Of a stretch of DNA of 56,339 nt, positions 1 through 56,339 are shown in pieces (the stretch's first letter is position 1; every line of letters starts with the position of its first letter). The notes under the pieces were generated by a model that was not told the DNA's origin, ran no database searches, and saw nothing but the letters and a program-made list of their open reading frames with translations. The stretch comes from Candidatus Goldiibacteriota bacterium (lineage in GTDB: Bacteria > Oederibacteriota > PGYV01): positions 1 to 56,339 of the forward strand of contig JAFGWA010000086.1 in NCBI GenBank assembly GCA_016937715.1, written 5' to 3'. The position numbers were made by a program, and so were the translations under genes.

Positions 1-62
1 CAAGTGCTTGGTGGGACTTTTTATTTACTTAAGTGGTGCATTTCATATTACATTTTTTAGCA
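1..62. mobile_element. Insertion-sequence-like terminal end (left copy)
   Basis: The first ~62 bases match, by eye at roughly 80%, the reverse complement of 56250-56312 near the other end of the window. The shared order is CAAGTG, then GTGGGACTTTTT, then a TTAC motif, then a second GTGGTGCA..TTAC copy, then a TTTTTAG-CA tip. The two internal motifs resemble each other (GTGGGACTTTTTATTTAC and GTGGTGCATTTCATATTAC), the multiple-subterminal-repeat pattern known from IS21-type elements. No transposase lies inside the window, so the body of the element would lie to the left. Family assignment is only a suggestion. Confidence 0.5.
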
Positions 63-90
63 AAAGAAATCATATAAGGTCAAAAAAAAC

Positions 91-119
91 TTGACAAAAA
101 TAGTTTGTGGTACTAAAAT
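91..119 (+). promoter_or_regulatory. Sigma-70-type promoter for the LolA-like/SpoIID/giant-protein operon
   Basis: A -35 box TTGACA (91-96) and a -10 box TAAAAT (114-119) are separated by exactly 17 bases. The -35 is a perfect consensus and the -10 differs by one base. It lies about 140 bases upstream of the first gene at 260, which has a strong Shine-Dalgarno (GGGAGGAA). No other promoter of this quality was noticed before 24271, so the transcript may run through the giant gene. Confidence 0.65.
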
Positions 120-259
120 CACGTTACTAAATTTCAGGGAATCAGGAATTCGGAAATGTCATGATAAAGGTTAAATTTGAGGGGTTTAATCTGCGTTTAT
201 AATCATGTTATAGCTGTTTATTTTAATAATTTTTTGCGTAAATACGCAGGGAGGAAATA

Positions 260-598
260 ATGAATATCTTCGGGCGGGGACTAATCGTCTCTTTTTCTAT
301 ATTTTTGTCTGCGTCATTGGTCTGCGCCGAAGATTATAATCTTTCCGATGTTATTACAGCCCAGGAAAATGCCATGGCCGGTGTTGAGGATATGCAGCAG
401 ATGGTTTCTGTGGAAACTGATGCCAATGGCAGGCAGGATACATTTTCATATAATATGCAGATGAAGGTAGACGAACAGGGGAAGAAAAAAGTTATGTTAA
501 CCAGCCTTGGCCAGTACCAGATGCAGATACTGGTTGATGAAGCTGACATGAGCGTAACTTATCTTATGCAGGCGGCGGGCTTAAAAAGGTCACGTTAA
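260..598 (+). CDS. LolA-like outer-membrane lipoprotein-sorting protein, N-terminal part (frameshifted)
   Basis: The 112-residue product begins with a Sec signal peptide (MNIFGRGLIVSFSIFLSASL, cleavage near VCA-ED). What follows (ENAMAGVEDMQQMVSVETDA, then alternating strands) looks like the start of a LolA/LolB-type half-barrel, a periplasmic fold that binds lipid or lipoprotein acyl chains. The start ATG sits 6 bases after GGGAGGAA. The reading frame closes at 598 just after LMQAAGLK, while the -1 frame continues sensibly (GGLKKVTLSANVQSQVQELM) into the ORF that ends at 1281. This is therefore very probably the 5' part of one gene spanning 260-1281. The shift point lies within about 568-592, near the run TTAAAAAGG, which is not a canonical slippery heptamer. 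A real mutation or an assembly indel is more likely than programmed shifting. Family assignment is from sequence style and is moderate. Confidence 0.6.
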   Translation: MNIFGRGLIVSFSIFLSASLVCAEDYNLSDVITAQENAMAGVEDMQQMVSVETDANGRQDTFSYNMQMKVDEQGKKKVMLTSLGQYQMQILVDEADMSVTYLMQAAGLKRSR

Positions 599-630
599 GC
601 GCCAATGTCCAGTCACAGGTACAGGAACTT

Positions 631-1281
631 ATGGGGCTTAATTCCCTTTTTGGTTCCAACGGGACAGTTTTTGCGTACGGCAAGAATAAAGGCGGAATTG
701 CGACAGACGCGGGGATTGAGGGGAAAATAGATTCGCCTGAAATAGAGACCGGAGATCAAAAAATAAGAGTTAACAGGGGAAAAAGCAGCAGGGATTTTGC
801 TTTTGTTGAATATGAAAATAAAAGGGTGCTTAGGGCAAAAGAGCAGATAGACAAACAGCTTATGGAAGCAAAGGGAATGGCCATGAAATCTGACGGCGCG
901 AAGAAGCTGAAAAGAAATTATGTCCGCCATCTGGAAAAAAACCGTGAGAACATGATTAAAAATATGGCTCAAAAAAGGATAGAAAAAATAAATATGAAGA
1001 CCGGAACCGTTGAGGAACAGGAAATGTTCAACGAGGAAGGGAAAAAGATAGGCTGGATGAAAGTGAAAAACAGGGAAAAAATAAAAGTCAGGCAGCATAA
1101 AAAAATTGGAAAAGCAGCCGCGGCTGACGGGGACGGGAAAGAGTTGGAATTTACAACAGAATCTGAAGGGGAAAACATCACCCCTATAGGTAAAAGCAAA
1201 TATAAGATCAAGACTACGGGGATAAAGGTTAATGAGGGAGTGGAGTTTGAGTGGATAAAGAAGAGAGGGGCAGGAAAATGA
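631..1281 (+). CDS. LolA-like protein, C-terminal part (continuation in the -1 frame)
   Basis: This 216-residue reading frame continues the gene that starts at 260. The open frame already exists from 547, upstream of the first ATG at 631, and reads in sense with the preceding ORF. The central part is Lys/Glu-rich and helical (about residues 70-125: KEQIDKQLMEAKGMAMKSD, then a basic stretch). The final ~90 residues return to short strands (EEQEMFNEEGKKIGWMKVKN; KYKIKTTGIKVNEGVEFEW), as expected for the second half of a LolA-like barrel. An AGGAA before ATG 631 could be a weak ribosome site, but there is no separate signal peptide. The stop TGA (1279-1281) overlaps the ATG of the next gene (ATGA), which suggests translational coupling. 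A separate function for this half alone is unlikely. Confidence 0.5.
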   Translation: MGLNSLFGSNGTVFAYGKNKGGIATDAGIEGKIDSPEIETGDQKIRVNRGKSSRDFAFVEYENKRVLRAKEQIDKQLMEAKGMAMKSDGAKKLKRNYVRHLEKNRENMIKNMAQKRIEKINMKTGTVEEQEMFNEEGKKIGWMKVKNREKIKVRQHKKIGKAAAADGDGKELEFTTESEGENITPIGKSKYKIKTTGIKVNEGVEFEWIKKRGAGK

Positions 1282-2180
1282 AAAAAACAGTATTAATTTT
1301 TTTATATCTCTTATTTGCTTTTGCTGCAATTGCTGAAGTTGGCGTTGAAAAAGAAGGGGATATTGTATCTATAAAACTTCTTGATAGTGGGGAAATCATA
1401 GAAGGGGAAAGTGTTCTTTTTAATGTTTGGCTTGGTGCGAAATTTGCAGCTGACGAAAACGAATGTGTTTATGTAATGTTTCCTGCGAAAAATACTATAT
1501 ATAAATATGATAAGCAAGGTGTTTTTCTAAAGACTATAACTATTACGCATAAAGACGTACCCGTGTATTGTAAAGAAATTTTTACATATGATAAAAAATT
1601 ATATATTCGGTTTTGGACAGGTGAATATAAAGGAATTATTATTACTGATTACGAAGGAGTGTTTAAAGAAATACACAAACTTGATGAATCATATAATACC
1701 AGCCACATATATTTCAAGGAAGGTTGTTTTTTTGGAGATTCCGGTAATGTAATCTGGTCGCAGGAAAAAAACTGTGATAAAAAGGATATGTTTAATAAGC
1801 ATGAAATTAATTATGACAACCTTGAGTCAAAAAAGACCATAACTATCAATCCTGAAGAATTGGTTTTACAACTTCCCGATACAGGCTTTGATTATTTTGA
1901 TGCAAGAATACTGGATGCAGATAACGGAGAATATAAGATTCTTATTACAGCTAAAGATGAAAATGTTTATTATGAAACTGTACATGGAAAGCGGCTTCCT
2001 GGAAATACACATTGGGTAGTGGGATATAAAAATAATATACTTTTATATACGATAAAACTTGAAACTGCGGCAGCTTATCCGCGATTGTATTTTTCTGAAA
2101 ATTCTGTTTTTCAATTGGGTAGTAAAAAAGAAAATGAAATGCTGAAATGTAGGGTGACAAAGTGGAATTTGAAAAAATGA
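1278..2180 (+). CDS. Secreted protein of unknown function, possibly beta-propeller-like
   Basis: The protein of 300 residues has a clear Sec signal peptide (MKKTVLIFLYLLFAFAAIAE). I chose ATG 1278 because it gives this signal peptide, overlaps the previous stop as ATGA, and follows GAGGGGCAGG; an in-frame ATG at 1251 would add nine charged residues in front. The mature part contains blade-like strings such as ADENECVYVMFPAKNTIYKY and KQGVFLKTITI, typical of six-bladed (NHL/6-bladed TolB-like) propellers, but I cannot name a family. No lipobox or sorting domain is visible. Its bases look markedly more AT-rich than the genes downstream of about 4900. It lies in an ATGA-coupled series between the LolA-like gene and the SpoIID gene, which suggests an envelope role. 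Confidence 0.6.
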   Translation: MKKTVLIFLYLLFAFAAIAEVGVEKEGDIVSIKLLDSGEIIEGESVLFNVWLGAKFAADENECVYVMFPAKNTIYKYDKQGVFLKTITITHKDVPVYCKEIFTYDKKLYIRFWTGEYKGIIITDYEGVFKEIHKLDESYNTSHIYFKEGCFFGDSGNVIWSQEKNCDKKDMFNKHEINYDNLESKKTITINPEELVLQLPDTGFDYFDARILDADNGEYKILITAKDENVYYETVHGKRLPGNTHWVVGYKNNILLYTIKLETAAAYPRLYFSENSVFQLGSKKENEMLKCRVTKWNLKK

Positions 2181-3157
2181 AAAAAACATCACTTTTTACT
2201 ATATATTTCTTTTTTCTAAGTTTTGTTGTAGCGCTAGCATCAAATGAATCTATAACTATAACACCTAGTTTTAATTACGCTGAAAAAACAAAAGATAAGA
2301 TTACTGTAACTAAATATAAGGAATGGGATGATGAAAGAGGTTGGGTAATTAGAGATGAAGAAATACCAGACCCGCTTTCCCTTGAAGAATATATTTTAGG
2401 GGTTGTCAGGGCTGAAATATATGATGAAGTCGTAGATCCCGATGCTGGTTTATCTGTGGAGCAGGAAAAAGAAGCTTTAAAAGCTCAAGCTCTTGCCTCT
2501 ATGAATAAGATGTATTGCAATATTAAGAATTATCGAATTGATGGAGTAGATCAGGTACAAGCATGTACATTAATTGAAAGTATGCCTATGAGTACTACAC
2601 ATACAGGTAGTTTAAAGGAATATATTGCTAAAAAAGAGATAATGAAATATTTTTGTATCGAGAGTTATACTAATAAATATAATGAAACTGATAAAAGAAT
2701 TTCTTCTGATCTAAAACCTTTTGAAGGTTTGTTTTTTGGCGGTAATAACTCAACTACATTTACAAAAAGCACAGAAGACTATCTTGGTTGGGCGAATGAA
2801 AAAGATGGAACAACTAGGTACGGCATATATAACAGGGCAAGCACAGGGGGACCGGGAATAACAGGACCGTATCCTACAAATGTACATTGTGTTGGTATGT
2901 ATCAACATGGCGCGATTGCCCTTGCCAAAGCCGGAAAAAAATATGATGAAATCATTAGACACTATTATCATCCTTCTCCTCCTATTTTATCAAGGGTTGT
3001 ATTAAAACAGGATGATGAAATTATTTATGATGCCGGATGGGAAGAGCTAAAACTTGATGATGACGGCAAACCAACAAGAGAAAAAAAGTTTTTGTTGATA
3101 AAACGGCAAACCAGAATAGGGATCTGCAGTTTTTTTTATATTTTAGCGAACATGTAA
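2177..3157 (+). CDS. SpoIID/LytB-domain secreted protein; zero-frame N-terminal part of the giant surface protein
   Basis: The ATG at 2177 overlaps the previous stop (ATGA) and yields a signal peptide (MKKTSLFTIYFFFLSFVVAL); a GTG at 2162 is an alternative. A SpoIID domain follows. The segment LSLEEYILGVVRAEIYDE matches the family start, including the Glu after GVV-A that acts as acid/base in SpoIID lytic transglycosylases. It is followed by QEKEALKAQALASMNKMY (the usual EALKAQA-A motif), and the end VGMYQHGAIALAKAGKKYDE-II-HYY matches the family GMSQYGA...IL-YY signature. SpoIID enzymes cleave denuded peptidoglycan glycan strands. After residue ~300 the frame degenerates and stops at 3157, whereas the -1 frame continues in sense from an A AAA AAG heptamer at 3082-3088. 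I infer that this is the N terminus of a 7,300-residue protein ending at 24096, or that a 326-residue short form is made as well. Confidence 0.8.
   Translation: MKKTSLFTIYFFFLSFVVALASNESITITPSFNYAEKTKDKITVTKYKEWDDERGWVIRDEEIPDPLSLEEYILGVVRAEIYDEVVDPDAGLSVEQEKEALKAQALASMNKMYCNIKNYRIDGVDQVQACTLIESMPMSTTHTGSLKEYIAKKEIMKYFCIESYTNKYNETDKRISSDLKPFEGLFFGGNNSTTFTKSTEDYLGWANEKDGTTRYGIYNRASTGGPGITGPYPTNVHCVGMYQHGAIALAKAGKKYDEIIRHYYHPSPPILSRVVLKQDDEIIYDAGWEELKLDDDGKPTREKKFLLIKRQTRIGICSFFYILANM
3082..3088 (+). promoter_or_regulatory. A AAA AAG slippery heptamer at the SpoIID/giant-ORF junction
   Basis: In the SpoIID frame the codons are GAA AAA AAG (3080-3088), so the heptamer is in the correct register for -1 slippage; it is the heptamer used in E. 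coli dnaX. After a -1 slip, translation reads REKK-VFVDKTANQNRDLQFFLYF and continues with no stop to 24096. Without the slip, the ORF ends 22 codons later in low-quality sequence (ICSFFYILANM). I see no strong Shine-Dalgarno 10-14 bases upstream and no strong stem-loop just downstream, so an indel in this 7-A run is a serious alternative. Confidence 0.5.
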
Positions 3158-3198
3158 AAGTTGAAAGTGTAAAACTGGGGGATACGATTGCTGATAGT

Positions 3199-6100
3199 TT
3201 GAAGCATAGTAATTTGCTTTTTGTTGATGATAGTACTTATAGAAAACCGTGTGTTTGGAAAGGCGTAATAAAAGGTTCTGTATTGGAAAAATGCGCCAAG
3301 GGAAAGCTTACAATTAAGGTTGATGCGACGCACAAATATGCCACCACGTGGAAGTTAGATAAGAATCCTAAGACTGTAAGTTTTGACGGTATAGAGGACA
3401 AAGCTCAACATGAAGCGGGAACCGATGAAAATCACTCTGTTCAGGTTGGACTAACTGATACTGTTCTTTATGAAAGCAATGTAACTTCAAATGACAGCAA
3501 GCAGAAGTATGTTATCGTGGCTTACTATCCTTATCCAACTGCAACGGCATCTGCCACATCTGCTTCGACTCCTTCGGGTACTGCTACGGCAACTGTGTCA
3601 GAAACTGCAACCGTAGTACCTACGCCGGAGTATAAGATCATGAAGGTTGAAGTCGGAGAATTTATCAAAGGCATGATATGGGGCGGTACGGCAAAAACTG
3701 AGTTTTTTGCTGATTCCAGATATACTGAAGGATATAAAGCGTTGGCTCTTGCGGCATATACGCTACTTATGCACGAAACTGAAAAAAACAAGGGTCAGTT
3801 ATTTGATATTCTTATAAATGGCAAAAGTGATAATCAGGAATACTTTATACCTTATGCGGAATTTTCAGATGCGCCGGATAAAGTTAAGACAATTATTAAT
3901 GGTGTAATTGCGGAATTGTCAGAAAATGATACCGCGGGCGGCACGTTTAAAATGAAAGTGTACCTTATGGATCAGGCAAACAATAAAGTGATTAAAGAAT
4001 ATTCTGATGGCACCAAGCCTGAAATATCGGATCTGAAAACTCTTTATTTCCCTTATGTTGACAAAAATGCGGCTCTCACGAGTACTGATTACTGTGAAAA
4101 ATTCTTAACAATAGAATCCGATAGAAAGGTATATTTAAGGCCGACTATATACAGAGAAAAAATTACAGGCACTGAAAAATATGGCAATGAAATGGCCGGT
4201 TTAAGCCCTAAATTGGGTTTAAGTGTATGGGGGGCGATGGCTTTAGCTGATAAGAAAGGGGACAAAAAAGATACTGCATACGGAATTCTTGATAAGACAT
4301 TTCATTACTCGACGCCGGGATTGAAAAAATTATTATGTACAAAGGGCGGGTTAACAAAATATAAATTTGAATGGGATACTGCGCAACTTAATGTAGAAAC
4401 AGGAGAACTGCAAAATGAAGAAGATAAAGCTCCTGAGGGTGAAACTATAGATCCCACTTCACCAACTGATTTTTATTTGTATTTTACTGAACCAATAGAT
4501 GTAAAAAGTTTAATAGTTAAGTTGGATAATGCTGTTTCGAATCACACAACTGTGCTGTCTGGAATTGCCGGAGGGTTTACCGAAATGAAGACGGAAGCTG
4601 TAAAAGCGCGTTGCGCAGCTGTTTATAAAGTTACTCTTGATCCCTTTCGGGCAAATATGGTTATGGGGGACAAGGATAAGGCGACAATTAAACTGCATGT
4701 TATTTGTTTGGGAAAGTATTCATACGATAATAAAAATAAATTGAAAGTACCTGCGTATATTAATATTGACATGAAGAAGACCAAAGAAGAAATTGCACCT
4801 CAAGGGATAGGGGAGGATAAAATTGAATCGGATGAATATCATACAATATGTTTTGAGAAAACTGCGGATGCGGATCCGGAGAAGATAGCGGAGGATGTTG
4901 AGGACAGGACTGAAGAGGAACCGCCTCAGGCAGGGGATAGTGTTGGCGGAGGGTTTCAGTTTTCTGTGCAGCTTCCAAATATAGAATGGCCTGATATAAA
5001 TGTACCGCTTCCTAAGTTTGATATTTCGGATATTGGTGTTGACCTTAGCAAACTTAATATACCGCGTCCTGACTGGCGTTTTGATTCGTGGGGATTTGAC
5101 GGACTTAATTTTGGTGTAATTATGCTTCCTGATTTTGGAAAATCAGGATCCGACTCGTGGGAACTTATTTTGAAGTCCCTAAGGTCTTTATTAAATGTAG
5201 ACCTGTCGGGTCTTTTCAGGGGCATAAATCTTCCTCAGTTCTTTGCTCCACAGCTGCCTAATACTGACCTTCCTATAGATGACTGGGTAGGTTCGCTTAT
5301 GGAAAATTCACCGTGTCAGTTGAATGATAAGACAAAAAACGCGGCGGGCGGCGTTATTAATCAGGCGCGAACCCTTTGCGGGCTTCCTACAATAGCCGCG
5401 GATGCAACAAAGGCTCCCACTCCTGCGCCGGGGACACCTACTCCTACACCTGAGCCTGCAGGTACAGGCGGAAGCATAAAAATGACAGGTGTCGGCGCCG
5501 GTGCCAATGCGATACTTGATGTACTTACAACGAACGAAGCATTCTCCCAGGATATTGCAAATGTTGTACTTTCCGGCGCGAATTTAGGCACGGAGTTTGA
5601 CGGCGAAGCAATTGCCCTTATAGTGAAGCTGCAGGAAAACGCGCAGATAGCAAGCGCGGGATTAAGCTTTCTTGCCGCGCTAAATACAGCCACTAATCCG
5701 GAATTTGCAAAGAACCTTGCCACAGGCGCGCTTGGCCAGTTAAGGACCTGGGGCGAAGGTACTTTAAAAACGCTTGCCTTTAAATCCACATCTGATTTTA
5801 TTAACACCACCATTAAAAATAATCAGACTGCTTTTGAGGAGTTTCTTAAAGGTGTTTCAGGCGGAAAAATAACAAGCATTGGGGATCTTAAAGTCACACC
5901 GGAACAGCTTGAAGGCGGTTTTAACGGGGTATTTGACTGCGCGGCTCCGGAAGGCGGTTCGCTTATAATAGACTGGGAAGCACAATATAAGATTCTTAAG
6001 TCAGATTCCTCAACCACACAGCAGAAATTGGATGCGTTTAATACTATACTTGGCGCTGTAAAAGAACTGATGGATGCGGAAGAAGAAGATAACGGGCTTT

Positions 6101-9100
6101 CGCAGATGAAGGAGTGGATAGATAATTTTCAGAGCAGGGATCTTGAAATGGTTAAAAGTGTTGTTTCTAAAATGGACAGTATAGCGGTTAATGCGGCTTC
6201 AAGCGGTAAAGATAAGACAACCATAAGAGAATCCGCGCTGGGCATACTTAAACAACTGCAAAGCCTTCTGCCCCCGGGATGCGAGGTTGCAGGATCAATT
6301 CTGACAATAGCGGATGTTGTTTCAAGCATCATGAACACGGAAAGCGGAGATTTGATGAGTACAGTGCAGTCGCAGCTTGGAAGCGATTCTCCTGTGATGC
6401 AGAAAATACAGGGAGAGATGAAGACAAAAGGAAAAGAAATAGCCCATGAAATAATATCTGATAATTTTCCAAAACTTCCAAATGAACTCTTTGGATTCAA
6501 ATTTCCATTTGACCTTGACGCGGTGCCATTTATAAATGATGCGGTTTCATCAATAATAGAAGGGCTTTCTTTTGGGGCTGAAGGTTTTCTTTGTGACCCG
6601 CAGAAATTCCTTAGCGATATTGATGAACCCGGACAGATAGGGATATTTTATCCCTATAAACCGCCAAGAGAAGGCGAACCAAACGACCCGGTATTCCCGA
6701 ATTATGATGGATGGGTAAGGGGTGTTTCCACAAACAAGTCCATTATACACGTGGAAGGATGGGCCGCGGATTACATGCCGCAGTTTGTTAAAGTGTACGC
6801 GCAGGCTGATGAGGGCCCAATTGTAAGTACATCGCTTGATATAGACAAACGCCTTGTTACCACCAATGGCGGAAGATGGGGTAAAGCGGACTGGAAACTT
6901 GATGTACCGCTGCCGCACGCCGGGAAACATGTGGTAAGGGTATGGACCGTAAACGCAGGCGGTAACACAGTTGAAGAATCTTTCCTTGCGTATCTTGACG
7001 GTACTTCTTTTCCGCAGGAAAAAAGCAGGGCAATACCGCTTTCCAGTTTTATATGGAGGACTTATGGCCTGTTTGGGACGGTAAAAAAAGTTGACGGAGG
7101 CACTGTAAGCTATCTTACCGCCGAACTTGGCGAAAGGCCGGTAACTGATGTTTTTGTTGCGGATGCGGGGGATACAATTAAGATATTTTATCCGGATAAC
7201 ACGGAAAATAATGATCTTGAAATTGTTTCCGAAAATAAAGTTGACGGTAAGTACGTTGTATCGGACAAAGTTCCTGAAGGGGGCAGATTCAGGCTGCGCA
7301 TAAAGAATAAGTATAACTGCACATCGTTTATTACATGTGTGGGAGCGGCGGATTCCACAGGGTTTAAAAATTATAAGCTTCAGTACGCTGACGGATGGCT
7401 TGACAGAGGAAGCCCGGATGAAGAAACAGAATTTTCTGCCGGAATTATTGCTGATACCAATGAGAGGGTTACAGGCCCTCTTTTCACGAAAATGAAAGTT
7501 TGGGATGTCTGGTCAAAAAAGATGGTGGGGCCTTATACGTTAAGGACAATAATTTCAGATACAAAACTTAATGATGCGGATGTTGAAAAGGACCGCGCAA
7601 GGTTTTCTGTCGGGGTTCCGGTAGATGCAGATAATACCGCGCCTACCTTAATAGCGGATTCATACGCGAAATTCATGATAAAAGTTCCTCAGGGAATAAT
7701 ACAGAGCGGCATTTCAACTTTGTTTGGCGTGGTATATCCCGAAAATACCGCTCCCGGCCTGCCGCTTCTTTCTGATAAATACGAAATGCTGACTAATAAG
7801 TTTGGCGTATACGCGTATCCGGGAGGAATTATTAAGGGTGGATTAAATATAACCGCACAGGAAACGGCGGAAGGGTCTGACCCGGCTGCTGCACCCACGC
7901 CGGTACTGGAGATAACTGTAAGTTATACAAAAGACGACCTTGAAATAAAAAATATGAATGAAATATTTGAACTTGACCCTTCTTCTTCTGACTATGAAGC
8001 GCAAAGAAACAAAGCTTTACGCATAGTGGAAGAAAATCTTGGGATATACAGGGAAACAGAGGAATCTAAAGGAACTGTAAAAACCGTAAAAAGGGAGCTT
8101 TTAAAGACAGAACATCCTATAGGGACATATAAAATATATACAAGACAGAATGAAGCCGGCGGGAAATATTATCTGCTTCCGGCGGATACCGCTCCTGTGT
8201 TTGCCTATTCCCCTGCCGCTTCGCCGATGATATTTAATCCGGAGGACGAAGCAAAAGGAAGGCTTACAACTTCAATATATTTCACGCCTATGTGTACCAC
8301 TTCAAAATATGTTTTTGCGAAAATAGATATATGCAGAAAGATGGACGGGCAATACAAAAATATAAGGACGATATATAACGGTATAGATGAAAAGAAGGCT
8401 ATTACCCTTAAGTACGCAGGGAAGTACGGAGAACCGGAAGAATTCAGGCTGGACAGATATACTTCAAAGAAGCATTATTTTTATAATTTTGCGGAAACAG
8501 ACGGCGAAGGCAACGCCATTGATGACGGGTATCTTAAACCCGCGCCTGCAATAGAAGATGGGGTGGAATGGGACGGAATCGGGAAAAGGCTTGATGGAAG
8601 CACGGGCGTTGTTGAAGACGGGCTTTACAGGGCGTTTGTAACAGTTGTTGATTCATTCGGCAATTCATCTGTTGCGTCATGCCCTATAGTGAAGGGAAGG
8701 ATAGTTCCGGAGATTAAACAGATTGCAGGGCTGCCTGCTGTTTCCGGGGACACAGAACTTATTCCGGCAGATAACGGCGAGATAGCGGTGGTAATGGGAG
8801 TTGCCCCGGATGTTGAAGGTTTTAAGGGTTATAGAATAGGTTACAGGCTGTCTGAACTGCGTTTAGGCGACAGCCTTGATATTGACGGATATACATTTGT
8901 TACTGTGCCCGCGAAACCGTCACATTATTATGGTGATGACGTTACGACGTCTATTATTTCCATAAATGACGGAAAACTGGCGGATTGGGATATTTCTGCC
9001 CTGCCGTCCGGAGTATACGACCTTACTCTTTTTATTCTGGGTGAATCCGCCGCGGTTGATGAGAACGGCGAACCGATGACCGTCGTTATACCGGTTGACG

Positions 9101-12100
9101 GTGTAACTGTACAGGACATAACAGTTACAAACCCTCCGGGTATATATAATCCGCACGCGGAAAATAATATTTTTAAGGATGTAACCACTCTTGTTGCCAA
9201 TGTCAATGTGGACGGAGAGCCGGTTGTATTTCAGATATATGAAGCAGCGGTGGATGCGGACGGCAATGTGACCGAAGGGAATCTTGTAAATGAACTTTCA
9301 GGCGAAATTAAAGAAGGATTAAGGTTTGAAGCCCTGTTTGACAGCGAGGGATTTGCCGACGGGCACTATAAGGTGAAAGTATCAGCAGGAGCATACAACA
9401 AGGAATTTATAATAAGAAAGCATTCTACAAGCGCCAATATAACAGCTGAAATTAATAAACCTGAAACAGCAGGCGAAGAGGATATGGTTCTTGGAAGGGT
9501 GTTTGTAACGGATAACGTGCCCAAATCGCCAGTTCCTCTTGAGCTTGGGGAATATAAGCTTTACCTTCAGACTGATTCCAATCTTGAAAAGCTTATAGGC
9601 GGGGGAATAGTAAATATAGACCCTGAAAACAGGCTTGGGGATATAAAACTTGATGACCTGCAGGGCGATGTGCTTAAACTCAGGCTTGAAGCGCAGGATA
9701 ACGCCGGGAATGTTTTATCTCCTGCTGTGACAAAAATGTATTCGGTGCCGTTTATTCCAAAAGTGGAAGCGTCCCCTAAATCAATAATGTACAATACTGA
9801 CGATACTGTAAATGTAGATTATTACGTTAATAAAGCGGTTACAGCGATAAATGCGAAAGTGATTAATTCTGCCGGTGAAATAGTAAGGAATAATTTTGTG
9901 TTTGATGAAAGCCTTAAGTCGCCGGGCGCTCACAGGATAGTATGGGACGGCAGGAATAATGCCGGTTCTGTATTGCCTGTCGGAAGATATACAATAACAA
10001 TGATATTCAGCGGGCCTTCATACGGCGATTCAAAGAGCGACCAGGTAAGTGTTAATTATTCTGTTACAGAAACAGGGCTTCTTGGACAGGTATATCTTGA
10101 AGATAATAACGAAAGTAATGTTATGCTTAAACTGCCCAAACCATATTTTGAATACAGAGTCTCAGGCTCCGGGGAATATGATAAGCCTATGCCTTTCAGA
10201 CTTTTTGTGCAGGGTTCTGCCACTGAAGGATACATAGAGCACGGATATACAATACGTGACTGCAATGCAACTGCAGATACGGACGGGTATGGTTGTAACT
10301 GCACAACGATTGCAGGTGTAAGAGTATGCAATGACAAGTGTCGGGATTCTGAATGGGAAGTGGGATTGCCGTGGAACAGCCTTGTGAGGTGGGAGTATGA
10401 TTTCGGAGGGTTCAATAATTTTGGGTGCCCCACTCTTGGTGACAATGCAGACTGGGAGATAAGCCTGAATAACGGGCGTGTAGGCGGTGAAGATGACTGG
10501 TGGGGAAGGTTTAATGCGGAGATAGGCGATACGATAAAACCCCATACATGGGCAAAAAAGAATTTGTCGTGTGTTAATCCTGTCAACTCAAACATAATAG
10601 TCCTTTATCCTGGGATTAATTCCATACATCCCCGAAGAAAAGAGAATGTTAAGAATAGTCAGGAAATAAAAGATATTTTATACAGGCACGGGGATCTTAT
10701 AAATCTGTTTAAGATAGAATTTTTGCCTGATAATTATGGCGGTATAAATCTGGACACAAGAGGGCTGCTTGACCGTACAAAAGACGAACCTATGCAGGGG
10801 CTTATAGAAACTAACCTTTGGAAAAGCGATGGTTCAGGTGAAATAAATGTCACTGAAGACGATGCTGTGAGGCCGGCGCCAAAATATTCAAATCCTGTAC
10901 TGGAAGGAATAATCACAGGATTCACCGGGAATTTATATAACACCGGGGCTAGATACTATAATGAAATTAATTATTCTTACGGGAACAGAAGGGAACCTTC
11001 AGGAGAGCCTGCCGGGCCTGAAATGCAGATAGGGTATCAGGAAGGTTCTATAACTTCAAGATATGGGTCATATGCAAGGGTCACAATGGCTGCTGTTGTA
11101 AATTTCAGATATGAATCAAATAATTACAGGGGAACTGCGCCTGCGTTGAATAAAGTTGTGCTGGAAATTCCTTTAAGCGGTAATGAAGGAACACAATATG
11201 TAACAGGACAAGTACCGATGCTTGATACAATAACAGGAAAGCTTGAAGAAATAAGGCAGGATACAAAGAATAAGGTTATAAGTACAGTAACAAGAACAGG
11301 CCTTTTGTATGGTTCGGAGGACTATCTGGAATCCTTTGATATAAAGCCGGAAATACAGCCTGACAATTATCTTGTGGAATTTGAAGTATTAAATAAGAAT
11401 TATGACAGGGGAACTTATACAATAAATTATTCCGCAAGGCTTACCATAAAAAAGAGATATGATTCATGGTCTTTTGCGGGAAATGTCCATGACAATGTTA
11501 TTGATTTCAGGAACAGGGAAGGTATAGAAAATAATATTTTTGAAAGTATTGATGATAACGAAAAACAGTTTGTTCCTCCTTTCCCAAAACAGGAAGAGAT
11601 AGATCAGATAAAAACTATATTTTTCTCAGGACCGGAGGACCATATGTACCCGCTGGGGCCGGATAAAGTGCCGCACAAATCCTCATGGACAGTAAACGGG
11701 CCTTTTTACCCTGAAAGCGACGAAATAGACCAAGATATAATTCTTTCTGAAAGATTAAAAGGGATTTATTCGGAAGGTGACAAAAATTATACTCAACAGT
11801 CTAATTCCTATACAATAGGATTTAATTCCAACGGATTGTCCTCGGACGGATACATGGCAGGTAAGGTTTATTCCGAATATCCGGGCGACAATCTGGAAAT
11901 GCAGTTAAGAAAACCGTCCATAGAGCCGTATGAGGCAAGGACATATATAAAAATTATGGGTGATACAAGCGCCGGTGAAACTCCCGAAGAATCTGTGGCG
12001 GATTCTGAAACCCCGGGTCCGGTTGGATCATCATCCCCTGTTGTATTTAATCCTTCATACTATACTCTGGAATACAGGAAAACCAATGCGTCAGAGAATG

Positions 12101-15100
12101 ATTCATATCATCTGATAGCAAAAATAAGCGACGATCCTTTAACGTCTGATGTGAACGAGACGGTTAAGGACGGTATTCTTGGTTACCTTAATGTAAGGGA
12201 TAAAATAGGGTATTATACGATTAAACTTACAGTGGTTGATACGGCACAGAACAAGGCGATAGAAAAATATAAGCCGGTTATAATAGGGCATTATATTAAC
12301 AGCACAACAGGAGGAACAGCCACTGATGCTTACAAACAGTGTGAACTTTTGTTCCCTAAAGGCTCTGTTAAAAATGACAAAGTTGTGACAATAACACCGG
12401 TTAAACGCACGGAGATTCCGGTTAATCCCGATAATTTTGTGCCTCCGGGATTAATATATTCATTTAAAGCGGCTAACACAGGAAGTTCATCGCCTGACAC
12501 GCTTACATCAAATGACTTTTTCCAGAAGGGCGGTAAGGTTCAAAAGCCCGCGATAATGACCCTTTATTACGATCAGGTACAGGTTGAAGGTTTGAATGAA
12601 GAAATGCTTGGCGTATATAAGGTGCACATTGCTGACAGCGGTAATACAGAGGTCATGAAGGTGAATTCCGTAATAGACAAGGATATTAATGAAGTAAAAG
12701 CGGAAATAACCTCGTTCTCATCAGTATTTCTTATGCCTGATTTCAATCCGCCGGCGTTTGAATTTTATGCGGCGCCTGACCCTGTAGCTTCCGGAAGCAA
12801 AGTGACGGTATATGTTAAGTCGAATAAGAACCTGAAGGACGGGCTGCTTACAGGCGATGTTTACTGGCCGGTGGAGGCTCCGACTCCTGTTCCTGTTTCT
12901 TTCACAAGGATAGACAAGGAGTATAGGACGGGTTCTCTTCAGGTGAAATGGAGGCTTCAGCCGGGATTGGAAAATGAATATAAATTTGTTCTTGACAGGT
13001 ATACGGGAAGTTCAACTGCAAGGCAGCTTCCTAATGGAGGAATAGCAAACACAGAACTTATCGGTACAAATATAATAATAAACGGAAATAATTATCTGAT
13101 AAATAAAGCAGGAGTGGCTGTTGAATATGCAGAAGACGGTTCTGCGATAGAAAAATCATTCTGGGTAACCGTTAAAGATGGCACATCAGAGGAAGAAGTT
13201 AAGGTCAGCGATATATACAGCGTGAATGGCGCAAACACATGGTCCTGGACAGGAAACGAAGGGGCTGTAACAGGCAGTTTTGTATTTAACGGGCAGGGTT
13301 CTATTAGGCTGGTCATTGTGAAAACAGAACCGGGTGAAAGCGTATCAATACCTCCGGCTGTGTGGTGGCATAATAAACGGTTTAAAATAGAGGGAATAGA
13401 CGGGGATTATTACCTGACAGATGTTAACGCGGACGGTTCCGAAATAACAGGTTTTGAGTTTAGTGCTCTTTTACTGAATGCTGAAGGCCAGCCGGTGGAA
13501 GTTACGCCTGTCATGGAAGGAAGAAAATGGACTGTTTACGCGCCTGTAAATGAATATTTAGCTGTGCTTCAGGTTCCGGGAGGGCTTGAAGGTAAAGCTG
13601 AAGTGCGTTTCAGCGGTATGGATGCGGAAGATACACAGGGTAATGGCAAAGGGTATTTCCGTATAGAAAAAGACAAAGGCCCCGTTACCCTTGAAACCGA
13701 CAGGGATTTGGCCGGTCTTGGAAAGACTGTACTAATAAAATCAAAATCATATATAGCCGGATGCCTGCCTGAACTGACGCTTCTTGTGAACGGTTCCGGG
13801 GAAAATATTGCTGATGAATTAATAGTAAAAAAGGTCGTAATACCGGGAACGGACATTGAAACAGGGGAAATAGTATATGAATTTGCGGTTCCGGAAACTG
13901 AAGGTGAGGATTATGACCTTGTAATCAGGGCGTCTGTTAATAATAACGGCTCAATAAGCACTGTTGAAAAAACAGTAAGAATAGACAGGACAAGGCCGGC
14001 ATATCAGGTGGTAACAGATTCTAAATTTGAAATTGCGCCTGCTGCAACGGGCAGGATATTTATGAATGTTATACCTTCTGAAACACTTCTTGAACCGGTT
14101 AAGTTAAAAGCTGTATTTGTAACTGACGGGATAAGCGAAGAAATACCCGTAATAATCGAAAATAACGGCAGCTATTCCGCGTTTGTGGAAGTAAGGCCTA
14201 TATTTAAATCAGGGCCTGTAAATTTTGAAATTACCGGAACTGATATGGCCGGAAATTTGGGTGTATATGTGTATGAAGCAGAAATTGATACAAAGGCTCC
14301 GGGAATGGTTAAGGAACTTACATATATAATGGTGAACGGCGTTCCTGAACTTTCGTGGATTTCGCCTGATGATGACGATGTGAAGGAATACAGGATATAT
14401 AAGGATGATGTGTTAGTAGGTGTTGTTCTATATGGCGTTAATGTTTTTACTGATTCTGTGGTTTTACCGCAGGGTTCTAAATGGGCATACTATGTTACAG
14501 CGGTTGATCGTTCCGGGAATGAGGGCCTGAAGAACCACATAGAGGCTGTCTATGATGATCATCCTCCTGTTTCGCAATTTGTTAGGGAAAGTTCATTAAT
14601 AAGTATATCTGCTGTCGATGATGTTTCAGGCGTGAATAGGATAGAATATTATCTTGATTTAAGTGATACGGCAAGAGATTCTACGGAGATAATGCCGAAA
14701 TTAAAGACTTATTCTGTATCGATTAGTATACCTATAGAAAATGAATACTTTGTACTTTATTATAGAGCTGTAGACAATAATGGTAATATAGAAGAACTTC
14801 ATAAAGCAAGAATAATGATAGATACAAAACCTCCTTTGATACCTATAACATTTAACGAGTGCTATGCGTATAAATCAGACCAGCTTATGACTATTGATAA
14901 GGGGACTGCATTTGACAGACAGCAGATAATAGATATGCTAAGGGCGCAGGGTACTTCGGAAGATCTTATGAACTATATAGAGGGACTCCCTGCTGAAAGC
15001 TCTCCTGATGTGTATGATTTCTACGACTTTTATGATGTGCTGTACGGCAACAATGCCCCTTCTGCATCAATAACAAAGGAAGAAGCCATACAGCTTCTTA

Positions 15101-18100
15101 CATCACAGAATGCAGGAGAGGAACTTATAGACAAGGTAACAGCAATGACCGACGAAGAGTTCTCTGATTTTGTAAAAACGTGGAGGCTTGAAGCAGGGCC
15201 GGTCATGAATGTTTATTATCTTAGCAGGGCAAATGGCTGGATAATGGCAGATTACGGATTGTTAACAAAAACTCCTGTAAGTAGTTTTGACCCAAACAAT
15301 ATATATGAGGTAAGATACAGGGTATTCCCCATAGGGGTGGATCCTGATCAGTCAGAGACAAAGCTGTTATGTCAGGTTGAATGGCCGCCTAAAGTGCCGG
15401 GTTTACCGTCAAGATGTGTGGGTAACTGGTCTCCCAGAGTAGAAGCTGATACTATGAGAGAAGGAATAAATACAATAGAATTTGCAGCAAAAGACATGCT
15501 TAAAAATGACAGCGGACTTAGCGGCTTTGGACCGAACGTAAGATACTTTATTGTTGACGGTACGCCTCCGGCTACTTTAATGTATGTAAATGAGGAACGA
15601 GTGGATACAGGCAGTATTGATCTTGCAGGAGAAGGTAATGTCACCATAAGCCTTTCTGCTGAAGACCCGAAAATAAACGGGCTTAACGGGTCCGGCATAT
15701 CCAGGCCTGACATGGTATATCAGGGCGGATGGTGCGGAGCTACAAGAGGGCGCATATTTTATAATATAACCAGCGGTGTTGTGCCGCCTGGGACATATCT
15801 TTCATTCACTGAATATATGGGGCAGATAAACTATACCCTGACTTCTGATGTTACTGTTACGTATTACAGTATTGATAACGTTGGAAATGAGGAAGTGCAT
15901 AAAACGGTATACATTAAGTTCAATAAGTGCACTCAGCTTGATACGGACTTTGGTAATGCGGGAGTTTATAATTACGGTACAGGTGCAGTGAATTCGGTCA
16001 AAAGAGACGGGAACGGAAGGATACTTGCTCTTGCACAGGACGGCAACGGGCTTAAACTTGCAAGGCACAATACAGACGGTTCGGTTGATACAGCATTTGC
16101 TTCTGCCGGTATATATTCAAGGGTTGACATGACAGGCGAAGATGCAGCAGTTGCTTCTGACGGGAAAATATATGTCACAGGTATTATGAACAGCGTTACT
16201 GCGGTTTTAAGGCTTAATACTGACGGCAGTGTGGATAGAGGATTTGGCGCGGGTGACGGTGATGGTATTGACGGGCTTGTCTTAATACCGGATACAAATC
16301 CAAGGGCTGTTCTTGTGGAACAATCGGGTAAGCCCATACTTGTATGTACCTATACATCCGGCAATATGGCGGTTGTAAGGCTTAACACTGACGGGACAAT
16401 TGACATTTCTTATTCTTCCGGTGATGACGCGGTTGACGGAGTTAAAATATTTGATACCGGTTATAACGCCACATATCCGGAGGCAGCGGCTTTTGACAGT
16501 TCAGGAAAGCTTGTGATAGCAGGATTTACGTACATGGGGACAAGCCTTGAAATGCTTGTTGTAAGGCTGCTTCAGGACGGAGGCCTGGATATGGATTTTG
16601 ACGGCGATGGTTATATGACAAGTAACCTTTCAGCCAATAGCGGTGATTTTGCATATGGAATCAGCGTTGATTCTGCTGATAACATATATGTTTCCGGTAT
16701 GACAAATGCCGGGGGAGTTGACTGTGCCGCTGTATGGAAAGTAAAGGGAGGCAGTGCTGCCGATGCGGGGTCGCTTGATACGTCTTTTAATGGAACGGGA
16801 TATGTGGTTATATCTGCTTATGATGGAACCGGCTATTATTACAGGGCAAGCGCGGTAAAAGCGGCTGAAAACTGTGATTATGTATATGTTGCGGGAATAA
16901 AACGCAGCAGTAATCTGTCTGTTTATTCTGTCTTTGTTGATATTTACGGAACTGACGGGAAACTTCAGGGTGTGCATAATATTTACACAGGGTTGTACAG
17001 TTATGATGGGGCAAACGCAATTGCGGAAGATGATGCCGGTGCTATATATATTGGCGGTACTTCGAAAAATTCATCAGGCAGTATGGATGCGGTTCTGCTT
17101 AAGTATGCCAATACGTGCGCTTCTTGCGGGACGACAATTGAAGAACATACGCCGACTGTTACTCCTACTTTCACTGCTACACCGACTGTTACTATGACAC
17201 CCACTATGACAGCAACGCCGACAGCCACATCCACGCAGTGTGTAAGGAAAGATGCGGAATATGGGTTTAATGGGGCTGCTGTTTATCATTCTGTATATGG
17301 AAACAGTTCATTTGCCGGGATTATTCCTGACGGTCAGGGAGGTATGTTCGCGGCTGCCACTATACGCGGTTCGGGAGACACTGATGATATAGCGCTGCTG
17401 CATTATAACGCTGACGGGACACAGGATACCGGTTTCGCCGGTACAGGTATGGTTGTATTTGACGCCGGATTCAATGATACGGCGTATTCTGTTAATGCCG
17501 GAAATGACGGGGATATATTAATTGCAGGTTCGTCAGGCAATGGATATGACACTGATATTGTTATTCTAAAGTATTCTTCATCCGGCGGGCTGATACATCA
17601 GTACAAATATGCCGGGCAGGGAAACGCGGAATGCCTTGACGCGGCTGTTGTTTCTGACGGCAGTATTTATGCGGCAGGTTATGTGTACAATAATCTTACT
17701 GCAGGAAACGATATAATAATATTACGTTTTATGCCAGATGGACAGGTTGATACCTTGTTTGGTAATGGCGGTATTGCAGAAGAAGGCGGGTATGTTTATT
17801 CAGCTGCCGGAACCAATGATTCGGCTGTTGCAATAACGCTTGATGTATCAGGAAATCCTGTAATAGCGGCAAATATAGGGCCTTCAATGGCGGTGCTTAA
17901 ACTTGACGGTTCCGGCGCTTTAGACACAAGTTTTGCTGCAAATGATTTGGACGGAGTTAATGGCATATATATATATGAAGATTCAAAGTATAATGGCGCG
18001 AAGAAAATAATTGTGGATGCGTATGATTCGATATATGTCGCGGGATATATAAACGGCGGTATTAACGCTTATAGCAGTGACGATATGGCACTTTGGAAAT

Positions 18101-21100
18101 TGCTGCCTGACGGCACTCCCTGCAGGGCCTTTGGAGCAGACGGAGTGTTTGTAATGAACGGCATTTCAGCGTCTTCGGTGGATTCAGCAAATTCAATAAC
18201 ATATGATGAATGCGGAAGGCTGCTTATATCCGGGCATAGTATTGATTCGTCCGGAGGCAGGGATATGGTGCTTGCGCGCCTTTATAGTGACGGTAGTATA
18301 GACAGCAGTTTTGGCAGTAACGGAGCGGTATATATTAACGGGACTGCCGGAGGCAGTGGTTTTGACGGCAGCAGGGATGTTTATACAGACGGATATGGAA
18401 CAATATACATTGCGGGTACTTCTGAAAATGTGTCCGGTACAAGGGACGCGGTTATTATTAAATTTGCGGATAATTGCGGTCCGTGTCCTACACCGACGCT
18501 TACTTTTACGGTTTCAGAAACGCCTACAATAAGCCCTACGTATACGGAAGCGGATACAGGTACAGTTACACCCACAATGACACCGACGCCTTCGCAGACA
18601 ATGACGATAACTATTACTTCCACACGTACGGCAACACCAAGCGCAACTCCTTCGGTAACAGTTACGCCTGAACCTGAAAGGTGTGTAATACCGGTTAAGG
18701 AGTTTAATTTTACAGGAAAAGTCCTTTATGATTCAGGTATGGGAATTGATGAATACGCAAGGGCGGTTATTATTGCGCGGGATGGAAGTGTCTACGCGGC
18801 AGGTAATCGTGTTGGTTCATATAACGGGGATTATATAAAAGACGGGATTGTATGGAAATATGGGAAAGATGGCGCGGCAAAACTGTCTCCTTTGGTATAT
18901 GACGGCGGCAGTTACGACACCATAAGGGCGCTTCTTGAAGGTGAAAATGGCGTTATTTATGCGGCAGGTGAATCGTATGTGCCGGGACAATCATATAATG
19001 CGTATATATGGGAAATTAACGGAGACAGGATAATAAATGCTTCGGGATTTGACGGCGGAGCACAGGATAGTATCAGGGATCTATTAGTGTCGGAAGACAA
19101 CAAGGTCTATGGCGCGGGTTACACGCAGGATGATTCAACAGAAGTTGTTCATGCAGCACTCTACAATTATACTGACGGTATTCAGCTTCAGGCGGTATAT
19201 ATGTCAAATATAAACTCGTTTGCTGAATCTGTTGTAGAAGATAATTCAGGCAACATTTGGCTTGCGGGATATATTGATACTGATAATGAACGGCACATGG
19301 CGCTCTGGCTGTATAACAGTATTGAAGGAATGCTTGAACTGGTATATGAAGCATCAGGTATTTATAACGCTGCAAAAACGGTTGTGGCAGATAATAGCGG
19401 AATTCTTTGGATATGCGGGTATAGCGGTTCTGTGGAAAATACCCATGCCGCGGTATGGAAATATGATTCCGGCATGGTATCTTTGGCTGCAGTAAGCACG
19501 GATGATAACTCATTGATATATGATGCGGATATTGATTATTGCGGAAATCTTGTGCTTGCAGGTTTCTCCGGGGATTATGCGTCTGTATTTGCTTTTGATA
19601 CAGAACTTAATACGCTGGAAACATCAAATATATACGGGATTTCCGGTTCTGGCGGTAATGCGGTAGATGTTGATAAGGACGGGGGCATATATATTGCAGG
19701 ATATGCTCAGTCAGGCGGAACAACGGATATGGCTCTCTGGAAATACGCCGATACATGCAAAAGTTGTTTTGCGACGCCGACAGCCACTGTGACGATGACC
19801 GTAACAGTTACACAGACTGTAACGCGGACGGTAACTGAAACGCTTACTTCAACATCTTCGTCTACTCCGACGGCTACAATAACGGTAACGCCGGAACCTA
19901 CACAGCAGTTAACGCATAAACTTAATCTTCAGGTAAAAGGAGCGGATGCATGCGGAGGGCAGGTTTTTGCTTATGATTTTAAAATAACAAATTATGACAG
20001 TGTTCCTGTAAATGTGCAGAATCTGCAGGTAAAGATGTGGTTTTATTCAGAGGACAATATAACTTTAAACGGAACGTATAACGGAGACGTAAGGGATTCA
20101 TCAGGTGTGTGGGTCGGAACGGCAGATTCCACTGTTACTGTAAACAACGCACCTTCATGGCCGTCATGTACGCAGGATGGAAATAGAAAGGCCAACAGAG
20201 AAGCTGTACTGTCGTTTACGTCGGCTGTTGTTCTTCCTGTGGGCGGTGGTTATGCGGAAAGTGTAGACGGACAGATACACAGGAACTGGCAGACGCCGTT
20301 TGATGAGAACTGCGACGATTATTCCAGGCTTGGTTTTACGGAATATACTGATACTCCTTATTTTGCTCTTTATGAGAATGGAGTGCTTGTTAGTGAATGG
20401 ACTTCGGCAGTAATAGAAGATAACAGCAGCGCCAAAGAACCTTGTTCCGTTTTATTTACTCCAACTGTAACGGCAACTGCGTCGCCGACATCTACGGCAA
20501 CAGTATGTCTTGTGCCTGATGATGGCTTTGGCGTTAATGGAGTGGTTTTCGCGGAGAATACCTATAACAGGAATGAATACTATGCGGGTATTGCAGAAGA
20601 ATTTTCAGGAGATATTGTATCGGTAATTAATTCCGAAAATCCTGGCGTATCAGGGACTGATTATTTAAAAATTATCAGATACAGCTCTTCGGGAATCCCG
20701 GATGAAAATAGCGTGCAGTATTCAATAAACGGTGATGTATATGCGGTTGACACTGCCGCTGACAGGGAAGGTGCGGTATGGATAGCTGTTAACAAACAGT
20801 ACTCTGACGGCTCATATTATGGCCCGGCTGTCCTGCGTTATTCAGGGGATATGGTACAGGAAGAAGGTTCTTTTACGGGTTATGCAGGTTCATCCGTTCA
20901 AAGCATAGATATAACACAGGATGGCGGTATATATACGGCAGGCATGAACATAGTTGAAGGAAATCTTGGCATTGTACTATGGAAGTATTCCCCACAGACT
21001 TCAAAATTTGAACTTATTGCTTCTTATGGCAGTCAGTCGTTTAATGCCGTTATTACAGGTTTGTCTCATGATAAGACAGGTAATATTCTGGTTTCAGGAT

Positions 21101-24096
21101 ATATAATAGAGAACTCAAACAGGAAGGCTGTTATATGGGAATATGACGGTTCGCAATTGCTGAATATAAAGTATGCATATGATACAGCAGGGGCGGATAT
21201 TTTTTACACAGTGCTTGAAGATATGAATGGAAATATCTGGGGGCTTGGAACAAAAGATAACGGAATGAATACCGATATTCTTGCGGTAAGGTATACAGGC
21301 AATTTACAGTCGGGCGAATACGTTTTTGATTCAGGGATGGGTGATTTGTTTGCGGATGCTTCTATTGACGGTTGTGGAAGGATATTTATTGGAGCGAACA
21401 AAACAAGCAGCCTTATGCTTTATGTATTTGACACAATGGCGCCGGAAGAGGGGATTAAAACAGTTCTTGACGGCACTTATAATTACATTTTAAGCGGTAC
21501 TGACAGGACGGCTATTACATCATCCGGAGAAGTGTTAATGGGTGGTTCGTATTTCAACAGGGGTGAAGCGTATGATGCAGGTTTGTGGAAATATCAGGAT
21601 AATTGCAGGAACTGCGCTCCTGTTGCCACGTATACGCCCACTGTTACACCTACAGTAACGCCTCAGGGCCCTTCTGCTACGGTAACTTCAACACAAACAC
21701 CGTCGCTTTCGGTTACGCCAAGCGTTACAGAAACCCTTTCGGCGACTCTGACAAATACATCTACGCCGACTGTTACAAAGACTATCACCTGCACCATTTC
21801 TCTGACACAGACAGGTACAATCACAATGACTGATACTGCAACGGAAACTGTGACGGAAACCTGTACGGCCACGGGAACTGCTACTGTGACTCGAACTCCT
21901 GTCCTGTTTGAGGTTATGAGTAAAGAGAGTGTTTACGGAATTACTCAGATTCCTGCGGTTAAGGTGCGTGTAATAAACAGGTCGGAAAATATAATGTATT
22001 CTTCTGTAAAGATAATATATTGGTATAAATATGAAGGTGAAATATCGCAGGAAACACTTAAGTTTGATAATGTATTTGTACAGCCTTCGGGTGAACAGAT
22101 GGGCAGTCATATTGAAGGAAATATACAAACTATTTGCCGCGATACTCAGAATAGGGCTGTAGAGATAACTTTTGCCGGTGATTCGGGAACATTTGGAACG
22201 GGTGAGGAACTGTACCTGCAGTTTAGTTTTTCAAAAGCTGACCATGGAGAGTATGATCAGAGTAATGACTGGAGCTACGGACCAAGGACGGAATACACTG
22301 ATAATTTCCGTATGAGCCTTTATATTGATGGGGAGCATGTATGGGGCGAAGAACCGGAGGATTTCTGTCCTACATTTACTTCAACATCGACGATAACGGC
22401 AACAGAGACGGCAACAGAGACGGCAACAGAGACGGCAACAGAGACGGCAACAGAGACGGCAACAGAGACAGTAACAGAGACAGCAACAGAGACAGCAACA
22501 GAGACAGTAACAGGGACGGTAACAGGGACAGTAACAGAGACAGTAACAGAGACAGTAACAGGGACGGCAACAGGGACGGCAACAGGGACGGCAACAGGGA
22601 CAGCAACAGGGACAGCAACAGGGACGGCAACAGGGACGGCAACAGAGACAGTAACAGAGACGGCAACAGGGACGGCAACAGGGACGGCAACAGGGACGGC
22701 AACAGGGACGGCAACAGGGACAAATACGCCGTCTATGACAGGGACACCGACAATGACAGAAACTATGTCGGCAACTTTAACTGCGTCAAGAACCTGGACT
22801 ATGACCATCACTGCATCTATAACCGGTACGAATACACCTGTAATATCTTACACGTTTAGCCCGACCGCAACCGTTACCGGAACGCCTGTGCTGATTTCTC
22901 ATAAATTAAATCTTCAGGTAAAAGGCACGGATGCATGTAACGGACAGGTTTTTGCATACGATTTTAAAATAACAAATTATGATAATACTCCGGTAAATGT
23001 ACAGAACCTTCAGATAAAGATGTGGTTTTATTCGGATGATAATATTTATCTGAACGGAGCGTATAACGGCGAGATAAAGGATGTTTCCGGTACATGGATT
23101 TCGGGCGTTGATTCTACGGTATTTGTTAATAACAATCCTTCCTGGCCTGCCTGCACACAGGATGAGACCAGGAAAGCTAACAGAGAAGCGGTGCTTTCGT
23201 TTACTAACAGCGCGACAATACCAGCCGGAGGCGGGTATGCTCAGGGTATTGACGGACAAATACACAGGAACTGGCAGAATCCGTTTGATGCGGGTTGCAA
23301 TGATTATTCAAAACTTGGTTTCGTGGAATATACGGAAAGCCCTTACTTTGCGTTATATGAGAACGGCGTGCTTGTTTCGGAATGGACAGGACCTGCTACC
23401 CAAGATGAAATAAACACAGGAAAAGTGCCTTGCAGCAGCATTCTTTCTCCTACAGCGACTATTACTTGCACTGCAGTTGTTGAAAATACAGCCACAAGTA
23501 CATTAACCGTGACTCATTCAGTGACACAAACTGTTACTGTAACGCCTACAGGTACAATTACACCGGAACCGGGAACGGGAAATGTAAGAGTACAGTATTT
23601 TTCATATAACTCAAACGCGGAAAACAATACTATATACATAAATGTAAGAATATATAATGAAGGATGTATGGAAATTCCATTAAGTGCTCTTCAGGTAAAA
23701 TACTGGTATACGTATGAGGGCGTCGATCCGGATGTTGTTGAAATTGATGAATCAAGAAGGCTTGCCAGCGGACAAGATATTAAGAATTATACCAATGCAG
23801 TTATACAAAACACATCTATCGGAGGACAAACCAGGGTACAGACAACTTCATATACCTCGGGCGCGGGCACTATTCCTCCCGGAGAATATGCGGAATTTCA
23901 TTTAAGGATACATCATTCGGCATGGCAGCCATATAATATCTTTACACAGACAAATGATTATTCTTTTGGTACTCAGTCATGGTTTATTAACTGGGATAAA
24001 ATCACTGTATATGCGGATAATGTTCTAATTTGGGGATATGAACCGGGCGGTATATCAAATGAAATAAAAGACAGGATAATTTTGGGGATGAGATAG
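3199..24096 (+). CDS. Giant surface protein with second SpoIID domain, Ig-like/Fn3 array, four propellers and four CBM3 domains
   Basis: The frame is open from 3064; the first possible start (TTG 3199) has no ribosome site, so this is best read as the -1 continuation of the SpoIID ORF. Layout by position: a T/P/S linker (3535-3630); a second SpoIID-like domain (3640-4350: YKALALAAYTLL, later GLSVWGAMALADK); a helical region (5480-6650); Ig-like domains with a Cys-rich patch (6,700-15,900, Cys at 10258-10345); Fn3 (14290-14560); four delta-60/DUF5122-type propellers (about 15940-17130, 17240-18480, 18685-19760, 20505-21600) separated by Thr/Pro linkers; and four CBM3-like domains (19915-20450, 21905-22365, 22890-23440, 23580-24060). 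The last CBM3 ends with the typical INWDKITVYADNVLIWGYEP. The first and third CBM3 copies are near-identical. There is no sorting domain at the C end. Likely role: binding cellulose-like polysaccharide at the cell surface; the SpoIID part could dock to or remodel peptidoglycan. Confidence 0.85.
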   Translation: MKHSNLLFVDDSTYRKPCVWKGVIKGSVLEKCAKGKLTIKVDATHKYATTWKLDKNPKTVSFDGIEDKAQHEAGTDENHSVQVGLTDTVLYESNVTSNDSKQKYVIVAYYPYPTATASATSASTPSGTATATVSETATVVPTPEYKIMKVEVGEFIKGMIWGGTAKTEFFADSRYTEGYKALALAAYTLLMHETEKNKGQLFDILINGKSDNQEYFIPYAEFSDAPDKVKTIINGVIAELSENDTAGGTFKMKVYLMDQANNKVIKEYSDGTKPEISDLKTLYFPYVDKNAALTSTDYCEKFLTIESDRKVYLRPTIYREKITGTEKYGNEMAGLSPKLGLSVWGAMALADKKGDKKDTAYGILDKTFHYSTPGLKKLLCTKGGLTKYKFEWDTAQLNVETGELQNEEDKAPEGETIDPTSPTDFYLYFTEPIDVKSLIVKLDNAVSNHTTVLSGIAGGFTEMKTEAVKARCAAVYKVTLDPFRANMVMGDKDKATIKLHVICLGKYSYDNKNKLKVPAYINIDMKKTKEEIAPQGIGEDKIESDEYHTICFEKTADADPEKIAEDVEDRTEEEPPQAGDSVGGGFQFSVQLPNIEWPDINVPLPKFDISDIGVDLSKLNIPRPDWRFDSWGFDGLNFGVIMLPDFGKSGSDSWELILKSLRSLLNVDLSGLFRGINLPQFFAPQLPNTDLPIDDWVGSLMENSPCQLNDKTKNAAGGVINQARTLCGLPTIAADATKAPTPAPGTPTPTPEPAGTGGSIKMTGVGAGANAILDVLTTNEAFSQDIANVVLSGANLGTEFDGEAIALIVKLQENAQIASAGLSFLAALNTATNPEFAKNLATGALGQLRTWGEGTLKTLAFKSTSDFINTTIKNNQTAFEEFLKGVSGGKITSIGDLKVTPEQLEGGFNGVFDCAAPEGGSLIIDWEAQYKILKSDSSTTQQKLDAFNTILGAVKELMDAEEEDNGLSQMKEWIDNFQSRDLEMVKSVVSKMDSIAVNAASSGKDKTTIRESALGILKQLQSLLPPGCEVAGSILTIADVVSSIMNTESGDLMSTVQSQLGSDSPVMQKIQGEMKTKGKEIAHEIISDNFPKLPNELFGFKFPFDLDAVPFINDAVSSIIEGLSFGAEGFLCDPQKFLSDIDEPGQIGIFYPYKPPREGEPNDPVFPNYDGWVRGVSTNKSIIHVEGWAADYMPQFVKVYAQADEGPIVSTSLDIDKRLVTTNGGRWGKADWKLDVPLPHAGKHVVRVWTVNAGGNTVEESFLAYLDGTSFPQEKSRAIPLSSFIWRTYGLFGTVKKVDGGTVSYLTAELGERPVTDVFVADAGDTIKIFYPDNTENNDLEIVSENKVDGKYVVSDKVPEGGRFRLRIKNKYNCTSFITCVGAADSTGFKNYKLQYADGWLDRGSPDEETEFSAGIIADTNERVTGPLFTKMKVWDVWSKKMVGPYTLRTIISDTKLNDADVEKDRARFSVGVPVDADNTAPTLIADSYAKFMIKVPQGIIQSGISTLFGVVYPENTAPGLPLLSDKYEMLTNKFGVYAYPGGIIKGGLNITAQETAEGSDPAAAPTPVLEITVSYTKDDLEIKNMNEIFELDPSSSDYEAQRNKALRIVEENLGIYRETEESKGTVKTVKRELLKTEHPIGTYKIYTRQNEAGGKYYLLPADTAPVFAYSPAASPMIFNPEDEAKGRLTTSIYFTPMCTTSKYVFAKIDICRKMDGQYKNIRTIYNGIDEKKAITLKYAGKYGEPEEFRLDRYTSKKHYFYNFAETDGEGNAIDDGYLKPAPAIEDGVEWDGIGKRLDGSTGVVEDGLYRAFVTVVDSFGNSSVASCPIVKGRIVPEIKQIAGLPAVSGDTELIPADNGEIAVVMGVAPDVEGFKGYRIGYRLSELRLGDSLDIDGYTFVTVPAKPSHYYGDDVTTSIISINDGKLADWDISALPSGVYDLTLFILGESAAVDENGEPMTVVIPVDGVTVQDITVTNPPGIYNPHAENNIFKDVTTLVANVNVDGEPVVFQIYEAAVDADGNVTEGNLVNELSGEIKEGLRFEALFDSEGFADGHYKVKVSAGAYNKEFIIRKHSTSANITAEINKPETAGEEDMVLGRVFVTDNVPKSPVPLELGEYKLYLQTDSNLEKLIGGGIVNIDPENRLGDIKLDDLQGDVLKLRLEAQDNAGNVLSPAVTKMYSVPFIPKVEASPKSIMYNTDDTVNVDYYVNKAVTAINAKVINSAGEIVRNNFVFDESLKSPGAHRIVWDGRNNAGSVLPVGRYTITMIFSGPSYGDSKSDQVSVNYSVTETGLLGQVYLEDNNESNVMLKLPKPYFEYRVSGSGEYDKPMPFRLFVQGSATEGYIEHGYTIRDCNATADTDGYGCNCTTIAGVRVCNDKCRDSEWEVGLPWNSLVRWEYDFGGFNNFGCPTLGDNADWEISLNNGRVGGEDDWWGRFNAEIGDTIKPHTWAKKNLSCVNPVNSNIIVLYPGINSIHPRRKENVKNSQEIKDILYRHGDLINLFKIEFLPDNYGGINLDTRGLLDRTKDEPMQGLIETNLWKSDGSGEINVTEDDAVRPAPKYSNPVLEGIITGFTGNLYNTGARYYNEINYSYGNRREPSGEPAGPEMQIGYQEGSITSRYGSYARVTMAAVVNFRYESNNYRGTAPALNKVVLEIPLSGNEGTQYVTGQVPMLDTITGKLEEIRQDTKNKVISTVTRTGLLYGSEDYLESFDIKPEIQPDNYLVEFEVLNKNYDRGTYTINYSARLTIKKRYDSWSFAGNVHDNVIDFRNREGIENNIFESIDDNEKQFVPPFPKQEEIDQIKTIFFSGPEDHMYPLGPDKVPHKSSWTVNGPFYPESDEIDQDIILSERLKGIYSEGDKNYTQQSNSYTIGFNSNGLSSDGYMAGKVYSEYPGDNLEMQLRKPSIEPYEARTYIKIMGDTSAGETPEESVADSETPGPVGSSSPVVFNPSYYTLEYRKTNASENDSYHLIAKISDDPLTSDVNETVKDGILGYLNVRDKIGYYTIKLTVVDTAQNKAIEKYKPVIIGHYINSTTGGTATDAYKQCELLFPKGSVKNDKVVTITPVKRTEIPVNPDNFVPPGLIYSFKAANTGSSSPDTLTSNDFFQKGGKVQKPAIMTLYYDQVQVEGLNEEMLGVYKVHIADSGNTEVMKVNSVIDKDINEVKAEITSFSSVFLMPDFNPPAFEFYAAPDPVASGSKVTVYVKSNKNLKDGLLTGDVYWPVEAPTPVPVSFTRIDKEYRTGSLQVKWRLQPGLENEYKFVLDRYTGSSTARQLPNGGIANTELIGTNIIINGNNYLINKAGVAVEYAEDGSAIEKSFWVTVKDGTSEEEVKVSDIYSVNGANTWSWTGNEGAVTGSFVFNGQGSIRLVIVKTEPGESVSIPPAVWWHNKRFKIEGIDGDYYLTDVNADGSEITGFEFSALLLNAEGQPVEVTPVMEGRKWTVYAPVNEYLAVLQVPGGLEGKAEVRFSGMDAEDTQGNGKGYFRIEKDKGPVTLETDRDLAGLGKTVLIKSKSYIAGCLPELTLLVNGSGENIADELIVKKVVIPGTDIETGEIVYEFAVPETEGEDYDLVIRASVNNNGSISTVEKTVRIDRTRPAYQVVTDSKFEIAPAATGRIFMNVIPSETLLEPVKLKAVFVTDGISEEIPVIIENNGSYSAFVEVRPIFKSGPVNFEITGTDMAGNLGVYVYEAEIDTKAPGMVKELTYIMVNGVPELSWISPDDDDVKEYRIYKDDVLVGVVLYGVNVFTDSVVLPQGSKWAYYVTAVDRSGNEGLKNHIEAVYDDHPPVSQFVRESSLISISAVDDVSGVNRIEYYLDLSDTARDSTEIMPKLKTYSVSISIPIENEYFVLYYRAVDNNGNIEELHKARIMIDTKPPLIPITFNECYAYKSDQLMTIDKGTAFDRQQIIDMLRAQGTSEDLMNYIEGLPAESSPDVYDFYDFYDVLYGNNAPSASITKEEAIQLLTSQNAGEELIDKVTAMTDEEFSDFVKTWRLEAGPVMNVYYLSRANGWIMADYGLLTKTPVSSFDPNNIYEVRYRVFPIGVDPDQSETKLLCQVEWPPKVPGLPSRCVGNWSPRVEADTMREGINTIEFAAKDMLKNDSGLSGFGPNVRYFIVDGTPPATLMYVNEERVDTGSIDLAGEGNVTISLSAEDPKINGLNGSGISRPDMVYQGGWCGATRGRIFYNITSGVVPPGTYLSFTEYMGQINYTLTSDVTVTYYSIDNVGNEEVHKTVYIKFNKCTQLDTDFGNAGVYNYGTGAVNSVKRDGNGRILALAQDGNGLKLARHNTDGSVDTAFASAGIYSRVDMTGEDAAVASDGKIYVTGIMNSVTAVLRLNTDGSVDRGFGAGDGDGIDGLVLIPDTNPRAVLVEQSGKPILVCTYTSGNMAVVRLNTDGTIDISYSSGDDAVDGVKIFDTGYNATYPEAAAFDSSGKLVIAGFTYMGTSLEMLVVRLLQDGGLDMDFDGDGYMTSNLSANSGDFAYGISVDSADNIYVSGMTNAGGVDCAAVWKVKGGSAADAGSLDTSFNGTGYVVISAYDGTGYYYRASAVKAAENCDYVYVAGIKRSSNLSVYSVFVDIYGTDGKLQGVHNIYTGLYSYDGANAIAEDDAGAIYIGGTSKNSSGSMDAVLLKYANTCASCGTTIEEHTPTVTPTFTATPTVTMTPTMTATPTATSTQCVRKDAEYGFNGAAVYHSVYGNSSFAGIIPDGQGGMFAAATIRGSGDTDDIALLHYNADGTQDTGFAGTGMVVFDAGFNDTAYSVNAGNDGDILIAGSSGNGYDTDIVILKYSSSGGLIHQYKYAGQGNAECLDAAVVSDGSIYAAGYVYNNLTAGNDIIILRFMPDGQVDTLFGNGGIAEEGGYVYSAAGTNDSAVAITLDVSGNPVIAANIGPSMAVLKLDGSGALDTSFAANDLDGVNGIYIYEDSKYNGAKKIIVDAYDSIYVAGYINGGINAYSSDDMALWKLLPDGTPCRAFGADGVFVMNGISASSVDSANSITYDECGRLLISGHSIDSSGGRDMVLARLYSDGSIDSSFGSNGAVYINGTAGGSGFDGSRDVYTDGYGTIYIAGTSENVSGTRDAVIIKFADNCGPCPTPTLTFTVSETPTISPTYTEADTGTVTPTMTPTPSQTMTITITSTRTATPSATPSVTVTPEPERCVIPVKEFNFTGKVLYDSGMGIDEYARAVIIARDGSVYAAGNRVGSYNGDYIKDGIVWKYGKDGAAKLSPLVYDGGSYDTIRALLEGENGVIYAAGESYVPGQSYNAYIWEINGDRIINASGFDGGAQDSIRDLLVSEDNKVYGAGYTQDDSTEVVHAALYNYTDGIQLQAVYMSNINSFAESVVEDNSGNIWLAGYIDTDNERHMALWLYNSIEGMLELVYEASGIYNAAKTVVADNSGILWICGYSGSVENTHAAVWKYDSGMVSLAAVSTDDNSLIYDADIDYCGNLVLAGFSGDYASVFAFDTELNTLETSNIYGISGSGGNAVDVDKDGGIYIAGYAQSGGTTDMALWKYADTCKSCFATPTATVTMTVTVTQTVTRTVTETLTSTSSSTPTATITVTPEPTQQLTHKLNLQVKGADACGGQVFAYDFKITNYDSVPVNVQNLQVKMWFYSEDNITLNGTYNGDVRDSSGVWVGTADSTVTVNNAPSWPSCTQDGNRKANREAVLSFTSAVVLPVGGGYAESVDGQIHRNWQTPFDENCDDYSRLGFTEYTDTPYFALYENGVLVSEWTSAVIEDNSSAKEPCSVLFTPTVTATASPTSTATVCLVPDDGFGVNGVVFAENTYNRNEYYAGIAEEFSGDIVSVINSENPGVSGTDYLKIIRYSSSGIPDENSVQYSINGDVYAVDTAADREGAVWIAVNKQYSDGSYYGPAVLRYSGDMVQEEGSFTGYAGSSVQSIDITQDGGIYTAGMNIVEGNLGIVLWKYSPQTSKFELIASYGSQSFNAVITGLSHDKTGNILVSGYIIENSNRKAVIWEYDGSQLLNIKYAYDTAGADIFYTVLEDMNGNIWGLGTKDNGMNTDILAVRYTGNLQSGEYVFDSGMGDLFADASIDGCGRIFIGANKTSSLMLYVFDTMAPEEGIKTVLDGTYNYILSGTDRTAITSSGEVLMGGSYFNRGEAYDAGLWKYQDNCRNCAPVATYTPTVTPTVTPQGPSATVTSTQTPSLSVTPSVTETLSATLTNTSTPTVTKTITCTISLTQTGTITMTDTATETVTETCTATGTATVTRTPVLFEVMSKESVYGITQIPAVKVRVINRSENIMYSSVKIIYWYKYEGEISQETLKFDNVFVQPSGEQMGSHIEGNIQTICRDTQNRAVEITFAGDSGTFGTGEELYLQFSFSKADHGEYDQSNDWSYGPRTEYTDNFRMSLYIDGEHVWGEEPEDFCPTFTSTSTITATETATETATETATETATETATETVTETATETATETVTGTVTGTVTETVTETVTGTATGTATGTATGTATGTATGTATGTATETVTETATGTATGTATGTATGTATGTNTPSMTGTPTMTETMSATLTASRTWTMTITASITGTNTPVISYTFSPTATVTGTPVLISHKLNLQVKGTDACNGQVFAYDFKITNYDNTPVNVQNLQIKMWFYSDDNIYLNGAYNGEIKDVSGTWISGVDSTVFVNNNPSWPACTQDETRKANREAVLSFTNSATIPAGGGYAQGIDGQIHRNWQNPFDAGCNDYSKLGFVEYTESPYFALYENGVLVSEWTGPATQDEINTGKVPCSSILSPTATITCTAVVENTATSTLTVTHSVTQTVTVTPTGTITPEPGTGNVRVQYFSYNSNAENNTIYINVRIYNEGCMEIPLSALQVKYWYTYEGVDPDVVEIDESRRLASGQDIKNYTNAVIQNTSIGGQTRVQTTSYTSGAGTIPPGEYAEFHLRIHHSAWQPYNIFTQTNDYSFGTQSWFINWDKITVYADNVLIWGYEPGGISNEIKDRIILGMR
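19915..20450 (+). repeat. CBM3-coding duplication, copy 1
   Basis: This segment and 22890-23440 encode CBM3-like domains that are close to identical. Shared strings include LNLQVKG-DAC, FAYDFKITNYD, NREAVLSFT, GQIHRNWQ-PFD and YFALYENGVLVSEWT. The DNA is also similar over long stretches, which indicates a fairly recent duplication inside the giant gene. A more distant relative lies in the protein starting at 38837. Confidence 0.8.
22395..22725 (+). repeat. 12-bp tandem repeat coding (Ala/Val-Thr-Glu/Gly-Thr)n
   Basis: About 26 tandem copies of a 12-bp unit, GAGACGGCAACA and its variants (GGGACGGCAACA, GAGACAGTAACA), encode repeated ATET, VTET, ATGT and VTGT. Variants occur in blocks (five ATET, then mixed, then runs of ATGT), as produced by unequal exchange or slippage. 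Copy number is likely to vary between strains and is a likely place for assembly errors. It forms a linker between two CBM3-like domains of the giant protein. Confidence 0.9.
22890..23440 (+). repeat. CBM3-coding duplication, copy 2
   Basis: This is the second copy of the CBM3 domain described at 19915-20450. It keeps the conserved Cys pair region (DACNGQVFAYDF ... SWPACTQDETRKANRE) and ends in EWTGPATQDE. A 12-bp tandem array (22395-22725) separates it from the CBM3-like domain before it, and a Thr-rich linker precedes the last CBM3. Confidence 0.8.
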
Positions 24097-24192
24097 TATT
24101 TTATAAATAAACTGAAATTCAAAATTTTATAACTGTTGAATACAACTGTTTTGTCATCTTTGTTTTTTTACAAAAACCACAAAAGTCCTTAA

Positions 24193-24240
24193 AAATAAGG
24201 TTATTTATGGACAGAAATAGAGAAACCTTATTTCTTTTGT
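24193..24240 (+). terminator. Possible terminator hairpin after the giant gene
   Basis: The arms AAATAAGGTT (24193-24202) and AACCTTATTT (24224-24233) are perfectly complementary with a 21-base loop, followed by the T-rich CTTTTGTG. The stem is AT-rich and the T tract is interrupted, so termination would be modest. It lies about 100 bases after the stop at 24096 and before the next promoter. Confidence 0.4.
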
Positions 24241-24270
24241 GTTGTCTAAATTAAACGTGTAAACTGTTTA

Positions 24271-24299
24271 TTGACTTCTATATACGCGATATATATAAT
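24271..24299 (+). promoter_or_regulatory. Strong sigma-70-type promoter for the first GH8 gene
   Basis: TTGACT (24271-24276), a 17-base spacer and a perfect TATAAT (24294-24299) lie about 45 bases upstream of the TTG start at 24345. The spacer contains the alternating palindrome TATACGCGATATA, which might bind a regulator, although no repressor gene is nearby. This indicates that the GH8 gene is transcribed separately from the giant gene. Confidence 0.7.
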
Positions 24300-24344
24300 A
24301 AATCAATAGAACGGGATTTCATATCATGAAAGAAGGTAAATGTT

Positions 24345-27300
24345 TTGAAGCTATTAAAGGTTTTACTTACAGCTTCAGCGGCCATAGGCATATCTATTTC
24401 TTCATTTGCGGCTATTAATATAAATATTAATTCCGGAAACCCTGTTATGCCTTTTCCGCAGTTTATGGATTACGTTGGCGGGGAAACACTTGCTTCGCAC
24501 CTGCCTGATGGGGTTTCACACGCGGAAATGGAAATGTGGATGCGCGACGCGTGGAAGATACATTCAAATGAATTTAATTACGCAGGCACAATAACCTATC
24601 AGAACGCTGCCGGCGCAAACGTCAATGTCAACTTAATCAAAGACACGTCCAGCCCATATTGTTCTGAAGGCCATGGTTACGCGCTTTTGGGTGCTGCTTT
24701 AATGTGCGACAAGGATGCGTTTGACGGGCTTTGGTTTTATCTGGTTGAAAACAATTATTTTAACAAATCCAAAATATATTCCACAAATACAATTTACAAT
24801 CCCGGATACAACTTTGGCGCGTGGGCGCCGGCGTGGGCAGGTCCCGGTTCTGACGCTGCCACTGACGGCGATGATGACATAGCCCTTGCTTGCCTTATCG
24901 CGTGGAAACAGTGGGGCGATAATACAGGTTATTACGCGCCCGGCGGATCCGGCGCAAATAACACAAATAGCCAGCCCGCAATTCAGTATAAACAAATGGC
25001 GCTTGACCTTATGCGTTTTATGGTTGAAAAAGATGAAGGTGATATTGTGGGAGACGCTTACTATGACTCCGGCGATATTGGTTTTGACGGTTACGTAAAG
25101 GGCGGCAATACCTGGCCCGAAGTTACAAACTGGGCGATATCGCAGCCCGGGGACAAACCAAACAGGGCGGGCCCGCAGTCAAATTCATATTACGATTATA
25201 CCGCGCCGGGTTATTACAGGTGTTTTGGTGAAGCGCTTCAGGCAAACGGAGACCCCGCGTGGAATTACAATCAGTTTTTCCGCGCAACCGCCGCTTCCAA
25301 CTGGGTTATGGGAAGGCTTGCCGCAAGTTCGCATAAAGTTGTTGATGCAGGACAGTATTCTATAACAGGCTCCACAGTTACTTTTCAGAACTTTAACGTG
25401 GGCGGAGAAGACTTCCGCGCGCCTTTAAGAAATATACTTGATTATTTATGGAACGGTAATCCGACAGAAGACTGGGACCCTGTAAATCACGCTATAACCG
25501 CAGGCGGCAACACATGGCAGTATAACGCCGCTATAAAGCAGGCGAATTTTTACAGAAACCCGCAGGCAACAGGGCTTGCGTGTAAAACTTATGGATCTTC
25601 CAAAATTACTTTTAACGGGGTTGCCGCTTTAACCGCGTATAACCTTGACGGGTCGGAATTTTGGACATTTCATTTAAACAGGTTTGGTGCGTCCGCTCCC
25701 GCTATTGTGGCTTCACAGGATTTTGATTTAATGGGGCAGTTCTTCAGGGAACTTATGATTGAATGGGATGTCGCTACTCCCGGTGATAATTATTTATCTT
25801 CTGTGCCCGCTTATTTTCACGGATTCTTCCGCCAGGTGGGGCTTATGATTTTAACCGGCAACTGGCCCAATGCCTGCGATATAATGCCTACGGCAAATAT
25901 GAAGGTATATAAGTCAACTGACAAAACCTACGGTTTCCCGGGAGATATAATAACTTACTGGATAAATTACCGCAATTACGGTTCAATGGATGCCACAAAT
26001 GTTACGGTCCGTGACACGCTTCCAAGCGCTATTGAATTTGTTTCTTCCGTTCCCGCGCCTGTTTTTTCTGATTCCGCGAACGGGATTTATGAATGGGGAG
26101 GGTCAGGGTTTACCGTAACCGGCATGAGAAACCAGAATTACGGCGCGACAATGGGCGGCATAACAGTTGTGGCGCGTGTAAAATCCGACGCGGCGCAGGG
26201 GCGTTACTGCAACTTTGCCGATATCCGCTGCAGTAATGGTACCGGCTGGACATCAAGTGAATTCCCGAATGAAGTATCCGCGGTGTTAAGAAGAAACTGC
26301 ATTGATATAGTATCTGCGGCTTTAACCATTACAAAGACCGCCGGAGCGTCTTTGGTGGGTGTTGGCGATACCGTTACTTATACAATAGATTTCTGTAACT
26401 CCGCGGCGGCCGCGGGATGGATAAACGGCGGAAGGTCAGGGGTTAACTGGGCTGCGGGAGTTAATCCGCTTGAAACAAACTCTTCGGAATACAAATTGGA
26501 TTTTGCGGCGCACCACGAAGCGGCAGAGCCGGTAATAGACTGGTCCAATTACCGTATTTCTTATTTTGTAAATTCAGAACTTCACGGCACTCAGTGGGGC
26601 ATAGCCAAAAACTCCAGCGCTCCGTTTGACGCCACTATTTCAATGACAACTGAAGATTTTGTGGCGTGCATGCCGACCGCCTGCACCGACGCCACGGGGC
26701 AGTCCTGGAACCAAAGGCTTATGATGACTTTCAATTCAATGCCGTCCACGCCCACGCACCACCTTTATAATTATTACGGAATGATGAGCAGAATCCATAT
26801 GGGCACTGTCACATCTCCTTTTTATTTTGAAGTAAGGCTTTTTGATTCAACGTATATGAACCCGCAGGACTGGACAGACGACTGGTCGCAGCAGACCACG
26901 GCTATGAATGTAAGCGGGCCGGACCAGCCCATGTTTCCCATAAACCCGGACTGGACAAAAGGGGACGGAACATCCGTAACATGGAATAAAGTAAACAAGC
27001 ACGCGTGCGAAACCACGCCGATATCAATTGATAATATTTTAGTTGAAGAGTGGGATGGTTATACCTGGAGAAGGGTTTTTGGCAACGGGCCGATGCCGGG
27101 CCGTGAAGTCACCGGCGTGCATGTGGTTGATTCTTTACCCGCGTATCTTACTTTTGGCGGCGTTGTATCGGCTCCGGCCGGAGCCACTCTCGCGCAGAGC
27201 GGCAAGTCGCTTGATTGGACAATAGGCGATATGCAGATAAACCAGTGCGGGCAGATAGTGTATTATGCGGTTGTGACTGATCCCGGATGCCCTGTGGCTG

Positions 27301-28982
27301 ATACGCCGCAGATTAATAAAGCGTTTGTTTACGGCGATAAAGAGGCGCCTGTAAGTGATGACGCTTTAGTCACAATAAGATGCGGGGTGGTGCCCACATT
27401 TACATCAACGCCCACTGCCACGCGCACAAGCACTTCTACAGTAACCATAACTTCAAGCCCGTCACAAACAGCATCACCGACTTCAACAGCCACCAATACA
27501 ATAACGCCGTCATCCACTGTAACGCTTACAGCGACAACCACCGTAACCATAACAGCTTCGCCCACTTCAACGGATACTAAGGTTTCAACATTAACATCCA
27601 CGGCCACTGTTACGTCCAGCGCGACTTCAACTTTAACGTCAACGCCGTCGTCAAGCGCCACAATGACTTCAACGATGACATCCACGCCGTCTGTTTCGCC
27701 TTCATCAACTTTCACGCAGACGCCCACTTTAACAATAACGCAGACAGAGACGACAATAATAATTTCCGCGACAATAACATTAACGTGGACAGCTTCTCCC
27801 ACCATGACGGCAACGCCGACCGCAACCGTTACAATTACTTCCACAAACACGTCAACAGATACAGAGACTGCCACAAGCACATTTACGAATACGGCAACAG
27901 ACACGCCGACAGAGACTTACACGTACACATACACCGCCACAAGCACTGATACCTCTACAAGTACGGCAACGTATACATACACGGCGTCAGATACCGTGAC
28001 AGGCACGCCGCCGCCGACTAATACTTTTACCCAGACTTTCACGCATTCAAATACAATGACTTACACAGACACGGCAACAAACACTAATACCCGCACTTTT
28101 ACAAATACTTTTACGGAGACGTTCACTTATACGCAGACATCCACCTTTACTGACACGTTTACGGCGACAAACACACGTACGCCTTCTTTTACCGCGACAA
28201 ACACAAACACATTTACAAACACTTTCACGCATACCGCCACGTTTACATCAACATTCACGGCAACACATACAAATACTCCCGGCCCTACTCCTGTTGAACT
28301 TGAAATGGGATTAAAAGCATGGGGAGAGAATCCTAAGGTCGGGGCAAAGATTACTTATCAGATTGTTATAAAAAATCCGTACGCGGCAGATACATGGAAC
28401 ATAAATGTATGGGATTCGCTGCCGGCAGGGACAAAGTTTGTATCAGCTTCAACCCCATCGCCGTACAGTTACTCTTTGGATGGGGATGTAATAAGCTGGG
28501 ATTTTGCGGGAGTCTCGCTTAACGCGCAGTGTTATCCAGGAACGCCGTCATGTGTGGATGAAATCACGGTGGAATTCACCGTTGAAATAACGCAGATGCC
28601 CGCTGACAGGGTTTTTGAAAATTCGGCATCGGCTGATTACAATGATTACGCGTATCCGAATTATCCAAAGCATCCTATAATAGACACAGGTGTTGAATAC
28701 TATCCGGGCGGAATGCCTGTGATATATCCGAATCCGTTTAACCCGCAAAAGGCAAAAGACGGGCGCTTAAAGATAGACAACGTACCGCCGGGTTCGGTAA
28801 TACAGATTTACACGGTTGCGGGTGAAAACGTAATATCCATACAGGCGGAAAATATAATAGCGTACTGGTACGGCAAAAATAAATACGGAAACGACGTATC
28901 GCCGGGGCTGTATTTTATAACCATACATAATAAGGCGAATGGGAAAGTGCAGAGGGCAAAGCTGTTTGTGGTGGGGAACTAA
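24345..28982 (+). CDS. Secreted GH8 glycoside hydrolase (endoglucanase family) with DUF11 domains, Thr stalk and C-terminal sorting domain
   Basis: The 1,545-residue protein starts at TTG 24345, with AGAAGG upstream, and has a signal peptide ending SSFAA. Residues ~24-480 form a GH8 catalytic domain: SEGHGY gives the candidate proton donor Glu108, and DAATDGDDDIA (Asp174-Asp178) is the second family motif. GH8 enzymes cut beta-1,4 links in cellulose, chitosan, xylan or lichenan with inversion. Then come DUF11 domains: one near residue 520 (PGDIITYWINYRNYGS), and one opening at GDTVTYTIDFCNS that is interrupted by a ~230-residue insert before its closing half (VVDSLPAYLTFGG). A ~300-residue Thr-alternating stalk (27394-28293), another DUF11-like domain (GAKITYQIVIKN) and a T9SS-like sorting domain (YPNPFNPQKAKDGRLKI ... 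SPGLYFITIHNK ... AKLFVVGN) follow. Substrate is inferred as cellulose-like from the neighbouring CBM3 proteins. It is a paralogue of the gene at 29336. Confidence 0.9.
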   Translation: MKLLKVLLTASAAIGISISSFAAINININSGNPVMPFPQFMDYVGGETLASHLPDGVSHAEMEMWMRDAWKIHSNEFNYAGTITYQNAAGANVNVNLIKDTSSPYCSEGHGYALLGAALMCDKDAFDGLWFYLVENNYFNKSKIYSTNTIYNPGYNFGAWAPAWAGPGSDAATDGDDDIALACLIAWKQWGDNTGYYAPGGSGANNTNSQPAIQYKQMALDLMRFMVEKDEGDIVGDAYYDSGDIGFDGYVKGGNTWPEVTNWAISQPGDKPNRAGPQSNSYYDYTAPGYYRCFGEALQANGDPAWNYNQFFRATAASNWVMGRLAASSHKVVDAGQYSITGSTVTFQNFNVGGEDFRAPLRNILDYLWNGNPTEDWDPVNHAITAGGNTWQYNAAIKQANFYRNPQATGLACKTYGSSKITFNGVAALTAYNLDGSEFWTFHLNRFGASAPAIVASQDFDLMGQFFRELMIEWDVATPGDNYLSSVPAYFHGFFRQVGLMILTGNWPNACDIMPTANMKVYKSTDKTYGFPGDIITYWINYRNYGSMDATNVTVRDTLPSAIEFVSSVPAPVFSDSANGIYEWGGSGFTVTGMRNQNYGATMGGITVVARVKSDAAQGRYCNFADIRCSNGTGWTSSEFPNEVSAVLRRNCIDIVSAALTITKTAGASLVGVGDTVTYTIDFCNSAAAAGWINGGRSGVNWAAGVNPLETNSSEYKLDFAAHHEAAEPVIDWSNYRISYFVNSELHGTQWGIAKNSSAPFDATISMTTEDFVACMPTACTDATGQSWNQRLMMTFNSMPSTPTHHLYNYYGMMSRIHMGTVTSPFYFEVRLFDSTYMNPQDWTDDWSQQTTAMNVSGPDQPMFPINPDWTKGDGTSVTWNKVNKHACETTPISIDNILVEEWDGYTWRRVFGNGPMPGREVTGVHVVDSLPAYLTFGGVVSAPAGATLAQSGKSLDWTIGDMQINQCGQIVYYAVVTDPGCPVADTPQINKAFVYGDKEAPVSDDALVTIRCGVVPTFTSTPTATRTSTSTVTITSSPSQTASPTSTATNTITPSSTVTLTATTTVTITASPTSTDTKVSTLTSTATVTSSATSTLTSTPSSSATMTSTMTSTPSVSPSSTFTQTPTLTITQTETTIIISATITLTWTASPTMTATPTATVTITSTNTSTDTETATSTFTNTATDTPTETYTYTYTATSTDTSTSTATYTYTASDTVTGTPPPTNTFTQTFTHSNTMTYTDTATNTNTRTFTNTFTETFTYTQTSTFTDTFTATNTRTPSFTATNTNTFTNTFTHTATFTSTFTATHTNTPGPTPVELEMGLKAWGENPKVGAKITYQIVIKNPYAADTWNINVWDSLPAGTKFVSASTPSPYSYSLDGDVISWDFAGVSLNAQCYPGTPSCVDEITVEFTVEITQMPADRVFENSASADYNDYAYPNYPKHPIIDTGVEYYPGGMPVIYPNPFNPQKAKDGRLKIDNVPPGSVIQIYTVAGENVISIQAENIIAYWYGKNKYGNDVSPGLYFITIHNKANGKVQRAKLFVVGN
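27394..28293 (+). repeat. Thr-alternating (TX)n stalk in the first GH8 protein
   Basis: About 300 residues in which nearly every second residue is Thr, with Ser, Pro, Ala, Val, Phe, Tyr or Asn between. The first half is ST/VT-rich and the second half is richer in FTNT/YTYT. The run is broken once by a hydrophobic island (ETTIIISATITLTWT) that recurs in the second GH8 protein. The stalk lies between the catalytic/DUF11 part and the last DUF11-sorting unit. Confidence 0.85.
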
Positions 28983-29335
28983 GCCGCAGCTTAGCGGCTC
29001 GGCAGCTCGGTATAAAAACCGAGGGACGGATGCACAGAGGTACAGAGGGACGGAAGTAAGATCAGCGGTTTGACGTCTCGGTTTAGATTTGGTTGGAGCG
29101 AGCCTGCGAAGCGGAAATCCCGGCAATGAAGCGAGTCTGCGAGCTGAAGCAGGCGGGATAGACGCGGGTCTTTAATACCGCATCTATATCAAACATTATG
29201 CGGTATTATCCGCGGAAGTGGATGTTAATAAATAAGTAATTAAGCATTAAGCAGATAAGCAGAAGCGTAAAAAAAGAAGCGAATTAAGCTATAGGCAGTT
29301 AAATAATAGCGGAAGACAGAATATAAAGGGGTTAT
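28983..29335. other. Intergenic region with degenerate repeats, no gene
   Basis: This 353-bp gap begins with CGGCTCGGCAGCTCGG and GAGGGACGGATGCACAGAGG units, which are reverse-strand relatives of the octamer repeats at 36300-36440. In the middle is a GATAGACGCGGGTCTTTAATA segment like the palindromes at 35008 and 36185. Near the end (29284-29302), TTAAGCTATAGGCAGTTAA is the reverse complement of a motif seen at 42372, 45742 and 46182. I see no coding sequence. The start of the next gene has its own ribosome site (AAAGGGG). Confidence 0.7.
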
Positions 29336-32300
29336 ATGAAAAGATTTTTACTTACAGTTATCACATTGTGTTTTTCGGCGATGGCGTTTGCCGCTATTAA
29401 TATAAATATTAACTCCGGCAACCCCACTATGCCTTTTCCGCAGTTTCATGGGACTTACGCGGCGGGCGCGCAGGCTGACCTTTATACGCTTGCCCACTGG
29501 CTTCACATGCCGGACGGTGTATCACACGCGGAAATGGAAAGATGGGGAAGTGAAGCGTGGAAAATTCATTCCAACAGGTTCAGCTATGACGGAAGCGTGA
29601 CATATCAGAACGCGGCCGGTGTAAACGTAAATAAACAGCTTATTCTTGATTGGGACGGCGACGGAATATTATGCAGCGAGGGGCATGGTTATCACCTGCT
29701 TGCCGCGGCTTTAATGGCTGATAAAGACACATTTGACGGAATCTGGTTCTGGATGAATGAAAACGGGTGGTTTGCAAGGACTGACAAATATTCAACGGGC
29801 GTGGAAGTAAATCCTTTATATAAATACGGTATTCATGTACCCGGTGTTTATGGCACAAATCAGGATTCTGCTACTGACGGCGATATGGATATTGCAATGG
29901 CCGCGTTAATTGCGTGGAAACAGTGGGGCGATGGAACGGGTTATTACGCGCCGGGCGGTACCGGATCCAATAACACCGCCGGAAACCCGGAAATTCAATA
30001 TAAACAGATGGCAATTGATATGATGAGGTTTCTTGTTGAACGCGGCCCCGGAAACAATATTGATAATTACACAAGCGGCGACGTGGGTTTTGACGGATAC
30101 CACAAAGGCGGCAACACGTGGCACGACACGACTATGTGGGCAAACTGCCCCGGCCCATCCCCATACTGCCCGGCACAGCCGGACGGCATGGGAAGCATTT
30201 CGCATTTTTATGATTACGTAGGGCCTTCATATTTTAAATGTTTCGCGGATACCCTTGAAGCAAACGGCGATACAAGGGATACAACACTGCTTCCCGGTAA
30301 CTGGTCAAACGTAAATCAGCACAGGCGCGCGGCTGCGTCTACCACGTGGCTGCAAGGCAAACTTGCCGCAATGCATACTGTGCCTATAGCGGGCTCGTTT
30401 ACCGTTAATAATGACGGTTCTGTAGTATCGTTTTCAAATGAAATTTTTGCGGAAGATTTGCGGTCGCCGTGGAGGCACGCTCTATATTATATGCTGTATG
30501 GAAATCCGTCAACTTCGTGGGATCCTGTAACGCATCAGGTAATAGCCGGTGGAAATACGGATGAATATACGGCTGCGGTAAAGCTTGCGAATTTTTATGA
30601 CAATCACGGTTACTGTAACCAGTGGTGGACATTTCCTCTTCACGCGCAGGGCGCGGCAGGCATGGTCACCAATTATAGATTAGACGGCGCGGAAGACGGT
30701 CAGCACATAAACAATATTTTTGGCGCAAGCGCGTCTGCCGTAATAGTGGGACAGAACTTCGGGCAGATGGAAGACTGGTTCAGGGAATTGATGGGTCTTT
30801 GGGATTCTCAGGGCACGGGCGGTGACGGTTATCTTACATCAGTGCCCCGCTATTTTCACGGGTTTTTCAGGACTCTTGGCCTTGTAATGTTTACCGGTAA
30901 TTATAATGACCCGTGTAATTGGGTTCCGCAGGCAAATATGAAAATTTACAAAGCGGTTGATAAGACATACGCTTTTACGGGTGACGTTCTTACTTATCAC
31001 CTTAATTACAGAAATTACGGCTCTGTTGATGCGACAGGAGTGTATATAACAGATACGCTTCCATCTGACCTGGAATTTATCAGCTCTACTCCAAGTCCGG
31101 ATTATTCAAGCGGAAATATTTTACGCTGGGGGCCGTTTAACGTTACAGGGCTGCATAACCAGAATACCGGAGCCACAGTGGGCGGCATAACGCTTGTTGC
31201 AAGAATCAAGGATACCGCTCCCAACGGAAGGATATGCAACACAGCCGATATTTCCGCGGCAAACGGTACCGGCTGGACAACGTCTGACGAACCCAATGAT
31301 ATTTCCACAGTGATGAGAAGAAACTGTGTTGACATAATAGCGGCGGCATTGGTTATAACAAAGACCGCTAATGCTTACGCGGCAAATCCCGGTGATACTG
31401 TCACATACACAATTCAGTACGAAAATTCTTCCAAGGCAGGGTGGCTTGACGGCGGAAGATATGGCGTTACTTTTAATATAGGCCCTGACGGTTCTATACC
31501 CGGGACTTCAACAATGGACGCGCTTTATACCGTATACGCTATGCATCAGGCCGCGGAGCCGATGATAGACTGGGCAAATTACAGGATTTCATTTTTTGTT
31601 AATTCAGACACCCACGGCGCGGGGTGGAAATTTTTTCCGCAGAATTATCAGGGAATACAAGGCGGAATGTTTTTTGAATCACAGGACCTTGTACCTGACT
31701 GCGACGCGCAGGGGTGCTGGAATCAGCGGTTAATGGTGCGGTTTGGCGACGCTGCTAACCCGTCATATACATTACCTTCTTTTTATCTTCATAAATATTT
31801 TGGTTTAAATTACATGGTGCATTTTCCGGATCCGGTAAACGGGAACGCGGGAAAAGATGACAGGCCTTTTTGGGCGCAGATAAGGGTTGGCAACGCGAAT
31901 TCAACAGGGCAGGACTGGACAGATGACTGGTCGCAGTTGTCCGTACTTGGCGGCCAGAACATGCGAACGCCTCCTATAAGCGAAGACTATACTGACGGCG
32001 ACCCGACAACACCCGGCATACCTGTCACAAAGATGAACAAAGACGCGTGCGAAACAGAGCCGACAAATGTGACAAATATATTAGTGGAAGAATGGGATGG
32101 ATATACGTGGCGCAGGGTATTTGGCAATGGCCCGCAGCCCGGACGCCAGATACAGAACATTCATATTATAGACAGCCTGCCCGCGGAATTGAATTTTGGC
32201 GGATTTGTAACCACGACTCCTGCCGGCGTATGGAATGCAGTAACCCGGACAATGGACTGGGATGTGGGCGATATGCTTGTAAATGAAAGCGGCTATGTCT

Positions 32301-34909
32301 CTTACTGGGCCACTGTGGCGGGTTCTTGCCCTATGGGCGATAAAACAGTTATCAACAACGCCTGGATATACGGCGATAATGAATCGCCTGTCGCGGATTC
32401 GTGGACGCTTTCTGTTACGTGTAATTATGTACCTCCGCCTCCGCCTCCGCCGTCTTCTCTTACCAAAACCGCAAGCGCGGCAAGCGTGGCGCAGGGAAGC
32501 AATATTACATATACAATTGATTATACGAATCTGATAGGATGTGTGATTGATTCTTCGTCTGATTCCACTGTATTTGCGTCTAACGCGGACTGGACGGCAG
32601 CTCCTTCCTATTATACTTTTTCCGGCGGAAATATAATCACACCTTCAAATATAAATACCCTTATGACTTATGATTATTCCGGCGGCGTAAACGGTACAAT
32701 TTACGCAACGGTAGCTTTTGCTGACAGCCAGGATTTTGGAATGAAATTCAGAAATAACTGCTTCCTTTATATGAATAAGTCATGGAGCGAAAGCGCGACG
32801 CTTTATAGCGGCGCTACTGTAATGGATTCTTACGCGGCAACCGGCGGCGGAAAAATACCCGCTATTGCGGATATTAAAATAGTTATGAACGGCACGACTG
32901 TAAGTGTTTTTGTAAAAGACCACAGTATTACAGCCTGGTCGCCTACGCCGCTATTAGCTTCGGGTTCAATGCCTGCCGCGTCCGGCATGGCGGGATTTGT
33001 TCACGGCAGTGTGGCAGGCGGGCCGGCGGGAAAAGGCACTTCCGGCAATCATACAATATCCTATTTCAGGACAGAACTTGACACAGCCTATAACGTGCTT
33101 GTCCGTGACCCTGTTCCGGCCGGTATGGCATTTGTAAGCGCTTCTGATTCAGGCGCCTTAAATACAGGCGAAGTAATATGGCCGCTTATACCGTCTATGC
33201 CCGTGGGCCAGCAGATTTCTTATTCGTGGGTGGCACAGGCAGACGGTTCTGTCTGCGGGCCGGTTGTAAATACAGCGTATGTTGAACCAAAGGGAATAAC
33301 TTATACGGTAGCTGACCAGGTTTCTGTTGACGTAATATGCGGGGCGACAACACCCACAAACACGCCCACGGTGACAGCTACCATAACTTCAACTGTTACA
33401 AGTACTTCAACTTTGACTGCCACGGCTACATTAACTTCTACTGCTACTGTAACTGCAACTGCATCGCCGACATCAACTTTAACACCGGAATCTACTTTTA
33501 CATCGACGGTAACTCCGTCACCTTCGTCAAGCGCCACGCTTACAGTAACTAATACTGTGACGGCCTCGCCTTCTTCAAGCGCAACAGCAACACCTACATT
33601 GACCGCGACAGCTTCGCCTTCTTTAACTTTTACTGTAACATCTACGTCAACAATAACAATGTCAGAGACTGTAATAATAATCTCCGCGACAATAACAGAG
33701 ACATGGACCACGTCTTACACGCCAAGCTTAACTCCGTCAGAAACTGTTACGGTAACCGAAACGTCCACCGCAAGCCCTGCCAATACCGCAACTTCTACGC
33801 CGACAATAACAGCGACAAGCACCAATTCGCCTCAGTTTACGCTGACTATTACTTTTACAGATTCTCCGACTGCAAGTTCAACTCCCACATCTACTATGAC
33901 TGTTACTTCAAGTATTACTTATACTGTGACGCATACGGTTACTGTGACTTTAACGGCGACAGATTCGCCGGTGTATACGGCTACAAATACTCCCACTGTG
34001 ACTTTAACAGGAACGCCCACTGCCACCGCGACTGATTCACCCACAAATTCCGTCACCGCCACAATTACATTTACGGCAACACAAAGCGCCACGCAGACGG
34101 TTTCGCCTTCATCATCTTCCACAAAGACAATAACATTTACATTTACTCAAAGCGCAACGCCTTCTGCAACGCCTTCTGTCTCGCCGACCGTCACATTAAC
34201 TTTTACACCCGGGCCTACTCCGGTGGAACTTTCACTTGAAATTAACGTAAGCGGGGAGACTCCCAAAGTCGGGGCAAGAATCACGTATCAGATAGTGATA
34301 AGAAACACAATGCCTTCGGATACATGGAATGTAGATATATGGGACACGCTGCCGGCAGGGACAAGGTTTGTATCCGCGTCATCTCCGTCACCGTACAGTT
34401 ACTCTTTGGACGGGGATGTAATAAGCTGGGATTTTGAGGGAGTTACGCTTAACTCGCAGTGTTATCCCGGAACGCCGTCATGCGTGGATGAAATTACGCT
34501 TGAGTTTACGGTGGAAATAACACAGATGCCGGCTGACAGGGTTTTTGAAAATACCGCGACCGCGGCATATAATGATAATGCATTCCCGTTATTTCCTAAG
34601 AATGAAGTACAGTCTGACGTAAAGTACTATCCGGGCGGAATGCCTGTGATATACCCCAACCCGTTTAACCCGAAAAAAGCAAAAGACGGGCGTTTAAAGA
34701 TAGATAATGTGCCGCCCGGTTCCATAATACAGATATACACGGTGGCGGGTGAAAACGTAATATCTATACAGGCGGAAAATATAATAGCGTACTGGTACGG
34801 CAAGAATAAATACGGAAACGACGTATCGCCGGGGCTGTATTTTATAACCATTCATAATAAGGCGAATAATAAGGTGCAGAGGGCGAAACTGTTTGTAGTT
34901 AATAACTGA
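29336..34909 (+). CDS. Secreted GH8 glycoside hydrolase, larger paralogue, with three DUF11 regions, Thr stalk and sorting domain
   Basis: The 1,857-residue protein starts at ATG 29336 after AAAGGGG, with a signal peptide ending AMAFAA. The mature start INININSGNP-MPFPQF is shared with the first GH8 protein. The catalytic domain keeps SEGHGY (candidate donor Glu115) and DSATDGDMDIA (Asp181, Asp183). DUF11 domains follow near 30,960 (GDVLTYHLNYRNYGS) and 31,390 (GDTVTYTIQYENSS, split by a ~230-residue insert). A third, at about 32,460, opens after a PPPPPP linker (GSNITYTIDYTN) and is split by a ~190-residue insert that resembles a concanavalin-like lectin fold (NGTIYATVAFADSQDFGMKF). A Thr stalk (33342-34226) precedes a last DUF11-like domain (GARITYQIVIRN) and a sorting domain (YPNPFNPKKAKDGRLKI ... 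SPGLYFITIHNK). The C-terminal ~220 residues are nearly identical to the first GH8 protein, so recent duplication or gene conversion is likely. Confidence 0.9.
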   Translation: MKRFLLTVITLCFSAMAFAAINININSGNPTMPFPQFHGTYAAGAQADLYTLAHWLHMPDGVSHAEMERWGSEAWKIHSNRFSYDGSVTYQNAAGVNVNKQLILDWDGDGILCSEGHGYHLLAAALMADKDTFDGIWFWMNENGWFARTDKYSTGVEVNPLYKYGIHVPGVYGTNQDSATDGDMDIAMAALIAWKQWGDGTGYYAPGGTGSNNTAGNPEIQYKQMAIDMMRFLVERGPGNNIDNYTSGDVGFDGYHKGGNTWHDTTMWANCPGPSPYCPAQPDGMGSISHFYDYVGPSYFKCFADTLEANGDTRDTTLLPGNWSNVNQHRRAAASTTWLQGKLAAMHTVPIAGSFTVNNDGSVVSFSNEIFAEDLRSPWRHALYYMLYGNPSTSWDPVTHQVIAGGNTDEYTAAVKLANFYDNHGYCNQWWTFPLHAQGAAGMVTNYRLDGAEDGQHINNIFGASASAVIVGQNFGQMEDWFRELMGLWDSQGTGGDGYLTSVPRYFHGFFRTLGLVMFTGNYNDPCNWVPQANMKIYKAVDKTYAFTGDVLTYHLNYRNYGSVDATGVYITDTLPSDLEFISSTPSPDYSSGNILRWGPFNVTGLHNQNTGATVGGITLVARIKDTAPNGRICNTADISAANGTGWTTSDEPNDISTVMRRNCVDIIAAALVITKTANAYAANPGDTVTYTIQYENSSKAGWLDGGRYGVTFNIGPDGSIPGTSTMDALYTVYAMHQAAEPMIDWANYRISFFVNSDTHGAGWKFFPQNYQGIQGGMFFESQDLVPDCDAQGCWNQRLMVRFGDAANPSYTLPSFYLHKYFGLNYMVHFPDPVNGNAGKDDRPFWAQIRVGNANSTGQDWTDDWSQLSVLGGQNMRTPPISEDYTDGDPTTPGIPVTKMNKDACETEPTNVTNILVEEWDGYTWRRVFGNGPQPGRQIQNIHIIDSLPAELNFGGFVTTTPAGVWNAVTRTMDWDVGDMLVNESGYVSYWATVAGSCPMGDKTVINNAWIYGDNESPVADSWTLSVTCNYVPPPPPPPSSLTKTASAASVAQGSNITYTIDYTNLIGCVIDSSSDSTVFASNADWTAAPSYYTFSGGNIITPSNINTLMTYDYSGGVNGTIYATVAFADSQDFGMKFRNNCFLYMNKSWSESATLYSGATVMDSYAATGGGKIPAIADIKIVMNGTTVSVFVKDHSITAWSPTPLLASGSMPAASGMAGFVHGSVAGGPAGKGTSGNHTISYFRTELDTAYNVLVRDPVPAGMAFVSASDSGALNTGEVIWPLIPSMPVGQQISYSWVAQADGSVCGPVVNTAYVEPKGITYTVADQVSVDVICGATTPTNTPTVTATITSTVTSTSTLTATATLTSTATVTATASPTSTLTPESTFTSTVTPSPSSSATLTVTNTVTASPSSSATATPTLTATASPSLTFTVTSTSTITMSETVIIISATITETWTTSYTPSLTPSETVTVTETSTASPANTATSTPTITATSTNSPQFTLTITFTDSPTASSTPTSTMTVTSSITYTVTHTVTVTLTATDSPVYTATNTPTVTLTGTPTATATDSPTNSVTATITFTATQSATQTVSPSSSSTKTITFTFTQSATPSATPSVSPTVTLTFTPGPTPVELSLEINVSGETPKVGARITYQIVIRNTMPSDTWNVDIWDTLPAGTRFVSASSPSPYSYSLDGDVISWDFEGVTLNSQCYPGTPSCVDEITLEFTVEITQMPADRVFENTATAAYNDNAFPLFPKNEVQSDVKYYPGGMPVIYPNPFNPKKAKDGRLKIDNVPPGSIIQIYTVAGENVISIQAENIIAYWYGKNKYGNDVSPGLYFITIHNKANNKVQRAKLFVVNN
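33342..34226 (+). repeat. Thr-alternating stalk in the second GH8 protein
   Basis: About 290 residues rich in TST, TAT, TVT and SPS strings with Thr at alternate positions. The hydrophobic island SETVIIISATITETWTTS interrupts it, matching the island in the first GH8 stalk. This stalk has more Ser-Pro and fewer Phe/Arg/Asn steps than the stalks at 39538 and 43561. Confidence 0.85.
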
Positions 34910-34960
34910 ACTATCCCATAAACTGTTATCCCATATCCAATAAATAAAACAAATAATGTA

Positions 34961-34982
34961 GAGGCGCAATATATTGCGCCTC
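34961..34982. repeat. Perfect 22-bp palindrome (GAGGCGCAATA half-site)
   Basis: The sequence is a perfect inverted repeat with half-site GAGGCGCAATA, preceded by TGTA and followed by GCCG. A partial relative (GCGCAATGTATTGCGC) is at 36084-36099 and another of the same design (GAGACGAAAT halves) at 36133-36154. These look like dispersed REP-type palindromes. There is no T tract, so it is not a typical terminator. Confidence 0.6.
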
Positions 34983-35007
34983 GCCGTTGAATTGGAACTA
35001 AAGGTTT

Positions 35008-35039
35008 GGTAGACGCGGGTCTTTAGCCCGCGGCAGTTG
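35008..35039. repeat. REP-like palindrome (GGTAGACGCGGG type)
   Basis: GGTAGACGCGGGTCTTTAGC followed by CCGCGGCAGTTG forms a GC-rich hairpin (GCGGG/CCCGC) with conserved flanks GGTAG and GGCAGTTG. Relatives occur at 36185, 36246 (inverted), 42272, 45651 and 46082, all in intergenic DNA. The constant flanks with a varying stem suggest one dispersed family. Confidence 0.65.
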
Positions 35040-35102
35040 TATTTGCTGTTTATTTTTAATTCCAAGCCTTCAAGCGTCTAAGCCTCCAAGCATCCAACGC
35101 CA

Positions 35103-35306
35103 CAGGGGGTTGGGTATATTTTTTTAGCCCGCGCCGCAAATTGGTATTCTTGTATCGAAACAAATTTGAAATTATCAGTCAGGTTAATTCATTGGCAACC
35201 GGGAACTTCCAGCAAATACGGATTTGCCGGCGTTGCATTAAATCCCTACTGCTGCATACATACGGTATTTACGCGGCACGCACTGAAAAAACACACCCAA
35301 CCCCTG
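35103..35306. mobile_element. 204-bp MITE-like element with long imperfect terminal inverted repeats (copy A)
   Basis: The element opens with CAGGGGGTTGGGTATATTTT and closes with AACACACCCAACCCCTG. The inverted similarity extends about 45 bases inward (GGGT-T-TTTTTT-AG-C-CG-GCCGC). A second copy at 45822-46023 is 202 bp and matches along its whole length by eye (shared TGAAATTAT, CAGGTTAATTCATTGGCAA, ATACGGATTTGCCG, GCATTAAA). It has no convincing ORF. It could be a non-autonomous transposon or a structured RNA; no flanking target duplication was obvious. Confidence 0.6.
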
Positions 35307-35535
35307 TTTTGTCTTGGTATTTATGAAGTGGTAGATGCGGGTCTTTCCCGGCCGTCGCAGCAAGAACACTACTATGACGGAGATGGCAGTCCGCGTCAGT
35401 TTTTATTTATGGGATATGGGATAAAAGGTTATTGGATAAAATCTTATGTTTTCCTTTTAAATAGATGGAACTTTTTTTCCGCTTGTTCTGTCCTATTACA
35501 CAAGGGAATGATAAATACAAAGCGGAGGAAAGCGC

Positions 35536-35622
35536 ATGAAACTGTCAAAGGCCACGGTAAATGTTGTTCTGTTCATGCTGTTTATTTTTTTTATTTCAGC
35601 GTCATTTGCTTTTGTGAAATAG
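35536..35622 (+). CDS. 28-residue small membrane protein, hypothetical
   Basis: A short gene begins at ATG 35536, six bases after the strong ribosome site GCGGAGGA, and reads MKLSKATVNVVLFMLFIFFI, then SASFAFVK, before TAG. It has a basic N end and one hydrophobic helix of about 18 residues, so it is either a single-pass membrane peptide or a bare signal peptide. It is followed about 35 bases later by a good intrinsic terminator, which supports a discrete transcription unit. No family is recognised. The ribosome site and terminator are the main support. Confidence 0.5.
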   Translation: MKLSKATVNVVLFMLFIFFISASFAFVK

Positions 35623-35653
35623 ATAATTAACAGGGGTCGGGGAGATGTTTTGA

Positions 35654-35695
35654 AAAGGGCAGGGAAATTAAATTTTCTCTGCCCTTTTTGTTTTA
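35654..35695 (+). terminator. Intrinsic terminator after the 28-aa gene
   Basis: The arms AAAGGGCAGGGAAA and TTTTCTCTGCCCTTT pair with one G-T/mismatch step around an A/T-rich loop, and the stem runs directly into TTTTTGTTTT. It separates the small gene from the tRNA-Leu promoter. Confidence 0.75.
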
Positions 35696-35736
35696 AATCC
35701 CTGTCTTTCGCGGTTAATCACGGTAAATTTATACGC

Positions 35737-35765
35737 TTTACACAGGGTTAATTATGTGGTAAATC
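35737..35765 (+). promoter_or_regulatory. Probable tRNA-Leu promoter
   Basis: TTTACA (35737-35742) and TAAATC (35760-35765) are 17 bases apart. The predicted start near 35772 would give a 5' leader of about 16 bases before the tRNA. The -10 box is weaker than consensus; an overlapping TATATC (35769) is an alternative. Confidence 0.45.
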
Positions 35766-35787
35766 TTTATATCCCGTTTATATTTGT

Positions 35788-35873
35788 GCGGATGTGGCGG
35801 AATGGCAGACGCGCTAGTTTCAGGTACTAGTACCCGCAAGGGTGTGGGGGTTCAACTCCCCCCATCCGCACCA
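35788..35873 (+). tRNA. tRNA-Leu (anticodon CAG)
   Basis: An 86-base class II tRNA. The acceptor arms GCGGATG and CATCCGC pair fully and CCA is encoded. The anticodon stem CTAGT/ACTAG holds the loop TTCAGGT with anticodon CAG at 35821-35823. The long variable arm (ACCCGCAAGGGT) and the T arm (GGGGGTTCAACTCCCCC) are typical of tRNA-Leu. It reads CUG codons. Confidence 0.95.
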
Positions 35874-36150
35874 AATAAAAACCGAGGGACGGATGCACGG
35901 ATGGTCCGAGGGACGGAAGTAAAATCGGCGGCACGGCACTAAAACCCGAGGGACGGATGCACAGAGGGACAGAGGGATGGAAGTAAAGTCGGCGGTACGG
36001 CACTAAAACCTAATGGACGGATGCACAGAGGGATGGAAGTAAACCCGAAAATATCAAAAACAAATCTAAAAATATAAAACTAGCGCAATGTATTGCGCCT
36101 CTTCATTATTAAATTTATTTGATTTTAATGTAGAGACGAAATAAATTTCG
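35874..36150. repeat. Tandem degenerate GAGGGACGGATGCACAG repeats and palindromes
   Basis: Directly after the tRNA are three degenerate copies (about 35878, 35951 and 36013) of a unit containing GAGGGACGGATGCAC, GGGA-GGAAGTAAA and CGGCGG-ACGGCACTAAAAC, spaced about 60-75 bases apart. The stretch ends with the palindromes GCGCAATGTATTGCGC (36084-36099) and the GAGACGAAAT hairpin (36133-36154, followed by GTTTTTG). Related strings occur after 28983 and, inverted, at 36300, 42340, 45700 and 46200. I see no gene. Confidence 0.65.
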
Positions 36151-36184
36151 TCTCGTTTTTGTTTGTGTTTAGTATTAAAGGTAT

Positions 36185-36277
36185 GGTAGACGCGGGTCTT
36201 TCCCGAAGCTATGGCGGAGAAGGCAGTCCGCGTTTTCTTTTAATTCAACTGCCGCACCTTAAAAGGTGCGCCTACCA
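36185..36277. repeat. Pair of REP-like palindromes in opposite orientation
   Basis: GGTAGACGCGGGTCTTTCCC at 36185 is followed by AGGCAGTCCGCGTTTTC, and at 36246-36277 a reversed member (CAACTGCCGCACC...GGTGCGCCTACCA) faces it. The flanks CAACTGCC and CTACCA are the reverse complement of the GGTAG and GGCAGTTG flanks of other members. The two may fold together. Confidence 0.6.
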
Positions 36278-36299
36278 GATCTAAATCAAGACGTCAAAC

Positions 36300-36434
36300 C
36301 TCCGATCTTACTTCCGACCCTCCGACCCTCCGACCTTCCGTCCCTCCGACCTTCCGACCTTCCGACCTTCCGAGCTGCCGAGCTGCCGAGCTGCCGAGCT
36401 GCCGAGCTGCCGAGCTGCCGAGCTGCCGAGCTGC
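36300..36434. repeat. Octamer tandem array (CCGACCTT then CGAGCTGC)
   Basis: About eight degenerate octamers of the type CCGACCCT/CCGACCTT/CCGTCCCT (36300-36370) change abruptly into eight exact copies of CGAGCTGC (36371-36434). Single or reversed relatives (GGCAGCTCGG, GAGGGACGG) lie after 28983 and after the tRNA. The exact copies point to recent slippage expansion. An overlapping 61-codon open frame is only a by-product of the repeat. Confidence 0.9.
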
Positions 36435-36544
36435 CGTCTTTTATTGACTAAACAATAAAAATTGAATATAATAATAAAGGGAGTTTGTTTATAAGTAAAT
36501 GTAATTCCTGACAAGATATTTATATTTGTACGGGGAGAAAATAA

Positions 36545-38821
36545 ATGATTAAAAAGAATTTTACAGGGAAAATTTTATCTTTATTTATATTTATTCTTTT
36601 TTCTGCAGCTGCATACGCTGATAATCCTAAAATATTAAGTTATTCAATGGTGCCAACCAATCCGGGATTTGACGAGCCTTTTACGGTAACGGTTGAAGTC
36701 TGTCTTGGTGATAATACTGATAACGATATCCTTATTGCAGTTCACGACCAAAGCTCAAGAAAACCGCCTTCCACATTCGGTCAGTGGTTTCTTGTAAGCA
36801 ATGAAGGTATAGGTGTTCAGACATTAGGACCTGCTTCTTCATCCGGCGATAGGTTTGGCGATAATACCACAATGGGAGACGGACCTGTTTACGGCGACGT
36901 AATGGACTGCACAGACTGCGAAGGCGGAGAAGGGCAGAAAAAAACGGTTGTTTATAACCTTGTTATGCCTTCTGCCGATGATTTTTCAGGATGTAATCAG
37001 ACAAGTTTATATTTAAGTATAGTTGTGGAAAAAGCCCCGCTTAACAAAGATCATTGGGTAACACCTACGGCGCCCGCGTGCGGCGCCATAATGCTTCCTT
37101 TTAGTATTCCTGTTCCTCCCCCTTATCTTGATGTGCATAAAGCCGCGGAAGGTGTTGTTACAAAAGACGGCGACCAGCTTGTTTACACTATTAATTATAA
37201 ATATGCCAACGGCGGCCCTGTGACCATTACAGATGCTGTCCCCGCGGGAAGCCACCTTAGGTTTGTAAAAGCGGGGCCTGCGTTAAGGCTTTCAAGCGCA
37301 CCTGCTGTGGGTGCCACATCAGGCACGGTTACGTGGACGCTGCCGTCAAAGGCAGGCGTTCCCGGATATACAGAAGGAACTTTGTGGATAGTTTATGAAC
37401 TAAACGGGGATCATGATGTTACTCCGGCAACAATAGATAATACTGTAAACGCGGCTATGGGGACTTTGACTGACTCTTCAACGGTTTCAATTACAACAGG
37501 CCAGGCAACGCTGAACCTTGAAAAATCCCAAAGCGCGGATGTGTTGAATCAGGGAGACACAATAACCTATTATCTTGAATGGGAAGTAAACGGGATGGCT
37601 GTAAAAAATTACCATAATTTTGACGAGTTTACAGACGGTTCGGAATACTATGCAACCGCGCCTACAGGGTGGAGGCACATACCTGAAGACGGTTATAATG
37701 GAAGATGGCGTATGATTGATGATTGTGACACTGGCGACAACTATCTTCAGGGCAACAGATGGGATCCGACAGCCAGCGGGCATTATCCGTCGCTTGTTTT
37801 AGATGACGGAAGCGGAACCGATACAAGCGACCAGTTCTGCGAAGGTATGATAGTGACCGATGTAATTATTCAGGATGAAGGCTACAGCGGCGCGGACGCG
37901 ATGGTTATTATAAGGACAAACGGCCAGACCGGCACCGCGGCAAGGTCAATAGGCGTCGGTATTTCAATTGATGAGACGCCAGGCAACTTTTTTGTTCAAA
38001 AAGTTTATCCTGATATTCCGGCTGAAGTAAATCCGCCAAGAATGGGCCCTGTGTACGCAAGGCAGTGGTACAGGGTAAGGATAAATGTTATAAACGAAGC
38101 AACAGGGCAGAGGATTCAGGCTAAAGTCTGGCCAAGGGGCGACGCGGAGCCTGCAGGCTGGGATATTGATTATCTTGACACGTCAATGTACACCGCGGAT
38201 TGGGACTGCAGGGGAAGCGGGACTTATAATGACTGGCGCCCGGGGGTGGGCAATCAGGGCGGAGATGATGCGGCTTATCCTGTAAGCGACGGGTATGATA
38301 ATTTTGCGGTATATGTTCCCAAAAGCGTCTCTGACGGCAGGGTAATTGATGATATTCCCACGGGAGTCAACAGCCCTGTATGTTCGGGATGCACAGGCGG
38401 AGCTCCCTTTACGTGGAATCTTCCGGCCGGCATTTCAAATGACGCGGGTTCATTTACCTGGAGAGGTATTGTTGGAACCTGCGCCAACATAACAAACGTT
38501 GCAAGGATGGAAAGTACTAATAATGAGCCTATTGTATCAAATGAAACTATACTGCATGTGGGATGTATTGAAGCGTTGTCCGTCACTAAAACGGCAAACC
38601 CGAATGTAATAAAAGTGGGCGATACTGTTACATTTACAATATGCTGGGAAAATACAGGCGAACTTCCGTCAAATATAGTTATCAGAGACCCGATTCCGCC
38701 AAGGACCACTGTTATCAGTAACGGCGGGGGAACCGTCAGTGCCGGAACTATCAGATGGACCGTGAATAATTCACTGCCCGGAAGCGACGGGTGTTTTACC
38801 TGGACGGGAAGAATAGATTAA
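36545..38821 (+). CDS. Secreted DUF11-repeat protein without stalk or sorting domain
   Basis: The 758-residue protein starts at ATG 36545 after GGGGAGAAAATAA and has a signal peptide ending AAAYA. The first ~170 residues form an unassigned beta-rich domain. DUF11 domains (Ig-like, TIGR01451 type) open at DGDQLVYTINYKYANGG (near residue 215), QGDTITYYLEWEVNG (~335) and VGDTVTFTICWENTG (~705). The second is interrupted by an insert of roughly 230 residues (NFDEFTDGSEYYATAPTGWR, then a lectin-like sandwich with QWYRVRINVINEATGQRIQA) before it closes at SFTWRGIVGTCANITNVARM. The third stops at FTWTGRID, before its last strands, so the protein may have been cut short. It is followed in the same frame, after TAA and five codons, by the next gene. 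DUF11 proteins are usually surface spacers or adhesins; no catalytic domain is visible. Confidence 0.75.
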   Translation: MIKKNFTGKILSLFIFILFSAAAYADNPKILSYSMVPTNPGFDEPFTVTVEVCLGDNTDNDILIAVHDQSSRKPPSTFGQWFLVSNEGIGVQTLGPASSSGDRFGDNTTMGDGPVYGDVMDCTDCEGGEGQKKTVVYNLVMPSADDFSGCNQTSLYLSIVVEKAPLNKDHWVTPTAPACGAIMLPFSIPVPPPYLDVHKAAEGVVTKDGDQLVYTINYKYANGGPVTITDAVPAGSHLRFVKAGPALRLSSAPAVGATSGTVTWTLPSKAGVPGYTEGTLWIVYELNGDHDVTPATIDNTVNAAMGTLTDSSTVSITTGQATLNLEKSQSADVLNQGDTITYYLEWEVNGMAVKNYHNFDEFTDGSEYYATAPTGWRHIPEDGYNGRWRMIDDCDTGDNYLQGNRWDPTASGHYPSLVLDDGSGTDTSDQFCEGMIVTDVIIQDEGYSGADAMVIIRTNGQTGTAARSIGVGISIDETPGNFFVQKVYPDIPAEVNPPRMGPVYARQWYRVRINVINEATGQRIQAKVWPRGDAEPAGWDIDYLDTSMYTADWDCRGSGTYNDWRPGVGNQGGDDAAYPVSDGYDNFAVYVPKSVSDGRVIDDIPTGVNSPVCSGCTGGAPFTWNLPAGISNDAGSFTWRGIVGTCANITNVARMESTNNEPIVSNETILHVGCIEALSVTKTANPNVIKVGDTVTFTICWENTGELPSNIVIRDPIPPRTTVISNGGGTVSAGTIRWTVNNSLPGSDGCFTWTGRID

Positions 38822-38836
38822 AGGCAGGGTGATGAA

Positions 38837-41800
38837 GTGTTTAAAAGAAGCGGTATAAAAGCGCGCAGAGTGTTTTTGCTTGCCACGGCATTTATTGCGT
38901 TTTTTTCCGCGTACGCTTCAGCGGGCCTTAATATGCAGATTGCGGTATCAAATAATCCGGCAACTAATGACAGGATGAATATAGAAATATTTATTTATAA
39001 TACCGGAACAACGCCGGTGGATATAACAGGGTTATATGTCAGGGCGTGGTTTAACGGCACATTTACCCCTGCGGCTTCATGGTACAACCGTGACCTTCAG
39101 AATCCAAATCTTAGCAACGCGGTAACCGTAAATTCAACAACTGCCGTAATTCCGGAATGTATAGAAGCGGCTGACAGGATTGCAAACAGGTATATACAGC
39201 TTAACTTAAGCGCGGCTTCACAGCTTCAGCCCGGGCAAAATATACGGTTAAACGGCGCGATAAGCGGGGCTAATCCTTTTGATCCGGTGAATGATGATTA
39301 TTCAGGACACGGAGTGCTTGTAAAAGATGATTATAAATGGTTTGTTTTATATGACACGCTTGGTGTTGTTCTTGAAGAAACAGCGCCGGGAGTTACTGAT
39401 CCGGATACAGGAGCGGAGCCGTGTTCCATTCCGACTGCAACACCCACAAATACGTGGGAATCCGTAACAAATATTGTATGGATTGAAAACGCGCTTGGCA
39501 CACCTTTTATGACATCTGTTGCCACTGTGCAGATTCAGCCGCCGACACCGACGTTTACAAGGACTTCAACAAATTCAGCCACGCCTACAAGGACAAATAC
39601 CCAGACGGTTACATACACGCCCACAAGGTCAAGCACAATGACTGTTACCGCGTCTCCGACTGCCACTGTTACTTTTACAGCTACGGGTACAGTGACTTTT
39701 ACGGCTACCAGCACATCCACCGCCACCAGGACATCTACTGCCACATCAACTGTAACTTTTACGGCGACAGGGACGGTTACTTTTACCGCAACCCGCACTG
39801 CCACCGGAACGTCAACAGTAACCGTTACGCGTACTGTCACATCTACAAGTACGGCGACTCCTTTTAATACATTTACAAGTACTGCCACGGCAACGCCGAC
39901 AAGTACTGTCACAATAACAGCCACGCCTTCGGCAACAGTAACAGTCACGCGCACATCAACGCCTACTGCCACCACCACCATTACTTATACTGCCACTCCC
40001 ACAGTCACGTTCACGGCTACGGTTACTGTTACAAGGACCAACACGTCAACAAGAACAGCGACGCCGACAGCTACAAATACATTCTTTGACACAATGACCA
40101 ACACAAGGACGGTTACCCCTACCGCGACAATAACTGTTACTGCAACGGCAACTTCCACAGTCACGTTCACGCGTACAGCCACGGACACAAATACAAATAC
40201 CAGTACGCCCACCGATACAAATACCGCGACATTTACCAATACGCCCACGGATACATATACAAGCACATATACAAGGACGTTTACAGATACGCCCACAGAA
40301 ACCAGCACGCCAACCAACACAAATACATTCACCCATACCAATACTGTTCCGCCGTCTTCCACCGCCACAGACACATTCACTCAGACTTATACAAGGACTT
40401 ATACCAATACCCCAACAGAGACGTTTACTTTTACAAATACCTATACGCCCACAGACACAAGGACAAACACGCACACCAGGACGCATACAAATACGCATAC
40501 GCCCACTGAAATTTTTACGGATACCAATACGCCTACAGATACTTATACGCCCACATATACAAGAACGTTTACAAATACCCATACGGATACAAACACTCCG
40601 ACAAATACCAACACGCCCACGGACACTTACACGCCTACGTTTACAAGGACATTTACAAACACAAGGACCAACACAAACACTTATACAAATACCAATACGC
40701 CCACTGACACATACACGCCGACATTCACAAGGACATTTACAAATACAAGGACCAATACAAACACGCATACAAATACTAATACGCCCACTGACACATACAC
40801 GCCGACATTCACAAGGACATTTACAAATACAAGGACCAACACAAACACTTTCACAAATACCAATACGCCCACTGACACATACACGCCTACATTTACAAGG
40901 ACGTTTACAAACACAAGAACCAATACAAATACTTATACAAACACCAATACGCCGACTGACACATACACGCCAACGCATACAAGAACCTTTACTCATACAA
41001 GGACTCATACAAATACAAGGACCAATACAAATACTTATACAAACACCAATACGCCCACTGATACATACACGCCTACGCACACAAGGACGCATACGAATAC
41101 GAGAACCAATACAAACACTTTCACAAACACCAATACGCCTACTGACACATTCACTCCTACGCATACAAGGACCTTTACGCATACCAGAACGCATACAAAC
41201 ACAAGGACGAACACAAATACTTACACAAACACCAATACGCCCACTGATACATACACGCCCACCCATACACGGACGCAAACAAACACAAGGACTTATACAA
41301 ATACGCCCACAGTTACTAATACTTTCACGCATACTTTCACAAGGACCAATACGCGTACATTCACGAACACAAGGACGTTTACTAATACAAGGACATATAC
41401 TTTCACTCCTACATTTACACGAACGTTTACCCCCACGGTTACCAATACGTTTACAAAGACCTATACTTATTCGCATACACCCACGTTTACGAATACTTTC
41501 ACGGCAACATTTACCGCCACACCAATCCCCACTCCCGCCATGCTTGCGGTAGCTTTGTCTGTAACGGGCCAGAATCCCAGGCCGGGCGCGGAGATTAAAT
41601 ACAGGATGGAAATAATTAACCTTACAGGCTCGCCGGCTTATAATCTGCAGATAACAGCGCAGCTTATTGACGGCATAAGTTTTAAAAACACGGATTTCAG
41701 GACGGCATCAGATCCGGTTCAGACAGGAAATACCGTTGTGTTTATGCTTGACCCGTCTTATGTGCTGCCCGCGGGAGGGCAGATAACCCTTGATTATACA

Positions 41801-42196
41801 GTTACAATTAACAGAATTACGGCTGATTATATTGAAAGCAGCGTTGCAGTTAAATGGAATGATTCAGTCTTTACAAACACACAGAATCCGGACACGGCAT
41901 ATTCCAATACTGTGGTGTATCCTTTAATCGCTCCTGTGGTATTCCCGAATCCTGTCAGCATATCAAAGGTAAAAGACGGGCAGATGAAGGTAAACAATAT
42001 GGTGCCGCAGTCGGTCTTTGTAATTTATACGATTACCGGGGAACACGTAATTTCGTTAAAAGCGGAAAATACAAAAATATACTGGGATATGAAGAACGGG
42101 AACGGGACAAGGGTATCGCCCGGAATATACCTATATATAATCAGGAATAATTATTCAAAACAGCTGATAAAAGGGAAGATGTTCATTCAAAATTAA
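38837..42196 (+). CDS. Surface protein: CBM3-like head, ~660-residue Thr stalk, DUF11-like domain, sorting domain
   Basis: The start GTG 38837 follows GGGTGAT 15 bases after the upstream stop; the signal peptide ends YASA. The head (residues ~32-190) is a CBM3-like beta-sandwich related to the domains in the giant protein (FIYNTGTTPVDITGLYVRAW; NPFDPVNDDYSGHG; KWFVLYD). A Thr-alternating stalk (39538-41541) with 28-residue higher-order repeats follows, then a DUF11-like domain (GAEIKYRMEIINLTGSPAYN) and a T9SS-like C-terminal sorting domain (FPNPVSISKVKDGQMKVNN, later ITGEHVISLKAEN, SPGIYLYIIRNN, GKMFIQN). Residues 1-190 would be displayed at the tip to bind cellulose or similar glycan. The last ~230 residues closely match those of the protein at 42533. 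Stalk length is likely variable between strains. Confidence 0.85.
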   Translation: MFKRSGIKARRVFLLATAFIAFFSAYASAGLNMQIAVSNNPATNDRMNIEIFIYNTGTTPVDITGLYVRAWFNGTFTPAASWYNRDLQNPNLSNAVTVNSTTAVIPECIEAADRIANRYIQLNLSAASQLQPGQNIRLNGAISGANPFDPVNDDYSGHGVLVKDDYKWFVLYDTLGVVLEETAPGVTDPDTGAEPCSIPTATPTNTWESVTNIVWIENALGTPFMTSVATVQIQPPTPTFTRTSTNSATPTRTNTQTVTYTPTRSSTMTVTASPTATVTFTATGTVTFTATSTSTATRTSTATSTVTFTATGTVTFTATRTATGTSTVTVTRTVTSTSTATPFNTFTSTATATPTSTVTITATPSATVTVTRTSTPTATTTITYTATPTVTFTATVTVTRTNTSTRTATPTATNTFFDTMTNTRTVTPTATITVTATATSTVTFTRTATDTNTNTSTPTDTNTATFTNTPTDTYTSTYTRTFTDTPTETSTPTNTNTFTHTNTVPPSSTATDTFTQTYTRTYTNTPTETFTFTNTYTPTDTRTNTHTRTHTNTHTPTEIFTDTNTPTDTYTPTYTRTFTNTHTDTNTPTNTNTPTDTYTPTFTRTFTNTRTNTNTYTNTNTPTDTYTPTFTRTFTNTRTNTNTHTNTNTPTDTYTPTFTRTFTNTRTNTNTFTNTNTPTDTYTPTFTRTFTNTRTNTNTYTNTNTPTDTYTPTHTRTFTHTRTHTNTRTNTNTYTNTNTPTDTYTPTHTRTHTNTRTNTNTFTNTNTPTDTFTPTHTRTFTHTRTHTNTRTNTNTYTNTNTPTDTYTPTHTRTQTNTRTYTNTPTVTNTFTHTFTRTNTRTFTNTRTFTNTRTYTFTPTFTRTFTPTVTNTFTKTYTYSHTPTFTNTFTATFTATPIPTPAMLAVALSVTGQNPRPGAEIKYRMEIINLTGSPAYNLQITAQLIDGISFKNTDFRTASDPVQTGNTVVFMLDPSYVLPAGGQITLDYTVTINRITADYIESSVAVKWNDSVFTNTQNPDTAYSNTVVYPLIAPVVFPNPVSISKVKDGQMKVNNMVPQSVFVIYTITGEHVISLKAENTKIYWDMKNGNGTRVSPGIYLYIIRNNYSKQLIKGKMFIQN
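39538..41541 (+). repeat. (Thr-X)n stalk with 84-bp higher-order repeats
   Basis: Roughly 660 residues with Thr at almost every second position. The first third is TAT/TVT-rich. From about 40600 to 41290 an 84-bp (28-residue) unit, TNTNTPTDTYTPTFTRTFTN plus TRTNTNTY, repeats at least six times, with the spacing checked as 84 bp between 40685 and 40769. Some units carry an inserted THTRTHTNTR block. A break at VPPSSTATD (about 40345) is shared with the stalk at 43561. Confidence 0.9.
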
Positions 42197-42532
42197 TAAA
42201 AAGTATTTAGTACGCATCTAGGCTTGTATCTGGCCTCCGCTACTCAACCTTACCGGGCTTGGGTATATGCAGTGGTAGGCGCGTCCTTTTAGGGCGCGGC
42301 AGTTGAATTGATATTTGATTTTGTTTCCTTCTCTCTGTCCTTCGTGTTTGTCTTGACGGTTACGCTTCTGCTTAACTGCCTATAGCTTAAGCCGCTGCTC
42401 TTGTAACCTCCGTCCCTTTTTGATTAAACGTTAAATCAAAATACCATGCCGTTTTACATTATGAAATAGACTTCCGAAATGCCTTGTGAGATAATATATT
42501 TAAAGGAATTTATTAATATAAAAGAGGTCGGT
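42197..42532. other. Intergenic region with dispersed repeats, no gene
   Basis: The gap holds CCGGGCTTGGGTATAT (42253-42268), which resembles the first bases of the 204-bp element but lacks its remainder. It also holds a REP-like hairpin (42272-42307: GGTAGGCGCGTCCTTTTAGG, GCGCGGCAGTTGAATT), CTCTGTCCTTCGTG text repeats, and CTTAACTGCCTATAGCTTAA (42371-42390), which recurs at 45741 and 46181. No promoter stood out before the gene at 42533. Confidence 0.65.
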
Positions 42533-45500
42533 ATGAAATTTATGCTTAAAAAAGTTCTTTTGGCAGCCCTTTTTTATATTGTCGCATTTAATCTATATTC
42601 CGCCACAATGACAAGCGCCACATTATGCGTAAATGGCGATGACATCACTGATGTCTGGATTAACGGCCATTCTATGGGTTCTTTTAATTATGTGAACTGG
42701 GATTCAACAGACCCCGTACCCTGTGTCAGTGTTCCGATTGCGTATCTTAATGCCACCGGCGGAAACGTAATTGCGGCTTTAAACAGGGACACGGGAATGG
42801 GTGAAATTTATACGTCATGGGTTCTTGATGTAACTTACAGCGACGGGCAGCACGCTTATATGTCATCTGATGACGGGGTAAAACTTAATACATCCACCTT
42901 TGACTGCTCTTCTCCGCCTGCTGCGGACTGGTACCAGCCCGCTTATGACCATTCTTCGTGGGGTAATGCAGTTGTTGTTACGGGGACCACATGGGGCAAG
43001 CAGATGTTTGACCCGGGAACGGGTTTAAGGGTAAAGATGCGATCGTATTCCTCCACTGCGTCAAATTCCGGGCATCCGTGCCTTTATATGAGGCAGGGAT
43101 TCACACTTGTGCCGGAAGACCCTCCGCCTCCGCCGAATTTTACGCTTGTAAAATCCATGAGCAAAGTATCTGACATTACTACAGAGGATGTAACAGTTAC
43201 TTTTCAGATATGCAATACAGGAGGGTTTACGGAAGACCCGGTTGTAATTCATGATATTGCGGACATGGTGGTGCCGTCCGCCGCCGCGCTTGATTTTCAG
43301 TTTGTTTACACGGGGGTTAATGACACAAGCACAGGCCCTAATTTTGATCAGGCACCCGCTGACGGGCATCTTACGGATATTACTTTTCCTATGGGATTTG
43401 AAGGCAATAAATGTCTGAATGTAAGTTTTGTCATCAAAGATTATTCCTGGCAGATAAGCCAGGCGCAGGATAACTGTGCTACGGCAGATAATTACGGGCG
43501 TGTGGTATGGAACGGGGGCAGCGCAAATTCCAACACCGTTGAATTTGATAAAAGGTGCTGGACAAACACGCCCACGTTTACGCAGACTTTTACACCCACC
43601 GCGACTTTTACCAGAACTTTTACGTATACGTATACGCTGACGCCTACAAGGACACCCACGTTTACCCAGACGCCCACAAGGACATTTACAAACACAAATT
43701 CGCCTACATATACCAGGACATATACCGCCACCTTTACAAACACAAACACAAATACCGCGACGTTTACAAGGACGCCCACGTATACAAATTCGCCCACTAA
43801 TACCTTTACAAACACCAACAGCCCCACGTATACAATGACTAATACGAATACTTTCACGCGGACTTTTACCAATACTTTTACAAACACGCATACTTTTACA
43901 AATACACCCACAAACACCTTTACACACACGCAGACGTTTACCCGTACTTATACAAATACTTTCACAGAGACTTACACTGTTGTGCCGTCAGCCACGGCCA
44001 CCAATACTTTTACCAGCACGCATACAAGGACTTATACATACACCCATACAAACACCAACACGCCCACCAGTACAAATACTTTTACCGAAACATATACGGT
44101 TGTGCCTTCGGCCACGGCCACTAATACGTTCACAAATACAAATACAAGGACTTATACATACACCCATACCAATACCAACACCCCCACAAATACAAATACG
44201 TTTACGGAAACATACACGGTAGTGCCTTCTGCCACCGTCACCAATACGTTCACAAATACAAATACAAGAACCAATACAAACACGCCCACAAACACAAATA
44301 CATTTACCCATACCAATACGGTCCCGCCTTCTTCCACGGTTACAAATACATTTACAAACACAAATACCAGGACTTATACAAATACCCCGACCGAAACCTT
44401 TACTTTTACAAACACCTATACATCCACTGATACGCGCACGCATACTCCCACAAGGACAAACACAAACACATATACGGCAACGACAATTTTTACAAATACT
44501 TTCACCCATACAAACACATACACCCCCACTTTCACAAGGACGTTTACAAATACCCGTACTTACACAAACACGCCCACAGATACCAATACTCCCACAAACA
44601 CATATACCCCGACATACACGCGGACTTTTACAAATACCCGCACATATACCAACACGCCCACCGATACCAATACTCCCACAAATACATATACCCCGACATA
44701 CACGCGGACTTTTACAAACACCCGCACCCATACAAACACGCCGACCGTTACAAACACTTTCACGCAGACATATACCAGGACTTTTACCAGGACGTTTACA
44801 CACACGCGCACTCATACTTTTACCCGTACGCATACAAATACCGCCACGAATACCAATACATTTACCCCTACAGTGACAAATACTTTCACGAAAACTTTCA
44901 CGAATACGGTAACTTATACTTTTACCAACACGTTTACCCGCACGCATACGCACACGCCTGTTCCCACTCCCGCGGTGCTTGAAGTGACGCTCTCAGTCAC
45001 CGGGGAAAACCCGCTTGTAGGTTCAGAGATAAAGTACAGGATGGTTGTAACAAACAAGTCCGGGTCGCCGGCATATAACATAACTATTAATGACGTATTG
45101 CCGCCGGGGACAAGTTTCAGGGGGACGGACTTCAGGACGGCGTCTGACCCCGTGTTATCCGGCGGTACTGTCACTTTTGTCCTTGACCCGTCCTATGTGC
45201 TTGAAGCGGGTAAACAGCTTGTGCTTGAATTCAGCCTGACGCTGGATGCAATACATTCGGATTCCATAGATAACAGCGTGGCGGTAAACTGGAATGACTC
45301 TGTGTATAACGCGGGACAGAACCCAAATACCGCTTTTTCTGCGATAGTCAAATACCCGCTAAGGGAGCCTATAGTTTTCCCGAATCCTTTCAGCAAATCA
45401 GCGGCAAAAGACGGGATGCTTAAGGTGGCCAACATGGTGCCGCAGTCTGTGTTTGTGGTTTACACTATCACCGGAGAACACGTAAGGTCAATAAAAGCCG

Positions 45501-45631
45501 AAAGTACATTTATAACCTGGGACGTAAAAAACGGTAACGGGGCTGATGTTTCCCCGGGAATTTATATGTATATGATAAGAAACAATTATTCAAAACAGCT
45601 GATTACGGGGAAAATGTTCATTCAGAATTAG
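42533..45631 (+). CDS. Surface protein: beta-sandwich head, DUF11, ~465-residue Thr stalk, DUF11-like domain, sorting domain
   Basis: ATG 42533 is preferred because it follows AGAGGTCGG and gives a signal peptide (MKFMLKKVLLAALFYIVAFN, ending LYSA); the frame is open further upstream to 42479. The head (residues ~25-190) has alternating strands with WINGHSMGSFNYVNW and HAYMSSDDGVKL and looks like a galactose-binding-type jelly roll of the kind found in glycan-binding proteins, but I cannot name a family. A DUF11-type domain (TTEDVTVTFQICNTGGFTED), a Thr stalk (43561-44973), a second DUF11-like domain (GSEIKYRMVVTNKSGSPAYN) and a sorting domain (FPNPFSKSAAKDGMLKVAN, SPGIYMYMIRNN, GKMFIQN) follow. 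The C-terminal module is a close paralogue of that ending at 42196. Role inferred: surface display of a glycan-binding head. Confidence 0.8.
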   Translation: MKFMLKKVLLAALFYIVAFNLYSATMTSATLCVNGDDITDVWINGHSMGSFNYVNWDSTDPVPCVSVPIAYLNATGGNVIAALNRDTGMGEIYTSWVLDVTYSDGQHAYMSSDDGVKLNTSTFDCSSPPAADWYQPAYDHSSWGNAVVVTGTTWGKQMFDPGTGLRVKMRSYSSTASNSGHPCLYMRQGFTLVPEDPPPPPNFTLVKSMSKVSDITTEDVTVTFQICNTGGFTEDPVVIHDIADMVVPSAAALDFQFVYTGVNDTSTGPNFDQAPADGHLTDITFPMGFEGNKCLNVSFVIKDYSWQISQAQDNCATADNYGRVVWNGGSANSNTVEFDKRCWTNTPTFTQTFTPTATFTRTFTYTYTLTPTRTPTFTQTPTRTFTNTNSPTYTRTYTATFTNTNTNTATFTRTPTYTNSPTNTFTNTNSPTYTMTNTNTFTRTFTNTFTNTHTFTNTPTNTFTHTQTFTRTYTNTFTETYTVVPSATATNTFTSTHTRTYTYTHTNTNTPTSTNTFTETYTVVPSATATNTFTNTNTRTYTYTHTNTNTPTNTNTFTETYTVVPSATVTNTFTNTNTRTNTNTPTNTNTFTHTNTVPPSSTVTNTFTNTNTRTYTNTPTETFTFTNTYTSTDTRTHTPTRTNTNTYTATTIFTNTFTHTNTYTPTFTRTFTNTRTYTNTPTDTNTPTNTYTPTYTRTFTNTRTYTNTPTDTNTPTNTYTPTYTRTFTNTRTHTNTPTVTNTFTQTYTRTFTRTFTHTRTHTFTRTHTNTATNTNTFTPTVTNTFTKTFTNTVTYTFTNTFTRTHTHTPVPTPAVLEVTLSVTGENPLVGSEIKYRMVVTNKSGSPAYNITINDVLPPGTSFRGTDFRTASDPVLSGGTVTFVLDPSYVLEAGKQLVLEFSLTLDAIHSDSIDNSVAVNWNDSVYNAGQNPNTAFSAIVKYPLREPIVFPNPFSKSAAKDGMLKVANMVPQSVFVVYTITGEHVRSIKAESTFITWDVKNGNGADVSPGIYMYMIRNNYSKQLITGKMFIQN
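43561..44973 (+). repeat. (Thr-X)n stalk with 120-bp higher-order repeats
   Basis: About 465 residues of Thr alternating with Phe, Tyr, Asn, Arg, Pro and His. Between about 43950 and 44330 a 120-bp (40-residue) unit containing TFTETYTVVPSATATNTFTN repeats three times, with the VVPSA break at 43980, 44100 and 44220. Later a 60-residue-scale TYTPTYTRTFTNTRTYTNTP unit repeats. The break VPPSSTVTN is shared with the stalk at 39538. Confidence 0.9.
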
Positions 45632-45821
45632 ATGAACTTGGTTTTGTATTGGTAGCCGCACCTTTTAAGGTGCGGCAGTTGATTTATTATTTGTCTCTGT
45701 CTCTCTGTTCCTCTTGCTTGTCTTGATGTTTACGTTTCTGCTTAACTGCCTATAGTTTAAGCCGCTGTTCTTGTAATTTCTGTCCTTCTGTGCATCCGTG
45801 CCTAGGTCACTTGGTTTTTAC
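45632..45821. repeat. Intergenic REP-like hairpin and text-like repeats
   Basis: A perfect 22-bp palindrome with half-site GCCGCACCTTT is at 45655-45676, flanked by GGTA and AGTTGATTTA. The strings TCTGTCTCTCTGTTCCTC and GCTTAACTGCCTATAGTTTA (45741-45760) and CTGTGCATCCGTGCC repeat motifs found after 42300 and 46130. No coding sequence is seen. Confidence 0.65.
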
Positions 45822-46023
45822 CGGGGCTGGGTATATTTTTTCAGTACGCGCCGCAAATTGGTATCCTTGTATCCAAATAAACTTGAAATTATTACTCAGG
45901 TTAATTCATTGGCAATCGTAAGCCCGCGGCACATACGGATTTGCCGCCGCAGCATTAAACCGTCCCTGCCGTATACACAGTATGTTAGGGCGGCGCATAC
46001 TGAAAAAACACACCCAACCCCTG
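45822..46023. mobile_element. 202-bp MITE-like element (copy B)
   Basis: This is the second copy of the element at 35103-35306, in the same orientation. The terminal inverted repeats are better preserved: CGGGGCTGGGTATATTTTTT and then CAGTACGCGCCGC on the left, and the reverse complement of GCGGCGCATACTGAAAAAAC then ACACCCAACCCCTG on the right, with about five mismatches in 32. The interior is diverged from copy A but collinear. An open frame across it is fortuitous. Confidence 0.6.
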
Positions 46024-46314
46024 TATTGATTTAGATTTACGAAGCGGCAGACGCGCCTATGTGATTATGATTTTTATGCCTTGGTAGGCGCGTCCCTTTA
46101 GAGCGCGGCAGTTGATTTATTATTTGTTTTATCCTCTGTCCCTATGTCCTTTGTGTTTGTTTTGACGTTTTTCGCTTCTGCTTAACTGCCTATAGCTTAA
46201 GCCGCTGCTCTTGTAACTTCCGTCCCTCCGTCCCTCCAATCTATTTTTCTTTAACCATTTCAACTGCAATATGATAAAATTAACTTATTATTCTATATTA
46301 ATAAAGGCGGGACG
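46024..46314. other. Leader region of the riboflavin genes with repeats
   Basis: It contains a REP-like hairpin (46082-46116), CTTAACTGCCTATAGCTTAA (46181-46200), TTCCGTCCCTCCGTCCCTCC text repeats and an A/T-rich stretch (46250-46305) that may hold the ribD promoter, although no clear -35 is visible. I looked for the conserved FMN-riboswitch segments expected ahead of rib genes and saw none. Confidence 0.5.
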
Positions 46315-47442
46315 ATGAAAGATAATAAAGGCGTATTTTACATGAAAACAGCGCTGGAACTTGCGGCAAAAGCAGCGGGCCATACATCTCCTAATCCTTT
46401 GGTCGGGTGTGTTATTGTAAAGTCCGGCAGGATTATAGGGGAGGGGTATCATAAAAAAGCAGGGCTTCCTCACGCCGAAATAGAGGCGCTAAAGCAGGCA
46501 AGGGAAAAAGCGAAAGGCGCGGTATTATACGTTAACCTTGAACCATGCTCCCATTTTGGAAAGACGCCGCCGTGCGCCGATGCTATAATAAGAGCAGGGG
46601 TAAAAGAAGTGGTGTGTGCCATGAAAGACCCCAACCCGCTGGTGTCAGGCAAAGGTTTTAATAAACTTAAAAAAGCCGGGATAAAAGTAAGAAATGGAGT
46701 GCTTCATGGCGAAGCCCTTGCCTTAAACAGAATTTTTATAAAAAATATAACCTTAGAAAAGCCGTATGTAATAATGAAAGCGGCTGTTTCCACGGACGGA
46801 AAAATGGCTTTAAAGAACGGGGAATCTAAATGGATAACTTCCGCGCCGGCAAGGCAGGAGGCGCAGAAACTGCGTTTAATGTGCGACGCGATACTTGTGG
46901 GGATTAATACGGTTATAAATGATAATCCCTTTTTAGACTGCAGAATTGACAGGCGTAAAAAAATTAAAAAAATAATTCTGGATACAAACGGCAGGATGCC
47001 GGAAAAAGGCAATATATATTTAAACAGCGCGCCTGAAGATATTTATGTGGCGGTAAAAAGAATGGAAGAAAGAAAAGCTGAAAGGCTGATAAAAAAGGGC
47101 ATTAATATTATATATCTTAAAGGAAATGAAGAAAAGCCGGCACCCGATAAAGTGCTGTCAGAACTTTTCTGCAGGGGGATAAGAAGCGTTCTTCTGGAAG
47201 GCGGCGGAACGGTGATAGCGTCTTTTCTTAAAGAACGTCTTATAGACGAAGCTAATATACATATTGCTCCTTTGATAATGGGAAATGACGCAATACCTTT
47301 TGCGGGTCAGTTTGGAATTGAAAGGATGCAGGATGTACTAAAGTTAAAGGATCACACCGTTAAACAGTGCGGGCCGGATGTCTTGATTTCCGGTGAAATT
47401 CAATATCCGGAGGTTAAAAGTGTTCAGCGGGATAGTCTTTGA
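46315..47442 (+). CDS. ribD: Riboflavin biosynthesis deaminase/reductase RibD
   Basis: The 375-residue bifunctional enzyme carries out the second and third steps of riboflavin synthesis: deamination of diaminohydroxyphosphoribosylaminopyrimidine and NADPH-dependent reduction of the ribosyl group. The N-terminal deaminase domain (to ~145) has the zinc site HAE (His53, Glu55) and PCSHFGKTPPC (Cys78, Cys87). The reductase domain starts at KPYVIMKAAVSTDGKMA and contains the LRLMCDAILVGINTVINDNP and EGGGTVIASFL motifs. The start ATG 46315 follows GGCGGGACG. The C end overlaps ribE by 23 bases. Length is normal for the family. Confidence 0.97.
   Translation: MKDNKGVFYMKTALELAAKAAGHTSPNPLVGCVIVKSGRIIGEGYHKKAGLPHAEIEALKQAREKAKGAVLYVNLEPCSHFGKTPPCADAIIRAGVKEVVCAMKDPNPLVSGKGFNKLKKAGIKVRNGVLHGEALALNRIFIKNITLEKPYVIMKAAVSTDGKMALKNGESKWITSAPARQEAQKLRLMCDAILVGINTVINDNPFLDCRIDRRKKIKKIILDTNGRMPEKGNIYLNSAPEDIYVAVKRMEERKAERLIKKGINIIYLKGNEEKPAPDKVLSELFCRGIRSVLLEGGGTVIASFLKERLIDEANIHIAPLIMGNDAIPFAGQFGIERMQDVLKLKDHTVKQCGPDVLISGEIQYPEVKSVQRDSL
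47409..47414 (+). promoter_or_regulatory. Shine-Dalgarno GGAGGT that decides the ribE start
   Basis: GGAGGT lies five bases before GTG 47420. The GTG gives the usual family N terminus (M-FSGIV), whereas the ATG at 47393 would add nine residues not found in riboflavin synthases. The site is inside the ribD coding region. Confidence 0.75.
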
Positions 47443-48022
47443 CCTTGCAAAGGTAAAAGCCGTGCGTTCCAAGGGCGGGCTTAAAGTGTTTGAAATAAAA
47501 CTTAATAAAAACATAAAAAATTCCGAAAAAGGGATGAGCATTGCCGTCAACGGCGTGTGTCTGACAGCGTCTCTGATAAAAAACGCCAGGGAGTTTGCGG
47601 CTGATGTGACCGCGGAGACCATGAAAAAAAGCACCCTGTCAGCGCTTCGCACGGGCAGCAATGTAAACGTGGAATTCCCCGTGACTCCGGACGGTTTTTT
47701 AAGCGGCCATATTGTGCAGGGGCACGTGGACTGCGCGGGGCAGATAGAATCTGTGGATAAAAAAAGCGGCAATGTTGTTATTGCCGTCAGTTATCCTGAA
47801 AAGTTTGCCAGATATATTATAGAAAAAGGTTCTGTTGCGGTTGACGGAATAAGCCTTACAGCTTTTGACGTAAAGAAAGACAGCTTTAAAGTCTCTGTAA
47901 TACCGGAGACATTTAAATCTACAAATGTAAAATTCTATAATAAAGGCACAAAAGTAAACCTGGAATTTGATATAATCAGTAAGTATGTGGAACGGCAGAC
48001 AAATAAAAGGATGGAGAATTAA
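47420..48022 (+). CDS. ribE: Riboflavin synthase (alpha subunit type)
   Basis: This enzyme dismutates two molecules of 6,7-dimethyl-8-ribityllumazine into riboflavin and a pyrimidine returned to the pathway. The ~200-residue protein shows the two lumazine-binding repeats: the first begins FSGIVFDLAKVKAV with SIAVNGVCLTA, and the second has GHIVQGHVDCAGQI and GSVAVDGISLTAFDV. The start GTG 47420 is chosen from its GGAGGT ribosome site and the family N terminus. It overlaps ribD by 23 bases and ends two bases before the yaaR-like gene, so the group is translationally coupled. Confidence 0.95.
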   Translation: MFSGIVFDLAKVKAVRSKGGLKVFEIKLNKNIKNSEKGMSIAVNGVCLTASLIKNAREFAADVTAETMKKSTLSALRTGSNVNVEFPVTPDGFLSGHIVQGHVDCAGQIESVDKKSGNVVIAVSYPEKFARYIIEKGSVAVDGISLTAFDVKKDSFKVSVIPETFKSTNVKFYNKGTKVNLEFDIISKYVERQTNKRMEN

Positions 48023-48024
48023 AG

Positions 48025-48513
48025 ATGAGGGTTTTTGACGCGGCAGGGATGCCTCACGACAAGAACGTGGGCGGTACCGGAAGGAACAAAAAAGCGGAAG
48101 AGAAGAGAGGCACAAAATTCATTGCCAGGGACAAAGTTAATGAAATGAATTTTATGAAGCAGCTTACTGATGCCACAGAGGATCAGGTTAAAAAGAATCT
48201 TGACCAGCTTATTGAAGAACTGTCAGAACAGGCAAAGGTGCTTGTAAAAAGGCGTACTTTTACCGAACTTGATAAATATAAAAGCCTTGTAAAAAACTTT
48301 ATGAAAAAAGCCGTGGAGACAATGTACACGGTGAAATTTTCCGACAGTTCAAAGGTGATGGCAAGGCGTAAAAAAGTATATGTGCTTGTGGAAAAAGTGG
48401 ATGAAGAGCTTGAAAAATTAACCGCGCAGATACTTAATTCCCAGGAAGAAACCCTTGACCTGCTGGCCACAATAGACAGAATCAGGGGTATTTTAGTTGA
48501 TATGTATTCTTAA
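48025..48513 (+). CDS. YaaR/DUF327 family protein
   Basis: The 162-residue cytoplasmic, helical protein matches the YaaR (DUF327) family. The basic N-terminal tail (residues 1-40) is followed by the family core [20 protein letters not shown] and [20 protein letters not shown]. It ends in the hallmark [20 protein letters not shown] and [16 protein letters not shown]. The function of the family is not established; in several bacteria it sits near unrelated housekeeping genes. Its place inside a riboflavin cluster, two bases after ribE and 29 before ribBA, points to co-expression rather than a known biochemical link. The start ATG 48025 follows GGAGAATTAAAG. Confidence 0.85.
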
Positions 48514-48542
48514 AGAAAAATCTGACATCAGGAGCAATCATC

Positions 48543-49757
48543 ATGGAAGGTTATAAATTAGCAACAGTGGAAGAAGCAGTTGCCGACTTAAAAGAAGGCA
48601 AAATGGTTATAGTGGTGGATGATGAAGACAGGGAAAATGAAGGCGACCTTATCTGCCTTGCGGACAGGGTAACTCCGGAAATAATTACTTTTATGGCAAA
48701 GGAAGGCAGCGGCCTTATCTGCCTTTCAATGGAAGAAGAACAGATACAAAGGCTTGGTTTAAGCCAGATGGTGGAACAGAACGAAGACAAACACCGCACC
48801 GCTTTTACCGTTTCTATTGATGCCAAAGAGGGAACTACCACAGGTATTTCCGCGCGCGACAGGGCGATTACTATAAAACTTGCGGCGGATAAAAATGCCG
48901 CTTCGGCGGATTTTCATAAGCCCGGGCATGTGTTTCCACTTGCGGCAAAAAAGAACGGCGTTCTGGAAAGAGCGGGGCACACGGAGACTGCGGTGGATTT
49001 AGCCCGCCTTGCCGGATGTGAAGTATGCGGCGGTGCAATATGTGAAATTATGACGGAGAACGGCGAAATGGCAAGGATGCCGCAGCTTGTGGAATTCGCG
49101 AAAAAACACAACCTGAAAATTCTCACCATAGAAGAATTAATAAAATACCGCAGGGAAAAAGAAAAGACTGTTAAATCAGTTGTGGAAACCATATTGCCTA
49201 CTGAATACGGAACGTTTAAACTTTTTATTTATACGGATAAAGAAGAAAAAGACCTTCATCTTGCGCTGGTAATGGGTGATGTAAGAACGCCGGAACCTGT
49301 GCTTTTAAGGGTACATTCAGAGTGCCTTACAGGCGATGTGCTTGGATCGTTAAAATGCGATTGCGGGGATCAGCTGCACGCCGCGCTGTCTATGATAGGA
49401 AAGGCGGGCAGGGGCGCGCTTATTTATATGAGGCAGGAAGGCCGCGGTATTGGGTTGATAAATAAGATGAAAGCGTATAAATTACAGCATGAAAAAGGCC
49501 TTGATACCGTGGAAGCAAATGAAGCCCTTGGGTTTAAAGCGGATTTAAGGGATTACGGAACAGGCGCGCAGATAATAGCCGACCTGGGCATAAAAAAGAT
49601 AAAACTTTTAACAAATAACCCTAAAAAAGTCATAGGTTTAAGCGGATATGGGTTGGAAATTGTGGAGCGCCTTCCGCTGGAAATAACGCCTAATGATATT
49701 AACCGCAGGTATTTAAAGACTAAAATGGAAAAACTGGGGCACATGCTTCACCTGTAA
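48543..49757 (+). CDS. ribBA: Bifunctional 3,4-dihydroxy-2-butanone-4-phosphate synthase / GTP cyclohydrolase II
   Basis: The 404-residue protein supplies both starting branches of riboflavin synthesis: ribulose 5-phosphate to dihydroxybutanone phosphate, and GTP to the diaminopyrimidine used by RibD. The DHBP synthase half (1-~205) has [11 protein letters not shown] (residues 27-36) and the HKPGHVFPL and GHTETAVDL motifs. The cyclohydrolase II half (~210-404) has the zinc cysteines of SECLTGD and KCDCG (Cys261, Cys272, Cys274) and [10 protein letters not shown] short AGGAG precedes ATG 48543. Lumazine synthase (ribH), which often follows, is absent here, so it must be encoded elsewhere if the pathway is complete. 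Confidence 0.97.
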
Positions 49758-49786
49758 CAACTATATACAAATAGCGGAAGTAATTA

Positions 49787-49795
49787 TGTTATAAT
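49787..49795 (+). promoter_or_regulatory. Extended -10 promoter for the hybrid kinase gene
   Basis: TGTTATAAT combines the TGn extension with a perfect TATAAT (49790-49795). The candidate -35 region (TACAAA, 49766-49771) is poor, as allowed in extended -10 promoters. It lies 48 bases before the ATG at 49843 and suggests that the kinase gene is not simply part of the rib transcript. Confidence 0.45.
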
Positions 49796-49842
49796 TTAAA
49801 TATTAGAATAATTACTTATAATGCACCAAAACGGGTGGTTAT

Positions 49843-51582
49843 ATGAAAATCAGGGCTATACGCGTTCTGCTGATTGAAGATAATAAAAACGATGTCTTTT
49901 TAATGAAGAACATGCTTGCCGGTTCATCCATAATCAAACCTGAAATAGTGCCGGTTGAAAGCATAGCAGCAGGCCTTGAAAAACTCCGCAATGAAAAATT
50001 TGACATCATAATCCTTGACCTTTCGCTGCCTGATTCTGCAGGGTTAAACGGGCTTGAAAAAATAAGGGCGATTGAAAGTGAAACGCCTGTAATGATAACA
50101 ACGGGCCACGAAGACGAAAAAACAGCCATTGAGTCCACTAATATGGGAGCGCAGTCATATTTTGTCAAAGGTGATATTAACGGCGTTAATCTTATTCAGA
50201 CTATCATATATTCAATTGACAGTACCAGGCTTTCAAAAGAAGTTGAATTAAGCGGGAGAAAACTAAGGCTGTTTATGGAAAATGCCACGGACTCATTAAG
50301 TATTTGGGACGGGGATTTGAAACTGATTGATGCTAATGCGGCTTTTATGTCATTTTTTGGTGACGGCACAAAAAAAGAAAATGTTATAGGAAAGCCTATT
50401 GAAGAAGTATACGATGACGTGAAAATATCCGGACTTTATAATGAATTCGTCAAAGTGATAAAAACGGGCGTTCCTTTTGTCATAGATGATATGGTTCCTG
50501 ATGTTAAATTAAAGCAGATAGTCTTCAGCGGGTCGGCGTTTAAAGTCGGGGACGGTATGGGGCTTATGCTGAAAAATATGACTGAAATTAAAATATCAGA
50601 AAAAATAATGAGAACAAGTTATGAAAAATTAAAAGAACTGGATATGTTAAAGTCCACTTTTATTGCAATGATATCGCATGAATTAAGGACGCCTTTGACT
50701 TCAATAAAGGGGTTTGTGGCTTTTCTATTAAAGGGTGTGGGGGGTAAAGTTGAAGACCAGCAGAGAGAATACCTTGAAATCATCAGAAATAATTCCAACC
50801 GCCTGCTTTCCCTTATAAATGAACTGCTGGATTTTTCCAAGATTGAATCAGGCACTTTTTCAGTGGATAAGAAAGATACCGATATTAAAAACGTGGTAGA
50901 GTCCACGGTGAAAGACATTTCATCCGTGGCGCAGCAGAAGAAAATTCAGGTGATAGTCAATCCGGACGGTGTTGTTCCGGTATTGCCGGTTGACCCTATG
51001 CGGCTTTCGCAGGTTTTAATAAATATCATTAACAATTCAATAAAATTCAGCCCTGAAGAAACCAAAATTATAATTGATATGGAAAAGATAGCCGGCCGGC
51101 AGCTGCACGCGCCTGATTACGCGGACGCGTCTTTTGATGAAGGGGAAGAATACCTTAGGATAGCCATAAAAGACGGGGGGCCGGGTATTACGAAAGAAAA
51201 TCTTGATAAGGTCTTTGAAAGGTTTTATCAGGTGAAAAATATCAAGAACCGCGGGTATGGCATAGGGCTTGGTCTTGCCATTTCCAAAAATATAGTGGAA
51301 GCGCACAGGGGCGCTATCTGGGCTGAATCTGACGGGCCGGGGAAAGGCGCGGTTTTTAATATAATACTGCCGATAAAAAATGAAAGTGAAAAATGCGATA
51401 AAGCACAGGGATGTTTTGTAATGGGCAGGTTAAAAGACACGGAAAAGAAGAAACAACTTACCGAAAAGTACTGTAATTCGGAGTATAAAAAATGTTTAAG
51501 GTACAGGATTTTAGAAAAAGGAGAGTCTCCGGGAACCGGACTTCTTCCTGACGGTTCGGAAATGGATGAAAATCAGGGGTAA
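49843..51582 (+). CDS. Hybrid REC-PAS-histidine kinase with Cys-rich tail
   Basis: The 579-residue soluble kinase has no membrane helix. Domains: receiver (1-~125; acidic pocket Glu12-Asp13, phospho-acceptor Asp59 in IIILDLSLP, Lys109), PAS (~138-248; FMENATDSLSIWDGDLKLID), a HisKA dimerisation helix with the phospho-histidine in SHELRTPLTSIKG (~279), and HATPase (N box INIINNSIKF, G1 DGGPGI, G2 GIGLGLAI) ending near residue 513. A distinct tail carries four cysteines (about 519, 525, 545, 552: C-x5-C, KYCNSEYKKC) in a basic context that could bind a metal or cluster. An N-terminal receiver means that the kinase is itself controlled by another kinase. No DNA-binding partner is next to it. Confidence 0.9.
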   Translation: MKIRAIRVLLIEDNKNDVFLMKNMLAGSSIIKPEIVPVESIAAGLEKLRNEKFDIIILDLSLPDSAGLNGLEKIRAIESETPVMITTGHEDEKTAIESTNMGAQSYFVKGDINGVNLIQTIIYSIDSTRLSKEVELSGRKLRLFMENATDSLSIWDGDLKLIDANAAFMSFFGDGTKKENVIGKPIEEVYDDVKISGLYNEFVKVIKTGVPFVIDDMVPDVKLKQIVFSGSAFKVGDGMGLMLKNMTEIKISEKIMRTSYEKLKELDMLKSTFIAMISHELRTPLTSIKGFVAFLLKGVGGKVEDQQREYLEIIRNNSNRLLSLINELLDFSKIESGTFSVDKKDTDIKNVVESTVKDISSVAQQKKIQVIVNPDGVVPVLPVDPMRLSQVLINIINNSIKFSPEETKIIIDMEKIAGRQLHAPDYADASFDEGEEYLRIAIKDGGPGITKENLDKVFERFYQVKNIKNRGYGIGLGLAISKNIVEAHRGAIWAESDGPGKGAVFNIILPIKNESEKCDKAQGCFVMGRLKDTEKKKQLTEKYCNSEYKKCLRYRILEKGESPGTGLLPDGSEMDENQG

Positions 51583-51594
51583 ATAAAGCAGCCG

Positions 51595-51622
51595 TTTTCA
51601 ACCGTTTTTTTACGTTTGAAAA
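51595..51622. terminator. Possible stem-loop between kinase and PATAN genes
   Basis: TTTTCAACCGT (51595-51605) and ACGTTTGAAAA (51612-51622) pair at 10 of 11 positions around a six-T loop. There is no T run after the stem, so it is a weak terminator candidate. It ends just before the next promoter. Confidence 0.3.
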
Positions 51623-51626
51623 GTGC

Positions 51627-51655
51627 TTGTTTAGTGCGTTAAAGTGATGTAATAT
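51627..51655 (+). promoter_or_regulatory. Promoter for the PATAN/receiver/ankyrin operon
   Basis: TTGTTT (51627-51632), a 17-base spacer and TAATAT (51650-51655) lie 34 bases before ATG 51689. The genes that follow (51689-56227) have short gaps or overlaps and probably form one operon. Confidence 0.5.
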
Positions 51656-51688
51656 ATGTATATATAAAGGGTTTTAAAGGAGGAAGGA

Positions 51689-52450
51689 ATGAAGGGAACT
51701 GTAAACAGCATAAGCGTTGCCGGTATGTTAAGGCTTCTTTGCAACTATCAAAAAACCGGGATTCTTAATGTTGACCACAATAAAGCCAAAGGGCTTATTC
51801 ATATATTTGAAGGCGCTGTTACTTTCGCGCGGGAAGCGGATTCCGCAGAGGTTAAAGAAGCGCTTTATAAAATGCTTCTTGTAATTGATGAAGGTTCTTT
51901 TTATTTTGAAGAGACGCGCGACGTGGAAAAACAGCCGCTGAATATTTCCGTTGAAAATATTATACTTGAAAGTTCAAGAAAACTGCTTGACGCGGGTATG
52001 GACATTTCCGATTACCTTCTTTTGGGCAGGGAAGTTTTAAAGATTTCAACGTTCTCCGAAAACAAAAAAGTGTCTGTTGATTTTCTAAGCCGCGAATGGA
52101 ACCTTATGGCGGCTTTTGACGGCAGCAATAATATTGATTTTGTGCTTGAACATTCAGGTATTGACGAAAAGGAAGCGAAAACCGCGCTGTTTGGGCTTTT
52201 GGCTGCCGGCCTGCTGAAAAGGTCAAGGTTTAAGACCCCGGAAATTGGAAGGGTTGCTGCTGAAAGTCTTGGCAATATAGGGCTGGCGATAGTGGACAGC
52301 GAATTTAAAAAACATGGAATAGACAGGAACAGGATGGGTATGAAAGAGTTTATCCTGCTGTTAAATTCCCTTGAAAATTCTTTTTCGGAAATAGTGGGAA
52401 AGACAAAGTCAGCGCAGGTAATTGAAAAGATATGGGCCAGCACAAGGTAA
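51689..52450 (+). CDS. PATAN (DUF4388) domain protein
   Basis: The 253-residue cytoplasmic protein starts after AAAGGAGGAAGGA. The N-terminal ~105 residues form a DUF4388/PATAN domain: GTVNSISVAGMLRLLCNYQK, TGILNV, IHIFEGAVTFARE, EALYKMLLVIDEGSFYFEE. PATAN domains are small signalling modules often paired with receivers. The middle (residues ~120-180) looks like a second winged-helix or PATAN-like region (REWNLMAAFDGSNNIDFVLE, then FGLLAAGLLKRS), as seen in many DUF4388 proteins. The last ~75 residues are helical and unassigned. It heads an operon with a CheY-like receiver, which supports a signalling role. Confidence 0.8.
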   Translation: MKGTVNSISVAGMLRLLCNYQKTGILNVDHNKAKGLIHIFEGAVTFAREADSAEVKEALYKMLLVIDEGSFYFEETRDVEKQPLNISVENIILESSRKLLDAGMDISDYLLLGREVLKISTFSENKKVSVDFLSREWNLMAAFDGSNNIDFVLEHSGIDEKEAKTALFGLLAAGLLKRSRFKTPEIGRVAAESLGNIGLAIVDSEFKKHGIDRNRMGMKEFILLLNSLENSFSEIVGKTKSAQVIEKIWASTR

Positions 52451-52480
52451 TATAAGCAAATTTAACGCGAAGGTGGGCAG

Positions 52481-52828
52481 ATGACGGAAGAATTGTTACA
52501 GGCTTACAGTCTTATAATGGCGGTAGCGGGAGGCGTTTTGTTCTGGCTGGGTTTTATTATTTTCGGCATGATTGCAAGAAGATACAGCGTTGTTTTTAAT
52601 AAGGCGACGTACTATGGGCTTATGATGGCGGCGCCGTCGGGGATACTGATATATTCTGTCCTTTTGTTTTTCAGGTCTGCTGTTTTTATAAAAAATCCCG
52701 AAGTTAATTCGTTGATACAGATGGGCGCGTATGTTTTTCTCTTTGTTTCCGCGGCTTTATGCGTGGCGGCGGTTATGAAATTCGGAAAACTGCTTGATGA
52801 ACTTGAAAAATACAGGAGCGTAAAATGA
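52481..52828 (+). CDS. Small membrane protein, unknown
   Basis: The 115-residue protein has three likely membrane helices (residues ~8-32, 44-66 and 78-100) and a charged C tail (FGKLLDELEKYRSVK). The start follows GAAGGTGGGCAG. Its TGA overlaps the ATG of the next gene (ATGA at 52825), and the two proteins resemble each other in size and helix plan, so they may form a complex. No family is recognised. Confidence 0.7.
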   Translation: MTEELLQAYSLIMAVAGGVLFWLGFIIFGMIARRYSVVFNKATYYGLMMAAPSGILIYSVLLFFRSAVFIKNPEVNSLIQMGAYVFLFVSAALCVAAVMKFGKLLDELEKYRSVK

Positions 52829-53223
52829 GCGTTGATGTCATAATTTATGAAGTGGGTTTATTGCTTCTTGCTGCCGCGGCATTATATATGTCCGGAGCAA
52901 TCAGAAAGTTAACCGGCATAGTGAAGGAAAAAAACAATTACTGGGTTTTGCCCCTTATTTCTGCGGCATTTCTCGCGGCGGCGGCGCTGGCGCATTTTTA
53001 CGCCTCTGTTGTATTATTACCCGAATTAGGCAGAAACATTCAGATGTTCTCCGAAGAAAGCGTATTTCTTGACCCTCAGAAAACAGAAATTGTTAAGGAG
53101 TCTATTAAAGCTGTAAAAAACTCGCTGCTTTTGCTTAAGGCATTTTCTTTTACGTGTTTCTTTGTTGCGTCATTGCTTGTGGCGGCGGCATCTTGGCTTT
53201 ATCTTAAACTTATTTCAAAATAA
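52825..53223 (+). CDS. Small membrane protein with a central loop, unknown
   Basis: The 132-residue protein has hydrophobic helices at about residues 6-24, 38-60 and 102-127. Between the second and third is a ~35-residue extracytoplasmic-type loop (PELGRNIQMFSEESVFLDPQ). It is coupled by ATGA overlap to the preceding membrane protein and lies 11 bases before the CheY-like gene. A two-protein membrane sensor that feeds the receiver is a possible reading, but nothing in the sequence names a function. Confidence 0.7.
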   Translation: MSVDVIIYEVGLLLLAAAALYMSGAIRKLTGIVKEKNNYWVLPLISAAFLAAAALAHFYASVVLLPELGRNIQMFSEESVFLDPQKTEIVKESIKAVKNSLLLLKAFSFTCFFVASLLVAAASWLYLKLISK

Positions 53224-53234
53224 AGAGGTGGAAA

Positions 53235-53615
53235 ATGTCTGAGAAAACAAGAATCATGGTAGTGGATGACGAGCCGGATATAGTAAAAATAGTAAAAATA
53301 TCCTTTGAACTTGCCAATTATGAAGTGATTGAATGCAACAGCGGGGAAGAATGCCTTGATAAACTGAAAACGGAAAAGAAACCGGATATTATACTGCTTG
53401 ATATAATGATGCCGGGATTAAGCGGGTATGAAACATGCGTGGAAATAAGAAAAAACCCCCTGTTTAAAAGCACAAAGATAGTAATGCTTACCGCCAAAGG
53501 CCAAAAAGGCGACGCCGAAGAGGGGCTGCAGTCAGGCGCGGATGATTACATAATAAAACCTTTTGACCCGTACGAACTTATTGAACAGGTAAAGGAAATC
53601 CTGGACAGAAAATAA
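53235..53615 (+). CDS. Single-domain response regulator (CheY-like)
   Basis: The 126-residue stand-alone receiver has all key residues: the acidic pair Asp11-Asp12 (VVDDEPD), the phospho-acceptor Asp56 (IILLDIMMPG), Thr86 (MLTAKGQKG) and Lys108 (IIKPFDPYEL). There is no output domain, so it must act through protein contact or a phosphorelay. The start follows AGAGGTGGAAA. The adjacent PATAN, PAS and ankyrin proteins are candidate partners; the kinase at 49843 could phosphorylate it. Confidence 0.92.
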   Translation: MSEKTRIMVVDDEPDIVKIVKISFELANYEVIECNSGEECLDKLKTEKKPDIILLDIMMPGLSGYETCVEIRKNPLFKSTKIVMLTAKGQKGDAEEGLQSGADDYIIKPFDPYELIEQVKEILDRK

Positions 53616-53645
53616 GCAAGCAGGCAGCCGCGAAAGGAGTTGTAT

Positions 53646-54572
53646 TTGAAAAATTCCGCCGATGATTCAAAACGGTACATTGTTTACATAAGGGCAATAC
53701 TCTCGCTTTCCATCGTGCTTCTGGCGTTTTACAATCATGAAGTAATTGCCGAAGACCCTTTAGTCTCAATTGTTTTCATTGTGCTGATTGCGTTAAGCAA
53801 TTTTCTGTTTATATCAATTCCCGCTTCCAATTATACGGGAGTAAGGCTGCACTATCTGATTTTTATGATGGACATTTCTTTTATCGTAATATCATCGCAC
53901 ATCTATTCCCAGCTTGATATTCAGTTTGTATTGGCTGTTTTTCTGACAATCTTTATGGCCGCGTTAAGCCAGTCTGTTAAATTAAGCATTCTGATAGCCC
54001 TTGTCGTAAACGCCGTCTATCTTTATATAAGGTACATATCCGGCGGCGAAGGATATAATCTGTTTTCCGAAAAAACGCTTCTTAACATTCCGTTTATATT
54101 TATCGTGGCGCTTCACAGCAGCTACCTTGCCGAAAAAGCAAACGTGGAATTAAAAGAAAAAGAGGAACTTGAAAAAGAAAAAAATTATTTAAACGGCGAA
54201 ATACTTATGAAAACCACGGAACTGGGGCTGGTAAAGGAATTTGCCAGGGACCTGTGCGGCAGTTTTAATGAAGCGGTGGTAATATTTGATGTTTCGGGGA
54301 ATCTGCGCCTGATAAATGAAAAGGCATATAAAATACTTGGGATGAAAAATGCGGGCGCTTTTAACACCCCGTTTTCAGGACTGGAAATCCCCGCGACTGT
54401 AAAAGAAGTTATTATGAAGCTTACATTCGGTTCGGAAGTTTCAAATGACCTTCGGGTGGAAGTTAACGAAGGCGGCGAAGCAAAAGTGCTTGTTGTAAAC
54501 TGCACGTTTATAAAAAACCGTACGCAGCAGAAAATAGGCATTCTGCTTACGGCAAAAGAGGCGGTTGAATAA
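53646..54572 (+). CDS. Membrane-PAS sensor protein without a kinase domain
   Basis: TTG 53646 is preferred over TTG 53640 because it lies six bases after the AAGGAG ribosome site. The ~308-residue protein has about five or six membrane helices (residues ~12-160, from the second TTG), a charged coiled-coil (ELKEKEELEKEKNYLNGEI) and a C-terminal PAS-like domain (FNEAVVIFDVSGNLRLINEK, AYKILGMKN). It ends where a HisKA/HATPase pair would normally begin, so it looks like the sensing half of a kinase. The stop TAA shares one base with the ATG of the ankyrin gene (TAATG), so the two are coupled. Confidence 0.8.
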   Translation: MKNSADDSKRYIVYIRAILSLSIVLLAFYNHEVIAEDPLVSIVFIVLIALSNFLFISIPASNYTGVRLHYLIFMMDISFIVISSHIYSQLDIQFVLAVFLTIFMAALSQSVKLSILIALVVNAVYLYIRYISGGEGYNLFSEKTLLNIPFIFIVALHSSYLAEKANVELKEKEELEKEKNYLNGEILMKTTELGLVKEFARDLCGSFNEAVVIFDVSGNLRLINEKAYKILGMKNAGAFNTPFSGLEIPATVKEVIMKLTFGSEVSNDLRVEVNEGGEAKVLVVNCTFIKNRTQQKIGILLTAKEAVE

Positions 54573-56227
54573 TGGGGGGGCTTGAAGAACAGCTTTTAAG
54601 CGCGGTTTTCAAAACCAGCCTTGAAGAAGTAAATATGCTTTTATCAAAGGGCGCCAATCCAAACGCCAAAGGGTTCGGCAGTTATTCCGCCATAAGCCTT
54701 GCGATTGAAAGGGGCAGCACTGAAATTATAAAAGCGCTTGTCAGGGCCGGCGCAAGGGTGGAAAACAAGGAATCCGGAATTTCGGAACTTATTCAGGCGA
54801 TAAAAAAAGGTAATATGGAAATAGCCTCTGAAATAATTGACGCTAAAGCCGATGTAAACGACGAAGATTTTGAACGAAATACCCCCCTGCTTCTTGCGAT
54901 TCAGGCGGACGCTTCGGCGGAATTTACGGAAAAACTGATAAAAGCCGGCGCTGACATTAACGCGAAAAATATGGACGGTAATACGCCGCTTGTAATGGCC
55001 GCGTCCAGGGAAAATATTGATATTGTAAGGGTGCTTCTAAGGTCGGGGGCGGACGTAAATGCCAAAACATCTTCAAGAAAAACAGCACTGCTTGCCGCCG
55101 CGGAAAAAGGGAATCTGGAAATTATAAGGCAGCTTGTAAAAGCCGGAGCTGAAATAAACGGCACGGATTATGACGGCAATACCGCGCTGATAATATCTTC
55201 AATCCGCGGTGACACGGATATCTGCAGGGAGCTTATTATTTTAGGGGCTGACCCGAATATAAAAGGCATGGGTAATTACACCGCGCTGATTTTTGCCGTT
55301 GAAAATGAACATTATGAAACGGTCAAAGAACTGCTTTCGGCAAAGGCCAGGGTAAACGATGAAAATAACGACGGAGAAAGCCCGATTATAGTGGCGGTAA
55401 AAAGGGGCAATATTAAAATGGTAACCCTTCTGCTTAATTATAAAGCCAATGCCAATGCGGCGGATATAAACGGAGCCACCGCCCTTATGATTGCCGCGGA
55501 GCGCGCTGACTTAAAGATGGTCAAGGAACTTATAGAGGCGGGAGCGCAGCACAACATCAAAGATATTAAAGGGAATACTATTTTAATAAGGTCCGCTGAA
55601 AAAGGGAAAACCGCCATTGTGGAAGAACTTATAAAAAGGAAAGCTTATGTGGACGAACGCGGGTTTGGCACCTATACGGCCCTTCATTTTGCTTCTAAAA
55701 ACGGCCATGCTAAGATAGCTGAAAAACTTATTTCGGCCGGCGCTAATGTAAACGCGAAGGGTTTTGGAAGATATACCCCGCTTCATTTTGCCGTGGAACA
55801 CAATCATCCTGAAATTGTGGATATGCTTGTTAATAACGGGGCGTCGCCAAACGCAAAAAATCTTTTTGGCACAACCCCGGTTATGGGCGCGGCTGAAAAA
55901 GGTTTCAGGAATATAATGAAAAAACTTATTGACGCGAACGGGGATGTAAACGGAAGGGATGTGCTTTTAAATACAACGTTATTGCTTGCTTCTGAAAAAG
56001 GCAGCGTGGAAGCGGTAAGGGACATAATAAAAGCCGGAGCATACGTAAATGTAAGCAATAAATACGGGGATACTCCCATTATAAACGCGGTAAGGTCCGG
56101 TAATAAGGAAATAGCAGAGGAATTGTTAAGGGCGGGGGCCGACCCCACGGTTAAAAACCTTGAAAATAAAAGCGCTGTTGACCTTGCCGAAGGTGAAATG
56201 GCTGCTGTTTTTCATAAGAAAAACTGA
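54572..56227 (+). CDS. Ankyrin-repeat protein (about 16 repeats)
   Basis: The 551-residue protein consists almost entirely of 33-residue ankyrin repeats from about residue 6 to 540. Typical units are GNTPLVMAASRENIDIVRVL, LRSGADVNAK and YTPLHFAVEHNHPEIVDMLV. There is no signal peptide or enzyme domain, so it is a cytoplasmic protein-binding scaffold. The repeats with GFG-YTALHFA (near 55670 and 55760) are closer to each other than to the rest, which suggests internal duplication. The upstream stop overlaps the start (TAATG). It may be the partner of the membrane-PAS protein or the receiver; the operon position is the only evidence. Confidence 0.9.
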   Translation: MGGLEEQLLSAVFKTSLEEVNMLLSKGANPNAKGFGSYSAISLAIERGSTEIIKALVRAGARVENKESGISELIQAIKKGNMEIASEIIDAKADVNDEDFERNTPLLLAIQADASAEFTEKLIKAGADINAKNMDGNTPLVMAASRENIDIVRVLLRSGADVNAKTSSRKTALLAAAEKGNLEIIRQLVKAGAEINGTDYDGNTALIISSIRGDTDICRELIILGADPNIKGMGNYTALIFAVENEHYETVKELLSAKARVNDENNDGESPIIVAVKRGNIKMVTLLLNYKANANAADINGATALMIAAERADLKMVKELIEAGAQHNIKDIKGNTILIRSAEKGKTAIVEELIKRKAYVDERGFGTYTALHFASKNGHAKIAEKLISAGANVNAKGFGRYTPLHFAVEHNHPEIVDMLVNNGASPNAKNLFGTTPVMGAAEKGFRNIMKKLIDANGDVNGRDVLLNTTLLLASEKGSVEAVRDIIKAGAYVNVSNKYGDTPIINAVRSGNKEIAEELLRAGADPTVKNLENKSAVDLAEGEMAAVFHKKN

Positions 56228-56249
56228 CAGCCCGCCTTTCTGGAAATAA

Positions 56250-56312
56250 TGCCTAAAAATTGTAAGATGAAGTGCAACATTTGAAGTAACAAAAAGTCCC
56301 ACTGCTCACTTG
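56250..56312. mobile_element. Insertion-sequence-like terminal end (right copy)
   Basis: Beginning 23 bases after the ankyrin stop, this segment is the inverted counterpart of bases 1-62: a TGCCTAAAAATTGTAA tip, then the CAACATTTGAAGTAAC and AAAAAGTCCCACT motifs, then CACTTG. The remaining 27 bases to the window end would be inside the element. Together with the left copy it frames the window. No transposase sequence is visible. Confidence 0.5.
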
Positions 56313-56339
56313 TGTTATTATGTTGTTTGTGAGAACGAC

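Follow-up and report, generated by a model that had tools for sequence, protein, structure and literature searches.

A genus-restricted family of 204-bp intergenic repeats with long inverted ends in Candidatus Goldiibacteriota, with MITE-like features

In a genome of Candidatus Goldiibacteriota, two collinear segments of about 203 bp begin with a sequence and end with its near complement. This raises the question of whether they are a non-autonomous mobile element or a structured transcript, which were the two readings offered by the original prediction. The window that we analyzed (56,339 nucleotides) lies on contig 86 of an assembly of 2.59 Mb in 124 contigs, which we will call G000. We compared it to two genomes of the same genus (G001 and G002). 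The relevant features of the window are:

35103..35306, plus strand: copy A of the 204-bp element, with 86% identity to the consensus of the family
35103..35137, plus strand: left inverted end of copy A, CAGGGGGTTGGGTATATTTTTTTAG...
35273..35306, plus strand: right inverted end of copy A, ...CACTGAAAAAACACACCCAACCCCTG
42253..42268, plus strand: left-end motif of the element, CCGGGCTTGGGTATAT, fused to a REP hairpin
42275..42302, plus strand: GTAG-type REP hairpin GTAGGCGCGTCCTTTTAGGGCGCGGCAG, a separate repeat family
45821..46023, plus strand: copy B of the 204-bp element, which G001 lacks at the orthologous locus
45821..45854, plus strand: left inverted end of copy B
45990..46023, plus strand: right inverted end of copy B

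Copies A and B are 81% identical over 205 positions (E = 1.5e-50), and within each copy the left end can be matched to the right end over 32-36 bp with 81-86% identity, which is far above chance. The two predicted elements with inverted ends are thus real, and the interior blocks said to be common to them (GTTAATTCATTGGCAA and ATACGGATTTGCCG) are both found in each copy. Their interiors had been described as diverged, which is too simple: many interior columns are near-invariant. The left-end fragment at 42253-42268 also exists, but it is not mere debris. It runs into the GTAG REP hairpin at 42275-42302, and this junction recurs at about 11 places in the examined DNA of G000 and G001, so the piece is part of another composite repeat.

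The original prediction turned on whether the genome contains further copies and whether the two arms have changed together. Both were found (for the arms, see below). With copy B as the query, we identified at least 42 matching places in its own genome, most of them full length, with 75-88% identity. The two congeners had 33 and 37 matches. Across the DNA that we examined from the three genomes, there were 37, 21, and 22 full-length copies and 15, 20, and 15 partial ones. We did not find the element in 38 other genomes from the order and phylum, and there was no match among 50,697 phages and 72,556 plasmids. The 22-base right end was absent from IMG/VR, and in a species-level genome collection it was found in only one MAG (isolate USDV_metabat.159), although that search may omit records of the window's own genome. 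Judging from these searches, and as far as they reach, the family is confined to one bacterial genus. Numerous contigs stop inside copies (for instance, at the ends of C4, C7, C9, and C14 of G001), as expected of repeats, and contig C1 of G001 (349 kb) has 72 kb that reads N.

The length of the element is fixed at about 204 bp, and full copies have terminal inverted repeats of 24-34 bp. The mean pairwise identity of 65 copies is 78%. On the plus strand, the aligned copies begin with CAGGGnTTGGGTATATTTTTTCAG and end with CTGAAAAAACACACCCAACCCCTG; pairing of the ends extends into CGCGCCGC and GCGGCGCG, for a total of 34 pairs. In the 133-bp interior, numerous invariant columns lie beside numerous columns that vary freely. 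Some copies have internal deletions and retain both ends (C1:168368, C1:333666, and C4:350323 in G001). Other variants carry a 66-bp unit, either inserted after GCCG at position 129 of the element or in place of positions 33-129. This hairpin-rich unit is also dispersed in its own right. It sits after GCCG, and two of the GCCG sites that it follows lie inside the element; where it is at the first of them, the segment up to the second site is gone. The unit is found at:

L217 7549-7616, L096 6456-6521, L214 7397-7462, and the ends of C52 and C79 of G000: 66-bp unit GGTTGGAGCGAGCCTGCGAAGCGGAAATCCCCGGGCTTGCGCGAGTTTACGAGCGCAAGTGTTAGGGGAC

We considered whether the element encodes a protein. None of the copies examined had an open reading frame between a pair of ends; most copies have stops in every frame, and there was no match to Pfam. 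The best frame is on the minus strand; in 42 of 81 copies, its last 46 codons are free of stops. It ends with ...LMPRRQIRMCRGFTIANELTYLLISSLFGYKNTNLRRVLKKYTQAL, and a stop triplet comes next in 58 of 78 copies, at the conserved TTA of the flank. The synonymous share of changes in this frame (0.32, versus 0.29 expected) is only slightly in excess. Given these codon statistics, the many closed copies, and the empty Pfam search, we rejected a present coding function. The frame may have a decayed coding origin.

The terminal stem shows compensatory changes. In an alignment of 34 sequences, 95.7% of the cells of the stem can pair on the minus strand, and 15 stem pairs have changed on both sides, as compared to 4.8 in shuffles and 1-3 in slid controls. 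None of 500 shuffles reached 15. On the plus strand, the share is just 87.2%: G-U on the minus strand, and hence A-C on the plus strand, is seen in 104 cells, and the reverse in 8. Counted by column, ten lean towards the minus strand and two towards the plus strand (p = 0.04). The asymmetry thus depends on about ten columns, and some of these may each reflect one ancestral event. The plus strand has a positive G-C skew, from which one would expect mutation to run the other way. The likelier cause of the G-U asymmetry is therefore selection on a minus-strand hairpin, whether RNA or single-stranded DNA, although the independent columns are few.

RNAalifold gave z-scores of -14.6 on the minus strand and -5.2 on the plus strand. 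For the interior, the z-scores of the two strands (0.4 and -1.2) do not indicate a conserved fold, and its most strongly covarying columns are not nested pairs. The element has no match in Rfam, whose only hit in the window is a tRNA. Thus, the structured half of the original prediction holds for the 34 pairs of the terminal stem and does not extend to the 133-nt interior.

The copies are found almost only between genes, at a median of about 215 bp from the gene on either side. In most cases, octamers such as YGTCCCTC and YGTGCATC form an array to the left that ends with GGYTTTA, and the TTA that immediately precedes the element is conserved at 91%, 86%, and 82%. The right flank is T-rich and is often followed by TCGAATTT phrases. 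Some copies have unique flanks instead (G000 C14:46883, C74:9940, and C56:5552). More broadly, the gaps between genes are mosaics of short phrase families: the YGTCCCTC/YGTGCATC octamers, AAGCMTCY, TCGAATTT, ATGGGAT, GTAG REPs, and the 204-bp element. Such mosaics are seen at 35380-36060 and 45660-46240 of the window and in most of the intergenic regions of all three genomes.

When we compared orthologous gaps, we found that the coding edges are kept, mostly at 82-91% nucleotide identity, while the middle is often a different repeat mosaic. For instance, at the locus in G001 that is orthologous to that of copy B, a REP is in the place of the element. Among about 15 comparable loci in G000 and G001, roughly nine have the element or a part of it in common, and at least 6 lack it in G001.

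Of 70 copies, 50 lie between two genes that run in the same direction as the copy, 15 are in convergent gaps, 4 are in divergent gaps, and 1 runs against both of its neighbors. The ratio of 50:1 in co-directional gaps might seem to link the element to transcription. But in the two contigs that we examined, 88% of the genes are on one strand and just 3 of 141 co-directional gaps are on the minor strand, so beyond a shared strand preference this bias adds no information. The excess of convergent over divergent gaps is another matter: 15:4 for the element as against 17:28 for the genome (p = 0.005), where the 15:4 includes some copies that are orthologous to, or tandem duplicates of, one another. 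This is most simply explained by avoidance of promoters.

How might the element have spread? We searched for target-site duplications with lengths of 2-10 and found none: the left and right flanks of copies matched each other no better than did shuffled pairs from different copies. Intergenic regions are replaced as entire mosaics, and for this reason no orthologous locus offered a clean empty site. Nor did any of the transposase types that we searched for (DDE_Tnp_1, DDE_3, IS256, rve, and Y1) fit. DDE_Tnp_1 and DDE_3 transposases are absent from the three genomes. A few IS256- and rve-type transposases are present in one or both congeners only, and they are flanked by other ends or by no matching ends. 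Of the types that we tested, Y1 transposases are the only ones in all three genomes, with two genes in each. The shorter ones (155 and 169 amino acids) have GTAG REPs on their flanks, and the longer ones (324-342 amino acids) are flanked by long inverted repeats of three other sequences. The ends of the element do not match at any of the six genes. We did not find an autonomous relative with the same ends; some assembly gaps lie inside copies and might hide one.

The Y1 loci of this genus fit the REPtrons and TIRtrons that were described by Di Nocera and co-workers (2013; PMC3733652). At L101 (1309-2231) and L102 (1329-1928), the genes for 155- and 169-amino-acid Y1 proteins lie between inverted GTAG REP hairpins, which is the arrangement of a REPtron. 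At L098 (1327-2442) and L099 (883-1992), the Y1 transposases have 324-329 amino acids and a DnaA-C-like C-terminal region, and they are flanked by self-complementary 41-bp repeats (TAAACGCCCTGTCTGGGGTCTGACCCCAGACAGGGCGTTTA). Judging from its ends, the element belongs to none of these REPtrons or TIRtrons.

We also asked if the resident copies are under selection. Nine orthologous pairs of copies differ at 8-15% of positions, as compared to 34% at four-fold sites of the neighboring genes, and in most pairs the changes are mainly in columns that also vary among paralogs (3.3% versus 23%). Such column-restricted changes speak against inert insertions, unless the copies exchange sequence. Three observations kept us from claiming purifying selection. 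Around clean orthologs, the noncoding flanks that can be aligned have diverged no more than the element itself. In an old copy with unique flanks (C56 of G000 and C2 of G001), the changes fall evenly on conserved and variable columns, as neutral decay would give. And in six pairs, 60 of the 90 differences are between states that are common among paralogs. Exchange between copies accounts for the pattern equally well, so we make no claim of constraint; concerted exchange, rather than selection in place, may be behind it.

Overall, the family is probably a non-autonomous, MITE-like mobile element of the same kind as ERIC, NEMIS, and bcr1. The mobile half of the original prediction is supported by the copy number, the terminal inverted repeats, the fixed length, the deletion forms that keep their ends, and presence or absence at orthologous loci. 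The features that would clinch it, namely a target-site duplication, a transposase with the same ends, and a clean empty site, were all sought and none was found. Among the hallmarks of a MITE, the terminal inverted repeats, a small size with no coding capacity, and dispersed polymorphic copies are present, while a target-site duplication and an autonomous element with the same ends were not found. The spread is MITE-like, and the element does not join the inverted-repeat transposons that have a known mover. On the best reading, the mover is lost, absent, or unrecognized. It would have been an enzyme, provided in trans, that recognized the paired ends and placed the element next to TTTTA, in T-rich DNA that is full of repeats and lies downstream of genes. 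The long stem formed by the ends would have been preserved for its action as a hairpin of the single minus strand, in DNA or RNA. Resident copies would then decay and recombine with each other and with neighboring repeats, and they would be tolerated mainly in convergent and co-directional gaps. The near-invariant interior columns count against a mobile element, which offers no explanation for them.

Those columns, which are numerous, speak for the main rival, that the copies are a dispersed family of structured RNAs or RNA elements on the minus strand, with a 34-bp terminal helix and kept by selection. The better pairing of the minus strand, its G-U cells (104 versus 8 A-C), its far lower RNAalifold score, and a G-C skew that would give the opposite asymmetry all fit this idea. 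We nevertheless consider it possible but doubtful. The interior has neither a conserved fold nor covarying nested pairs, there is no match in Rfam, and the asymmetry comes down to those ten or so columns. Also, as the flanking genes run on the other (plus) strand, transcription of the minus strand would call for a separate promoter, and the flanks have no terminator-like run of T after the 3' end of the minus strand. A broader statement, that these are genus-specific structured RNAs or single-strand DNA hairpins of the minus strand which spread without target duplication or a known transposase and are under sequence constraint at their sites, is unlikely.

Alternatively, a Y1 (HUH) transposase of the RAYT/TIRYT type could have moved the element in the form of single-stranded DNA, as with REPs and TIR repeats. 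This would suit the presence of Y1 genes in all three genomes, the lack of a target duplication, the short TTA that is conserved on one side only, and a stem that is kept on one strand, and repeats with long inverted ends have been described beside such enzymes (PMC3733652). The copies on a contig nearly all point in the same direction, along the major gene strand, which would fit too, but gene strand and replication strand are inseparable when 88% of genes are on one strand. Moreover, the six Y1 genes have other ends (GTAG REPs or three unrelated inverted repeats), and going by the conserved target flank the plus strand would be active, while the hairpin evidence favors the minus strand. We judge a Y1 mover to be quite unlikely. 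It is very improbable that the element no longer transposes and is copied passively as intergenic mosaics recombine or duplicate. Many copies do have neighboring repeats that are common to both sides, there are tandem units of element plus flank (G002 C18 and C97) and chimeras of the left end with a REP, and there are orthologous loci at which the element is no closer to its counterpart than to paralogs. Against this, some copies lie in unique flanks, and both ends are retained in the derivatives, although passive copying would not demand it.

Returning to the MITE-like reading, this is a new genus-restricted family of small intergenic repeats with inverted ends, of the general kind of ERIC, NEMIS, YPAL, and bcr1 (PMC2229807, PMC2267715, PMC6542083). 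ERIC (or RU-1) is a short intergenic imperfect palindrome of 127 bp from enterobacteria (PMC2229807, PMC2267715). The element resembles it, as compared by description, in having tens of copies per genome, TA-like termini, size variants, and a position next to genes; it differs in its length (204 versus 127 bp), in that no target duplication was detected, and in having a stem that is limited to the terminal 34 bp. The Correia or NEMIS repeats of Neisseria have terminal inverted repeats of about 24 bp and can form a long RNA stem (PMC2229807). The inverted ends of about 24 bp, the intergenic position, and the size variants are shared, but NEMIS is listed with target duplications and TA termini, whereas no duplication was found for the element and its three genomes have no DDE_3. 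The bcr1 element of the Bacillus cereus group falls in a class of 100-400 bp and has about 39 copies per genome on average, mobile features, and a TTTAT motif (PMC6542083). Both families are restricted to a lineage and have similar copy numbers; bcr1 has one or more repetitions of TTTAT, while the element has TTTTA on the left side only. The TIR repeats of TIRYT/RAYT systems (PMC3733652) are, like the element, moderately abundant repeats with long inverted ends in genomes that encode Y1 transposases, but the element's ends match none of those around the Y1 genes of this genus, and its consensus ends lack the GGGGWSAS motif. Finally, RAYT-associated REPs (GTAG palindromes) are found in the same intergenic regions and are also biased to one strand, but the element has no GTAG tag, is far longer, and is a separate family.

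ERIC, NEMIS, and bcr1 are old puzzles: the movers of many such repeats, and any benefit to the cell, are unclear. Here, three congeneric genomes with about 80 full copies, loci that are shared and loci that are not, and a stem signal that distinguishes the strands allow mobility, single-strand action, and selection to be addressed directly. The strand-biased terminal stem and the unexplained invariant interior seem most worth following. The family also marks a genus in which the gaps between genes are rebuilt out of short repeats of several families, a matter of consequence for assembly and annotation.

Two other features of the window deserve mention. Downstream of copy B, a riboflavin gene encoding RibD (Pfam PF01872 and PF00383) starts at 46315 and runs to 47442; Rfam did not call an FMN riboswitch in the window. 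And at 3199-24096 there is a single open frame of 6965 amino acids, with further very long frames downstream of it (1545, 1857, 1119, and 1050 amino acids).
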